Assembly: GCF_000720635.1 (NCBI RefSeq)
Contig: NZ_JOCF01000088.1
Span: forward strand, 1 to 48,880
Reading direction: 5' to 3'
From: Streptomyces sp. NRRL WC-3742
Lineage (GTDB): Bacteria; Actinomycetota; Actinomycetes; Streptomycetales; Streptomycetaceae
Length of the DNA stretch: 48,880 bases
The notes under the pieces were generated by a model. It was not told where the DNA came from, did no database searches, and was given only the letters and a program-made list of their open reading frames with translations. How positions within the stretch are numbered: the stretch's first letter is position 1; each line of letters opens with the position of its first letter. A program made the position numbers and the translations under genes. Shown in pieces: positions 1 through 48,880 of the stretch.

Positions 1-1
1 C

Positions 2-163
2 CGCTACGACGGCCACCACGGCCTCATCACTCCCGCGCAAAAGCCGGCGCGGGTACGGTCCGGCGGGCTGTGGGGGCCCGGCCGGGCCAGGGCAGGGGCC
101 ACAGCCGGGAGCGGGTGGGGCCGCTCCCGGCCATCCCTGATGCGGACCCGGACGAATCCATGA
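2..163 (+). other. possible 3' end of an upstream gene
   Basis: An open frame enters from the left edge and runs about 53 codons to a TGA at 161-163. The first 15 or so codons have the G/C-rich third positions expected of coding DNA, but the bias is lost after about position 60, so only the first part looks genuinely coding. No family is recognised. It may be the frayed tail of a gene lying outside the window. Confidence 0.2.
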
Positions 164-233
164 GAATGGCCGCGCTCGTCGTGGCGACGGTCGTCGCCGG
201 ACCGCGCCGACTGGGAGCGCTGCTGCGGTCAGA

Positions 234-647
234 TCAGGCCAGGAGCTTGGTCTTGGCCTGCTGGAACTCCTCGTCGCTGAGGGCACCCTTGGCGTGAAGA
301 TCGGCGAGACGGGCCAGTTCCTCCGTGCCCGAGCCGCCCACACTGCCCGCCGAGCCACTGCTGGCTGCGTCGCGGACGTAGGCGCGGAACGCCTCCTCCT
401 GTCTGCGGGCCTGCTCCACGTCGCGTTGCCCCATCGAGTGGCCGCGGACGATGACGTAGACCAGCACGCCGAGGAAGGGCAGGAGGATCACGAACAGGAT
501 CCAGAGCGCCTTGGACCAGCCGCCCATGTCGTGGCTACGGAAGACGTCCCCGAGCACGCGGAACAGCAGGAAGAGCCACATGATCCACAGGAAGAAGATC
601 ATCATGGTCCAGAAGAGATCAAGCATCGGATAGTTGCTCACGGTCAC
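234..647 (-). CDS. SHOCT-domain membrane protein with PLDc_N-like segment
   Basis: A 137-residue protein with two hydrophobic helices (about residues 9-36 and 46-69) of the phospholipase-D N-terminal (PLDc_N) type. A charged, Gly/Ser-rich linker follows, then a C-terminal SHOCT motif (about 109-137; EELARLADLHAKGALSDEEF). Small actinobacterial proteins with this layout sit in the cytoplasmic membrane. The SHOCT segment is a short oligomerisation or protein-contact motif, and no catalytic role is known. The gene points away from the next one, and about 220 bases separate them. The family assignment is secure; the function is unknown. Confidence 0.85.
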   Translation of the reverse strand: MTVSNYPMLDLFWTMMIFFLWIMWLFLLFRVLGDVFRSHDMGGWSKALWILFVILLPFLGVLVYVIVRGHSMGQRDVEQARRQEEAFRAYVRDAASSGSAGSVGGSGTEELARLADLHAKGALSDEEFQQAKTKLLA

Positions 648-867
648 TCCCGTTGCGCTCGCGGAGCCCGACCGTCAGAGCCGGGTTAATCCGATATGTC
701 CAGTTTCTGCGAGGGCCGGTTGCACGGCGACCCGACCCCTTGTGAGACGGGGGATCAGGGGGCTGACTCCTGGATCCGCACGGCACGCCGTGCGCACGGT
801 TGCTCCCCGGGGGTGACCGTCGACCCGCTGGGCGGTTCTCGGGAGCCGGACGGCAACACAATGAGCC

Positions 868-1575
868 ATGAGCTCCCGCCTCGATGAACCCGGCGAACCG
901 TCCCCAGCGGGTGGATCGACGGAGCCGCCCGTGCCGCGCGGCGAGCACTGGTGGCCGGTGGCGTCGGCTGTCCTGGTCGCCGCGCTGCTCCATGTCGCGC
1001 TCCCGCGCAGCTATCGCGAGAGCCCGTCGTGGGTGCTGCCGGTGCTCATGGTGGTGCTGTTGGCGGTCCTGATCGGCGCGGACCCCGGCCGGATCGATCG
1101 GCAGGCGCGGTGGCTGCGGGTGGTGACCGACCTGGTGATCGCGTTCATCACGCTGGCGAACCTCACCGCGGCCGCGATCCTGGTGGCGGACATCCTGACC
1201 GGCAGCAAGCTGTACGCCGACAACGCGACGGGCCTGCTGGCGACGGGCGGGGTCGTCTGGGCGACCAACGTGATCGCGTTCGCGCTGTGGTACTGGGACC
1301 TGGACCGGGGCGGCGCCGCCGCGCGGGCGCACCGGCCCTTCGCGGACCCCGCGTTCGTGTTCCCCGAGATGCAGCCCCAGCAGGGCACCTCCCCCGCGTG
1401 GGTGCCGGTCTTCGTGGACTACCTGGCGCTGGCCTTCTGGACCTCCAGTTCGTTCGGTCCGGCCGACACGTCGCCGGTCAAGCCGTGGGCCAAGCTGCTG
1501 ATGATCACTCAGAGTGCCGTCTCGCTCGTGGTGGCGGCCCTGGTGATTGCTCGGGCGATCAACATCCTCAAATAG
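868..1575 (+). CDS. multi-pass membrane protein, DUF1345-like
   Basis: A 235-residue integral membrane protein with about six hydrophobic segments. The first lie near residues 28-46, 53-70 and 86-110, and the last near 210-234. The C-terminal stretch YLALAFWTSSSFGPADTSPV followed by a final helix is reminiscent of DUF1345 membrane proteins. There is no enzyme motif and the role is unknown. The ATG at 868 was chosen because the frame has G/C-rich third positions from there. The sulfatase gene begins about 155 bases downstream on the same strand, so co-transcription is possible but not shown. Confidence 0.75.
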   Translation: MSSRLDEPGEPSPAGGSTEPPVPRGEHWWPVASAVLVAALLHVALPRSYRESPSWVLPVLMVVLLAVLIGADPGRIDRQARWLRVVTDLVIAFITLANLTAAAILVADILTGSKLYADNATGLLATGGVVWATNVIAFALWYWDLDRGGAAARAHRPFADPAFVFPEMQPQQGTSPAWVPVFVDYLALAFWTSSSFGPADTSPVKPWAKLLMITQSAVSLVVAALVIARAINILK

Positions 1576-1730
1576 ACCACTCCATCCGGACGGGACGGGC
1601 GTACGCCGTCCGGCCCACGGGCGGCGCGAGGGTTCACCGTTTGCAGCACTGCGCACGGCGGGTGGTCCGGCAGGCTCGTAGCGTGGGAGCGGAGCAGGAT
1701 CCGTGGGGGCCGACGAGAGGGACGCGGACG

Positions 1731-3222
1731 ATGGCGGGCAAGCCGAACATTGTGGTGCTGTGGGGCGACGACATCGGGATCACGAACCTGAGCTGCTACG
1801 GCGACGGCCTGCTGGGCTACCGCACGCCGAACATCGACCGGATCGCCGCCGAGGGCATGAGGTTCACCGACTACTACGCGGAGCAGTCCTGCACGGCGGG
1901 GCGCTCGGCGTTCATCACCGGCCAGAGCCCGTTCCGCACCGGCCTGTCGAAGGTGGGACTGCCGGGGGCGGAGCTGGGCATGCAGCCGCAGGACCCGACC
2001 ATCGCCAGGGTCCTGAAGGAACAGGGCTACGCCACCGGCCAGTTCGGCAAGAACCACCTGGGCGACCGGGACGAGCACCTGCCGACCGTGCACGGCTTCG
2101 ACGAGTTCTTCGGCAACCTGTACCACCTCAACGCCGAGGAGGAGCCGGAGGAGCGCGACTACCCCTCCGAGGAGGAGTACCCGGACTTCCGCAAGAACTA
2201 CGGGCCGCGTGGGGTGCTGCACACCTGGGCCGACGGCCACGGTGGGCAGCGGATCGAGAACACCGGGCCGCTGACCCGGGAGCGGATGAAGACCTGCGAC
2301 GAGGAGTTCGCCGCCGCAGCCGGGGACTTCATCCGCCGTCAGGCCAGCGATGACGTGCCGTTCTTCCTCTGGTTCAACACCACGCACATGCACTTCCGCA
2401 CGCACGTCAAGGACGAGTCCCTGGGCCAGTCCGGGCGCTGGCAGTCCGAGTACCACGACGCGATGATCGACCACGACAAGCTGATCGGTGTGCTGCTGGA
2501 TCTGCTGGACGAGCTGGGCATCGCTGAGAACACCATCGTGGTCTACGGCACCGACAACGGCCCGCACGCCAACACCTGGCCGGACGCCGCCACCACCCCC
2601 TTCCGCAGCGAGAAGAACTCCAACTGGGAGGGCGCTTTCCGCACTCCCGCCCTGGTCCGCTGGCCCGGCCACATCCCGGCCGGAGTGGTGTCCAACGAGA
2701 TCGTCGCCGGACTGGACTGGCTTCCGACCTTCGCCGCCGCCGCCGGTGAGCCGAAGATCGTCGACAAGCTCAAGGCCGGCACCGTGCTGGACGGCCACAC
2801 CTACAAGGTCCACCTCGACGGCTACAACCTGCTGCCCTACCTGACCGGCCAGAGCGAGCAGAGCCCGCGCCAGGAGTTCTTCTACTTCTCCGACGACGGG
2901 GACCTGATGGCGCTGCGATACGACAACTGGAAGCTGATCTTCATGGAGCAGCGCTCCCCTGGGACGCTCGCGCTGTGGGCCGAGCCGTTCATCGTGCTGC
3001 GCATTCCCAAGCTGTTCAACCTGCGCACCGACCCGTTCGAGAAGGCCGACGTCACCGCGAACACCTACTACGACTGGTTCCTCGCCCACGCGTTCCTGCT
3101 CGTGCCGGCCCAGCGGATCGTCGCGGACTTCCTGGCCACATTCAAGGAGTTCCCGCCCCGGCAGAAGGCCGCGAGCTTCACCATTGACCAGGTCCTGGCC
3201 AATCTGGTCGCTGGAATGCCGA

Positions 3223-3230
<8 letters not shown>
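1731..3230 (+). CDS. type I (formylglycine-dependent) arylsulfatase
   Basis: A 499-residue alkaline-phosphatase-superfamily sulfatase that hydrolyses sulfate esters. The N-terminal metal-site segment reads NIVVLWGDDIG (Asp13, Asp14). The nucleophile motif is Cys54-Thr-Ala-Gly-Arg58, in which the Cys must be oxidised to formylglycine; this is the CxAxR variant of the usual CxPxR. A second metal motif (YGTDNGPHANTW) and a WEGAFRTPALVRWPG segment follow, as in arylsulfatases. No signal peptide is visible. ATG 1731 has GAGAGG about 10 bases upstream, and an upstream extension in the same frame looks non-coding. The stop overlaps the start of the FGE gene, so the pair is very probably one operon. 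The substrate is unknown. Confidence 0.92.
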
Positions 3231-4254
<1,024 letters not shown>

Positions 4255-4284
4255 CCACCGTCCAAGCGGACCGAGGGGTGGCTT

Positions 4285-4392
4285 CGGGTGCGGCTGGAGC
4301 GGGCGCTTCGCCGGACAGCCGGGCGGGGCGGAGAGGTCGTGCTGATCGACGGCGCCCTGATCCCCACCCAGCGCCGCACCGGGAAGGCGAAC
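4285..4392 (+). pseudogene. IS5-type DDE transposase remnant
   Basis: A short reading frame encodes VVLIDGALIPTQRRTGKANR. This is the block around the first catalytic Asp of the DDE domain in IS5-group transposases (usual form VLIDGTLIPT.R.TG.ANR). The normal continuation is missing: after about 4392 the reading changes to sequence that belongs to the opposite strand. Only about 35 codons survive, and no terminal inverted repeats were recognised. It is a scrap left by an old insertion or deletion just downstream of the sulfatase operon. Confidence 0.5.
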
Positions 4393-4680
4393 CGCCCGCG
4401 CCGACGAACGACCCCTCCACCGGCAGCACCAGGCCGCGGTGCTGCTCCTCACCGAGCCCGACCGCCAGCACCGCTTCCAGCAGGCTGTGCACCCGGTCGC
4501 GTGTTCCCCGGGCCGCGTCCAGTCGGGCCTGGAGCTCGTCCAGCAGCTCGTCCAGCCGCAGCTTGGGCACGTGGGAGCTCGGCTCCGATGCGCTGCTCTC
4601 GGATGCGCTGCCCAGGAGATCCTCCACGGCTGGCCCGACGCCCCTGACCAGCGTAGGCGCGGAGCTGGTGCCACGCCGGG
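4385..4680 (-). pseudogene. GAF-domain sensor histidine kinase remnant (DevS/DosT type)
   Basis: On the minus strand a frame encodes KLRLDELLDELQARLDAARG and then TRDRVHSLLEAVLAVG. This is the linker that opens the first GAF domain in actinobacterial DevS/DosT-like kinases. The GAF domain itself is absent: the frame jumps to EEQHRGLVLPVEGSFVGA, which resembles a later GAF segment, and then runs into the transposase scrap. The upstream part (to about 4801) is open but unrecognised. With no kinase core it cannot be functional as a sensor. The identification rests on recognised motifs only. Confidence 0.45.
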
Positions 4681-4824
4681 CGCGAAGGGGGCCCATCGGC
4701 CCAGGGAGAGGACCCACGGGGCCCCTGGCGAGCGGCGAGGCCGCGCCGGACCCTGGAAGAGCAAGCGGAATATCCGGCTCCGCCCTCCCTGGAGGCTCCA
4801 CCCTCCCAGAGGAGTGATCACGGC

Positions 4825-5604
4825 ATGAAGGCGCTGACCTACCACGGACCCTGCCGCCGCACCTGGGGCGAGGTCCCTGACCCGGTCGTCCGCGACCCGG
4901 AGGACGCCGTCGTCCGGGTGGGCGAGTCCGTCCGCACGCCCTTCGCGGACACCTCCCTCTACAAGCTGCCCGAGGATGTCCGCAACGAGGACGCCCTGCT
5001 GCTCGCCGACATCCTGCCCACCGCGTACGAGGTCGGCGTGCGAAAAGGGCGGGTGGGCCCGGGCGACACCGTCGCGATCGTCGGCGCCGGGCCGATCGGG
5101 CTCGCGGCGATCCTCACCGCCCGGCTCTACACCCCGTCCCGCGTCATCGCCGTCGACCTCGCACAGAGCCGCCTCGACGCCGCCAAGCGCCTGGGCGCCG
5201 ATGCCGTCCTCACCGCCGCCGAAGCCACCCCCGAGGCCGTACGGGCCCTGAGCCGTGACGGCCTGGGCGTGGACGTCGCGATCGAGGCGGTCGGCGTACC
5301 CGAGACCTTCGAGCTGTGCACCCGCCTGGTGCGGCCGGGCGGCCGGGTCGCCAACGTGGGCGTACACGGAAAGCCGGCGGTGCTCCACCTGGAGGACCTG
5401 TGGAACCGCGACGTCACCGTCACCACGGGCCTGGTGGACACCCACAGCACTCCGATGCTGCTCGACCTGCTGGTTGCCGGCCGCCTGGACGTCGCCGCTC
5501 TGGTCACCCACCGCTTCGGTCTCGACGAGATGCAGGAGGCGTACGACGTGTTCGCCGCCGCAGCCGACACCGGGGCCCTCAAGGTCGCGCTCTTCCGGAC
5601 GTGA
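4825..5604 (+). pseudogene. zinc-dependent alcohol dehydrogenase with internal in-frame deletion
   Basis: A 259-residue medium-chain dehydrogenase where about 345-350 residues are expected. The N-terminus (MKALTYHGPCRRTWGEVPDP through AVVRV, residues 1-32) and the Rossmann half (VAIVGAGPIGLAAI, then the rest to the C-terminus) match zinc ADHs. The roughly 90 residues between them, holding the catalytic Cys/His-Glu ligands and the structural-zinc cysteines, are gone: AVVRV joins directly to GESVRTPFADTSLYKLP. The reading frame is kept and a ribosome binding site (AGAGGAG) precedes ATG 4825, so a protein may be made. It would bind NAD(P) but lack the catalytic zinc site. It is followed at once by the PPOX gene. 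Confidence 0.75.
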
Positions 5605-5633
5605 CCTCTCTTCAACACGCAGGAGCCGCTGCC

Positions 5634-6287
5634 ATGGCCGACTACCCCGACCCCGCCGGTGTCGCCCGCCGAATCCTCGAGCGCCGCCACCAACTCGGCC
5701 TCAACGAGGACGTGTTGTGCCGCCGCGCCGCAATGACGCCCTCCTACCTGCGGCTGCTGCTGCAAGCCGGGCCGGAGTTCGACCCGGAAGCGTTCGTCCG
5801 GATCGCCACCGCGCTCGGGACGACCTGGCCGGAGCTGGCGTCGGACCACCGGCCCGACGCCCCGCCGGGGCAGACCGGGCCCGGCTCCCGTCCGCTGCTG
5901 CTCCACCTCACGGAGCCGCAGTGCTGGGAGCTGATCGGCACCCACGGCGTCGGCCGGATCGGCCTCCCCGGCGGGCCGTCGCCGGTCGTGCTCCCGGTCA
6001 ACTACGCGGTGGACGCGAGGACGATCGTCTACCGCACGTCGCCCAGAGGCGCCGCCGCCCCACCCGAGGGTTCGCCGGTCTCGTTCCAGGTGGACCACAT
6101 CGACGACCGCCGGAGCCGGGGCTGGAGCGTCCTCCTCCACGGCGAGGCCCAACGCATCGAGAACCCGGACGAGGAACAGCGCCTCGCAGCGCTGCCCGGC
6201 GCCACCCCCTGGGCAGGCGGCTCCCGACCGCTGTGGGTTCGTATCCGCCCCGACCAGGTCACCGGCCGCCGGATCGGCACCGGCTGA
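5634..6287 (+). CDS. HTH and pyridoxamine 5'-phosphate oxidase-like fusion protein
   Basis: A 217-residue protein in two parts. An XRE-like helix-turn-helix (about residues 1-65; ILERRHQLGLNEDVLCRRAA, MTPSYLRLLL) is followed by a flavin or F420 split-barrel of the PPOX family (about 85-215). The barrel begins LTEPQCWELIGTHGVGRIGL and has the conserved VVLPVNYAVDARTIVYRTS strand pair. Such proteins are common in actinobacterial redox/dormancy clusters together with zinc ADHs and DevS-type kinases, remnants of which lie just upstream. The ligand and the DNA target are unknown. It starts 29 bases after the truncated ADH and is probably co-transcribed with it. Confidence 0.85.
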   Translation: MADYPDPAGVARRILERRHQLGLNEDVLCRRAAMTPSYLRLLLQAGPEFDPEAFVRIATALGTTWPELASDHRPDAPPGQTGPGSRPLLLHLTEPQCWELIGTHGVGRIGLPGGPSPVVLPVNYAVDARTIVYRTSPRGAAAPPEGSPVSFQVDHIDDRRSRGWSVLLHGEAQRIENPDEEQRLAALPGATPWAGGSRPLWVRIRPDQVTGRRIGTG

Positions 6288-6416
6288 CCGTGCGCCGACG
6301 CGGAGATGGAGGAGGCCGACGAGGTGGTCGCCCCCCGAATCCTCGCAGACGCAGTGCCAGGCGCTCCCAGACGCCGGCGGTAAGCCGCATACTCGGGGCC
6401 GCTGGAGGCGAGCTGA

Positions 6417-6582
6417 CCGGCCCCCCACCGTCCTGGACGTGCGCACCTGCGGCGAACGCGAAGCAGGCTCGGTCGAAGGCTCCCTCCACATCCCCCTCGC
6501 CGAACTCCCCGCCCGCCTCGGCGAGATCCCCACCGACCGCCCCCTGGTCGTCCGCTGCGCCGGCGGCCGCGCAAGGGCTCGG
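6417..6582 (+). pseudogene. rhodanese-domain remnant
   Basis: A frame without a start codon encodes TVLDVRTCGEREAGSVEGSL, then HIPLAELPARLGEIPTDRPL and VVRCAGGRAR. This is the first half of a rhodanese domain up to and including the active-site Cys loop. The rest of the domain is missing and the sequence runs into the 3' end of the convergent monooxygenase gene. Positions 6288-6416 contain nothing else recognisable. This is probably the remains of a rhodanese or metallo-beta-lactamase/rhodanese gene that belonged to the same redox cluster. Confidence 0.55.
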
Positions 6583-6629
6583 TGGTGTGCCGCCCCGGGC
6601 GATCGGAGCGCCCGGGGCGGTAGTGGGTG

Positions 6630-8162
6630 CTATGCCTGCAGCAGCGCTTGGTACTTGTGCAGGGGTGTGTTCTCGTCCAGCGGGGCGATCGCGGCGACGT
6701 AGCCGTCCGGGCGGACCATGATCCGGCCGCCGTTCGGCAGGCCGTAGCGGGCGGCCGCCAGACCGTCCGGGTCCTGGAACACGGCGTCGTAGCCGGTCGG
6801 GGCCGTGGCGGCGGCGCCGACCAGCAGCTGACGGGCCGTGGTGCCGGGCAGCGGCGCGGGGGCGGTCCCGTTGGCCGCGACGGTGAGCAGCACGTGGTCG
6901 TGGACGGCGGCGAGGGCGGCGCGCAGCTCCGGGCCGGCGGCGGGAAGGTGGTCGCCGGCGTGGAGCTTGCCGTCCCCGCGGCCCTGGACCACGATCGGGC
7001 TCTTCCGGTAGGCGACGGCGGTCTCCTCGGTGCGGTCGGCCATCGCCTGCCGGACCGGGGCGAGGCTGGTGAGCAGGTGCATGCCCTTGTTGCGCAGCTT
7101 CTGCGCGATCGGGTTGGCGAGGGTGCCGACCCGGGTGAGGGTGCCGGCGAACTGGATCACCTGGGCGCCGACCGGGTGGCGCTCCGCGTGGTAGCTGTCG
7201 AGCAGGGTCGCGGGGGCCTGGCCGGAGTGGACCAGGGCGAGCTTCCAGGCGAGGTTGTGGGCGTCCTGGATGCCGGTGTTCATGCCCTGGCCGCCCGCCG
7301 GGCTGTGCACGTGGGCGGCGTCGCCGACCAGCAGCACCCGGCCGACCCGGTACTCGGGCACCTGGGCGTGGTGCACCTCGAAGACGGTGAGCCAGCGCGC
7401 GTCCCGGATCCGGATCGGACGCTCGGCGCGCTCGTCGACGACCTGCTGGAGCCACTCCTGGGTCGCGGTGCGCCCGTCGTCCGTGGCGATGTTCGCGATC
7501 AGGCGCAGCCGGTCGCCCTCCATCGGGAAGACCAGCAGCGGGCCCTGGTGCGGCGAGAAGAAGGTGTACATGCTGTGCGGGTCGAGCTCGTGGTCGGCGT
7601 TCACGTCGCCCATGAGGAACTTCTCGCCCTTGAACCTGCCCGCCAGGGCGCTGCCGACCAGTTTGCGGGCCTGGCTGTGTCCGCCGTCGGCGCCGACCAG
7701 CCAGCCGGTGCCGACGGTCTCCCGACGACCGTCGGCGTGCTCCAGCACCGCCTGGACACCGTGCTCGTCCTGGGTGAGGCCCGTCAGCGTCACCTCGCGC
7801 TCGACGCTGACGCCGTGCTCGTCGAGGGCCTTGGTGAGGATGCGCTCGGTCTCGGTCTGCGCGATGGTCACCGAGAACGGAAAGGGGCTGTCCACCAGGT
7901 CCAGCGCGATCCTGGCGACGACCTCGCCGTCGGAGTGCATCTCCATCGCGGTGGTCCGCACGCCGTTCCGTATCAGCTCGTCGACCAGGCCCAGCCGTTC
8001 GAACATCTCCAGGCTGCGGGCGTGCACCATGATGGCGCGCGACTCGGTGGTCGGCTCGGCCAGCCGGTCCACGATTCGCACCGGCACCCCGCGCCGGGCC
8101 AGCTCCAGGGCACAGGTCAGCCCCACGGGGCCGGCACCTACGACAATGATCGGGTCGCTCAC
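6630..8162 (-). CDS. FAD-dependent aromatic monooxygenase (PHBH fold)
   Basis: A 510-residue class A flavoprotein hydroxylase. It has the dinucleotide motif VVGAGPVG (about residues 7-14), the DG motif GADGGHSQARKLVG (about 157-170) and the GD motif LLVGDAAHVHSPAGGQGMN (about 277-295). A C-terminal thioredoxin-like tail is present, as in PgaE/RdmE-type polyketide and phenol hydroxylases. It would use NAD(P)H and O2 to hydroxylate an aromatic ring; the substrate is unknown. GTG 8162 was preferred over GTG 8174 because GAGG lies six bases upstream. It is the last gene of a three-gene minus-strand operon divergent from a LysR regulator. Confidence 0.92.
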   Translation of the reverse strand: MSDPIIVVGAGPVGLTCALELARRGVPVRIVDRLAEPTTESRAIMVHARSLEMFERLGLVDELIRNGVRTTAMEMHSDGEVVARIALDLVDSPFPFSVTIAQTETERILTKALDEHGVSVEREVTLTGLTQDEHGVQAVLEHADGRRETVGTGWLVGADGGHSQARKLVGSALAGRFKGEKFLMGDVNADHELDPHSMYTFFSPHQGPLLVFPMEGDRLRLIANIATDDGRTATQEWLQQVVDERAERPIRIRDARWLTVFEVHHAQVPEYRVGRVLLVGDAAHVHSPAGGQGMNTGIQDAHNLAWKLALVHSGQAPATLLDSYHAERHPVGAQVIQFAGTLTRVGTLANPIAQKLRNKGMHLLTSLAPVRQAMADRTEETAVAYRKSPIVVQGRGDGKLHAGDHLPAAGPELRAALAAVHDHVLLTVAANGTAPAPLPGTTARQLLVGAAATAPTGYDAVFQDPDGLAAARYGLPNGGRIMVRPDGYVAAIAPLDENTPLHKYQALLQA

Positions 8163-8214
8163 AGCAGTCCTCACGTTCGTGCGCCCTTCTGGGGATCGGG
8201 TCTGGGGCCGGTGG

Positions 8215-8508
8215 TCATCGGACGAAGCCGGTGACCGTGTCGGCGATCTCCACCTGGGCCTCGGTCAGCAGCAGTTCAGGGAATCGGGCCAGCAGGCCGG
8301 TGACGTACGGGGCGGCGAAGTGCGCCTCGCAGGCGGCCCGGTCGGCGTACCACTCGGTCACCAGGAACCGTCCGTCGTCCTGGCGGCCCACCGCGTAGGC
8401 GAGCGCGCCCGGCTCCTGGCGGGTATGTTCCGCCGTGTCGCGCAGCAGGGCCTCCAACTCCTCTGCCCGCTCAGGTACGGCCTGCAGGATCGCGGTCACT
8501 GTGGTCAT
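8215..8508 (-). CDS. antibiotic biosynthesis monooxygenase (ABM) family protein
   Basis: A 97-residue single-domain ferredoxin-like protein. It has the ABM pattern of a first strand (TVTAILQAVPERAEELEALL), a central QEPGALAYAVGRQDDGRFLV, then TEWYADRAACEAHFAAPYV. Members act as small cofactor-free oxygenases or as quinol-handling partners of larger hydroxylases. Placement between a DUF1330 gene and an FAD hydroxylase fits an accessory role in the same aromatic oxidation. ATG 8508 was chosen: GAGAGG lies 6-12 bases upstream, and the longer frame upstream overlaps the intergenic region without coding bias. Confidence 0.88.
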   Translation of the reverse strand: MTTVTAILQAVPERAEELEALLRDTAEHTRQEPGALAYAVGRQDDGRFLVTEWYADRAACEAHFAAPYVTGLLARFPELLLTEAQVEIADTVTGFVR

Positions 8509-8575
8509 CTCACTGCCTCTCGAACCTCGTGTTCGGTATGAAGTGGTTCTGGTCGTCGTAGCCCGTGCCCGCCGG

Positions 8576-8869
8576 TCAGTCAGTGCCTTCGACGATGCGG
8601 AAGTCGCGCGCGAAGCCGTCGGGGAGGGCCGCCAGCGCCTTCTTGTACGCCTCGCTCTCGTAGGCCGCGACCGCCTGCTCAAAGCTGTCGAACTCGATCA
8701 GAACGACGCGTTCCGTGATTCCGGCCTCGTGGGCGACGACTCGACCTCCACGGGACAGGACGCGCCCGCCCGCGGCCCCGACAGCCGGACCCGCCAGCTC
8801 GATGTAGGCAGTCAGCGTCTCAGGGTCGGAAATGGCGGGGTAGACACTGGCCCAGTAGCCCTTGGCCAT
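8576..8869 (-). CDS. DUF1330 family protein
   Basis: A 97-residue alpha/beta-barrel-like small protein beginning MAKGYWASVYPAISDPETLT and ending RDFRIVEGTD. It carries the DUF1330 hallmarks GGRVLSRGG and VLIEFDSFEQAVAAYESEAY. DUF1330 proteins are dimeric ferredoxin-like folds with no fixed reaction. The gene has an excellent ribosome binding site (AGGAGGT, 5-6 bases before ATG 8869) and is first in the operon, so its level probably sets that of the ABM and FAD oxygenase genes behind it. Transcription presumably starts in the 8870-9057 region shared with the divergent LysR gene. Confidence 0.88.
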   Translation of the reverse strand: MAKGYWASVYPAISDPETLTAYIELAGPAVGAAGGRVLSRGGRVVAHEAGITERVVLIEFDSFEQAVAAYESEAYKKALAALPDGFARDFRIVEGTD

Positions 8870-8981
8870 GGAAACCTCCTGTGTTCGGCCGGACAGGTCC
8901 GGCTTCGAATTGACACTCAGATCGATCGATCCCGGCGACGGGTGCTGCCGTCAGTCGGATCGTCATATGCGCAGGCTAGGG

Positions 8982-8998
8982 CTTGATGTGCCGTCAAG
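8982..8998. promoter_or_regulatory. candidate LysR-type operator in the divergent promoter
   Basis: CTTGA-N7-TCAAG is a perfect 5-bp inverted repeat with the T-N11-A spacing typical of LysR-family boxes. It lies in the 188-base region between the divergent DUF1330 gene and the LysR gene. The near-identical direct repeats CGGATCGTCAT (8956-8966) and CGGATCGTTAT (9028-9038) flank it. Binding by the adjacent regulator is inferred. Confidence 0.45.
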
Positions 8999-9057
8999 GG
9001 AAAGAGCGGTACGGCATAGACTCAGAACGGATCGTTATCAATCGGCAAGGGGGGCGC

Positions 9058-9960
9058 GTGGCGCCGGACACGGTGAGCCTGCGGTACTTCCTGGTGCTGG
9101 CACAGGAGTTGAACTTCACCCGCGCGGCTGCACGGATCGGTATCGCACAGCCCGCACTCAGCACCCGGATGCGCCGGTTGGAGGCGGAACTCGGTACGGC
9201 CCTGCTGGTCCGCAACACGCGCAGCGTCGTATTGACCACGGCCGGTGCGGCTTTGGCGGAGTCCGCGCCGCCCGCGCTGGCGGCGCTGGACCGGGCATGG
9301 GACACCGCCCGGAGTGCGGCAGCCGGTGAACTGGGCACGCTGCGCATCGGATACAGCCTCAGCACCGGGGCCGAGACGGCACCGGCCCTGGTGGACAGGC
9401 TGATGCGCGGCACCAGCGGACTCGAGGTCCGCGCGGTCCCGATGGCGACACCGGAGATCTCCCCCGCGGTCGCCGACGGCCGCATCGATGCCGGGATCAC
9501 CCGCGGTGAACAGCCGGGCCGTGGCGTGCGCCGGTACCTGCTGCGGCGTGGGCGCATCGGCGTCCAGCTGGCGCAGCACCATCCGCTGGCCGAACACCCG
9601 GAGATCGAGATCGCCGACGCGGCCGCGTATCCGCTGCGACTCCCGGACCGTGCGTCCAACCCCGTGATCCACGATCAGCTGTCCGCACTGTTCCGAGACA
9701 TCCGACCACACCCCCGATTCCACACGCCCGCAGTCTCCTTCGACATGTCCCAGCGCGACCTGCGCGACGGGGTCACCCTCGCCCCGGCCGGAGAAACCGC
9801 GGTCGCGGCACAAGCGGCCGGTCTCACCTGGCGACCGCTCCGGGGCGCGCCCAGCCTGACGATCCACCTGGTCCTCCCACGCGAGCAGTCGCCACTGCAC
9901 CGCCGCATCCGTGCCGTCGCCAAGACCCTGGCGCACGAACTGCACTGGCTGCCGGACTGA
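9058..9960 (+). CDS. LysR-family transcriptional regulator
   Basis: A 300-residue LTTR. The N-terminal winged helix-turn-helix (about residues 5-63) has YFLVLAQELNFTRAAARIGI and AQPALSTRMRRLEAELGTAL. A periplasmic-binding-protein-like effector domain follows from about residue 90 (LGTLRIGYSLSTGAE). GTG 9058 is preferred: AAGGGG lies just upstream and the family's N-terminus normally starts a few residues before the helix-turn-helix, whereas an ATG at 8983 would fall inside the inverted repeat. Its divergent position relative to the oxygenase operon makes it the likely activator of that operon and of itself. The inducer is unknown. Confidence 0.93.
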   Translation: MAPDTVSLRYFLVLAQELNFTRAAARIGIAQPALSTRMRRLEAELGTALLVRNTRSVVLTTAGAALAESAPPALAALDRAWDTARSAAAGELGTLRIGYSLSTGAETAPALVDRLMRGTSGLEVRAVPMATPEISPAVADGRIDAGITRGEQPGRGVRRYLLRRGRIGVQLAQHHPLAEHPEIEIADAAAYPLRLPDRASNPVIHDQLSALFRDIRPHPRFHTPAVSFDMSQRDLRDGVTLAPAGETAVAAQAAGLTWRPLRGAPSLTIHLVLPREQSPLHRRIRAVAKTLAHELHWLPD

Positions 9961-9977
9961 CGCGCAAGAGGTCAAGC

Positions 9978-10088
9978 GAGACGGACGTCCGCGGTGGCGA
10001 CCTGCACATCCTCATGGGCGATGCCCCCGAGGTCGAACAGGGCCGCGTCCTCGGCCACGAAGCGGTCGCCACCGTCACCGACACCGAC
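9978..10088 (+). pseudogene. zinc alcohol dehydrogenase fragment (catalytic-domain segment)
   Basis: Directly after the LysR gene a frame with no suitable start encodes GGDLHILMGDAPEVEQ and then GRVLGHEAVATVTDTDPG. This is the zinc-ADH segment carrying the GHE motif (catalytic-zinc His plus following Glu); the usual form is CGTDLHILKGDVPEV..GRVLGHE. About 35 codons are recognisable, and then the frame loses similarity. This is the same part of the fold that is deleted from the ADH at 4825-5604. Positions 10089-10346 show no other recognisable gene apart from a good GAGGAGG site near 10260 with only a 12-codon ATG frame behind it. Confidence 0.55.
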
Positions 10089-10346
10089 CCGGGCCAGGAG
10101 CGGTACCCGCAACAAGACGATCATCACGGTCACCTCCTGGGGCGGCGCCTGCCTCGGTCAGCCTCCACCAATCGCGGGAGGCGGTGCTCGGACGGGGCGG
10201 TCCCACTGGTTGGGAGCAGTCGAGCCGGGTAGGCGCGGCCCCGGGCCCTCTCAACGACCGAGGAGGAGCGTCGTCACAACCCCGCGGAACATGAACAGGA
10301 AGCGGCTCGCCCACGCGCTGGGTCACTGAGCAGGAAAGGGCACGAG

Positions 10347-10445
10347 ATGGCCTCCATACCCGTCCCGCCGGACCGCGACATCATCCCCGTCCCGCCGACA
10401 CCGCCGGAGCCGGGCGGCCCCCGGCCGCAGGAGCCGCCGGTCTGA
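10347..10445 (+). CDS. small proline-rich hypothetical protein
   Basis: A 32-codon frame, MASIPVPPDRDIIPVPPTPP followed by EPGGPRPQEPPV. It is preceded by AGGAAAGGG at 10331-10339, at a normal distance from ATG 10347. A third of the residues are proline. It lies 43 bases before the BrkB-type gene and could share its transcript. The composition and the ribosome binding site favour a real small protein, but no family is recognised. Confidence 0.45.
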   Translation: MASIPVPPDRDIIPVPPTPPEPGGPRPQEPPV

Positions 10446-10488
10446 CGACCGTCAGGTGACATGCGCCGCCACGGGAGGAGGTTGTGCC

Positions 10489-11322
10489 GTGATGCCCGCG
10501 AAGCACGGTGATCACCGCACCGGCAGCAGCCGGTGGCGAAGGGTCCGGGCGCTGCCACGGGAGGTGTGGCAGGGTGGCCGGGAAGTGGAGCTGCTCCAGC
10601 ACGCGATGGCCTTCGCCGCCCTGTTCTTCGTCACCCTGGTGCCGCTGCTCGTGGTGCTCGCCGCCGCGATCCCGAGTCGGGGCAGCGGCATCGCGGACTG
10701 GATCAACGACGGCCTCGCCCTGTCCGGCCGCTCGGCCAAGGCCGTCAGCCAGCTCTTCGCCTCACGAAGCGAAGTGCTCAGCACGACCACCGCGCTGAGC
10801 CTGGCCGCGCTCGCCGTCTTCGGCATCTCACTGATGTCCGCCGTCCAACGGATGTACGAGAAGATCTGGCACCTGCCTTCCGGCCCGTGGCACAGCGTAT
10901 GGCGTCAGGTGCTGGGGCTGGCCGGGCTGATCGCCCTCATCCTGGTCACCACCTGGCACGGCCTGCTCCCGGACCACGCCGCGGCCATCTCGGCGTTGCG
11001 GGCCGCAGGCGGCGTCCTCGGCGGTCTGCTCTACTTCTGGTGGCTGCAGCGCCTGCTGCTCGGCTCCCGGATCGCCTGGTCGGCGCTGCTGCCCGGCGCG
11101 GTCGCCACGGTGGCGGCCCTCGCGGGGCTTCGGGTCTTCTCCAGGTTCGTCTTCGCGCCGCTCGTCGTCTCCAACGCCGTCTCCTACGGCGCGGTCGGGA
11201 CCGTCCTGGTCGTGCAGTCCTGGCTGATCGGCGTCGGGTACACAGTCTACGCCGGTGCGCTGGTCGGGCAGGTCTGCCGGCGCGGGCGCGCTCATGATGC
11301 CCGCCCGGTCGACCCGCGCTGA
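10489..11322 (+). CDS. YihY/BrkB-family inner membrane protein
   Basis: A 277-residue polytopic membrane protein of the YihY/virulence factor BrkB family, formerly mislabelled ribonuclease BN. Hydrophobic segments include AMAFAALFFVTLVPLLVVLA, ALSLAALAVFGISLM, the VLGLAGLIALILVTTWHGLL region, and SYGAVGTVLVVQSWLIGVGY near the C-terminus. The basic N-terminus should face the cytoplasm. Start choice: GTG 10489 has GGAGG seven bases upstream, and ATG 10492 is the very next codon and equally possible. The function is unknown; members are proposed to be transporters or envelope proteins. A second, ruined member of the family lies at 13.2-13.4 kb on the other strand. Confidence 0.85.
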   Translation: MMPAKHGDHRTGSSRWRRVRALPREVWQGGREVELLQHAMAFAALFFVTLVPLLVVLAAAIPSRGSGIADWINDGLALSGRSAKAVSQLFASRSEVLSTTTALSLAALAVFGISLMSAVQRMYEKIWHLPSGPWHSVWRQVLGLAGLIALILVTTWHGLLPDHAAAISALRAAGGVLGGLLYFWWLQRLLLGSRIAWSALLPGAVATVAALAGLRVFSRFVFAPLVVSNAVSYGAVGTVLVVQSWLIGVGYTVYAGALVGQVCRRGRAHDARPVDPR

Positions 11323-11405
11323 GACGCGGCCGGACGGAGGGGTACGCCACTTGCGGATCACCGGGGAGCCGCTGCTCACCCACGGCACGCTCAGCGGCAT
11401 CACCG

Positions 11406-11424
11406 GCCGACCGCGCCGGTCGGC
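11406..11424. terminator. possible weak hairpin terminator
   Basis: GCCGACCG and CGGTCGGC form an 8-bp stem with a 3-base loop, about 84 bases after the BrkB-type gene and before the CsbD gene. There is no T tract, so the assignment is tentative. Confidence 0.3.
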
Positions 11425-11504
11425 GAAATCTCCAGGCCGATGTGTGAGGGCCCGCGAACCGGGCAGGCGCCCGGCAAGGCTCCGGCGACGAGAGAGAGGC
11501 GCAG

Positions 11505-11678
11505 ATGAGTACGAAGCAGAAGATGGAGAACGCCGCGGACAAACTGAAGGGGAAGGCGAAGGAGGCTGCCGGAAAGGCCGCGGGTGACCGGCCCATGGTG
11601 GCGGAAGGCAAGGCTCAGCAGGCCAAGGCCGACGTCAAGCAGGCGGCGGAGAAGGTCAAGGACGCCGCCCGGCACTGA
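11505..11678 (+). CDS. CsbD-family stress-response protein
   Basis: A 57-residue, very hydrophilic, Ala/Lys-rich protein, MSTKQKMENAADKLKGKAKE followed by AAGKAAGDRPMVAEGKAQQA and KADVKQAAEKVKDAARH. The KLKGKAKEAAGK and AEGKAQQAKADVKQA repeats are the CsbD signature. CsbD proteins accumulate in general stress responses and are predicted to be helical or partly disordered; the mechanism is unknown. A GAGAGAGG site lies 6-13 bases before ATG 11505. It probably forms a stress-type unit with the small acidic protein that follows. Confidence 0.88.
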   Translation: MSTKQKMENAADKLKGKAKEAAGKAAGDRPMVAEGKAQQAKADVKQAAEKVKDAARH

Positions 11679-11796
11679 ACCGGTGGACCCGGCTCGGACG
11701 TCCAGCGCCTGTCGGATCGGGCGTGCAGCGGACCGAGCCGCGCCGACGTGCGGAGCGGTCCCATCCGATCCCGCGCTTACGAGAGGACAACCCTCC

Positions 11797-11967
11797 ATGA
11801 GCACTGCTGAGAACGGGAACGACGCCCCGGAACAGGCCGACGAGGAGACGCGGGAGCGGTCCGCGGAGCAGCGGAACATCACCGCACCCACCCCCAAGGA
11901 CGTGCGGGCCAAGGCCGAGGACGATGACAAGTCGCAGCCGCCCGCCGCTGACACCCAGGCCCTCTGA
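11797..11967 (+). CDS. small acidic hypothetical protein
   Basis: A 56-residue, strongly charged protein, MSTAENGNDAPEQADEETRE and onward, ending PPAADTQAL. It has no hydrophobic segment and is likely disordered. GAGAGGA lies about 10 bases before ATG 11797. It follows the CsbD gene by 118 bases. Its stop codon lies inside the left arm of a 33-bp perfect hairpin. No family is recognised. Confidence 0.6.
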   Translation: MSTAENGNDAPEQADEETRERSAEQRNITAPTPKDVRAKAEDDDKSQPPAADTQAL

Positions 11968-12037
11968 CTGCCGACAACAACAAGGGCGGTGCCGACAACA
12001 AGGCGTCGGCACCGCCCTTGTTGTTGTCGGCAGTCAG
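11964..12037. terminator. 33-bp perfect-stem hairpin, probable terminator
   Basis: The left arm (11964-11996) and right arm (12005-12037) are exact reverse complements, with an 8-base loop (AACAAGGC). Each arm contains ACAACAACAAGGGCGGTGCC or its complement. The arm begins within the last codons and TGA of the preceding gene, and there is no T tract. The next gene starts 15 bases after the right arm, so the hairpin would also sit in its leader if transcription reads through. Confidence 0.7.
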
Positions 12038-12052
12038 CCACCGGAAGTGACC

Positions 12053-12994
12053 ATGACGCCGCAGTCGAGCCAGCCGACACCCGCCCAGGTCTGCATGACG
12101 CTGTCCGCGCTCGCGGCCACGGCGGCGGCCCCCCGGCCTTCGGGGGAGACCCGGGAACAGCGGACGTGGCGCGTGGCCGCCGGCATCCGCAGGCAGCTCC
12201 CGTTCCTCTGGTTGGCGACCCGGGCCGTCTGGAGGCTGGAGTGGCTCGCGCTGAGCCCGGACGACGCCAACATGGCGTACATCGCCAAGAGCATCGACGG
12301 CTCCAACCGGTTCGCCGTGGTCCCGCGCGGACCCATCGGCAACATCACGGACATCCTGGAGGACCTTGACGTCGGCACGGTGGTCCCGTTCAGCGCGAGC
12401 GGTTCGCCGACTCCGGTGGCCGTCTCCAAAGGAGCCATGACGGCGTTCACCCAGGTCGCCACCATGGTGTCGATCCCGCCGCAAGCCGAGGACGAACCGG
12501 GAGCACCGGCGCCGGAGGACGCGTTCGCCTCCCAGGGCACCACGATCGTCCAGGCGCTGGCCGCCCTGGTCCAGGCGGCGCCCACCACACCGCGGCCGAC
12601 GGTGTATGTGACCGGTCACAGCCTCGGCGGCTGCCTCGCCACGATGCTCGCCCCCTACCTCTACACGCAGGCGCAGAGCTGGAGCGACGTCCCGGACTTC
12701 CTGCTCCAGACCTTCGCGGCCCCCACCGCCGGGCTGGGGAGCTTCGCCACCTACCTCACCGGGCTGCCGTTCGACACCAGGCACCACTTCAACGCCTGGG
12801 ACGCCGTGCCGCTGGCCTGGACCGACCTGGGGAAGGTGAAGCAGGGCAAGTGGTACCCGTCGCCCGGCCCGGCGGGCAACGCCACGCCCGCCCGGTGTCG
12901 TCGACTTCGGTCCCATCCCGTGCACCGACTACACCATCGACCCGGGCGGCGACACGATCACAGCCACGGTGCCGGAGGGCATCGGCATCGTTGA
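12053..12994 (+). CDS. class 3 lipase-like hydrolase, C-terminus frameshifted
   Basis: A 313-residue alpha/beta hydrolase of the fungal-type (class 3) lipase family. The nucleophile elbow is VYVTGHSLGGCLATMLAPYL with Ser190, and the usual Asp/His region follows (AFNAWDAVPLAWTDL in modified form: HHFNAWDAVPLAWTDLGKVK). No signal peptide is visible. After about residue 280 (KWYPSPGPAGNA) the reading becomes Arg/His-rich and atypical, while another frame opens into an IPT/TIG domain. A frameshift or deletion near 12890 has therefore probably replaced the true tail. ATG 12053 has only a weak site (GGAAGTGA). The hydrolase core looks complete. Confidence 0.75.
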   Translation: MTPQSSQPTPAQVCMTLSALAATAAAPRPSGETREQRTWRVAAGIRRQLPFLWLATRAVWRLEWLALSPDDANMAYIAKSIDGSNRFAVVPRGPIGNITDILEDLDVGTVVPFSASGSPTPVAVSKGAMTAFTQVATMVSIPPQAEDEPGAPAPEDAFASQGTTIVQALAALVQAAPTTPRPTVYVTGHSLGGCLATMLAPYLYTQAQSWSDVPDFLLQTFAAPTAGLGSFATYLTGLPFDTRHHFNAWDAVPLAWTDLGKVKQGKWYPSPGPAGNATPARCRRLRSHPVHRLHHRPGRRHDHSHGAGGHRHR

Positions 12995-13165
12995 CGTCCG
13001 AGTCACCACCATCTTCGGCACCTCGCCTGCCGTGCCGCTCGGCCAGTTCGCCTATGACGGGCCGGCCCCCCTGGTGGTCACCGGCGTCAACCCCACGAGC
13101 GGGCCGGCGAGGACGACCACGGTCACCATCACCGGCTCGGGCTTCCCCCGGAACGCCGGAGTGAA
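12896..13165 (+). pseudogene. IPT/TIG-domain remnant, out of frame with the lipase
   Basis: In a frame shifted from the lipase, the DNA encodes VVDFGPIPCTDYTIDPGGDT, ITATVPEGIGIVDVRVTT and then PLVVTGVNPTSGPARTTTVT, ITGSGF. These are one IPT/TIG immunoglobulin-like repeat and the start of a second. Such repeats form stalks in secreted or surface proteins. There is no start codon or ribosome binding site for it. It is either the frameshifted C-terminal domain of the lipase or the scrap of another gene fused by deletion. It ends abruptly near 13165, where minus-strand BrkB-like sequence begins. Confidence 0.6.
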
Positions 13166-13184
13166 CTTCAAGGACCAGCGGTCC

Positions 13185-13420
13185 TGGCTCGCGACCACGT
13201 ATCCGCCGGCGATCCCGAGTGTGAGGGCCGTGAACATCGCGATGAGCCAGCTGAGCAGGGTGAGGCCATCCCGAGTGGGCCGAACTGCGTCACGCTGCGG
13301 TTCAGCGAGCGGGGGATTTAGAGCCGCGATGCCCAGGCGAGCGCCGTCAGCGCGGCGCTGGTCAGTACGGCGCCGGGAAGCAGGGGGAGCCAGGGGACCC
13401 GGCCCCCGAGCAACATCCGT
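13185..13420 (-). pseudogene. YihY/BrkB-family membrane protein remnant
   Basis: On the minus strand, MLLGGRVPWLPLLPGAVLTS, AALTALAWASRL and then (after a stop and a frame change) NRSVTQFGPLG and LTLLSWLIAMFTALTLGIAG, GYVVAS match the last third of actinobacterial BrkB-type proteins. At least one nonsense codon and one frameshift interrupt it, and the N-terminal two thirds are missing. It abuts the TIG remnant head-on, showing that this interval was assembled by deletion. Confidence 0.6.
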
Positions 13421-14175
13421 CCGCACGGGGGGCGGGCGAGGCGGGAAACGGCGGCTCGCCCTCGGTGGACGGCCCAGCGGTCGCCTCCGCCCTGGAACCG
13501 GTCGACGGCCGTCCCGACGTCGAGGGTGACCGTGCCGTCGGGTGGGCCGGGGTGGCGGTGGCGCCGGGCACCTCGAGCTCGGCGACGTCACACCTCGCCC
13601 CGGTCGCCACCTCAGTAACGGTGGCGGCCTCCGGTCCCTTTGCTCACGCCCTCCCGAGCCGCGCCCCATCGGGCATTTACCGGCGGTTCACGAAAGCGAC
13701 AATGTGGCGGCGTCCGGCCCGGAGCAATCGGCGGAGCCGGTGTCCGGGGGCGAATGAGAGTTAAATGAGAATCCCCTTAATGCGCCCATCGCCCTTGCGG
13801 TACTTGCGAGTGGCGACATATGGTCCGACGAGTTGGAGGACCGCTTCGGGAATGATCGGGACGGCTGCCGCGTGCGGGCGGCTCAGCCTGTCGCCGTTCG
13901 CTGGAGCGAGGATATCGACGGCTGCGACAGGGCCGTTGCTGCACGGGGGAACGTGCGGTGCGACGTTCTGGGGACGTCGATCATCAAGCGTCGGGACGGT
14001 TCGGCCTGGGGCATGGCTGAACTGGGGTTTTCCTGCGCCTTGAGGTGCGTGTGTGACTTGTCATGCACAGAGCAAAGAGTTCGCAAATACTCCTCAAATA
14101 TTTGCTCGAAGAAATCGTCCGCAAAATCCGACGGCTGCTGTTGCCGCTGTCATTCTCCGCTGGATGCGAGGGATT
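13421..14175. other. long intergenic region upstream of the synthetase gene
   Basis: About 750 bases with no gene I can support. The left part (to about 13760) is G/C-rich with no consistent codon bias. From about 13760 the base composition drops and short AT-rich runs appear (TTAAATGAGAATCCCCTTAA near 13761; most marked at 14080-14215). This is the expected place for the promoter of the synthetase operon; clear -35 and -10 boxes could not be assigned with confidence. Confidence 0.5.
14083..14105. promoter_or_regulatory. inverted repeat in the AT-rich leader of the synthetase gene
   Basis: GCAAATA (14083-14089) and TATTTGC (14099-14105) form a perfect 7-bp inverted repeat with a 9-base spacer, 70 bases before the preferred start codon. 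Its base composition is far below the surroundings. It could be an operator or an RNA hairpin; no cognate regulator is encoded next to it. Confidence 0.4.
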
Positions 14176-17100
14176 GTGACGGAAGTGGAATCGGAATTAA
14201 AAGTCAGTATACCAATCAACGGCCCTGATGATCCGGAAGTCCTGGATCGGTGGAAGCTTCCCCGGGTCCGGGGGCTGGCCCAGTACTTCGAGCGGACCTG
14301 CGACCGGGTTCCAGGAAACACCGCCGTTACGTGTGGTCCCGTCTCGCTCGGTTATGCCGAACTGGACCAGCGGGCCAATCGGCTCGCCCGTCTGCTGCGA
14401 CAGCGCGGTGCGGGCCCGGGGCAGAGCGTGGGGATCCTTCTGGAGCGCTCACCGGACAGCTACGTCGCCCTGCTCGCGGTCCTGAAGTCCGGGGCGGCCT
14501 ACGTGCCGCTGGACCCCTCGTACCCGGCCGACCGGGTCGAGTTCATCGCCGGGGACGCCGGGCTGTGCGCCCTGGTGACCACCTCGGCCATGCGGCACCG
14601 GACCCACGGACTGCCCTGCCCGGTCCTCGAGTTGGACGAGTCGGCGGCCCAGGTGGCCGCGCAGTCCGGGGAGCGTCCGGATGTCGCGATCGAGTCCGAG
14701 TCGGTCTGCTACGTCATCTACACCTCGGGCACCACCGGGCGGCCCAAGGGCGTGGCCGTCTCGCACGCCAGCATCGTCAACTTCCTGCGGTCCGTGGCGC
14801 CGATCTACCAGGTGCGGGAGGAGGACCGGGTCTACCAGGGGCTGTCGCTCGCCTTCGACTTCTCGGTCGAGGAGATCTGGCCGGCCTGGGTGGTGGGCGC
14901 CACCCTGGTGGCGGGGCCGACCAACGAACGGCGCGTCGGCGAGGGGCTGGGCGCCTTCCTGGTCGAGCAGGCGATCACCGTGCTGTGCTGCGTGCCGACC
15001 CTGCTGACCACCATCGAGGCGGAGGTCTCCACCCTGCGCAGCCTCCTGGTCAGCGGCGAGGCGTGCCCGCCCGACCTGGTCAAACGGTGGTCCCGGCCGG
15101 GGCGCCGCTTCCTGAACGTCTACGGTCCGACCGAGTCCACGGTCAGCGCGACCTGGGGCGAGCTCTCGCCCCGCCGGCCGGTCACGATCGGCAGACCCCT
15201 GCCCAGCTACCGGGTCTACATCCTCGACGAGCAGCTGCGCCCGGTGCCGGAGGGCGAGAGCGGGGAGATCTGCATCGGGGGTCCGGGCGTCGCGATCGGC
15301 TACCTCAACCGGCCCGACCTGACGGCGGAGAAGTTCGTCGTGAACCCGGTGGCCCGCGACCGGGAGGAGTGCCCGCGGATCTACCGCACCGGCGACCTGG
15401 GGCGGCTGACCCCGACCGGCGAGATCGAGTTCCTGGGCCGGATCGACACCCAGGTCAAGATCCGCGGGTACCGGATCGAGCTGGCGGAGATCGAGGAGGT
15501 GCTCCGCGAGGACCCGGCGGTGGAGAACGCCGTGGTCGTCCCGCGTCAGCACGACGGGGTGGTCCAGGACCTGGTCGGCTACGTCACGCTGACGGACCAC
15601 GGGCCGAGGGACGAGGACGCACTGCGCGAACGCCTGCACACCACGCTGCGCGGACGGCTGCCCGCGTACATGATCCCCTCGTTCGTCGAGGTGCTGGACC
15701 GGTTTCCCCTGCTGGCCGCGGACAAGGTCGACAGGCGCGCGCTGCCCGCCCCCACCTCGCCCCCGCTGGCCAAGCGCGCACAGCCGCACGCGGCGCCCGC
15801 CACCGCGACGGAGCGCCGGCTGACCACCGTGTGGCAGGAGGTCCTCGGAATCGGTGAACTCTCCGCCGAGGACGACTTCTTCCTCGACCTGGGCGGCCAC
15901 TCGATGGCGGCGGCCAGGCTGATGTCCAGGCTCCGCCTCCTGCCGGAGCTGTCCCACCTGGCCATGGGGGACCTCTACGCGCACCCCACGGTGCGGGCTC
16001 TGGCCGCGTTCATCGACACCTCCGCCGCCGAGGCCGCCGCAGCCGACGCGGCCGCCGAAGCTGCGGGGTCGGAGCCGGACCGGGTCCGGGGGCCCGCTGC
16101 GCGCCGGCACTCCACCCTCCGGGTCGCCGCCTGCGGAGTGGCCCAACTCGCGGTTCTGTACAGCTGGTTGATGGTCTTCGGAATGCCGGTCCTGGTTCTG
16201 CTGTACCGGCTGCTGGTCGCCGGGAACCAGCCGACGCCCGGCGTGGGCACCGGCGGCCCGCTCGGACACCTCGCGCACCTCGGGTACGGCGAGTTCGTCC
16301 CGCTGGAGATCGCCTGGACGCTGCTGGACGTGCTGCTGATCCCGGCGCTCGCCTGCCGGCTGCTGCTGGCCCGGGTGCGCCCTGGCTGGTACCCGCTCTG
16401 GGGCGTGACCTACCTGAGGTTCTGGCTCTACGGCAAGGTGATGGCGAGCTCACCCGTCGGGCTCCTGGCCGGATCGCCCCTGCTGCCGCCCTTCCTGCGG
16501 CTGCTCGGGGCGAGGATCGGCCGCGGCTGCCACGTGTCGTCACCCTTCGGCCTGCCCCGGTTCGTCGAACTCGGCGACCACGTGAGCGTGGGCTACGGGG
16601 CGCGGGTGCAGTCCTTCGCGGTCGAGAACGGCTGGCTCCGGCTCGGGCCGGTCCGGCTCGGGAGCGGCAGCTGCGTGGGGACCAACAGCGTCCTCCTGCC
16701 GGGTGCCGTACTCGGTGACGACGCGACGGTGGGCGAGCAGTCCCTCATCGCCGCCGACCAGGCCGTGCCCGCCGGCGAGCACTGGGCCGGCTCCCCGGCC
16801 CGCGCGCAGGAAGCCACCCCGCCCCTGCTCCAGGCCATGGCGGAGCAGCCCGACGACCGGCCCTGGCCGCTGCGGGTGCTGGCCGGCTACGCCGTCGGCG
16901 CCCTCGCGCTCATCCTGGTACCGCTGGTGATCGCCGCCACCGGCTCGGCCCTGATCGGCTGGGTCTGGTGGGAGTGGGGGCCGCGCTGGGCGCTGCTGTC
17001 GACCCTGGCGGCCGGGCCGCTGTTCGTCCTGACCACCTGCACCCTGGTGGTCCTGGTCAAGCGGGCGGTGATGCCCCGGGCCCGGGCCGGTATCTACGCG

Positions 17101-18249
17101 CAGCGCAGCGGCTTCGGGGTGCGCAAGTGGATCGCCGACGGCCTCCTGACCACCAGCCTGACCCTGACGCACTCGCTCTACTCCACGCTCTACCTGGTGC
17201 CGTTCCTGCGCCTGCTCGGCGCCCGGACCGGGCGCTGGTCCGAGGTCGCCACGGTCAGCTTCGTCGATCCGGACATGCTTATCATCGGCGAGCGCAGCTT
17301 CGTCGCGGACGTCAGCGTGGTGGCCCCGGCCGTCTTCCACCGGGGCCGGATCGCCCTGGCCCCGGCCGAGGTCGGCAAGCGCAGCTTCGTCGGCAACGGC
17401 GCGCTGCTGCCCGGCGCCTGCCGGATGGGCGACAACAGCCTCCTCGGCGTGCACTCCATCGCGCCCAGCAGGCCCATCGATCCGGAGACGACCTGGCTCG
17501 GCTCACCGGCGATCTTCCTGCCCCGGCGCGAGGAGAGCCAGAACTTCGCACCCAAGTACACCTACGACCCCAGCCCGGGCCTGATCGCCGCCCGGCTGGC
17601 CATCGAGTACCTGCGCGTCACCCTCCCCTCGACCATCGGCGCGCTCTCCGCGCTCGCCGCCCTGTACGCGAGCGTCGAGCTGGGCCGCACCACCTCGCCC
17701 CTGGTCCTCCTCCTGCTGGGGCCGGTCCTGCTGCTGGGCACCGGGGCCGTCGCCACCCTGGTGGTCGTGCTCCTCAAGTGGCTGGTCATCGGCCGCTACC
17801 GACCCCGGGTGGAACCGCTGTGGGGCATCTGGGTGCGCCGCACCGAGCTGATCACCGGACTGTTCGAGAACCTCGTGGTACCGGCGCTGCTGAACTCCCT
17901 CACCGGCACCCCCGCCGCGCCGTGGGTCATGCGACTGTTCGGGGCCCGGATCGGGCGCCGGGTCTGGCTCAACACGACGTACCTCACCGAGTTCGACCTG
18001 GTCGAGGTCGGCGACGACGCGGCCGTCGGGGAGTTCACCTCCCTGCAGACCCACCTGTTCGAGGACCGGGTCATGAAGATGTCCGAGGTCGTCGTCGGAC
18101 CGGCGGGCTCGGTCGGCGCCCGGTGCGTGGTCCTCTACGACGCGCAGGTCGGCGCCGGGACCACCCTGGACGCGATGTCCCTGGTCATGAAGGGCGAGCA
18201 CCTGCCGCCCCGGACGCAGTGGCGCGGCATACCCGCCCGCCGCTGTTGA
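14176..18249 (+). CDS. Pls-type membrane nonribosomal peptide synthetase (cationic homopoly-amino-acid synthetase)
   Basis: A 1357-residue protein with the layout of epsilon-poly-L-lysine synthetase. An adenylation domain (about 30-540) has YTSGTTGRPKGV, FDFSVEEIW, NVYGPTES, YRTGDL and a terminal KVDRRALP Lys. A carrier domain has DLGGHSMAA with Ser576 for phosphopantetheine. Then come six helices in three pairs (about 648-735, 900-965 and 1145-1205), each pair followed by a hexapeptide-repeat left-handed beta-helix domain (C1-C3). It should load an amino acid and polymerise it iteratively at the membrane; no thioesterase is present. The diaminobutyrate aminotransferase and aspartokinase genes that follow suggest 2,4-diaminobutyrate as monomer. 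GTG 14176 (GAGG four bases upstream) is preferred; ATG 14164 and 14053 are alternatives. Codon 8 is a rare TTA. Confidence 0.92.
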   Translation: MTEVESELKVSIPINGPDDPEVLDRWKLPRVRGLAQYFERTCDRVPGNTAVTCGPVSLGYAELDQRANRLARLLRQRGAGPGQSVGILLERSPDSYVALLAVLKSGAAYVPLDPSYPADRVEFIAGDAGLCALVTTSAMRHRTHGLPCPVLELDESAAQVAAQSGERPDVAIESESVCYVIYTSGTTGRPKGVAVSHASIVNFLRSVAPIYQVREEDRVYQGLSLAFDFSVEEIWPAWVVGATLVAGPTNERRVGEGLGAFLVEQAITVLCCVPTLLTTIEAEVSTLRSLLVSGEACPPDLVKRWSRPGRRFLNVYGPTESTVSATWGELSPRRPVTIGRPLPSYRVYILDEQLRPVPEGESGEICIGGPGVAIGYLNRPDLTAEKFVVNPVARDREECPRIYRTGDLGRLTPTGEIEFLGRIDTQVKIRGYRIELAEIEEVLREDPAVENAVVVPRQHDGVVQDLVGYVTLTDHGPRDEDALRERLHTTLRGRLPAYMIPSFVEVLDRFPLLAADKVDRRALPAPTSPPLAKRAQPHAAPATATERRLTTVWQEVLGIGELSAEDDFFLDLGGHSMAAARLMSRLRLLPELSHLAMGDLYAHPTVRALAAFIDTSAAEAAAADAAAEAAGSEPDRVRGPAARRHSTLRVAACGVAQLAVLYSWLMVFGMPVLVLLYRLLVAGNQPTPGVGTGGPLGHLAHLGYGEFVPLEIAWTLLDVLLIPALACRLLLARVRPGWYPLWGVTYLRFWLYGKVMASSPVGLLAGSPLLPPFLRLLGARIGRGCHVSSPFGLPRFVELGDHVSVGYGARVQSFAVENGWLRLGPVRLGSGSCVGTNSVLLPGAVLGDDATVGEQSLIAADQAVPAGEHWAGSPARAQEATPPLLQAMAEQPDDRPWPLRVLAGYAVGALALILVPLVIAATGSALIGWVWWEWGPRWALLSTLAAGPLFVLTTCTLVVLVKRAVMPRARAGIYAQRSGFGVRKWIADGLLTTSLTLTHSLYSTLYLVPFLRLLGARTGRWSEVATVSFVDPDMLIIGERSFVADVSVVAPAVFHRGRIALAPAEVGKRSFVGNGALLPGACRMGDNSLLGVHSIAPSRPIDPETTWLGSPAIFLPRREESQNFAPKYTYDPSPGLIAARLAIEYLRVTLPSTIGALSALAALYASVELGRTTSPLVLLLLGPVLLLGTGAVATLVVVLLKWLVIGRYRPRVEPLWGIWVRRTELITGLFENLVVPALLNSLTGTPAAPWVMRLFGARIGRRVWLNTTYLTEFDLVEVGDDAAVGEFTSLQTHLFEDRVMKMSEVVVGPAGSVGARCVVLYDAQVGAGTTLDAMSLVMKGEHLPPRTQWRGIPARRC
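14197..14199 (+). promoter_or_regulatory. rare TTA leucine codon (likely bldA-dependent translation)
   Basis: Codon 8 of the synthetase gene, counted from GTG 14176, is TTA, and ATA, another rare codon, follows four codons later. In Streptomyces TTA is read only by the developmentally expressed bldA tRNA, so genes carrying it are usually delayed to the antibiotic-producing phase. The reading frame at this point is fixed by the uninterrupted downstream domain, so the codon is in frame for starts 14053, 14164 and 14176. Confidence 0.7.
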
Positions 18250-18414
18250 CCCCGTCCGCACGCGCTCGACCCCCACGCCCGCACACGCTCCGGAGCCGCG
18301 CCCCTGCCGGCCCCGGTCCCGGCCGCGGCGTCATCCCGCCGTGGCCGTGCACTCGGCGAGCCACGACCCCGCCGAAAGCGATCTCTCCATGCCACCCCCC
18401 CCACGGAGGCTTTC

Positions 18415-19794
18415 ATGACCTCGTTCCAGCGACTCGACCCACTGGCCGTCCCGCAGGTGACCGGCGATCTGCCGGGCCCGCTCTCCGCCGGGTTCCTCGC
18501 CCGCCAGCAGGGCTACGAGTCCAACGCCCGCAGCTACCCCCGGCGTCTGCCGATCGCCATCGAGCAGGCGTCCGGCAGCCTCGTCCGGGACATGGACGGC
18601 AACGTCTTCATCGACTTCCTGGCGGGCGCCGGTGTGCTCTCGCTCGGCCACAACCACCCCGAGCTGGTCGCCGCTGTCACCGCCCAACTCGACGTGCTCA
18701 CCCACGGGTTGGACTTCCCGACCCCCGTGCGGGAGAAGTTCGTCGAGGCCCAGCTCTCCATGCTGCCGGCGTCGATGCGCTCCCGCATGAAGATCCACTT
18801 CTGCGGGCCCACCGGCGCCAACGCCGTCGACGCGGCCCTCAAGCTGTGCAAGACCGCCACCGGGCGCGGCGACGTCATCGCCTTCCAGGGCGGCTTCCAC
18901 GGCAGCACCCACGCCGCGATGGCGCTCACCGGGCTGGTCTCCCAGAAGCGCCCGGTGCCCAACGGCGTTCCCGGCGTCCACTTCTTCCCCTACTCCTACT
19001 GCGCCCGCTGCCCCGTCGGCCTGACCCCCGACAGCTGCGCCACCAACTGCGTCGGCTACCTGGAGCGGGCCCTCACCGACGGCAACGGCGGGGTACCGCT
19101 GCCCGCCGCCGTGGTGATGGAGATGGTCCAGGGCGAGGGCGGCATCATCCCCGCGACCGTGGACTTCGCCCGCCGGGTGCGCGCGCTGACCCGGGAACTC
19201 GGCATCCCGCTGGTGGTCGACGAGGTCCAGACCGGCTGCGGGCGCACGGGCACCTGGTTCGCCTTCGAGGAGTACGGCATCGAACCCGACGTCGTCATCG
19301 CCTCCAAGGCGCTGAGCGGCATCGGCGCCCCGGTCGCGCTCATCATCTACGACGCCGAACTCGACACCTGGGCCCCCGGCGCCCACACCGGGACCTTCCG
19401 CGGCAACCAACTGGCCTTCGCCGCCGGGGTGGAGGCCGTGCGCGTCATCCGGCGCGACGACGTCCTGGGCAACGTCGCCCGGCGCGGCGAGCAGATCGCG
19501 GACCGCCTCAAGCCATTGCTGGACGAACCGTGGGTCGCCGAGGTGCGCGGGCGCGGCCTGATCTGGGGCATCGAGTTCGCCGACCCCGCTGACCACCGTC
19601 CCGCGGGCGGCCTCGCCGCGGCCGTCCAGCGTGAGGCGCTGCGCGGCGGGCTGATCGTCGAGGTCGGCGGCCGTGACGACGACGTGGTGCGGCTGATGCC
19701 CCCGCTCAACGTCACCGCGGCAACCGTCGACACGGCCTGCTCGATCCTGCTGGACGCGATCCGCACCGCGAAAGCCACTCACGGGGAGGTCTGA
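18415..19794 (+). CDS. dat: 2,4-diaminobutyrate 4-aminotransferase (class III, Dat/EctB type)
   Basis: A 459-residue PLP enzyme of the class III aminotransferases. It interconverts L-aspartate 4-semialdehyde plus glutamate with L-2,4-diaminobutyrate plus 2-oxoglutarate. Seen: GPTGANAVDAALKL, the PLP-stacking FQGGFHGSTHAAM, the cofactor Asp in VVDEVQTGCGRTG, and Lys298 in ASKALSGIG. The cysteine-rich insert PYSYCARCPVGLTPDSCATN is characteristic of the Dat subgroup. The start has GGAGG five bases upstream of ATG 18415. It lies 165 bases behind the synthetase and 4 bases before the aspartokinase gene. No ectA or ectC is nearby, so diaminobutyrate is probably the monomer for the synthetase and not an ectoine precursor. 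Confidence 0.9.
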   Translation: MTSFQRLDPLAVPQVTGDLPGPLSAGFLARQQGYESNARSYPRRLPIAIEQASGSLVRDMDGNVFIDFLAGAGVLSLGHNHPELVAAVTAQLDVLTHGLDFPTPVREKFVEAQLSMLPASMRSRMKIHFCGPTGANAVDAALKLCKTATGRGDVIAFQGGFHGSTHAAMALTGLVSQKRPVPNGVPGVHFFPYSYCARCPVGLTPDSCATNCVGYLERALTDGNGGVPLPAAVVMEMVQGEGGIIPATVDFARRVRALTRELGIPLVVDEVQTGCGRTGTWFAFEEYGIEPDVVIASKALSGIGAPVALIIYDAELDTWAPGAHTGTFRGNQLAFAAGVEAVRVIRRDDVLGNVARRGEQIADRLKPLLDEPWVAEVRGRGLIWGIEFADPADHRPAGGLAAAVQREALRGGLIVEVGGRDDDVVRLMPPLNVTAATVDTACSILLDAIRTAKATHGEV

Positions 19795-19798
19795 GCAG

Positions 19799-21064
19799 AT
19801 GAGCCTGATCGTGCAGAAGTACGGTGGATCGTCCGTGTACAGCACGGAGCGGATCAAGCAGGTCGCCGAGCACATCGTGGCCACCCGCCGAGCCGGCCAC
19901 GACGTGGTCGTGGTGGTCTCCGCGATGGGCGACACCACCGACGAACTCCTCGACCTGGCGGGCGAGGTGACGGACAACGCGGCGCCGCGCGAGCTGGACG
20001 TGCTGCTGACCGCGGGCGAGCGGATCTCCAACGCGCTGATGGCCATCGCCGTCGAGTCCCTCGGCGTCGAGGCGCGCTCGTTCTCGGGCGCGCAGGCCGG
20101 CATCCACACCACCGCGACGCCCGGGCGGGCACGCATCATCGACGTGCAGCCCGACCGGGTCCGCCGGAGCCTCGACCGGGGCGCGGTCGCCCTGGTCGCG
20201 GGCTTCCAGGGCATCAGCCGCGAGACCGGGGACGCCACCACCCTCGGGCGCGGGGGCTCCGACACCACCGCCGTCGCCCTGGCCGCCGCGCTCAAGGCCG
20301 ACCTCTGCGAGATCTACACGGACGTCGACGGCGTCTACTCCGCCGACCCGCGCATCGTCCCCGACGCCCGGCTGCTGACCCACGTCAACTACGAGATCAT
20401 GCGCGAACTCGCCGTCAACGGGGCCAAGGTGCTGGCCCCGCGCAGCGTGGAGTACGCCAGTCGGCACCGGGTCCCGGTCCGCGTCCGCTCCTCGTACGGC
20501 GACGACCCCGGCACCATGGTGACCGGCGCCTCGGCCGTCCCGTCCGCCGAGTACTCCAACGTCGTCGGCGTCGCGCACGACGCCACCGGGGCGAGGATCA
20601 CGCTCGGCAACGTACCCGACACCCCCGAACTCACCAACCGCGTCCTGCAGGTGGTGACCGACATCGAAGCCGAACTCCACTTCACCGTCCAGGACACCAC
20701 CCGGACCTCCCCGGGCATGACGGACATCTCGCTGCTCCTGCCCGCGCAGGACGGCCCCGCCGTCCTGCGCTCCCTGCACCCGCACTGCAGGGAACTCGGC
20801 ATCGAGGACCCGCACTACACGGAACGCGTCGGCAAACTCTCGCTCGTCGGCACCGGACTGCTCGCGCAGCCCGGCGTCCTGGCGACCTGCTGCGAGACCC
20901 TGGCCGCCGCCGGGATCCAGCTGGAGACCATCTCCATCTCGGACCTCCACGTCACCGCCTTCTGCCCCGCCGACCAACTGCCGGAAGCCGTCCGCGCCTG
21001 GCACTCCGCCTTCGACCTCGGCGCCTCCCAACTCGCCGCCGTCCACGCGGGAACAGGCCGCTGA
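19799..21064 (+). CDS. ask: aspartokinase
   Basis: A 421-residue aspartate kinase, the first step from L-aspartate towards aspartate semialdehyde. The catalytic domain begins MSLIVQKYGGSSVYST and includes LLTAGERISNALMA, GRGGSDTTAVALAAAL and IYTDVDGVYSADPRIV. Two ACT domains follow (about 265-421). The usually invariant effector-site segment ISTSEIRISV is replaced here by ISISDLHVTA near residue 379, and GMTDIS stands near 306. The gene starts 4 bases after the aminotransferase stop with GGGGAGGT upstream, so it is tightly coupled. Its role in this operon is most likely a dedicated, possibly desensitised, supply of precursor. Confidence 0.93.
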   Translation: MSLIVQKYGGSSVYSTERIKQVAEHIVATRRAGHDVVVVVSAMGDTTDELLDLAGEVTDNAAPRELDVLLTAGERISNALMAIAVESLGVEARSFSGAQAGIHTTATPGRARIIDVQPDRVRRSLDRGAVALVAGFQGISRETGDATTLGRGGSDTTAVALAAALKADLCEIYTDVDGVYSADPRIVPDARLLTHVNYEIMRELAVNGAKVLAPRSVEYASRHRVPVRVRSSYGDDPGTMVTGASAVPSAEYSNVVGVAHDATGARITLGNVPDTPELTNRVLQVVTDIEAELHFTVQDTTRTSPGMTDISLLLPAQDGPAVLRSLHPHCRELGIEDPHYTERVGKLSLVGTGLLAQPGVLATCCETLAAAGIQLETISISDLHVTAFCPADQLPEAVRAWHSAFDLGASQLAAVHAGTGR

Positions 21065-21082
21065 CACCGCCCGCCCCCGCCC

Positions 21083-21118
21083 CCGTGGCCCGGCCGGAAC
21101 CTCCCGGCCGGGCCACGG
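21083..21118. terminator. bidirectional hairpin terminator
   Basis: A perfect 15-bp stem (CCGTGGCCCGGCCGG and its complement) with a 6-base loop lies 18 bases after the aspartokinase stop. It also lies 20 bases past the stop of the convergent gene at 21138. It closes both transcripts. Confidence 0.8.
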
Positions 21119-21137
21119 ATGTGTTTCGACCGGGAGG

Positions 21138-21857
21138 TCACACGGCGATCGGCAGCTCCTCGATCCAGCACTCCACGGACCTCGCGGTGATCGCGGTCAG
21201 GGCCTCCTCGGCGTCGGCCCTGGTCAGGAAGACGCTTACGCCGGAGACCTCGCGGCTCTCGTCGCGGACGACCCGGGTCATGATGACGAAGACATGGCGG
21301 TGTCGCTCGCGCCGAACCCGGGTGACGTCCCCGGCCTGGCCGGCCGTCAGCGCTTCGACGAGTTCCTCGGCCGAGGCGATCTCGAGGCCGGACTCGACAC
21401 CGTCCAGGGGCTGGACGGGCCAGCGGATCGGCTTGTACGGCTGGAAGGTGTGGTAGAAGCTGGGCTGCAGGTGGTCCAGTACGCCCTCCGTCCAGCCGAA
21501 GGCCATGGCGACGATGTAGTCGAGCTCGCCCTGGCTCTCCAGCACGAACACGCGCTCGTCCTTGCCGAACCGCACGCTGGGGTGGCCCGCCCTGATCTCC
21601 GCGCTCTCGGCCTCCGTTGCGCATCGGACCGCCAGGCCGCGGTGGTTGTCGCGGAGCTTCATCACGGCCACCGGCTTGAACAGCATCTCGATCGTCGTCC
21701 GGGCCTCACCGGGACCGTCGTACTCGTCGAGGGTGCGCAGCAGGAGCTGGCCGTGACTCGCCGAGTGGGCCCGCAGATGGAACCGGCGCTCACTGCGGAA
21801 GAGCTCCCGGCCGGGCACGAGGTCGAGGTCGCTGTTGAACCAGCTGCTGTCCGTCAT
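21138..21857 (-). CDS. hypothetical protein
   Basis: A 239-residue soluble protein with good third-position bias, beginning MTDSSWFNSDLDLVPGRELF. The N-terminal two thirds contain HLRAHSASHGQLLLRTLDEY and AFGWTEGVLDHLQPSFYHTF. The C-terminal part (FVIMTRVVRDESREVSGVSV, FLTRADAEEALTAI) resembles small ferredoxin-like domains found in Streptomyces hypotheticals. No catalytic motif is recognised. It is convergent with the aspartokinase gene across a shared terminator, so it is not part of that operon. Confidence 0.75.
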   Translation of the reverse strand: MTDSSWFNSDLDLVPGRELFRSERRFHLRAHSASHGQLLLRTLDEYDGPGEARTTIEMLFKPVAVMKLRDNHRGLAVRCATEAESAEIRAGHPSVRFGKDERVFVLESQGELDYIVAMAFGWTEGVLDHLQPSFYHTFQPYKPIRWPVQPLDGVESGLEIASAEELVEALTAGQAGDVTRVRRERHRHVFVIMTRVVRDESREVSGVSVFLTRADAEEALTAITARSVECWIEELPIAV

Positions 21858-21921
21858 GCGCCCACGATCACCGCTCCGCCCGCACCGGTCAACGCGATTG
21901 TCCGGTGCGGGCGGAGGCTGC

Positions 21922-22203
21922 TCACAGGCCGCGGATGGCTTCGGCCAGGTCGGTGCCGTAGGAGGACCAGCAGACGAGGGAGCCGTCGGGCTGGAGTTCG
22001 CCCATGAACCACTCGCCGGCGGCGTGGGCGAGGCAGATTCCGGTGAAGGAGAGGATGACGTCGGGGTGGAGCACCTCGGGGGCGGACCGGCCGTACCAGG
22101 TGACGGTCACGTGCCGGTCGGGGGCGAGGAGTTCGGCTTCGTCGTCGCCGGAGGCGAGGCGGACGCGCTCGATCGTCCAGCCGTCGGGGAGTGCGGTGTT
22201 CAC
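21922..22203 (-). CDS. hypothetical protein
   Basis: A 93-residue protein starting at GTG 22203 (VNTALPDGWTIERVRLASGD) and ending GTDLAEAIRGL. It contains HVTVTWYGRSAPEVLHPDVI and AGEWFMGELQPDGSLVCWSS. Codon bias supports it; a ribosome binding site is not obvious. It is divergent from the DUF4916 gene, with about 100 bases between the starts. The family is not recognised. Confidence 0.6.
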   Translation of the reverse strand: MNTALPDGWTIERVRLASGDDEAELLAPDRHVTVTWYGRSAPEVLHPDVILSFTGICLAHAAGEWFMGELQPDGSLVCWSSYGTDLAEAIRGL

Positions 22204-22302
22204 GGTCGGATGATCGCAGCGGACGGCGGGGCGGGGCCACGGGGTTCGGGTGTGCGGCGGGTGGATGGGGCGGAAGGGCCGTGGGGATCGTACGATCGGC
22301 GA

Positions 22303-22839
22303 ATGTCTGACTTGACGGAAACCACGCCCGGTTGGCTGGCCCCCGAGGAGCTGGAGACCACGCGGGCCAAGATGCCGATCCTGTACGTCGAGGCCGTGCC
22401 GGTCCGCGTCGACGACACGGGGGAGGTGACGGAGATCGGACTGCTGCTGCGGATCGGTCCGGACGGGACGGTCAGCCGCACGCTGGTGTCGGGGCGGGTG
22501 CTGCACCACGAGCGGATCAGGGACGCCCTGTTGAGGCATCTGGAGAAGGACCTCGGGCCGGTCGCGTTGCCGCGCATCCCGGCGTCGCTGCAGCCGTTCA
22601 CCGTCGCCGAGTACTTCCCGACGCTGGGTGTCACCGAGTTCCACGACCCGCGCCAGCACGCGGTCTCGCTCGCCTACGTCGTCCCGGTGTCGGGGGACTG
22701 CCGGCCCCGGCAGGACGCGCTGGACCTGGTGTGGTTCAGCCCGCAGGAGGCGTCCTCGGAGCTGGTGCTGCAGGACATGCCGGGCGGCCAGGGGGCGCTG
22801 CTCAAGCGGGCGCTGGCCCATGTCGGCTGCCTGAGCTGA
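22303..22839 (+). CDS. DUF4916/NUDIX-like hydrolase family protein
   Basis: A 178-residue protein, MSDLTETTPGWLAPEELETT and onward. It has the DUF4916 pattern: MPILYVEAVPVRVDDTG, IGLLLRIGPDGTVSRTLVSG, then HAVSLAYVVPVSG and LVWFSPQEA. The fold is NUDIX-like, but the classical NUDIX box is not evident, so activity on nucleotide diphosphates is uncertain. A TACGAT -10-like hexamer ends six bases before ATG 22303 and no ribosome binding site is seen, which suggests a leaderless mRNA. Confidence 0.8.
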   Translation: MSDLTETTPGWLAPEELETTRAKMPILYVEAVPVRVDDTGEVTEIGLLLRIGPDGTVSRTLVSGRVLHHERIRDALLRHLEKDLGPVALPRIPASLQPFTVAEYFPTLGVTEFHDPRQHAVSLAYVVPVSGDCRPRQDALDLVWFSPQEASSELVLQDMPGGQGALLKRALAHVGCLS

Positions 22840-22962
22840 GGGACGGTCCACCAGGAGCCCCGGCCCGGACGGTCGGGGCTCCCGCATGTTCGGGCGCCTC
22901 CGGGTAGCTGACGGATGGCCAGCTAAAGGTCAAGTCTTGGCAAAGTCCGGTCGCTTCTCTAG

Positions 22963-22978
22963 ATGTGCCATTGCACAT
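22963..22978. promoter_or_regulatory. small inverted repeat in the aminopeptidase leader
   Basis: ATGTGC-CATT-GCACAT is a perfect 6-bp inverted repeat, 18 bases before the preferred start codon. It could be an operator or a short RNA hairpin affecting translation. It also contains the alternative ATG at 22963. Confidence 0.3.
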
Positions 22979-22995
22979 GTCACATCATGCTCCCC

Positions 22996-24645
22996 ATGAG
23001 AAAAGCCATCGCCCTCCTCGCGGCAGCGGCGGCCGTCGCCACCCTCGGCGTGACCTCCGCCTCCGCCGCCGACCCCGACATCGCCGCCCAGGAGGACTTC
23101 AACCCGGCCCGCCTGGCCTGGACCTCCTGTAACGACGCCACCACCCCCGCCCTCCAGTGCGCGATGCTGGAGGTGCCGGTCGACTACAAGGACCCCCGCG
23201 GCCGCAAGATCAGCATCAAGGTCAACCGCCTGCCCGCCACCGCGCCCAAGGACAAGCAGCAGGGCCCGATCCTGCTCAACCCCGGCGGCCCCGGCGACTC
23301 CGGGCTCTGGATGCCCGCGTACATCTCCGGCAAGATCCCCGCCGACGTCGCCTCCACCTACGACTGGATCGGCTTCGACCCGCGCGGCACCAACGCCAGC
23401 GACCCCCATGTCGTCTGCGACGCCCACTACTTCGACGCGGAGCGCCCCGACTACCAGGTCAGCCAGGGCACCGCGAAGGCGTGGCTGAAGAAGGCCGCCG
23501 GCTACGCCGCCGACTGCGCGGCGGACTGGTCCTGGCTGCTGCCGCACATGACCACCGTCGACAGCGCCCGCGACATGGAGAGCATCCGGCGCGCCCTCGG
23601 CGCCCCGAAGATCAACTTCTACGGCGGTTCCTGGGGCACCTCGCTGGGCTCCACCTACGGCCAGCTCTTCCCCTCGCACGTGCGCCGGATGGTCCTGGAC
23701 AGCATCGTCGGACCGACCATCAGCTGGTACGACCACAACATCCTGCAGGACAAGGAACACCAGCGCCGCTTCGACGCCTTCGCCGAGTGGGCCGCCAAGG
23801 CCGACTCCGTCTACCACCTCGGCACCGACGCCGCCACCGTGAAGAAGGCGTACGCCCAGGTCGAGGACGCGCTGCGCAAGGAGCCGGTCGCGGCCGCGCC
23901 CGCCCCCGGCAAGATCGGCCCCGCCGAGTTCGAGGACACCTTCTACGGCGGCGGCTACAACTTCCTGCGCTGGCCCCGGATGGCGACCGTGCTCTCCGGC
24001 TTCCTGACCCAGCACGACACCCGGCCGCTGGCCATCGCGTACAACAAGTACGCCGCCCCGTCGGCCACCGACGACGGCACCTTCCCCGCGTACAACGCCG
24101 CCCAGTGCACCGAGAACGCCTGGCCGCGCGACTGGGAGGTCTGGAAGAAGGACCAGGCGAAGGTCGACGCCGTCGCGCCCTTCTACACGTACAACAATAT
24201 GTGGTACAATGCCGCCTGCATGTTCTGGCCCTACCAGGGCAACCAGAACGGGCGCCTGAAGATCAACGGCAAGGGCCTGCCCCCGGTGCTGCTCTTCCAG
24301 GCCACCGAGGACGCCGCCACCCCGTACGAGGGCGGGCTCGCCATGCACGACGCGCTGCCCGGCTCCAAGCTCGTCGTCCAGAACGGCGGCAGCTTCCACG
24401 AGATCCTCTTCCACGGCAACGCCTGTCTGGACGACACCTTCACCGCCTACCTGCGCGACGGCAGCCTGCCGGACGGCAAGGGCCGCATCGCCAAGACCTG
24501 CGCGCCCGAGGCGGACCCGGAGCCCGTGTACGTGACCCCGCCGCCGGCCGCCGCCAAGGCGCTAACGGGTGCGGCGGCCGCGGAGGCCGGGGCGGGCCGG
24601 CTCGCGCCCGGTGACCCGGAGGCCGTCCACGGCGTCCTGCGCTGA
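22996..24645 (+). CDS. secreted S33-family tripeptidyl aminopeptidase (Tap/SlpD type)
   Basis: A 549-residue alpha/beta hydrolase exported by a Sec signal peptide (MRKAIALLAAAAAVATLGVT, SASAA, cleavage near residue 25). It releases N-terminal peptides extracellularly. The oxyanion segment LLNPGGPGDSGLW and the nucleophile YGGSWGTSLGS (Ser212) are clear. The acid is in the FQATEDAATPYEGG region and the catalytic His in GGSFHEI. ATG 22996 is chosen because it gives a proper signal peptide; ATG 22963 and 22987 would add Cys/His-rich residues. In Streptomyces these enzymes process secreted proteins and inhibitors. Its stop lies 1 base from that of the convergent MFS gene. Confidence 0.92.
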   Translation: MRKAIALLAAAAAVATLGVTSASAADPDIAAQEDFNPARLAWTSCNDATTPALQCAMLEVPVDYKDPRGRKISIKVNRLPATAPKDKQQGPILLNPGGPGDSGLWMPAYISGKIPADVASTYDWIGFDPRGTNASDPHVVCDAHYFDAERPDYQVSQGTAKAWLKKAAGYAADCAADWSWLLPHMTTVDSARDMESIRRALGAPKINFYGGSWGTSLGSTYGQLFPSHVRRMVLDSIVGPTISWYDHNILQDKEHQRRFDAFAEWAAKADSVYHLGTDAATVKKAYAQVEDALRKEPVAAAPAPGKIGPAEFEDTFYGGGYNFLRWPRMATVLSGFLTQHDTRPLAIAYNKYAAPSATDDGTFPAYNAAQCTENAWPRDWEVWKKDQAKVDAVAPFYTYNNMWYNAACMFWPYQGNQNGRLKINGKGLPPVLLFQATEDAATPYEGGLAMHDALPGSKLVVQNGGSFHEILFHGNACLDDTFTAYLRDGSLPDGKGRIAKTCAPEADPEPVYVTPPPAAAKALTGAAAAEAGAGRLAPGDPEAVHGVLR

Positions 24646-24646
24646 C

Positions 24647-26152
24647 CTACGACCCCTTCTGCGACGGGGCGACCTCACTGAGCGGCGCGGCCAGGGACTC
24701 CAGGCTGCGCCGCTCGGCCTTCACCCCGATCGCCGCCTCCACCAGACCGGCCAGCGCCATCAGCGCGGCGCCGACGCAGAAGGCGAGGGTGGTGTCCGAG
24801 ACCTCGCCGCTGCTCACCAGGCCGTTGAACAGCAGCGGGCCGCTGATGCCGCCGACGGCCGTGCCCACGGCGTAGAAGAAGGCGATGCACATCGCCCTGG
24901 TCTCCAGTGGGAAGATCTCGCTGACCGTCAGATAGGCCGCGCTCGCCCCGGCCGAGGCGAGGAACAGCACCGCCGTCCAGCAGGCCGTCATGGTGGTGGC
25001 GGAGAGCGCGCCGCGCTGGAAGAGGGCGGCGGTGGCGAACAGCAGCAGGCCCGAGCCGAGGTAGGTGCCGGCGATCATCGGTTTGCGGCCGACGGAGTCG
25101 AAGAGGTGGCCGAGCAGCAGCGGGCCGAGGAAGTTGCCGAGGGCGATCACCGCGAAGTAGTAGCCGGTGTCGCCCTCGGGCACGTCGAAGTAGGTGGTGA
25201 GGATGGTGGCGTACCCGAAGGTGACGGCGTTGTAGAGGAACGCCTGGCCGATGAAGAGCGCCAGGCCGAGGGCGGTGCGGCGCGGGTAGCGGACGATCAC
25301 GGTGCGCACGATCGTCGTGAATCCGATGGGTCCGCGTTCGCGGATCCGGATCGGCGGCCCGTCGACGGGCGGCAGCCGGCGGCCGGTCTCCCGCTCGATC
25401 GCCTGCTCCGCCTCGGCCACGACCCGTTCGGCCTCGTCCGCCCGGCCGTGGGTGAACAGCCAGCGGGGGCTCTCCGGGACGTGGCGGCGCACCAGGAGGA
25501 TGACCAGGCCCAGGACGACGCCGATGGCGAAGGCGAGGCGCCAGCCGACGTCGGTGGCGAACAGTGAGGTGTTCAGCAGGGCGATCGAGGCGAAGGCGCC
25601 CAGGCCCGCGCCGATCCAGAAGCTGCCGTTGATGACGAGGTCGATCCGGCCGCGCAGCCGGGCGGGGATCAGCTCGTCGATGGCGGAGTTGATCGCCGCG
25701 TACTCGCCGCCGATGCCGAAGCCGGTGAAGAAGCGGCAGAGGAAGAAGAACCAGGCCGTCCAGGAGACGGCGGTCACGGCCGTGGCCGCGAGGTAGACGG
25801 CGAGCGTCACCATGAAGAGCTTCTTGCGGCCCAGCCGGTCCGTCAGCCAGCCGAAGAACAGGGCGCCGCAGCAGGCCCCCGCCACGTACACGGCCGCCGC
25901 GACGGTGGTCACCTGGGCGGTGGTGATGCTGATGCCGCTGCCGTCCTCGGCGAGACGGCCGGCCATGTTCCCGACGATCGTCACCTCCAGGCCGTCCAGG
26001 ATCCAGACGGTGCCCAGGCCGATGACGATGCGCCAGTGCCAGCGGGACCACGGCAGCCGGTCGAGCCGGGCGGGGACGTCGGTCTCGACCACGCCGGGCG
26101 GGAGTGGGCGCGGCCGTTGGGATGACGGGGACGGCTTCACGGGATCGGTCAT
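24647..26152 (-). CDS. MFS transporter, sugar/metabolite porter type
   Basis: A 501-residue, 12-helix major facilitator protein. The loop 2-3 signature is GWLTDRLGRKKLF, the helix 4-5 motif is CRFFTGFGIGGEYAAINSAI, PESPRWLFTHGR follows helix 6, and the second-half repeat is LLGHLFDSVGRKPM. These are the marks of the sugar-porter branch, which also moves aromatic acids and other metabolites. The N-terminal 35 residues are a Pro-rich cytoplasmic extension. GGAAGG lies about 8 bases before the start. Its substrate cannot be read from the sequence, and its only neighbour on the same strand is a small membrane protein. Confidence 0.9.
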   Translation of the reverse strand: MTDPVKPSPSSQRPRPLPPGVVETDVPARLDRLPWSRWHWRIVIGLGTVWILDGLEVTIVGNMAGRLAEDGSGISITTAQVTTVAAAVYVAGACCGALFFGWLTDRLGRKKLFMVTLAVYLAATAVTAVSWTAWFFFLCRFFTGFGIGGEYAAINSAIDELIPARLRGRIDLVINGSFWIGAGLGAFASIALLNTSLFATDVGWRLAFAIGVVLGLVILLVRRHVPESPRWLFTHGRADEAERVVAEAEQAIERETGRRLPPVDGPPIRIRERGPIGFTTIVRTVIVRYPRRTALGLALFIGQAFLYNAVTFGYATILTTYFDVPEGDTGYYFAVIALGNFLGPLLLGHLFDSVGRKPMIAGTYLGSGLLLFATAALFQRGALSATTMTACWTAVLFLASAGASAAYLTVSEIFPLETRAMCIAFFYAVGTAVGGISGPLLFNGLVSSGEVSDTTLAFCVGAALMALAGLVEAAIGVKAERRSLESLAAPLSEVAPSQKGS

Positions 26153-26262
26153 GCCGGGGCCTTCCTTCGCTCGCCCCCTCGGACGGGCGCCCCATCACGG
26201 GGCGGCTTCGGTCCGTCGCCGGACCATCATCGCCTCGGGGTGCGCGGGGCGCCGCCCGGGCG

Positions 26263-26685
26263 TCAGTCCAGGAAGAAGTCGAAGCCGAGGAGCCAGGCGT
26301 ACGGGAGCGCGCCGAGGACCACGGCGATCGTCAGCCGGGCGACCGGGGCGTCGCGCCTGGCCGCGATCAGCAGTAGGAGGCCGGCGGGGAGGAACACCAC
26401 GAAGGGGATCAGGAGGATGAAGACCCAGAATGCCGACAGGAGGAGCTGGGCGCCGAAGATCAGCCAGCCGGAGGTCATCGTGCCGGCGCGGAAGCCGCTC
26501 TGGTCGTAGGCGATCAGCGGCAGCGCGGTCAGGGTGACGACCAGCGCCTCGATGATCATGACGAGGCCGTCCGGCGGGTTTGTGCTGGTGTGCAGCTTGA
26601 TGATGGCCGGCGCACAGCTGAGGACGGCCAGAAGGACGATGAGCCGGGACTTCCTCGTGGGTGGCGCGATGAGCCGTCGTCCCAT
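26263..26685 (-). CDS. small four-helix membrane protein
   Basis: A 140-residue protein with four hydrophobic segments (near residues 15-28, 42-60, 72-98 and 115-133) and a basic N-terminus (MGRRLIAPPTRKSR). No family motif is recognised. GAGGGGGA is a good ribosome binding site before ATG 26685. The tandem palindromes at 26705-26735 lie immediately upstream and would cover its promoter, so it is probably repressed by whatever binds there. Confidence 0.65.
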   Translation of the reverse strand: MGRRLIAPPTRKSRLIVLLAVLSCAPAIIKLHTSTNPPDGLVMIIEALVVTLTALPLIAYDQSGFRAGTMTSGWLIFGAQLLLSAFWVFILLIPFVVFLPAGLLLLIAARRDAPVARLTIAVVLGALPYAWLLGFDFFLD

Positions 26686-26704
26686 GGTGTTCCCCCTCGG
26701 TACT

Positions 26705-26735
26705 TTTGAATGCGTTCAAATTGAATGCGTTCAAA
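26705..26735. promoter_or_regulatory. tandem palindromic operator (two copies of TTGAATGCGTTCAA)
   Basis: Two copies of the imperfect palindrome TTGAA-TGCG-TTCAA lie head to tail (cores 26706-26719 and 26721-26734), 15 bp apart, in an AT-rich island. They are 20-50 bases upstream of the minus-strand membrane protein gene and about 230 bases upstream of the NmrA-type gene. The form fits a TetR- or MarR-type repressor site. No regulator gene adjoins it. Confidence 0.6.
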
Positions 26736-26966
26736 ACGTAGGCCCTGGGGTGCCCGGGAGACAAGTCCGCCGGCGTAGACGCTCGCGCATGGACCTGAGC
26801 GCTGCGGCCATGGTCCGTGGGCCCGGCGGGCGCTTCGATGGAGACCAGGAGGAGGAACCCCGGTCCGGCTCTCCCGACCGGCCTCCCCGGCCTCCCCGGC
26901 CTCTGTGGGCCTCTCCGGCCTTTCCGAACTCTCGGATCCCGACCTATCGAAACGAGGACGATCGTT

Positions 26967-27806
26967 ATGACTGTGACTGGTGTTCTGCCGACCGACGCGG
27001 GCGCGGTGCTGGTCGTCGGCGGCACGGGCAAGACCGGCCGTCGCGTCGCCACCCGGCTGGTCGAACGCGGCTACGACGTAAGGATCGGCTCGCGCAGCGC
27101 CGCCGTGCCCTTCGACTGGCACGACGAGAGCACCTGGCGGCCCGCCCTCGACGGCGTCACCGCCGCGTACCTGACGTACTACCCGGACCTCGCCCTGCCC
27201 GGCGCGGTCGAGCACGTGCGGGACTTCTCCCGGCTCGCCGCCGAACGCGGCGTCGAGCGGCTGGTCCTGCTCTCCGGGCGCGGCGAGGAGGCCGCGGAGG
27301 CGGGGGAGCGGGCCGTGATGGACTCCGGCGTGCCCGCCTGGACGATCGTGCGGTGCGCCTGGTTCAACCAGAACTTCGACGAGTCCTTCTTCCTGGACCC
27401 GGTGCTCGCGGGCGAGGTGGCCCTGCCGGTCGGCGACGCCCTCGAGCCGTTCGTCGACGCCGAGGACATCGCCGACGTCGCCGTCGCCGCCCTGACCGAG
27501 CCCGGCCACGCCGGCGAGGTGTACGAGCTGACCGGCCCCCGGCTGCTCTCCTTCGCCGACGCCGTCGGCGAGTTGGCGCTCGCCACCGGCCGGCGGATCC
27601 GCTTCACCCCCGTGACGGCGCAGGAGTACCGCGCCGTCCTGGAGGCGGAGGGACTGCCCGGGGACCTCGTCGAGCTGTTCACCCTCGTCCTCGACGGCCG
27701 CAACGCCTCCCTCTGCGACGGCGTCGAGCGCGCCCTCGGCCGCAAGCCGAAGGACTTCGCGGACTACGCCCGTGAGGCCGCCGCCACGGGCGTCTTCAAC
27801 GCCTGA
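26967..27806 (+). CDS. NAD(P)H-binding NmrA/SDR-like protein
   Basis: A 279-residue atypical short-chain dehydrogenase. The N-terminal nucleotide motif is VLVVGGTGKTGRRVATRLVE (GxxGxxG), followed by an IGSRS strand end. There is no YxxxK catalytic pair, as in NmrA-like sensors and NAD(P)H:quinone-reductase-type proteins. A conserved CAWFNQNFDESFFLD segment follows the central helix. GAGGAC precedes ATG 26967. The next gene, 36 bases on, was a DUF1772 (anthrone-oxygenase-like) gene, a common partner of this family. The ligand is unknown. Confidence 0.88.
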   Translation: MTVTGVLPTDAGAVLVVGGTGKTGRRVATRLVERGYDVRIGSRSAAVPFDWHDESTWRPALDGVTAAYLTYYPDLALPGAVEHVRDFSRLAAERGVERLVLLSGRGEEAAEAGERAVMDSGVPAWTIVRCAWFNQNFDESFFLDPVLAGEVALPVGDALEPFVDAEDIADVAVAALTEPGHAGEVYELTGPRLLSFADAVGELALATGRRIRFTPVTAQEYRAVLEAEGLPGDLVELFTLVLDGRNASLCDGVERALGRKPKDFADYAREAAATGVFNA

Positions 27807-27842
27807 GCCGGTTGTCGGAGAAAGCGGGGAGGCGTCCACGGG

Positions 27843-28312
27843 ATGAGTACCGATCAGAGCACCGCACCGCCGTCGTTCTCGGCTCCCGCGGCCGCCGTCG
27901 CCTCCGGGAGTCGGGCCGCTGGTCTGGTGCTGGTGGGGGCGACGATCGCGATGGGGTTGATGGCGGGGTTGTTCTTCGCGTTCGACGTGTCGGTGATGCC
28001 GGGGTTGGCGGCGGGGGACGACCGGCGGCGTGGCTGCAGCACAGGGCGGGGCGGCGGCGGGTGGCGCTGTGGGCGGGGGCGGCGACGCTGCTGTACGTGC
28101 TCGCGCTGCTGGTGACGATGGGCGTGAACGTCCCGCTGAACAACGACCTGGCGGCGGCCGGTGATCCGGCGCGGATCCACGATCTCGCCGCCGTGCGGGA
28201 GAAGTTCGCGGGGACGTGGGTGGCGACGAACATGCTGCGGACGGCGCTGTGCACGGCGGGTCTGGGCGCGCTGGCCCGGGCGCTGGTCCTGCACGGCCGC
28301 GCCACCCGCTGA
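27843..28312 (+). pseudogene. DUF1772 (anthrone oxygenase-like) membrane protein, frameshifted
   Basis: The N-terminus (MSTDQSTAPPSFSAPAAAVA to MAGLFFAFDVSVMPGLAAGD) and the C-terminus (WLQHRAGRRRVALWAGAATL, VTMGVNVPLNNDLAAAGDPA, ATNMLRTALCTAGL) are both clearly DUF1772, but they lie in different frames. The junction is near 28025. The central segment, normally some 40 residues, is missing there, so this is a deletion with frameshift. A ribosome binding site (GGGGAGG) remains upstream of ATG 27843, and the gene would have been co-transcribed with the NmrA-type gene. Confidence 0.75.
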
Positions 28313-28694
28313 GCAAGAGGCCCCGGGTGAACCCGGGATGAGCGCGGGCCGCCCGCCGGGCTGTGAGCTCTGCCATGTCCGGTGCAGAGCTGCTGAACAT
28401 CCGGCCGACGGTCACCGGCGGCCGGGTGGCCGCCAGCAGCCCGCCTACGGACAGGTCGACGAAGGCCGGCGGCCCGGAGGCTCCCGCCGGGGAGACCGCC
28501 GCTTCGGGCCCCGGGCGGAGCCCGGCAGGTCGGAGGGCCGGGCGGCCCCCGCGCGCTGCCCGGCGGGCCCGACCCGCCGGGTGCGCCGTGGTGTGCTCCG
28601 GTGCGCCGGGCCGGTGCGTTCACCCAATTCACTTGGGAAGGAGCGGACTTGGCGCTCAGCCGGAGTGTGGGGGAGCATGGGCGTGCCCGGTCCG
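28313..28694. other. G/C-rich intergenic region without a supported gene
   Basis: CCCGGG-TGAA-CCCGGG (28322-28337) is a short hairpin just after the DUF1772 remnant and may be a terminator. The rest is rich in GGGCCCGG-type runs. A minus-strand stretch near 28345-28470 has some coding-like bias (GGLLAATRPPVTVGRMFSSS), but no family is recognised. Confidence 0.4.
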
Positions 28695-28800
28695 TCACGG
28701 CGCGCGATGCGCCGAGGCCGGGCGGTCGGTCAGGCGCAGCTGGTCGAGGAGGCGGGTCCGGTGGGTCTCGTAGAACGTCCGATACTGGTCCGGGGTAGGG
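28695..28800 (-). pseudogene. C-terminal remnant of an unidentified gene
   Basis: A minus-strand frame TPDQYRTFYETHRTRLLDQL, RLTDRPASAHRAP ending in TGA at 28695 has strong third-position G/C bias. That bias disappears on this strand beyond about 28800, where the plus-strand frame takes over. It looks like the end of a gene cut off by a deletion. The family is not identified. Confidence 0.3.
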
Positions 28801-29126
28801 CCGTCCCGTTGGCCAGGCACCTGGCCGAGCAGGACATCGACGGCCTGGTGGCGTGCTCGTGCATCGGGAACGAGGTCACCATCGACCTCACGGACACCCG
28901 GGTGCTGGTCAGCCTGGTCGACGTGGCCGGGGTGGTGAGGCTCAACTTCCACATGGTGCACGACGGCCCGGCCAAGTCCCGCTCCTGGTCCCGCATGCTG
29001 CCCGCCGGCACCGGCCACGCCGAGATCGCCACCCGCATCGCCCGCGACGTCCGCACCCTGGAACGCGAACTCGCCCCGCTGCGCCGCCAATCGCCGACCG
29101 GCATCGAGCAGGGTTGGCCGCGATAA
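28704..29126 (+). CDS. hypothetical protein, 5' end uncertain
   Basis: A frame of up to 140 residues. From about 28810 it shows good coding bias (LARHLAEQDIDGLVACSCIG, NEVTIDLTDTRVLVSLVDVA, LNFHMVHDGPAKSRSWSRML). Upstream of that the bias belongs to the opposite strand, so the true N-terminus may have been lost or may start at a later GTG. There is no ribosome binding site at ATG 28704. The C-terminal helix (IARDVRTLERELAPLRRQ) is amphipathic. No family is recognised. Confidence 0.4.
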   Translation, partial: AMRRGRAVGQAQLVEEAGPVGLVERPILVRGRAVPLARHLAEQDIDGLVACSCIGNEVTIDLTDTRVLVSLVDVAGVVRLNFHMVHDGPAKSRSWSRMLPAGTGHAEIATRIARDVRTLERELAPLRRQSPTGIEQGWPR

Positions 29127-29167
29127 TCCTGCTGCCCCGGAAGGCGGTCGGGGCATACGGTTCGGGT

Positions 29168-29539
29168 GTGAACGACACTGACAACGAGAGCCCCGAGGGC
29201 GGCGGCTACCCCTTCGCGGACGGGCGGAACATGGCCTGGCACCTGGGCGGGTACGGTGCCGACGACTGGGAGCACGACGCAGTCGAGCTGGACCGCGACC
29301 AGTACCTGACGATTCGGCACCTGTTCGCGGACGGGCTCGGCGACGACGCCTGGATGGCGGGCGGCGTGTTCCCCGTCCCGGACGAGCTCCGGCAGCCGCT
29401 GCAGACCCTCCTAGGTCTGCCCGAACTCCGTCCCGACCTGGACTACTTCCTCGGAGGCTTCCAGAACCTCCCCGGCGGCGGCACCTGGCGGCCCGGGCCC
29501 GGCGACCTGCCGGCACCGGGCCCGATCCCCCCGCCGTAG
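29168..29539 (+). CDS. hypothetical protein
   Basis: A 123-residue acidic protein, VNDTDNESPEGGGYPFADGR and onward, ending in a Pro/Gly-rich tail (RPGPGDLPAPGPIPPP). The middle (HDAVELDRDQYLTIRHLFAD) is probably helical. It starts at GTG 29168 just behind a CATACGGT sequence that could be a -10 element, and there is no ribosome binding site, so a leaderless transcript is likely. No family is recognised. Confidence 0.6.
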   Translation: MNDTDNESPEGGGYPFADGRNMAWHLGGYGADDWEHDAVELDRDQYLTIRHLFADGLGDDAWMAGGVFPVPDELRQPLQTLLGLPELRPDLDYFLGGFQNLPGGGTWRPGPGDLPAPGPIPPP

Positions 29540-29687
29540 GCTTCCATCTCCCTTGGCCCATCCGGCGTCCGCCGCCTCCACCCACGGGTGGGGGCGGCGC
29601 GCCTCCGCCCGGGAGTCGGTGACACCGCGCCCCGTACGCGCGCACCCTGGACGCCGTACGTGACGGACGGCGGACGGGAGCGGCGCG

Positions 29688-31286
29688 GTGCACAGGCTGA
29701 CACGGTGGGCCACTGCGGCGGCCCTGGTGCTGACGGCGGTCGCGGCGCTGCCCGCAGGGGCGAGTGCGGCGACGGCGGCGGCGCACAGCTGCCGGGCGGC
29801 GACCTCGCTCGGACGGGTGCGGGGCATGCCCCAAGAGGGCCGCTGCGCCTACCTCGGCCTCCCGTACGCCGCCGCGCCGACCGGGGAGCGCCGGTTCCGC
29901 CCGCCGCAGCCCGTCGTCCCCTGGCGGGGCACCCTCGAGGCCACCGCCGTCAAGCCGGGCTGCCCGCAGGACCTCGGCGCGGGCGGGACCGGCACCGAGG
30001 ACTGCCTCTACCTCAACGTCTGGGCGCCGCAGGCGAGTCGGGCTCGGCTCAAGCCCGTCATGGTGTACCTGCACGGAGGCGCGGACGAACTCGGCTCCGC
30101 CGCCGACCCCGTCGTCGACGGCGGGCGGCTCGCGGAGCGCGGCGACGTGGTCGTCGTCAGCCTCGACTACCGGCTCGGCATCCTCGGCTGGACCGAACTC
30201 GGGGGCCTCGACCCCGCCTACGCGGGCTCCGGCAACAACGGCCTGCGCGACGAGGTCGCGGGCCTGTGCTGGGTGCGCCGGCACATCGCCTCCTTCGGCG
30301 GCGACCCCGCCCAGGTCACCGTGTTCGGCCAGTCGGCCGGCGGCGTCTCGATCAGCGCGCTGCTCGCCGGTGACCGTCCCGAGCGCCTCTTCCGCCGCGC
30401 CGTCGTGCAGAGCGGCCCCGGCTACCTCGTCCACACCGCCGACTCGGCCCGCGCCACCGCCGCGCACGTCCTCGCCACCGGCGGGATCCACGGTGTCGCC
30501 GACCTCGACCGGCTGACCACCCGGCAGGTCCTCGAACTCCAGCAGCGCGCCGAAAGCGGCACCTCCGGCCCGGCGGGGGCCGTCTTCTTCGGCCCGTACA
30601 TCGACGGCTCCCTCGTCCCCGGCCCCGTCGTCGAGCGCGTCGCGGCCGGGAGCGCCCGCCGCGTCGACGTGATGACCGGCACCACCGCCGACGAGACCGA
30701 CTTCTGGGCGATGTTCAACCCCCGGCTGCTCGATCTCCCGCTGAGCGCCTACCGCGCGATCCCGCCCGTCCTCGCGCCGCGCAGGCAGCAGATGTACGAC
30801 CGCTACGCCGCGAACCGCCCGGGCCTGCCCGAGGGGCGGGTCGTCAACGCGATGCTCAGCGACCAGATCGAGCGGGTGCCCACCCTGCGCCTGGCCGAGG
30901 CGCAGTCGCGGTGGAGGCCCACCTACGTCTACCGGTTCGACTGGCACGTCCCGTACGTCCCCGGGCTGCCCGCCGCGCAGAACCTCGGCGCCATGCACAC
31001 CCTCGAACTGCCCTTCGTCTTCGGCACTCTGGTGCTCGACGCCTACCCGCGCGGCCCGCAGACCGTCGCCGGGCAGCGGCCGGCGCTGACCGCGATGTCC
31101 GGGCGGATGATGGACGCCTGGACTTCCTTCGCCCGCGCCGCCGATCCCGGCTGGCCGCGGTACACGGCGGACGGCCGGGCCACCCGGATCTGGGACCTCG
31201 AACCGTCCGTCCGCCACGCGCCGGGCGAGGACGAGCGCGAGCTGTGGGACGCGTACGACTTCCCCGCCTGGGACGGGCGGCCGTAG
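29688..31286 (+). CDS. secreted type-B carboxylesterase
   Basis: A 532-residue carboxylesterase/lipase family enzyme with an N-terminal Sec signal peptide (MHRLTRWATAAALVLTAVAA, LPAGASAA). Family blocks are GLPYAAAPTGERRFRPPQP, EDCLYLNVWAP, the oxyanion-hole YLHGGADELGS, and the nucleophile FGQSAGGVSISALL (Ser216). The Glu region is GTTADETDFWAMF and the His region GAMHTLELPFVFG. It would hydrolyse ester bonds of an extracellular substrate. GTG 29688 has GGGAG upstream. The tail ends normally (TADGRATRIWDLEPSVRHAP), and nothing suggests truncation. It stands alone, facing the convergent membrane protein gene. Confidence 0.92.
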   Translation: MHRLTRWATAAALVLTAVAALPAGASAATAAAHSCRAATSLGRVRGMPQEGRCAYLGLPYAAAPTGERRFRPPQPVVPWRGTLEATAVKPGCPQDLGAGGTGTEDCLYLNVWAPQASRARLKPVMVYLHGGADELGSAADPVVDGGRLAERGDVVVVSLDYRLGILGWTELGGLDPAYAGSGNNGLRDEVAGLCWVRRHIASFGGDPAQVTVFGQSAGGVSISALLAGDRPERLFRRAVVQSGPGYLVHTADSARATAAHVLATGGIHGVADLDRLTTRQVLELQQRAESGTSGPAGAVFFGPYIDGSLVPGPVVERVAAGSARRVDVMTGTTADETDFWAMFNPRLLDLPLSAYRAIPPVLAPRRQQMYDRYAANRPGLPEGRVVNAMLSDQIERVPTLRLAEAQSRWRPTYVYRFDWHVPYVPGLPAAQNLGAMHTLELPFVFGTLVLDAYPRGPQTVAGQRPALTAMSGRMMDAWTSFARAADPGWPRYTADGRATRIWDLEPSVRHAPGEDERELWDAYDFPAWDGRP

Positions 31287-31330
31287 GGCCCTGATGCCGG
31301 GCAAGCCCCGGGCCGCCCCAGGATGCCGCT

Positions 31331-31984
31331 TCAGTCCCGCACCAGGACGACGGCGAAAGCGGTGATCGCCAGCCAGACCAGAGCGGGCACGCCCAGGGTG
31401 ACCACCGCCGGCAACCGGGCGGACAGCAGTCTGATGCCGATGTACCAGACGCCGGGGGAGTACAGGACCGCCACCGCGACCGGAACCACCCACGCGTACG
31501 GCGGCCGCGCCACACCGGCGACGAGGAGGGCGGTTCCCCCTGCGGCCAGCAGGCCCACCCAGATCATGGCGAGCAACGGGACGTTCTCGGGCCGGGTGCT
31601 CCGCTCCCGGAAGGCGAGCTCGGCCACCCGGCCCTTCCAGATCCTGAGCTCCACCGAGTCGCCCGTGTGCACCGCGCTGTGGAACGACTCGCTGGTCTCG
31701 AAGGTCTTCTCGCCCGCTGTCTCGCGGCGCACGGTGACCTCGTACCGGGTCGAACCGTCGTCCTTCACGTCCTTCCCCGTCACCGCAGCGCTCTCCAGCC
31801 GTACGCAGTCCGCGTGTTGAGCGGCGGCCGGTGTACCGCACCGGGGCGCGGTCAGGACGGCGCGGTCGTCCTCGTACAGGGCGTCGTAGCGGAGGAAGGA
31901 GAGCGCGACGACAGCGAGCCCGGCAAGGGTCAGCGCCCCGTGCAGCAGCCATCGTCCGACTCCCGGACCGTTCGACTTCCCCAT
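31331..31984 (-). CDS. membrane protein of unknown function
   Basis: A 217-residue protein. One N-terminal helix (about 12-31, LLHGALTLAGLAVVALSFLR) is followed by an extracytoplasmic domain of about 95 residues with a Cys pair (PRCGTPAAAQHADCVRL). Three C-terminal helices follow (near 135-155, 162-182 and 195-216). The loop domain, with RYEVTVRRETAGEKTFETSE, looks like a beta-rich sensor or binding module, and similar topology occurs in many Streptomyces hypotheticals. The convergent neighbour is the carboxylesterase gene. Confidence 0.7.
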   Translation of the reverse strand: MGKSNGPGVGRWLLHGALTLAGLAVVALSFLRYDALYEDDRAVLTAPRCGTPAAAQHADCVRLESAAVTGKDVKDDGSTRYEVTVRRETAGEKTFETSESFHSAVHTGDSVELRIWKGRVAELAFRERSTRPENVPLLAMIWVGLLAAGGTALLVAGVARPPYAWVVPVAVAVLYSPGVWYIGIRLLSARLPAVVTLGVPALVWLAITAFAVVLVRD

Positions 31985-32043
31985 GTGCCAGTCCTCCCCG
32001 CCCAGTTGGCCCCTGGTGCATTGTGCACCGAGCGGCGGGTCGC

Positions 32044-32289
32044 TCAGGCGCCGTCATCCTTGCGGTAGCGCTTGGCGAGGGCGGGGTCGGACTCCCACCA
32101 CAGGCCGTTTCCTTCGGGTTGCGAGGGCTGCGGGGCGAAGGCGATGTGCAGCCCGGTCCCGCGCGCCGTCACCACGGACTCGCCCAGCTTGACCTGGCCG
32201 GTGAGGGCGTCGTCGATGACGACCCTGAACGTCCCGCTCCTCAGCGCGAACCTCGTCGGCTCGGCGTGCACCACGATCGTTCCGGTCAT
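32044..32289 (-). CDS. hypothetical protein
   Basis: An 81-residue protein starting at ATG 32289 (MTGTIVVHAEPTRFALRSGT), with GGGGGA eight bases upstream. An ATG 18 bases further up would put that site inside the gene. It contains FRVVIDDALTGQVKLGESVV, then TARGTGLHIAF, and a C-terminal WWESDPALAKRYRK. It is probably a small beta-rich protein. Codon bias is good; no family is recognised. It lies downstream of tpx on the same strand but beyond a strong hairpin. Confidence 0.6.
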   Translation of the reverse strand: MTGTIVVHAEPTRFALRSGTFRVVIDDALTGQVKLGESVVTARGTGLHIAFAPQPSQPEGNGLWWESDPALAKRYRKDDGA

Positions 32290-32380
32290 GAATTCGTCCC
32301 CCTGCAACGCGCTGATCTTGTACGAGCGGCGCCAAGGATAGGGCGGGGCACCGGGAGTGGGAAGTCCGGGCCCGGGAACG

Positions 32381-32422
32381 CCGGAGGGCGGCGTACGGCC
32401 GGTGCCGTACGCCGCCCTCCGG
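32381..32422. terminator. strong hairpin terminator of tpx
   Basis: A perfect 19-bp stem (CCGGAGGGCGGCGTACGGC and its complement) with a 4-base CGGT loop begins nine bases after the tpx stop codon, reading on the minus strand. It separates tpx from the small hypothetical gene beyond. Confidence 0.85.
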
Positions 32423-32430
32423 CGGAAGCC

Positions 32431-32931
32431 TCAGCTGAGGGAGGCGAGGGCGGCCTCGTAGTTCGGCTCGTCGGCGATCTCGGCGACAAGCTCGGTGTGC
32501 AGCACGGTGTCGTTTTCGTCGAGGACGACGATCGCGCGCGCCGTCAGGCCGGCCAGCGGGCCGTCGGCGATGTCGACGCCGTAGGTGCCGTGGAACTCGC
32601 GGCCGCGCAGCGTGGAGAGGGTCTTGACCTTGTCCAGGCCCTCGGAGCCGCAGAAGCGGGCCTGCGCGAACGGCAGGTCGGCGGAGATGCAGAGGACGAC
32701 CGTGTTCTCCAGCTCGGACGCCTTCGCGTTGAAGGTGCGCACCGAGGTCGCGCAGGTCGGGGTGTCGACGCTCGGGAAGATGTTCAGGACCTTGCGAAGG
32801 CCGGCGAAGTCCTTGAGCGAGGCGTCCGCGAGACCCTCGCCGACCAGCGTGAACGCCGGGGCCTGGCTGCCGGTGACGGGCAGCTCGCCGCCGACCTGGA
32901 CCGGGTTCCCCTTCAGCGTGACCTGAGCCAT
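32431..32931 (-). CDS. tpx: thiol peroxidase Tpx (atypical 2-Cys peroxiredoxin)
   Basis: A 166-residue cytoplasmic peroxiredoxin that reduces H2O2 and alkyl hydroperoxides using thioredoxin. The peroxidatic Cys60 lies in [16 protein letters not shown] and the resolving Cys94 in [13 protein letters not shown]. The spacing and overall length match the E. coli and mycobacterial Tpx family. It starts [18 protein letters not shown] at ATG 32931 with GGAGG at a normal distance. It appears to be a single-gene transcript closed by the hairpin at 32381-32422. Nothing unusual is seen. Confidence 0.96.
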
Positions 32932-32941
32932 GAAAAGCCTC

Positions 32942-34162
32942 CTACCAGCGGTGCGGATGACAAATTGTGTAAGCGCGGTCGATCCTACTGCCCGCCCGGC
33001 GGTCCCGGGGCCACAGGACGGCGGTGGCGGTGAGGGAAGCGGCCGCCGTGAGCGACATCGCCGTGGCCGGGGAGGTGACTTGGGCGGCGGCCCCCGCGGC
33101 CGTGGCGGCCAGGCCCTGGAAGGCGAGCATGCCGCTGGTGTGCAGGCCCAGGGCGTGGCCGGTCAGGTCGCCGGGCGTGCGGTCCAGCAGCTGCTGCTGG
33201 AGCAGCAGGCCGCTCGCGTACCCGAGCGCCGCGACGGCGGCCAGCGCCGACGCGGCGGGCAGCGGTGGGCGCACGCCGAAGGCCAGGTACGGCCCGGCGA
33301 GCAGCGCGCACAGCGGCATGGCCAGGCGGGCGCGCAGCCGGGCGGGCAGTCGGGCGGGCAGGAGGCGGGCCGCCAGCGCGTCGCCGGTGAGCATCCCGGC
33401 GGCGGAGGCCGCGAGCAGCAGGCCCGCGTGCGCCGGGTCGTACGGGACGAACAGGGACTCGGCGCCGACGATCAGCCCGCCCGGCACCCACAGCGCCAGG
33501 TACACCCGCCGCCGCTCGGGGTCCGACCAGAGGCGGGCCGTCGCCGACCAGCTGGCAGCCGGCGTCGCCGCCCCGGCGCGGCGGGCCGGACGGCGGGCCA
33601 GGCCCGTACGGGCGGTCGCGGCCGCGAGGAGGTGGCAGGCGGCGGCCAGCAGCAGGGTGCCGCCCGGGGTCAGCGCGGCGGTCAGGGCGGCGCCGGCCGC
33701 GAAGGCGAGGACCTGGACCACGCCCGTCGAGGCGTTGAGGAGCGAGCGGCCCAGCAGGTACCCGTCCCGGCTGAGCAGCTCGGCGAGCAGCCCGTAGCGC
33801 ACACCGCCCGCCAGGCAGCCCGCGAGGCCCAGCGGCAGCAGCGGCGCGAACACCGCCCACAGCGGCAGGCCCGGCAGCGCCTGGACGGCCGTCGCGGCGG
33901 CCGAGACGGCGGCCAGGGCGGTCAGCGCGCGGCGCGGCGGCAGGCGGTCCGCACCGGACAGGACGGTGGCGGCGCCCAGCAGTTGGGCGAGCGCCGGGCC
34001 GAACATGGCGAGCGAGGACAACAGCGGCGAGCCGCTGCGCCCGTACACCAGGACGCCGAGGGCGAGCGAGGCGAGCGTCTGCGCGGCGGTGTGGGCGGTG
34101 GAGGAGGCGAACAGCGCGGCGAACTCGCGGTGGCGCAGCAGGTGGCGATAGGTGGTGGGCAT
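32942..34162 (-). CDS. MFS transporter (efflux type)
   Basis: A 406-residue, Ala/Leu-rich polytopic protein with about 12 helices. It begins [20 protein letters not shown], the N-terminal pattern of DHA-type MFS exporters in actinobacteria. Later segments include [20 protein letters not shown] and [23 protein letters not shown] 34162 is chosen because longer in-frame extensions run through the operator and into the divergent gene. It is divergent from an ArsR-type regulator with a shared operator candidate at 34203-34220, the common arrangement for a repressor and its exporter. The substrate is unknown. Its stop codon lies 10 bases from the tpx start. Confidence 0.85.
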
Positions 34163-34202
34163 GGCGGGCAGTGTGTCGGCGGGGGCGGCGGGGGCGTTAG
34201 GT

Positions 34203-34220
34203 TTTCGCGGGGGCGCGAAA
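34203..34220. promoter_or_regulatory. candidate operator between MFS and ArsR-type genes
   Basis: TTTCGCG-GGGG-CGCGAAA is a perfect 7-bp inverted repeat with a 4-base spacer. It lies 41 bases from the MFS start and 31 bases from the regulator start, next to TTAGGT, which could be a -10 box. It is the natural site for autoregulation by the adjacent regulator. Confidence 0.5.
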
Positions 34221-34250
34221 GCCCGTACCGGAGAGGGTGGGGAGGGCGAT

Positions 34251-35225
34251 GTGGGCTGGTGGCAGGTGGACGCGGACACCCTGGCGGGCGCGCGGTTCCT
34301 CGTCTCCCCGCTCGCGGAGGCCCTCGCGGCGCTCAAGACCCTGCACCGGCCCGCCGCCGCGCACCCGGGGCAGCGGCGCTGGCTGGAGGAGCACCTCGGC
34401 GCCTACCGGGCGCGGCTGGCGGCCGATCCGCAGGCGGCGGCGCTGGTGCCGGCGGCGCTCGGGGGCGGGTGGAACGCGACGTTCCTGACGCCCGTGCCGG
34501 GTGAAAGCCTCGGGTTCGAAGGGGAGTTGGCAGCCGTGCGGGCCACTTCTCCGGACGTGGCGCGGGCCGACCTCGCGTACTGCCTGCGCGGCCCGCTGCC
34601 GCCCGCGCTCGCGCACGGGGACCTCGCCGGGTGCGCGGCGCGGCTGCTGGAGTGGGTGTGGGAGGAGACGGTGGCGCCGGACTGGGCCCGGCGGCGGCGC
34701 GTCCTGGAGGCGGACGTCCTCGCCCGCGCGGCCCGCTCGGCGCAGGGCGGCTGGGCGGCGGCGCTGGAGGGCACCCGCCCGGGGCTGCGCTGGCTCGGCG
34801 GGGAGCGGCTGCAGATCACCACGGGGGACGCGGGGGAGCGCCAACTCGCCGGTGCGCGGCTGGTGTTCGTGCCGGTGACGTTTCAGCAGACCTGGCTCTG
34901 CTGGGACGATCCGCGCCCTTCGCGGGGTCCGTGCGGGTACGGGGTCGTGTACCCGTGCGCGGGCGTGCTGGCCGAAGCCCCGGTGGAGAGCGCGGCCCCG
35001 CTGGCCGCCCTCCTCGGCCCCGGCCGGGCCGCCGTCCTGGCCCGGCTGGCGGAGCCCAAGAGCACCACGCAGCTGGTCGCGCTCACGGGCCTGCCCCTCG
35101 GCTCGGTCGGCCGCCACCTGCGCGTGCTGCGCGAGGCCCGCCTGGTCGGGCGCCGCCGCGAGGGCCGGGTGGTCCTGTACTTCCCCACCACCGTCGGCCG
35201 CGCCCTCCTCGACGCGCAGGGCTGA
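34251..35225 (+). CDS. ArsR/DUF5937-type winged-helix transcriptional regulator
   Basis: A 324-residue protein. A long N-terminal ligand-binding-like region (about 1-250) begins VGWWQVDADTLAGARFLVSP. A C-terminal ArsR-type winged helix follows (about 262-322: LGPGRAAVLARLAEPKSTTQ, LPLGSVGRHLRVLREARLVG, RRREGRVVLYF). This order is that of the actinobacterial DUF5937/ArsR regulators. GTG 34251 has GGAGG about five bases upstream; longer starts would run through the operator. It probably represses both itself and the divergent exporter gene. Confidence 0.85.
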   Translation: MGWWQVDADTLAGARFLVSPLAEALAALKTLHRPAAAHPGQRRWLEEHLGAYRARLAADPQAAALVPAALGGGWNATFLTPVPGESLGFEGELAAVRATSPDVARADLAYCLRGPLPPALAHGDLAGCAARLLEWVWEETVAPDWARRRRVLEADVLARAARSAQGGWAAALEGTRPGLRWLGGERLQITTGDAGERQLAGARLVFVPVTFQQTWLCWDDPRPSRGPCGYGVVYPCAGVLAEAPVESAAPLAALLGPGRAAVLARLAEPKSTTQLVALTGLPLGSVGRHLRVLREARLVGRRREGRVVLYFPTTVGRALLDAQG

Positions 35226-35233
35226 TCACCCGG

Positions 35234-35599
35234 TCAGCCCGGCGCCCGGCGCTCGCTCTCCTCCCAGGCCCGCGCCACCTCGCCGCCGTGTTCGGCGGCC
35301 CAGATACCCAGCGCCTCGACGGGGCCCAGCAGGCTGCGCCCGAGGTCGGTGAGGGCGTACTCGACGTGCGGCGGCACCCCCGGGTAGGCGGTGCGGTCGA
35401 GCAGGCCCGCGTGGCGAAGCCGGTTGAGGGTGTCGGTCAGTGCCTTGGGGCTGATGCCGCCGATCATCCGCCGCAACTCCCGGGGCCGGTACGGGCGGTG
35501 GCGCAGCGCCCACAGCACCACCGGGTCCCAGGTGTGGCCGAGTAGGTCGAAGGCGAGCCGGGCCGGGCAGTCGGCGAGGAAGTCCTGCTGAACGCTCAT
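35234..35599 (-). CDS. HxlR-family transcriptional regulator
   Basis: A 121-residue MarR-like winged-helix protein with the HxlR pattern: CPARLAFDLLGHTWDPVVLW, RPRELRRMIGGISPKALTDT, LNRLRHAGLLDRTAYPGVPP, HVEYALTDLGRSLLGPVEAL. The Cys near the N-terminus (DCPARLA) is in the position of the conserved HxlR redox or aldehyde-responsive cysteine. It is divergent from the F420-type oxidoreductase gene with 76 bases between starts, so it very likely controls that gene. The inverted repeat at 35599-35614 overlaps its start. Confidence 0.9.
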   Translation of the reverse strand: MSVQQDFLADCPARLAFDLLGHTWDPVVLWALRHRPYRPRELRRMIGGISPKALTDTLNRLRHAGLLDRTAYPGVPPHVEYALTDLGRSLLGPVEALGIWAAEHGGEVARAWEESERRAPG

Positions 35600-35614
35600 G
35601 CACCGAATGGTGCA
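35599..35614. promoter_or_regulatory. inverted repeat overlapping the hxlR-type start
   Basis: TGCACC-GAAT-GGTGCA is a perfect 6-bp inverted repeat whose first base is part of the regulator's start codon. It is about 62 bases from the divergent gene. It is a candidate autoregulatory site. Confidence 0.4.
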
Positions 35615-35675
35615 CCAGTGGCGTCGTACCTTCGAGCTCCAGGCCCACGGGCGCGGTACGGCAGGGGAGTTGAGC

Positions 35676-36320
35676 ATGAGGATCGGCATCGTCGGCACCG
35701 GCGGCATGGCCACCGCACTGGGCGCACAGTGGGCGCGCGCCGGGCACGAGGTGATCGTCGGGGGCCGGGACGCCGCCCGCGCCGCCGCGACGGCCGCGCG
35801 CATCGGCGCCCGCCCGGGCACCGTACGGGAGGCGGTGGTCCACGGCGACGGGGCCGTCCTGCTCGCCGTCCCGTACGCGGCGGCGGAGGAGCTCGCGGCC
35901 TTCCACGCACGGGAGTTGGCGGGCCGCACGGTGCTGGACCCGACCAACGCCGTCGTCCCCGGCTTCACCCTCGCCACCGGCACCGGCCCGTCCGTCGCCG
36001 AACGGATCGCGGCCGCCGCGCCGGGCGCGCACGTGGTGAAGGCGTTCAACCTCTGCCACGAGAGCGTCTGGCACCTGCGCCCACCCGTGTTCGACGGCCG
36101 CCCCCTCGCCGTCCCGCTCTGCGGCGACGACGCCCACGCCCTCGCCACCGCCCGCCACCTCGTCCGCGACCTCGGCTGCCACCCCCTCGCCGCCGGCCCC
36201 CTCGCCCGTGCCCACCTCCTCGAGGCCACCGCCGCCCTCCTCATCGGCCTCTGGCTCGGCGAACACGCCGACGCCCAGGCCATCGCCCCACCCCTCACCC
36301 ACGCCGGCGTACCCGCGTGA
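35676..36320 (+). CDS. F420-dependent NADP oxidoreductase-like protein
   Basis: A 214-residue Rossmann protein of the NADP oxidoreductase coenzyme-F420-dependent (pfam03807-like) family. It begins MRIGIVGTGGMATALGAQWA (GxGxxA motif), then VIVGGRDAARAAATAARIGA. AVLLAVPYAAAEEL and LDPTNAVVPGF follow, with HVVKAFNLCHESVW in the middle. It would reduce or oxidise a metabolite using NADP(H) or pass hydride to F420; the substrate is unknown. AGGGGAG lies seven bases before ATG 35676. Its divergent partner is an HxlR regulator. Confidence 0.87.
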   Translation: MRIGIVGTGGMATALGAQWARAGHEVIVGGRDAARAAATAARIGARPGTVREAVVHGDGAVLLAVPYAAAEELAAFHARELAGRTVLDPTNAVVPGFTLATGTGPSVAERIAAAAPGAHVVKAFNLCHESVWHLRPPVFDGRPLAVPLCGDDAHALATARHLVRDLGCHPLAAGPLARAHLLEATAALLIGLWLGEHADAQAIAPPLTHAGVPA

Positions 36321-36332
36321 GCGAGCGGTTCG

Positions 36333-36698
36333 TCAGGCGCTCCTCGTAGTTGCGTTGCCCGCGGCCTCGTGGTCGGCCGCCTGGTCGCCCGCAGCCTCGT
36401 GGTCGGCGGCGGAGATGACGGCGTTGAGGAGGCCCGGGAAGCGCTGTTCGAGTTCCTCGGTGCGCAGGGCGTTCATCTTGGTGGTGCCGATGTAGTACTG
36501 GCGCAGCAGGCCGGCCTCACGGAGAACGGTGAAGTGGTGGCTGGTGGTGGAGCGGCCGACGGGGAGGTCGAAGGAGCCGCAGCTGAGGTGGGTGGTGGAG
36601 TGGGCGAGGGTGCGCACCACGGTGCGCCGGGCTGGGTCGGCGAGTGCCTCGAGTACCTGCTGGACGTTGACGTCCTCCACGCCGGGGTGCTTGATCAC
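36333..36698 (-). CDS. ArsR-family transcriptional regulator
   Basis: A 121-residue winged-helix protein. VQQVLEALADPARRTVVRTL opens the domain, FDLPVGRSTTSHHFTVLREA is the recognition helix region, and GLLRQYYIGTTKMNALRTEE the wing. The C-terminus carries a short repeat (DHEAAGDQAADHEAAG), encoded by two copies of a 14-base sequence. GTG 36698 is a cautious start. GTG 36725 or 36731, behind GGAAGGGG, would add 9-11 residues and may be the real start. It is convergent with the oxidoreductase gene. The target is unknown. Confidence 0.8.
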   Translation of the reverse strand: MIKHPGVEDVNVQQVLEALADPARRTVVRTLAHSTTHLSCGSFDLPVGRSTTSHHFTVLREAGLLRQYYIGTTKMNALRTEELEQRFPGLLNAVISAADHEAAGDQAADHEAAGNATTRSA

Positions 36699-36731
36699 TC
36701 GCGCCGTCGCGCGGGCCCGTGCCACACCCAC

Positions 36732-37011
36732 CACCCCTTCCCACCTGTCGACCCCCGTCCGGTTGGCTTTCAAGATCCTTGTCACGCCCACGACTTGCAC
36801 GCCCGACGCTACTACGCCGGGCCCCTCGGCCACGCCGACCGCAACAGCACCGCAACATCGCGCCCGGTAGGGTCCGGGGTCATGGCGGTCGAGGGCGACG
36901 TCGTCGTGGACGGTTCTGCGAGGGGTCACCCACGGGCGCGGCATTGACGGCGGAGGCGGTGCGGCTGCACCGGCCCACGGCCGCCGGAGGGGATCTTGTA
37001 ATCTGTAAGGT
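36732..37011. promoter_or_regulatory. divergent intergenic region
   Basis: About 280 bases between the ArsR-type gene and the GNAT gene, with no coding bias. Near the GNAT start, TAATCT (36998-37003) and TAAGGT are AT-rich elements suitable for a -10 box or a weak ribosome binding site. No repeat was seen. Confidence 0.35.
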
Positions 37012-37434
37012 ATGAGTGACATTATTGACCCTTACGAGATCCGTGTGGGCGTCCCCGACGTCGCGACCTTCCGCGGCCTGCGGACCGGCTCCGGCATGAC
37101 CGACCGCCCCGCCGAGGCCGTCGCGGCCGGTCTGGCGAACACCTGGTACGGCGTGACCGTCCACCACCCCGAGGCGGGAGTGGTCGGCATGGGCCGCGTG
37201 GTCGGCGACGGCGGGACGGTCTACCAGATCGCCGACGTGTGCGTCCTGCCCGAGCACCAGGGCCGGGGCCTCGGCGGCCGCATCATGGCCGCCCTGGTCG
37301 GGGCCCTGGAGGAGCGGGCGGTGCCCGGCGCGTACGTCTCCCTGATCGCCGACGGGCCGGCGGACCGCCTGTACGCCCGGCACGGGTTCGTGCCCACCGC
37401 GCCGCACTCGATCGGCATGCACCGCCTGGTCTGA
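37012..37434 (+). CDS. GNAT-family N-acetyltransferase
   Basis: A 140-residue acyl-CoA N-acyltransferase. The central strand pair GVVGMGRVVGDGGTVYQIAD leads into the acetyl-CoA pyrophosphate loop VCVLPEHQGRGLGGRIMAAL (V-x-PxxQGxGxG/A). The usual C-terminal DRLYARHGFVPTAP follows. It starts MSDIIDPYEIRVGVPDVATF at ATG 37012, with GTAAGGT immediately upstream. The acceptor amine is unknown; the family includes antibiotic- and metabolite-modifying enzymes as well as ribosomal-protein acetylases. It is convergent with the large flavoprotein gene. Confidence 0.93.
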   Translation: MSDIIDPYEIRVGVPDVATFRGLRTGSGMTDRPAEAVAAGLANTWYGVTVHHPEAGVVGMGRVVGDGGTVYQIADVCVLPEHQGRGLGGRIMAALVGALEERAVPGAYVSLIADGPADRLYARHGFVPTAPHSIGMHRLV

Positions 37435-37489
37435 GCCCGCGTTGCCACGCCGGGGCCGCCCGCGAAGACGGCCCCGGCGTGCGGCGCAC

Positions 37490-39001
37490 TCAGGACGCGT
37501 GGATGCCCTGCCCCGGGGCGAGGATGCCCGCCGGGTCGAAGCGCCGCTTCGCCCGCTGGACCCGCCCCCACAGCGCGCCGTAGTGCCGCTGCCAGTCCGC
37601 CTCCGTCAGGTCCGGCACCGCGCCGATCGGGTAGCGCTTGCCGCCCAGCCGTACGGCCAGGTCGTGCAGGCGGCGGTTGCGCCGCAGCATCGCCGGGAGG
37701 TCCGCGCCCGGGCCGGGGAAGGCGAGCAGGTCGAAGTGCCAGCCGACCGGCTCCTCCGGCAGGACGGCCAGTGGCGTGGAGATCCGCTCCCGCGCGTACG
37801 GGTAGAACAGCAGGATGCCCGCGCCCAGATCGGCGGGTCCGATCTCGGCCTGCGCCAGGGTCATGAACTCCTTCGCCGCGGAGGCGGGCACGAACAGGCT
37901 CAGCCACGGCTTGGGCAGGTCCCAGAACCCGGCCGCGCGCAGGTAGTCGGCGAAGCCGTCCACCCGGAACGCGTACTCGCGCCAGCTCTGCTCGGTCACG
38001 GTCGTCTCCGCCGCCACCGGGCTGAGCCCGGCGAGCAGCGCGGCCCGGTCCACCGGCTGGCCCTCGTCGGAGTGGGCCACCAGTTCGGCCTTGTAGCGCC
38101 AGTGCCCGCTGCCGTCCTTCGCGAGTGATGCCTCGCCGACCTGGAGGTCGAAGCGGCCGTCCGCCAGCACCCGCTCCTGGTCGGCGAGGAAGGTGCCGAG
38201 GTCGTCGTAGTACAGGCCGAACACGTGGGCGCGGGCCCGCGCGGGGACGAGTGCCAGCGTGGCGCCCACGATGACGCCCGCCTGCCCGACGCCCGCGAGG
38301 ACGGCCTCGAACAGGTCCCGGTGCCGCTCGCGCGAAGCCTCGACCAGCTCGCCCGTGCCGGTGACCACCCGTACGGACTCGACGGTGTCGGTCTGCAGCC
38401 CGCGGTGCCGGACCCCGTTGCCGATGCCGCCGACGCTGAGCGTGCCGCCGATCGACAGGTGCAGGTAGTCGGTCAGGCACGGCGGCGCCCAGCCGATCGC
38501 CAGCGCGGCGTCGGTCAGCTGCGCCCAGGTCGCGCCCGCCTCGACGACGATGCGCCCCGGCCGTACGGAGACGATCCGCGACAGGCCGCGGGCGTCGATC
38601 GCGATGCCGCCGCGGGGGTTGGCCTGGCCGTAGCTGGAGTGCGACTCCAGCCCGGCCGCGCCGACCTTGGCGGCGTCCCCGCTCTGGCCGTTGACGGCGA
38701 CGGGGATGCGGTGGCGGTGGGCGAAGGCGACGACCCGCTGGACGTCGCGCACCGAGCCGGGGCGCAGCACGGCGCGCGGGGTCTGCCGGACGAAGTGGCC
38801 GAAGTCGGAGGCGAAACGCTCGAGTTCGCCGCCCTGGAGGGTGACGGAGCCGTCCAGGGCGGGCAGCTGCTCGACCTGCGGGCCGGGGGCGTCGGCCCAG
38901 GCGCGGGTGGCGGTGTTCCAGCCGACGGCGAGGACGGCGGCGGCTCCGGCGCCGGCTCGGGCGAGGAGGGCGCGGCGGGACAGTCCGGGGGTGCTGCTCA
39001 T
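37490..39001 (-). CDS. Tat-exported FAD oxidoreductase, cytokinin-dehydrogenase-like
   Basis: A 503-residue flavoprotein of the VAO/PCMH family. The N-terminus has a twin-arginine signal (SRRALLARAGAGAAAVLAVG, cleavage near AWADA). The FAD domain has AVLRPGSVRDVQRVVAFAHR and GLESHSSYGQANPRGGIAID, where the His of SHSxxGQA is the covalent flavin attachment residue in cytokinin dehydrogenases. Then come HLSIGGTLSVGGIGNGVRHR and QTDTVESVRVVTGTG. The C-terminal WDLPKPWLSLFVPASAAKEF and ILLFYPYARE blocks resemble plant CKX (DxPHPWLNLFVP). It could oxidise cytokinin-like or other amines or alcohols outside the cell. ATG 39001 is preferred to ATG 39022 because GGAG lies between them. Confidence 0.85.
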   Translation of the reverse strand: MSSTPGLSRRALLARAGAGAAAVLAVGWNTATRAWADAPGPQVEQLPALDGSVTLQGGELERFASDFGHFVRQTPRAVLRPGSVRDVQRVVAFAHRHRIPVAVNGQSGDAAKVGAAGLESHSSYGQANPRGGIAIDARGLSRIVSVRPGRIVVEAGATWAQLTDAALAIGWAPPCLTDYLHLSIGGTLSVGGIGNGVRHRGLQTDTVESVRVVTGTGELVEASRERHRDLFEAVLAGVGQAGVIVGATLALVPARARAHVFGLYYDDLGTFLADQERVLADGRFDLQVGEASLAKDGSGHWRYKAELVAHSDEGQPVDRAALLAGLSPVAAETTVTEQSWREYAFRVDGFADYLRAAGFWDLPKPWLSLFVPASAAKEFMTLAQAEIGPADLGAGILLFYPYARERISTPLAVLPEEPVGWHFDLLAFPGPGADLPAMLRRNRRLHDLAVRLGGKRYPIGAVPDLTEADWQRHYGALWGRVQRAKRRFDPAGILAPGQGIHAS

Positions 39002-39065
39002 ATCAGGCGTTTCTCCGATCATGCGTCAAATGAGCAATGTTGTACCGCAGGTGTGCTCCGTTCAC

Positions 39066-39467
39066 CTATCGCCCCGCGCCTTCCTCTTGCTGCGGCTGAA
39101 CCTCCGGTGTCGCCGCAGTGGTCTCCCGGGCGTCCAGGAGCGCCAGGTCGCGCAGGGCGCGGTCCAGCATCTTCGCCCGGTACGGCTGGTCCTCGTCCAG
39201 GACCCGCGCCGCCGCCAGGGCCTCCTCGAGCAGGCCGCGCCGCCGCCCGGGCAGCGCGGCCAGGGCGGGCCGGCGGCTCGCCTCGATCAGGACGTACGCC
39301 AGGCGCGAGCCGTACACCCGCGGTGCCAGCGGGAACAGCATCCGGTACACCCGCAGGCCCTCCTCACCGCGCAGCACCCGCCCGTCGTGGCTCAGCAGCC
39401 GCATCCGCGCCTTCAGCACCAGGTCGTTGTGCACTCGCATCCCGTGCGCCCCCTTCATGTCGTTCAT
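39066..39467 (-). CDS. hypothetical protein
   Basis: A 133-residue, Arg/Leu-rich, probably helical protein. It includes MRVHNDLVLKARMRLLSHDG, RVLRGEEGLRVYRMLFPLAP, RVYGSRLAYVLIEASRRPAL and YRAKMLDRALRDLALLDARE. GGGGGACGA lies just before ATG 39467. No family motif is recognised. It precedes the flavoprotein gene on the same strand by about 65 bases and may be co-transcribed with it. Confidence 0.65.
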   Translation of the reverse strand: MNDMKGAHGMRVHNDLVLKARMRLLSHDGRVLRGEEGLRVYRMLFPLAPRVYGSRLAYVLIEASRRPALAALPGRRRGLLEEALAAARVLDEDQPYRAKMLDRALRDLALLDARETTAATPEVQPQQEEGAGR

Positions 39468-39722
39468 TCGTCCCCCACCCCTGCGCGCCCGGCGTCCGGG
39501 CAGCACGGCGTGCGCGCACGCCGCCCGGGGCGGGCGGCGGCGCGAAGGCCGGAGGAGTGGATGCGGACGAGTCTGCGGGCCGGCGCCGTACCGGGACAAG
39601 GGAAAGAAGGGGTGCGCTAGGTCCTACCGCAACCCCCTCCTGACCTGGCAGGATCGGACCTGGCACGCTGCCGGGAGCCCCGGCCGGACACGGGTTCGAC
39701 CGCCAGGACTAGGCTGGTCCCC

Positions 39723-40022
39723 ATGTTCATCCTGGAGCTGTCCTACACCGCCACACTGGACCGGATCGACGTCGAACTGGCCGATCACATCGCCTGGGTG
39801 CGCTCGCACATCGAGTCCGGCACCTTCCTCGTCGCCGGGCGCAAGGTGCCCCGCGAGGGCGGGTTCATCCTCGCCGTCGGCGACGACCGGGCCGAGATCG
39901 AGGCGCTCGCGGCCACCGACCCGTTCCTCCTCGCCGGGCTGGCCGAGTACCGCGTGTCGGAGTTCGTCGCGACCACCACCGCGCCCGCCCTGGATGGCTT
40001 TCGCCAGCAACTGCCCGCGTGA
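39723..40022 (+). CDS. YciI-like protein
   Basis: A 99-residue ferredoxin-like small protein, MFILELSYTATLDRIDVELA, with DHIAWVRSHIESGTFLVAGR and KVPREGGFILAVGDDRAEIE. The conserved His of the first helix (ADHIAW) and the D of ATDPFLLAGLAEY are the YCII signature residues. YciI proteins are dimers with an active-site-like His-Asp pair but unknown substrate. Its stop overlaps the start of the HAD gene by 4 bases (GTGA), so the pair is translationally coupled. Confidence 0.92.
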   Translation: MFILELSYTATLDRIDVELADHIAWVRSHIESGTFLVAGRKVPREGGFILAVGDDRAEIEALAATDPFLLAGLAEYRVSEFVATTTAPALDGFRQQLPA

Positions 40023-40753
40023 GCCAGCAGATTGAGGGCATCAGAGGCGTCCTGTTCGACATCGACGACACCCTCTACGACTACACGGGCTGCGACCGCA
40101 CGGGCCTCCTCGCCCACCTCGGAGAGCGCGGTCTCCTCGGCCGCTTCCCCGACGCCGAGGCGGCCGTCGGCCTGTGGCGCGAGATCATGGAGGTGCAGTA
40201 CGCCCGCTTCCTGACCGGGGAACTCACCTTCTCCGGCCAACAGCGCGCCCGTGCCCGTGAGTTCCTCGACCACCTCGGCGAGGACGGCTCCACCCTGACG
40301 GACGAACAGGCGGCCGCCTGGTTCGCCGGCTACGTCACCCACCGCGACGCCGCCCGCTCCGCCTTCCCCGACGCCGACCCCACCCTCGCCGCCCTTGCCC
40401 CGCACCACCGCCTCGGCATCGTCTCCAACTCCTCCCTGCACCACCAGCGCGAGAAACTCGACATCACGGGCCTGCTCCACCACTTCCCCGCAGACGAAGT
40501 CCTCATCTGCTCCGACGAGTTCGGCCAACCCAAGCCCGCCGCCGCCATCTTCCACGCCGGCTGCGCCGCCCTCGGCCTCGCACCGGGCGAGGTCGCCTAC
40601 GTCGGTGACCGCCACGACGTCGACGGCCTCGGCGCCCGCGACGCGGGCCTGACCGCCTTCTGGCTCGACCGCACCGGCATCGGTGGCACCCCGGCCCCGG
40701 GCGTGCACCTCCTGCGCGGCCTGGACGAACTCCCGTCCCTGCTGGGGCACTAG
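40019..40753 (+). CDS. HAD-superfamily hydrolase
   Basis: A 244-residue HAD phosphatase. Motif I is VLFDIDDTLYD (nucleophile Asp near residue 14). A helical cap domain lies at about 30-110. Motif II is GIVSNSS, the motif III Lys lies in FGQPKPAAAIF, and motif IV is YVGDRHDVDGLGARDAG. It resembles the subfamily IA phosphoglycolate phosphatase-like group; the substrate is unknown. It starts at GTG 40019 inside the YciI stop codon, which argues for a functional link with that protein. A hairpin follows immediately. Confidence 0.92.
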   Translation: MSQQIEGIRGVLFDIDDTLYDYTGCDRTGLLAHLGERGLLGRFPDAEAAVGLWREIMEVQYARFLTGELTFSGQQRARAREFLDHLGEDGSTLTDEQAAAWFAGYVTHRDAARSAFPDADPTLAALAPHHRLGIVSNSSLHHQREKLDITGLLHHFPADEVLICSDEFGQPKPAAAIFHAGCAALGLAPGEVAYVGDRHDVDGLGARDAGLTAFWLDRTGIGGTPAPGVHLLRGLDELPSLLGH

Positions 40754-40778
40754 CCCGCCGCCTCCGCGCGGCGGCGGG
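40754..40778. terminator. hairpin terminator of the yciI-HAD operon
   Basis: CCCGCCGCC and GGCGGCGGG form a perfect 9-bp stem with a 7-base loop directly after the TAG stop of the HAD gene. Confidence 0.7.
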
Positions 40779-41261
40779 TCTCCTTCGCGTGCACGTTTCC
40801 CCACCTCGCGGGGGCCACCGCGTCCACCGGGCTCGTCGGCGGTGCAGGGCCCACCGGCGCAGGAGCAGGACGTCGCCCACGGTGATGCCCTCGCGGGCGA
40901 GGACGAACCGTGGCCCGCCGCTGACCCGGCCCACCCCGTCGCTGACCTCCGAGCAGCTCACCGTGAGCGCCACCAGCAAGGCGTGGGACCCGGTCTTCGC
41001 CACCGGCGGCCACCCCGCCGCACCCACCCCGGCCGGCGTGGCCACGTTCGCGCCCCGGGATGCCGTCACCACCACCGTCGCCATGCTGCCGCCCGGCACC
41101 TCGAACGACTGGAACGGCAAGGACGACATCCAGACCCTGACCGTCGCCCCGTCGCCGGTGAATCCCGGCCGCGGAATATGGCCGAATGCGCGAAACCCCT
41201 TGAGACGTACGGTCGTTGAGGACGTGGCAGCTTGATTCCCCTGACGGATGGAGACCCTCTC
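40779..41261. other. region of decayed coding remnants
   Basis: About 480 bases without an intact gene. Around 40850-40925 the minus strand has coding-like bias (PRFVLAREGITVGDVLLLRR, WALHRR). From about 40950 to 41165 the plus strand does (SLTSEQLTVSATSKAWDPVF, ATFAPRDAVTTTVAMLPPGT, SNDWNGKDDIQTLTVAPS), reading like the C-terminal beta-rich end of a secreted protein. Neither has a start or an identified family. They look like two truncated genes fused head to head. The promoter of the next gene must lie in 41170-41250. Confidence 0.35.
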
Positions 41262-41639
41262 ATGTCCGAAGCAGACAGCCCCGCGCGCGAAGGCAGCCCC
41301 GACTCGGCGGTCGACCGGGTCGCCGACTTCTACGGCGCCTACATCGACGCCGTCTCCGACGGAACCGACGACCTGGGCGGCGAACTGCGCGCCCACTACC
41401 TCACCGAGGACCTGCGCCAGCGCCTCGCCGCCTGGGAGGAGGCCAACCACGCGGACGGCGTTCTGCGCGCCCAGAACGTGCCCGCCCGCTGGGAGGTGCG
41501 CTACCACGACTCGGGCGCCGGGCACCTGTTCACCACCGTCACACTCACCTGGGGCGCCGGTGCGGACGCCGGCCGCACCACGCTGGCCGTGCAGAGCGAC
41601 CTCGCCACCAAGCTGATCTCGGACATCGAGGTCGCCTGA
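41262..41639 (+). CDS. hypothetical protein, DUF3828/NTF2-like in appearance
   Basis: A 125-residue protein, MSEADSPAREGSPDSAVDRV, with ADFYGAYIDAVSDGTDDLGG, HYLTEDLRQRLAAWEEANHA and LFTTVTLTWGAGADAGRTTL. The helix-rich start followed by long strands suggests an NTF2-like or DUF3828-like fold, but no defining motif is certain. GGAG lies eight bases before ATG 41262. It is monocistronic as far as can be seen. Confidence 0.6.
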   Translation: MSEADSPAREGSPDSAVDRVADFYGAYIDAVSDGTDDLGGELRAHYLTEDLRQRLAAWEEANHADGVLRAQNVPARWEVRYHDSGAGHLFTTVTLTWGAGADAGRTTLAVQSDLATKLISDIEVA

Positions 41640-41774
41640 GGCCCCGAGGTGACGAACCCGGGTAAGCGGTTCGGCCGGTCGGCGGACTCTGAAGGGGGTG
41701 AGGGGAGCCGCGCGACTCCCCGGCCCGGCCCCCGGCCCCCGGCGCCCGACAGCCGGCCCCGGCCCGGTCCCGCA

Positions 41775-41845
41775 CCGTCGCCCGTGCCCGCCCGGGCAGC
41801 CGACGCCCCCACCGGCGTCGCCCACCGGCCGGGCACGGGCGACGG
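41775..41845. repeat. nested inverted repeat
   Basis: CCGTCGCCCGTGCCCG (41775-41790) and its exact complement (41830-41845) form a 16-bp outer stem. A second perfect stem, CGACGCC (41801-41807) with GGCGTCG (41814-41820), is nested inside the 39-base spacer. It lies between the 41262 gene and the DinB gene and may act as a terminator or a structured leader. Confidence 0.55.
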
Positions 41846-41925
41846 GCAGCGGGAGCACCGTCCTGGTGGTCCTGCCCGGCAACAGCGGCTCCGGCAGGTC
41901 CAGCATCTCGCGGCGCAGACGGCCC
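41845..41925 (+). pseudogene. P-loop (Walker A) ATPase/kinase remnant
   Basis: A frame encodes GSTVLVVLPGNSGSGRSSIS followed by RRRR. This is the opening strand and Walker A loop of small actinobacterial P-loop kinases (usual form LVVLRGNSGSGKSSVA), here with Lys replaced by Arg. Nothing of the rest of the domain follows. It is a short dead fragment just behind the nested inverted repeat. Confidence 0.4.
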
Positions 41926-42002
41926 AGTCGCCGGCTGATGCATCCTGGGCGGCCGGCGAACTCACGCGACTGCGGTCGGCAGGTGGTGCGAGACTCGGTC
42001 CC

Positions 42003-42596
42003 ATGAAGCCCAATGATCCCAAGGACGACCTGCACCGGTACCTCAAGGCAGCTCGCAAGGCCGTTGTCTGGAAACTGGACGGATTGTCCGAGTACGACAT
42101 CCGTCGCCCCCTGACGCCGACCGGCACCAACCTCCTCGGCCTCGTCAAGCACCTCGCGAGCGTCGAGCTCGGGTACTTCGGCCCGACGTTCGGCCGTCCG
42201 CACGACGAGTCCCTCCCCTGGCACGAGGAGGGCGCCGAGCCCAACGCGGACATGTGGGCGCCCGCCGACGAGTCGCGTGAGGAGGTGCTCGGCCTCTACC
42301 GCCGTGCCTGGGCGCACGCGGACGCGACGATCGAGGCGCTGCCGCTCGACGCGATGGGCCGCGTCGCGTGGTGGGGCGACAGCGGGGACGTGACGCTTCA
42401 GCGGGTCATGCTGCACATGACGGCCGAGACGAACCGGCACGCAGGCCACGCCGACATCGTCCGTGAGCTGATCGACGGCAAGGCCGGCATGCGGGAGGAC
42501 AACAGCAACATGGACGGCGGCGACGAGGCGTGGTACCAGGACTACTGGAACCGGCTGGAGGTGTCCGCCAAGGAGGCTCAGGCCAAGCAGCGCTGA
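42003..42596 (+). CDS. DinB/DUF664-family protein
   Basis: A 197-residue four-helix-bundle protein of the DinB/DUF664 group: MKPNDPKDDLHRYLKAARKA, LLGLVKHLASVELGYFGPTF and TLQRVMLHMTAETNRHAGHA. The three metal-ligand histidines are in place (LVKHLA, and H and H in HMTAETNRHAGH). Such proteins are metal-dependent and some are mycothiol- or bacillithiol-dependent transferases, so detoxification is possible. ATG 42003 is the first Met. No strong ribosome binding site is seen, so it may be leaderless. Confidence 0.88.
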   Translation: MKPNDPKDDLHRYLKAARKAVVWKLDGLSEYDIRRPLTPTGTNLLGLVKHLASVELGYFGPTFGRPHDESLPWHEEGAEPNADMWAPADESREEVLGLYRRAWAHADATIEALPLDAMGRVAWWGDSGDVTLQRVMLHMTAETNRHAGHADIVRELIDGKAGMREDNSNMDGGDEAWYQDYWNRLEVSAKEAQAKQR

Positions 42597-42637
42597 GGCC
42601 GTTCGGGGAGCCGCTGCGGTGAACGTACTCTCCGCCG

Positions 42638-43174
42638 TCACTCGTGGTCGTGGCGCAGTGGACGGCGCACGGCCCAGGGAAGGACGAACCACAGCGAGGC
42701 GAAGATCAGCGCCACCACGCCCGTGATCGCCACCGCCAGCGGCGCCCCCAGCACCACGTCCAGCACCAGCAGCACCGCGCCGGTCAGCGCGGAGGCGAGC
42801 AGCAGCAGGCCCACCTGCGCCACCCGGGCGGAGACGGTCACGATCCGCGCCTTGCCCGGGTGCCGGTACAGGCCCCGGTGCAGCGCCACCGGGGTGGCCA
42901 GGACGGCGGAGGCGACGACGGTCAGCAGCAGGGTGGTGACGTAGATGTCCTGCTGGGTGTCGGTCAGTTCGGCGAACCGCGGGGTGAAGGCGACGCCGAG
43001 GAGGAACGCGAAGACGATCTGCACCCCGGTCTGCAGCACCCGCAGCTCCTGCAGCAGCTCCACCAGCCGCCGGTCCGCCCGCACCGCCGGGTTCTCCCAA
43101 CCGGGCGGCGGGGCCGAGGGCGGGGGGACGTCGAGGGGCTCGTCGCTTTCCGGGGGCGTATCGCTGCTGGTCAT
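42638..43174 (-). CDS. DUF6328 family membrane protein
   Basis: A 178-residue protein. An acidic, Pro-rich cytoplasmic N-terminus (about 1-40) leads into the family core RRLVELLQELRVLQTGVQIV, FAFLLGVAFTPRFAELTDTQ. Three more hydrophobic helices follow (near 80-97, 113-135 and 140-160), and a basic tail. DUF6328 proteins are four-helix actinobacterial membrane proteins of unknown function. It is divergent from the next gene with 73 bases between the starts. Confidence 0.85.
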   Translation of the reverse strand: MTSSDTPPESDEPLDVPPPSAPPPGWENPAVRADRRLVELLQELRVLQTGVQIVFAFLLGVAFTPRFAELTDTQQDIYVTTLLLTVVASAVLATPVALHRGLYRHPGKARIVTVSARVAQVGLLLLASALTGAVLLVLDVVLGAPLAVAITGVVALIFASLWFVLPWAVRRPLRHDHE

Positions 43175-43247
43175 ACGTCACATTGTGCGCCCCGGCCCGT
43201 CACCCGTCCCGGACGTTTTGTCAGTGGTGGCTGCTAGCGTCCCGACC

Positions 43248-44510
43248 GTGCCCCTGGACCACGCCTTCACCGCCCGCCTCACCGACCCGGACTTCTGGCC
43301 GCGCTACCTGTTCGAACACGACGACACCTACGAGGAGGACCACTGGGACGAAGACGACCGGGAGGACGAGTTCACGGCCCGGTTCGCCCTCGACGACGGC
43401 CATGCGCTGGTCCTCGACGTCGACCTGACCTACGGCACCTACACCCTCGACCTCGACGCCCCCGGCCTCGACGAGCCCGCCGCCCTCGGCTGGCTCGACC
43501 AGGCCCACCCCATCCCGCACGTCCTGCGCTGGGGCGAACTCGACCGCCTGGCCCGGGCGTTCGCCCTCGTCGACCCCGAACTGCGCCACTCCGGCCCGGT
43601 CCTCGCGCTGCTCGCCACCTTCACCGTCCTCGACGAGAACGACGACCCCGACCCCATGAGCCCCCTCGTCGACGCCGCCTTCCGCCACGTCCGCCCCGGC
43701 GCGGCGACTGGCCTTCGCCCCGAGACCCGGCAGTGGTGGGAATGGCGCAACCTGGCGGGCAGCGGCCTGACGTGGACGGCCACCGGACCGGACGGCCACC
43801 TCGTCGCCACCCAGGCCCAGGAGCGCTCCTCCCGCCCGCCGCTCTACACCCTCCGGCGCGAGGACGGCAGCTTCCCCTTCGCCGCCTACGCGGACCTCCT
43901 CGACCGCGCCGACCGCATCCTCGCCGACGCCGCCACCGATCCCGCCCTCGCCGACCCCGCGGTCGCCGCCGCCCTCACCCGCTGCACGGTCCCCGACGGC
44001 GCCACCCACCTGCCCGCCCTCGCCGCCGCCCTCCGCACGGCCGGCTACGGTCAGGCCGTACTCCTCCGGGCCGTGTCCGACCCCCACGACCGGGCCGAAG
44101 CCTGCTGGGCCGTCGAAACCCTCGCCGCCCTCCCACCCGGCTCACTCCTCACCCGCTGGTACGGCCCGAGCCCCCTCGCCACCGCCCGCCACTGGGACCT
44201 CCAACTCGACCTCCCCGTCCACGGCCGCCCCTACGGCTACGCCCGCACGGTGACGGAGGACCTCAACCGCCGCCTCGCCGAGGCCGGTCTCGGCAACGCC
44301 GAGATCTGCGGCGCCACGATGCGCCGCAGCGCGACCGGCGAGATCCTCTCGGACCTGATCCTGCTGGACATCCTCATCCGCGACGACCTCCCCACCGGCC
44401 ACGCCCTCATCGCCGCCACCCTGGCAGCGCACACCGCCGGCCCGGAGACGGTCGTCACCAACCGCACGACCGAGACCGCCTGGAGGCCCTTCGACTCCTC
44501 AGCCGACTGA
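43248..44510 (+). CDS. hypothetical protein
   Basis: A 420-residue soluble protein starting at GTG 43248 (VPLDHAFTARLTDPDFWPRY). The N-terminal region is very acidic (HDDTYEEDHWDEDDREDEFT). A middle DVDLTYGTYTLDLDAPGLDE strand region and long helical stretches follow, and the C-terminus has RHWDLQLDLPVHGRPYGYAR and ILSDLILLDILIRDD. Codon bias is excellent throughout. No enzyme motif is recognised; similar proteins are seen in Streptomyces as orphan hypotheticals. There is no clear ribosome binding site, and TAGCGT ends seven bases before the start, suggesting a leaderless mRNA. Confidence 0.75.
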   Translation: MPLDHAFTARLTDPDFWPRYLFEHDDTYEEDHWDEDDREDEFTARFALDDGHALVLDVDLTYGTYTLDLDAPGLDEPAALGWLDQAHPIPHVLRWGELDRLARAFALVDPELRHSGPVLALLATFTVLDENDDPDPMSPLVDAAFRHVRPGAATGLRPETRQWWEWRNLAGSGLTWTATGPDGHLVATQAQERSSRPPLYTLRREDGSFPFAAYADLLDRADRILADAATDPALADPAVAAALTRCTVPDGATHLPALAAALRTAGYGQAVLLRAVSDPHDRAEACWAVETLAALPPGSLLTRWYGPSPLATARHWDLQLDLPVHGRPYGYARTVTEDLNRRLAEAGLGNAEICGATMRRSATGEILSDLILLDILIRDDLPTGHALIAATLAAHTAGPETVVTNRTTETAWRPFDSSAD

Positions 44511-44733
44511 CGAGCCCGCGTGGGCGGCGATCAAGGTGTCCACCCGCAGGGCGAGTTCGAGGCGTACATCGACACGCAGGCCGCTTGCGACGAGCGGGTA
44601 GACGAACCCGCCGCCGTCTTCCGTCGCGGCCTCCGTCTCGGCCTCGAGCGCCGCATCGCCCTGGCACGGGCGCCGGCCGCCGGGATCCGTCGCACACCGG
44701 GAGGCTTCGAGGTCGGCGCACATCGTCAGCGGT
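44499..44733 (-). pseudogene. possible C-terminal remnant on the minus strand
   Basis: A minus-strand frame of about 75 codons ends TEDGGGFVYPLVASGLRVDV, RLELALRVDTLIAAHAGSSV. The last 45 codons have good third-position bias; the upstream part does not. Its stop overlaps the end of the preceding plus-strand gene. No family is recognised. It is either a small gene or the tail of a deleted one. Confidence 0.3.
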
Positions 44734-44770
44734 CTCCGACCGATGGGGGGAGGGGCGGGCGCCCGCCCGA

Positions 44771-45415
44771 TCAAGCGCCGTAGGCCCGGAGGAAGACGTC
44801 GACGGCCTGCCTCGCGTCCTCGTCGCCGTCGCCGCTCCCCGCGCCGTACGAGCGGAACTGCGCCGGGCCCGTGAGGAGGGCGAGGAGGTGCTCGGCGGCC
44901 CGGTCCGGGTCGCAGGGGCGTAGGTGGCCGGCGAGGGCCAGGCGGGCGAGGTGGTCGGAGAGGGCGCGCTGGAGGCGGACGGCGGTGCGCTCCCGCACGT
45001 CGGCGCTGAGCCCGGGGAACGATTCGGCGTGAGCGCAGGCGAGCTCCCGCAGGGCGGTCGCCTCCGGCCCGAGCCACAGCTCGGCGAGGGCCTGCCCGAT
45101 GGCCGTCAGTGCCTCGCCCACCTGGCCGCCCGCCACCCCACGGAGCCGCTCGACGGCCGCGAGGCCCTGCTCGGCGACCCGCCCGGCGGCGGCCTGGACG
45201 GCCTCCCGGTAGAGGGCCTCCTTGTCGTCGAGGTGGTTGTAGACGGTCGGCTTGGCGACGCCGGCCTCCCGGGCGACCTCCTGGACACAGGTCTGCGCAT
45301 AGCCCCGCCGAGCGAAGACGGTGAAGGCGGCGGTCAGGATCGCCTCCCGCCGCTGCTCACGACTGCGCGCGCCATGACCGGTACCACTGACGGCAGTTGA
45401 CGAATCTGAACCCAT
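44771..45415 (-). CDS. TetR-family transcriptional regulator
   Basis: A 214-residue repressor. The N-terminal helix-turn-helix (about 20-66) reads REQRREAILTAAFTVFARRG, then CVQEVAREAGVAKPTVYNHL, DDKEALYREA. A helical ligand domain follows. A perfect 18-bp palindrome spans its own start codon and a second near-identical one lies 47 bp away, so autoregulation and control of the divergent Dabb gene are very likely. The ligand is unknown. Confidence 0.93.
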   Translation of the reverse strand: MGSDSSTAVSGTGHGARSREQRREAILTAAFTVFARRGYAQTCVQEVAREAGVAKPTVYNHLDDKEALYREAVQAAAGRVAEQGLAAVERLRGVAGGQVGEALTAIGQALAELWLGPEATALRELACAHAESFPGLSADVRERTAVRLQRALSDHLARLALAGHLRPCDPDRAAEHLLALLTGPAQFRSYGAGSGDGDEDARQAVDVFLRAYGA

Positions 45416-45423
45416 GGGTTCAG
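45406..45423. promoter_or_regulatory. palindromic TetR operator O1, over the tetR start codon
   Basis: CTGAACCCATGGGTTCAG is a perfect 18-bp palindrome covering the ATG of the TetR gene (45413-45415 on the minus strand). Protein bound here would block its own transcription or translation start. Confidence 0.7.
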
Positions 45424-45452
45424 TCTAGATCCGAACCGACCAGACCAGATTC

Positions 45453-45470
45453 CTGAACCAGCTGGTTCAG
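45453..45470. promoter_or_regulatory. palindromic TetR operator O2, before the Dabb gene
   Basis: CTGAACCAGCTGGTTCAG is a perfect 18-bp palindrome that shares all but four bases with O1 (consensus CTGAACC-N4-GGTTCAG). Its centre is 47 bp from that of O1, and it ends seven bases before ATG 45478. Confidence 0.7.
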
Positions 45471-45474
45471 TTGA

Positions 45475-45885
<411 letters not shown>

Positions 45886-46170
45886 GACGAACCGGCCCTC
45901 GCCGCACTTCCTGACCTGGGCGTTCGGGGCCGACCCGGCACACCAGGGGGTCCCGAACGGGCGGGTGGCGGCGAAGGAGTAGGAGGTCTCCGGCAGCACG
46001 TTGAGTTCGGTCAGGCTTCGGTCGGCCTCGTAGCGGAGGGCGTAGCGGTGCTGGTCGGACGGCACCTTGGCTCCGGTGTGCCCGACGGAAACGCCGGCGT
46101 TGTTGACGGCGACGGCCGTTGTGTACTCGAAGGCGGAGCCGATCGTCGTGGTACACGCGGAAGCAACAGG
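45886..46170 (-). pseudogene. lipoprotein or secreted-protein remnant
   Basis: A minus-strand frame encodes LSALPVASACTTTIGSAFEY, TTAVAVNNAGVSVGHTGAKV, LTELNVLPETSYSFAATRPF and GTPWCAGSAPNAQ with strong coding bias. The start resembles the end of a lipoprotein signal (VASAC). No start codon or basic n-region is present upstream (to 46200), and at its 3' side the frame runs without a stop into the antisense of the Dabb gene. Both ends are therefore truncated. The family is not identified. Confidence 0.4.
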
Positions 46171-46261
46171 CAGCGCGGAGAGCCGTTCACGGGAAGTGGA
46201 TGACGACCGGGTGCGAGAAGCGCACCCTTCCTGCGGCCTTCGCCCTGCACGGTGCTTCCGG

Positions 46262-46822
46262 TCAGTCGGTGGCCGTCAGTGCCTCGCGTGCGGTGGTGAG
46301 GATCTCCTCGGAGAGCGGGGAGCCCTTGGTGGCCCGGGACAGGACGAGGGCGCCGAGCATGGTGCACAGCCGGGTGATGCCGTCCTGGTCCTTGGTGTCG
46401 AGCCAGTCGGCGAAGTCGCCCACTCCCTGGGTGTAGACGCGGTGGGCCTCGCTCTCCCCGCCGTCGCGGGCCATGTCGGTGGCGAGTGCGGCGGCGGGGC
46501 ACCCGTCTGCCGCGCTGTCGCGGTGCTCGGTGGAGAGGTAGGCGTCGATCAGCGCCCGCTGGGCGGCGTCGCGCCGCCCGGCGTACTGATCGAGCCCGTC
46601 CTTGTGGTGCTGGGCGAGTTCGCCGAACGCGTGGGCGGTGGCTTCGTCGATGAGTGCCTCCTTGGAGGCGAACTGCTTGTAGAAGCCGCCGTGGGTCAGA
46701 CCGGCCGCTTTCATGAGGTCGGCGACGCTGACGTGGGTCCCCTGTTCCCGGAACAGGCGGGAGGCGGTTTCCACGACCCGCCGGCGGTTCTCCTCCGCCT
46801 GCGCCTGCGATACGCGGCCCAT
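46262..46822 (-). CDS. TetR-family transcriptional regulator
   Basis: A 186-residue repressor: MGRVSQAQAEENRRRVVETA, then SRLFREQGTHVSVADLMKAA and GLTHGGFYKQFASKEALIDE form the helix-turn-helix of the YxxF-K type. The C-terminal domain has QRALIDAYLSTEHRDSAADG and CPAAALATDMARDG, with a Cys typical of the TetR_C subgroup that governs SDR/reductase genes. GGGAGGTGG precedes ATG 46822. It is divergent from an SDR gene, with an inverted repeat between them, so it most likely represses that gene and possibly the MDR gene that follows. Confidence 0.93.
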   Translation of the reverse strand: MGRVSQAQAEENRRRVVETASRLFREQGTHVSVADLMKAAGLTHGGFYKQFASKEALIDEATAHAFGELAQHHKDGLDQYAGRRDAAQRALIDAYLSTEHRDSAADGCPAAALATDMARDGGESEAHRVYTQGVGDFADWLDTKDQDGITRLCTMLGALVLSRATKGSPLSEEILTTAREALTATD

Positions 46823-46871
46823 CGGCCACCTCCCGATTGGATGTCGACTGGCATCTATCTTAGACCAGTGC

Positions 46872-46893
46872 TTAGATTGTAGTCGTAATCTAA
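46872..46893. promoter_or_regulatory. candidate TetR operator between tetR and SDR genes
   Basis: TTAGATT-N8-AATCTAA is a perfect 7-bp inverted repeat in an AT-rich stretch, 49 bases from the TetR start and 43 bases from the SDR start. A further half-site, CTTAGAC, lies at 46860-46866. Confidence 0.55.
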
Positions 46894-46936
46894 TTGGTGC
46901 GGCCGCCCGGAGGCGTCCGTGACGCTGGGAGTGAGC

Positions 46937-47623
46937 ATGGAACTGCAGGACGCGGTAGCAGTGGTCACCGGTGCCAACCGGGGGCTCGGGCGGCATCTGG
47001 CCGCCCAGCTCGTGGAACGCGGGGCCAAGGTGTACGCGGCGGCCCGTCGCCCCGAAACGGTGGACCTTCCGGGTGCCATCCCGCTGCGGCTCGACGTGAC
47101 GGACGCGGAGTCGATCCGGGCGGCGGCTCGCACCGCCTCCGACGCGACGCTGCTGGTCAACAACGCGGGCATCTCCACCGGAACGCCCCTGATGACGGGC
47201 AGCCCGGACATGGTGCGCCTGGAGATGGAGGTGAACTTCTTCGGCCCGCTCGCCGTGACGCGGGCATTCGCCCCGGTCATCGAGTCCAACGGCGGCGGCG
47301 CCGTGCTCAACGTGCTGTCGGTCCTGTCCTGGCTGCACCCGGCCGACCTCGGCGCCTACGCCGCGGCGAAGGCCGCGGCATGGGCGCTGACCGGCGCGGT
47401 CCGGGAGGAGCTGGCGCCCCGCCGCATCGCCGTCTCGGCGCTGCACGTCGGATACATGGACACGGACATGGCCGCGAGCGTTCCCGCCGACCGGAAGGCC
47501 GACCCCGCCGAGGTCGCCGCCCAGGCGCTGGCCGGCATCGAGCGGGGACTGCCCGAGATCCTCGCCGACGAGACCACCCGGCACGTGAAGCGGAGCCTGG
47601 CCGCATCACCGCCCGCAGCGTGA
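46937..47623 (+). CDS. short-chain dehydrogenase/reductase
   Basis: A 228-residue classical SDR with the NAD(P) motif VAVVTGANRGLGRHLAAQLV (TGxxxGxG), LVNNAGIS after strand 4, a catalytic Ser in LSVLSWL, and YAAAKAA (YxxxK). The Arg-rich region after strand 2 (AAARRPETVD) suggests NADP preference. ATG 46937 has GGGAGTGAG upstream; GTG 46919 would only add six residues. It is regulated by the divergent TetR in the likely model and is followed 124 bases later by an MDR-type reductase on the same strand. Confidence 0.93.
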   Translation: MELQDAVAVVTGANRGLGRHLAAQLVERGAKVYAAARRPETVDLPGAIPLRLDVTDAESIRAAARTASDATLLVNNAGISTGTPLMTGSPDMVRLEMEVNFFGPLAVTRAFAPVIESNGGGAVLNVLSVLSWLHPADLGAYAAAKAAAWALTGAVREELAPRRIAVSALHVGYMDTDMAASVPADRKADPAEVAAQALAGIERGLPEILADETTRHVKRSLAASPPAA

Positions 47624-47747
47624 GGCGCGCCCGCCGCATCGGCGGGGCGTGATGAACCAGCAGTGAAGACCAGAAGGTATCTCGTACCGGGGCAGCCCGA
47701 AGCGAGCCGAGATCCCGTCCCTGTGCGGACGGGACAGGGAGACAGCG

Positions 47748-48752
47748 ATGAAGGCTTACTTGATCGAGAAGTACGGTGACCGGTCCGCGGTGCGCGCCGC
47801 CGAGTTGCCCGATCCGGAGCCGGGCGCCGAGGACGTGCTGGTCAAGATCCATGCGGCGAGTGTCAACCCGCTGGACTTCAAGATCCGCGACGGTGCCTTC
47901 AGGCGGATCCTCCCGTACCGCCTCCCTCTCGTGCTGGGCAACGACCTCGCCGGAGTGGTGGTCCAGGTCGGCTCGGCCGTCACCCGGTTCGCGGTGGGTG
48001 ACGAGGTCTACGCCCGGCCCGACAAGGACCGCATCGGCACCTTCGCCGAACTCATCGCCGTCCACCAGAACGACCTGGCCCGCAAGCCGGCCGGCCTCAC
48101 CATGGCGGAAGCCGCCTCCCTTCCCCTGGTGGCCCTCACCTCATGGCAGGCGCTGGTGGAGAGGGCACAGGTCCAGCCGGGCCAGAAGGTCCTGATCCAC
48201 GCGGGCTCCGGCGGAGTGGGCACCGTCGCCGTCCAGCTGGCCAGGCACCTGGGCGCACACGTGGCCACCACCGCGAGCGCGGCCAACGCCGCCCTGGTCA
48301 GGGAACTCGGTGCGGACGTCGTCATCGACTACCGCGCCCAGGACTTCGAGGAGCTCCTGGACGGCTACGACGTCGTCCTGGACACCCTCGGCGGCAAGAC
48401 CCTGGAGAAGTCGCTGCGGGTCCTCAAACCGGGCGGGAAGGTCATCAGCATCGCCGGGCCCCCCGACGCGGACTTCGCCCGCGAGCTCGGCGCGAACCCG
48501 GTCCTGCGGCAGGCGATGAGCGCGCTGAGCTTCAGGACCCGACGCCAGGCCAAGCGCCAGGACGTGACCTACTCCTTCCTGTTCATGAAGGCCGGCGGCG
48601 ACCAACTGCGCGAACTCACCCGGCTCATCGACGCGGGAGAGGTCCGCCCCGTCGTGGACCGCGTCTTCCCGTTCGCGCAGACCCGCGAAGCCATGGAGTA
48701 CGCCGAGAAGGGCCGCGCCAAGGCCGGCAAGGTCGTCATCGCGATGGCGTGA
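47748..48752 (+). CDS. NADP-dependent MDR oxidoreductase (zeta-crystallin/quinone reductase type)
   Basis: A 334-residue medium-chain dehydrogenase without zinc ligands. The GroES-like start is MKAYLIEKYGDRSAVRAAEL, with VKIHAASVNPLDFKIRDGAF and VLGNDLAGVVVQVGSAVTRF. The Rossmann motif is HAGSGGVGTVAVQLARHLGA, and VVLDTLGGKTLEKSLRVLKP follows. Such enzymes reduce quinones or enones with NADPH. ATG 47748 follows GGGAGACAG. It may share regulation with the upstream SDR gene, although the 124-base gap could hold its own promoter. Confidence 0.92.
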   Translation: MKAYLIEKYGDRSAVRAAELPDPEPGAEDVLVKIHAASVNPLDFKIRDGAFRRILPYRLPLVLGNDLAGVVVQVGSAVTRFAVGDEVYARPDKDRIGTFAELIAVHQNDLARKPAGLTMAEAASLPLVALTSWQALVERAQVQPGQKVLIHAGSGGVGTVAVQLARHLGAHVATTASAANAALVRELGADVVIDYRAQDFEELLDGYDVVLDTLGGKTLEKSLRVLKPGGKVISIAGPPDADFARELGANPVLRQAMSALSFRTRRQAKRQDVTYSFLFMKAGGDQLRELTRLIDAGEVRPVVDRVFPFAQTREAMEYAEKGRAKAGKVVIAMA

Positions 48753-48845
48753 GGGCCGGCACTCGCCACACCACCGACAGGCCCCGGGCAGCGAGAGGAT
48801 CCCGCCTTCCACCACCCCTGCCTTCCACACCCCCAGGAACCGATC

Positions 48846-48880
48846 ATGAGCGCACCGCGCAGTTCCCCCACCCCCACGCC
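48846..48880 (+). CDS. 5' end of a gene running off the window
   Basis: ATG 48846 preceded by AGGAA opens a frame MSAPRSSPTPT that is cut by the window edge. A Ser/Pro-rich N-terminus is all that can be seen. Confidence 0.35.
   Translation, partial: MSAPRSSPTPT

Follow-up and report, generated by a model that had tools for sequence, protein, structure and literature searches.

A probable pldA-dat-ask operon for gamma-poly-L-2,4-diaminobutyrate in Streptomyces sp. NRRL WC-3742

The window analyzed in this work, a stretch of 48,880 nucleotides from Streptomyces sp. NRRL WC-3742, contains three consecutive genes on the plus strand which, judged from their sequences, very probably form a pldA-dat-ask operon for the synthesis of gamma-poly-L-2,4-diaminobutyrate. 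This operon type has already been described and the locus is an intact further member of it. Gene content, predicted fold, pocket residues, clade and the poor conservation of the ACT domains in the aspartokinase are the observations reported here. The initial annotation had proposed a locus for a 2,4-diaminobutyrate (Dab) homopolymer, and this is supported by domain order, pocket residues, phylogeny and gene partners, from which we infer the substrate. Points added by the present analysis are a subgroup of pocket variants, ACT domains that are less conserved in the operon aspartokinases than in their housekeeping partners from the same genome, and an M1 peptidase that occurs at scattered loci.

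The first gene (14176..18249, starting with GTG at 14176 in a frame that is open from 14053) encodes a PldA-like synthetase of 1357 amino acids that scores 548 bits against the Pls/PosA model TIGR02353 (cut-off 423). After a gap of 165 bases it is followed by dat (18415..19794), specifying a class-III aminotransferase of 459 amino acids, which reaches 449 bits with the model for diaminobutyrate-2-oxoglutarate aminotransferase (TIGR00709, cut-off 402) and stays below the cut-off of the EctB model. Four bases further on, ask (19799..21064) encodes an aspartokinase of 421 amino acids with intact kinase motifs and poorly conserved ACT domains, identified with Pfam and family models; it lies above the cut-offs of the aspartate kinase models NF005154, NF005155 and TIGR00657 and below that of NF005153. 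All three open reading frames thus occupy the places given for them in the initial annotation and pass family cut-offs. A terminator-like hairpin behind ask (21083..21118, plus strand, 15 pairs of which 14 are G-C) probably closes the transcription unit, and the segment from 21060 to 21140 folds far better than shuffled sequence (z -4.3). The absence of ectA and ectC, likewise claimed before, holds for the 31 open reading frames of the window that were scanned with Pfam; with these genes missing and the aminotransferase below the EctB cut-off, an ectoine-type use of dat and ask was rejected. A search for EctC in the whole genome gave no match, the controls being equally silent. Upstream of the operon, open reading frames for an FAD-binding monooxygenase, an ABM-domain protein and a LysR-type regulator (6630-8682 and 8983-9960) perhaps represent another small cluster.

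In the synthetase, Pfam recognizes an adenylation domain (14287..15750, PF00501/PF13193), a thiolation or carrier domain with Ser576 in the motif GGHS (15817..16014, PF00550) and one stretch of hexapeptide repeats (PF00132). The C-terminal 718 residues are modelled with high confidence (mean pLDDT 93.7, pTM 0.91) as three successive units of a helix hairpin and a left-handed beta-helix, which bears out the previously assigned A-T-(TM2-C)x3 architecture. The hairpin TM1-TM2 (16114..16365, model helices and hydropathy) precedes C1 (16483..16845, the PF00132 stretch, with matches to hexapeptide acyltransferases), TM3-TM4 (16870..17070, hydropathy and model) precedes C2 (17194..17553, from the model), and TM5-TM6 (17575..17787, from the model, hydropathy marking just residues 1169-1208) precedes C3 (17914..18246). 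This third repeat, which contains QTHLFEDRVMKM with His1293, holds 41 of the 68 columns that are invariant among 58 rows and is proposed as the candidate condensation centre. Free-standing hexapeptide acyltransferases pack as trimers, and by analogy C1, C2 and C3 might pack as an intramolecular trimer. No beta-helix or trimer account of Pls C domains, nor a cryo-EM structure, is apparent by title among the literature matches listed.

By alignment, the adenylation pocket comprises D228, F229, E232, C271, L291, S293, V315, V323 and S324, to which K517 in the motif AADKVD is added from motif positions; the numbering follows what we take to be the usual convention for such codes. The resulting letters, DFECLSVVS, describe a pocket that is Dab-like in its residues and differs from the lysine code, such that Pls proper was rejected as an identity for the enzyme. 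The alignment was anchored on the code printed for PosA (PMC10522769), and according to the same source the second code position is Phe in PDAP and PDAB synthetases, Ala in Pls and Met in PosA. Phe is present in all 80 fetched loci and therefore does not single out Dab on its own. The sixth position is Ser in 24 of these loci (20 of the PldA clade and four of the PddA clade) and Gly in the other 56. The commonest code of the PldA clade is DFECLSAVT (16/20 loci, including that of S. celluloflavus NRRL B-2493); the window agrees with it at seven of nine positions and departs from it by Val for Ala at the seventh and Ser for Thr at the ninth. DFECLSVVS is shared by the window with L010 and L012 (Catenulispora) and the same-genus loci L113 and L114, DFECLSVVT is found in L009 (Kitasatospora GP82) and likewise in L115, and L054 and the same-genus L116 read DFEALSAVT and DFECLSLVT, respectively. 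All four PddA-clade loci carry DFECLSCVS, so that the Ser at the ninth position of the window is the state of that clade.

In PosA, the side-chain amine of the substrate is contacted by Thr304 and Ser313 (PMC10522769), which by code order correspond to the seventh and ninth positions, and this pair varies inside the PldA clade. Residues at the two contact positions might accordingly reshape the pocket for another small diamino acid (2,3-diaminopropionate, Dap) or for a mixed polymer. We consider this quite improbable, as dat and ask supply Dab and not Dap and dat is kept next to the synthetase in four members of the variant subgroup (see below), namely the window, L009, L113 and L114; the sequence ends in L010 and L012, and L116 is without dat. 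The two-position series A/T, V/T, V/S, L/T (PldA clade) and C/S (PddA clade) constitutes a natural set for studying how these enzymes choose the length and the chirality of diamino acids.

Two quick trees with SH-aLRT support and without bootstrap were calculated, one from 48 of 83 rows (35 left out) and one from all 86 rows, with S. celluloflavus NRRL B-2493 (L026) as the PldA reference and proxy for the published strains. In the 86-row tree a Dab clade of 28 rows (SH-aLRT 100) splits into four PddA rows (100) and 24 PldA rows (99). The window synthetase belongs to the latter, and the smaller tree agrees. Within the PldA clade, the window, L113, L114, L116, L009, L010 and L012 form a subgroup of seven rows (SH-aLRT 100) which comprises every row with Val or Leu at the seventh code position.

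This placement also bears on the configuration of the monomer. The formation of poly-D-Dab involves the racemase PddB, reported to be constantly adjacent to PddA homologues (PMC8225329). Among the loci then compared, PddB adjoins the synthetase just in L020, L022, L025 and L027, that is, in all four PddA-clade loci, the first three of which are strains named in that study. No PddB-type racemase was found in the window, and the sole PddB match in the genome is partial (33% identity over residues 86-240) and presumably DapF, on which grounds poly-D-Dab was set aside. Together with the position in the PldA clade, these results favour L-Dab as the monomer. Only one feature, the pocket Ser in ninth place that the window shares with PddA, points to D instead; an enzyme making gamma-poly-D-Dab from D-Dab delivered by a racemase encoded elsewhere in the genome would fit this residue but not the clade of the synthetase nor the tight linkage of pddB in its relatives, and appears improbable.

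The gene partners point in the same direction as the pocket. In 18 of the 20 loci of the PldA clade, dat comes next after the synthetase gene; the two exceptions, L010 and L012, lie on contigs that end right there. An ask gene stands behind this dat in 15 of the 20 loci, and in L015 it is another dat, located upstream, that ask follows. Neither gene was detected around the 56 more distant loci as far as their flanks, some of them short, had been fetched. Within the genus, L113 and L114 carry both dat and ask, L115 has dat alone and L116 neither. The last case and the deviation of the window pocket from the commonest PldA code at two positions are among the points that we count against poly-L-Dab. 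Two loci show other sequence at the place expected for ask. In L009 a G/C-rich stretch of low complexity follows dat (L009:15500-16500), possibly an assembly fault, and in L054 an ACT-only stretch resembling the regulatory part of aspartokinases occurs right after dat (L054:12314-12790), where no kinase domain was found. A census of open reading frames of at least 130 amino acids in the surroundings of 27 loci, whose flanks differed in length, revealed no family recurring in more than five of them beyond antisense or overlapping frames of the operon genes.

The aspartokinases of the operons appear altered in their regulatory part. Operon and housekeeping enzymes from the same genome were paired for 18 genomes (L054, having no kinase row, was left out) and compared with LysC of C. 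glutamicum (3aaw). Mean identity in the kinase domain is 64% for the operon and 68% for the housekeeping copies, and in the ACT domains 38% and 61%, respectively. In every one of the 18 pairs the operon copy has the lower ACT identity; for L019 and L079 the figure is based on alignments of 44 and 17 residues, respectively. The kinase/ACT values of the window strain are 66/30% for the operon enzyme and 69/59% for the housekeeping enzyme encoded on C10. The ratios of ACT to kinase identity overlap slightly (operon 0.27-0.79, housekeeping 0.77-0.94). At nine sites, the housekeeping enzymes read VAQSSTGIS (16/18) or VAQSTTGIS (2/18), and the window operon copy reads VTQTSLGLS. Seven of these sites derive from mutants in Table 4 of PMC10464499, site 301 was added as it is mutated in 3ab4, and 311 was taken as a further site. 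The operon enzymes of L019 and L079 end shortly past the kinase domain, and no ACT stretch was found in these loci by tblastn with five ACT queries; the L079 match shows one in-frame TGA, and a frameshift or assembly fault is possible there. A feedback-resistant aspartokinase has been published for S. albulus (as cited in PMC9205021), and the aspartokinase of the window operon probably also ignores feedback by lysine and threonine, although divergence of ACT domains between paralogues can have other causes. The paired set provides natural enzymes for testing feedback resistance, useful for the overproduction of Dab and lysine. A further aspartokinase of the window's genome, with a weak ACT domain, is encoded at C4:193588-194865 (L117) near open reading frames that by eye are MetA-like, ATP-grasp-like and MFS-like. 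Rather doubtful is the wider proposition that the polymer of the seven-row subgroup may differ in composition or chirality and that the operon aspartokinases of the PldA clade are naturally free of feedback, two of them being kinase-only.

For the preferred product, gamma-poly-L-Dab, the following route can be envisaged. Ask would open the aspartate pathway and would probably be insensitive to feedback, as many residues of its ACT sensor are changed. An aspartate-semialdehyde dehydrogenase, assumed to be encoded elsewhere in the genome, would yield aspartate semialdehyde, which Dat would convert into L-Dab by transamination. L-Dab would then be adenylated by the A domain and loaded onto the carrier at Ser576, and the three membrane-anchored beta-helix C domains would link the Dab units via their side-chain amines, as in Pls, until a short polycation is released. 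This chemistry, the L-configuration and an antimicrobial effect of the product are what we infer from the family.

A close synthetase occurs in five of 70 same-genus genomes, the window's included, a figure that covers close relatives only as the census scored eight candidates per genome with E values up to 1e-290; some Pls/PosA domain above the cut-off is present in 69 of the 70. L113 and L114 have common flanks, and none of the 24 neighbouring open reading frames of the window was matched in the fetched stretches of the same-genus loci L113-L116. The operon may move or be lost often. Such patchiness and differing surroundings would also suit a silent or decayed cassette, perhaps acquired horizontally and devoid of a product, as would the outcome of a simple scan that found no sigma-70-type promoter (0.2 expected). 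Scans of this kind say little in high-GC actinomycetes, on the other hand, and three intact frames with conserved catalytic motifs make a dead cassette very improbable.

As regards self-protection, the initial annotation had seen no adjacent gene for degradation of the polymer. For M1 peptidases this stands in the window, where none of the PldII kind was found next to the operon, but it does not extend to the clade: five of the 20 PldA-clade loci (L011, L014, L015, L017 and L026) share a recurrent flank protein, whose L011 version Pfam classifies as an M1 peptidase. PldII, encoded beside Pls, is described to degrade epsilon-poly-L-lysine and has been postulated to protect the producer (PMC8117764). 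With this precedent, some PldA loci may rely on the peptidase of a neighbouring gene for protection. The M1 peptidase most similar to this protein in the window's genome lies directly behind a Pls gene with lysine code on C42, and M1 peptidases likewise follow Pls/PosA genes in G019, G053, G059 and G061. A TAP-like alpha/beta hydrolase encoded 1.9 kb downstream of ask (22963-24645), which may serve as a hydrolase, has a single, weak match among the loci tested (L074). It is convergent with a gene for an MFS transporter (24647-26152), and neither is conserved beside related operons. The genome encodes two more Pls/PosA synthetases, both with the pocket DAESIGTVV and thus with Ala at the second position where the window enzyme has Phe (C42:40759-44481 and C131:466-4473). 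With two lysine-code Pls homologues and a poly-Dab operon, the strain may be able to produce polycations of two kinds. Further Dat proteins are specified at C129:101-1411 (L106, 65% identical), beside a lysine/ornithine N-monooxygenase-like frame (by eye) in a siderophore-cluster-like setting, and at C4:157453-158793 (L107, Dat-like, 48%), near a decarboxylase-like frame and a siderophore-type ABC permease (by eye).

Among known systems, the ectABC operon for ectoine has a Dab aminotransferase in common with the window, where neither ectA nor ectC was found among the 31 open reading frames scanned. Ectoine operons at times carry a dedicated aspartokinase. Pls, the epsilon-poly-L-lysine synthetase, resembles the window enzyme in architecture and presumed mechanism but differs in its pocket (DAESIGTVV versus DFECLSVVS) and shares only 34-38% identity; we know of no case of dat or ask beside it. 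PosA, the delta-poly-L-ornithine synthetase, belongs to the same family and shares the A-domain contacts made by Asp and Glu, while its pocket (DMEHNGTVSK) and its single-gene operon are unlike the window (PMC10522769). The gamma-poly-D-Dab system pddA-pddB of Streptoalloteichus hindustanus and relatives (PMC8225329) comprises a synthetase of the same family with the same pocket Ser, and partner genes are also shared to some extent, two of the four loci having dat and one having ask. It differs in the adjacent pddB and in a separate clade with 55-57% identity to the window enzyme. The closest counterpart is the gamma-poly-L-Dab operon, with the gene order pldA, dat, ask (PMC8117764, legend to Fig. 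1C) and S. celluloflavus as producer (Takehara 2008; Yamanaka 2020; both as cited in PMC8117764). Compared with L026, the window has Val and Ser instead of Ala and Thr at the seventh and ninth code positions and, in contrast to the L026 flank, no M1 peptidase was found near its operon, but it agrees with this operon in gene content, gene order, architecture, clade and the pocket residues DFECLS.
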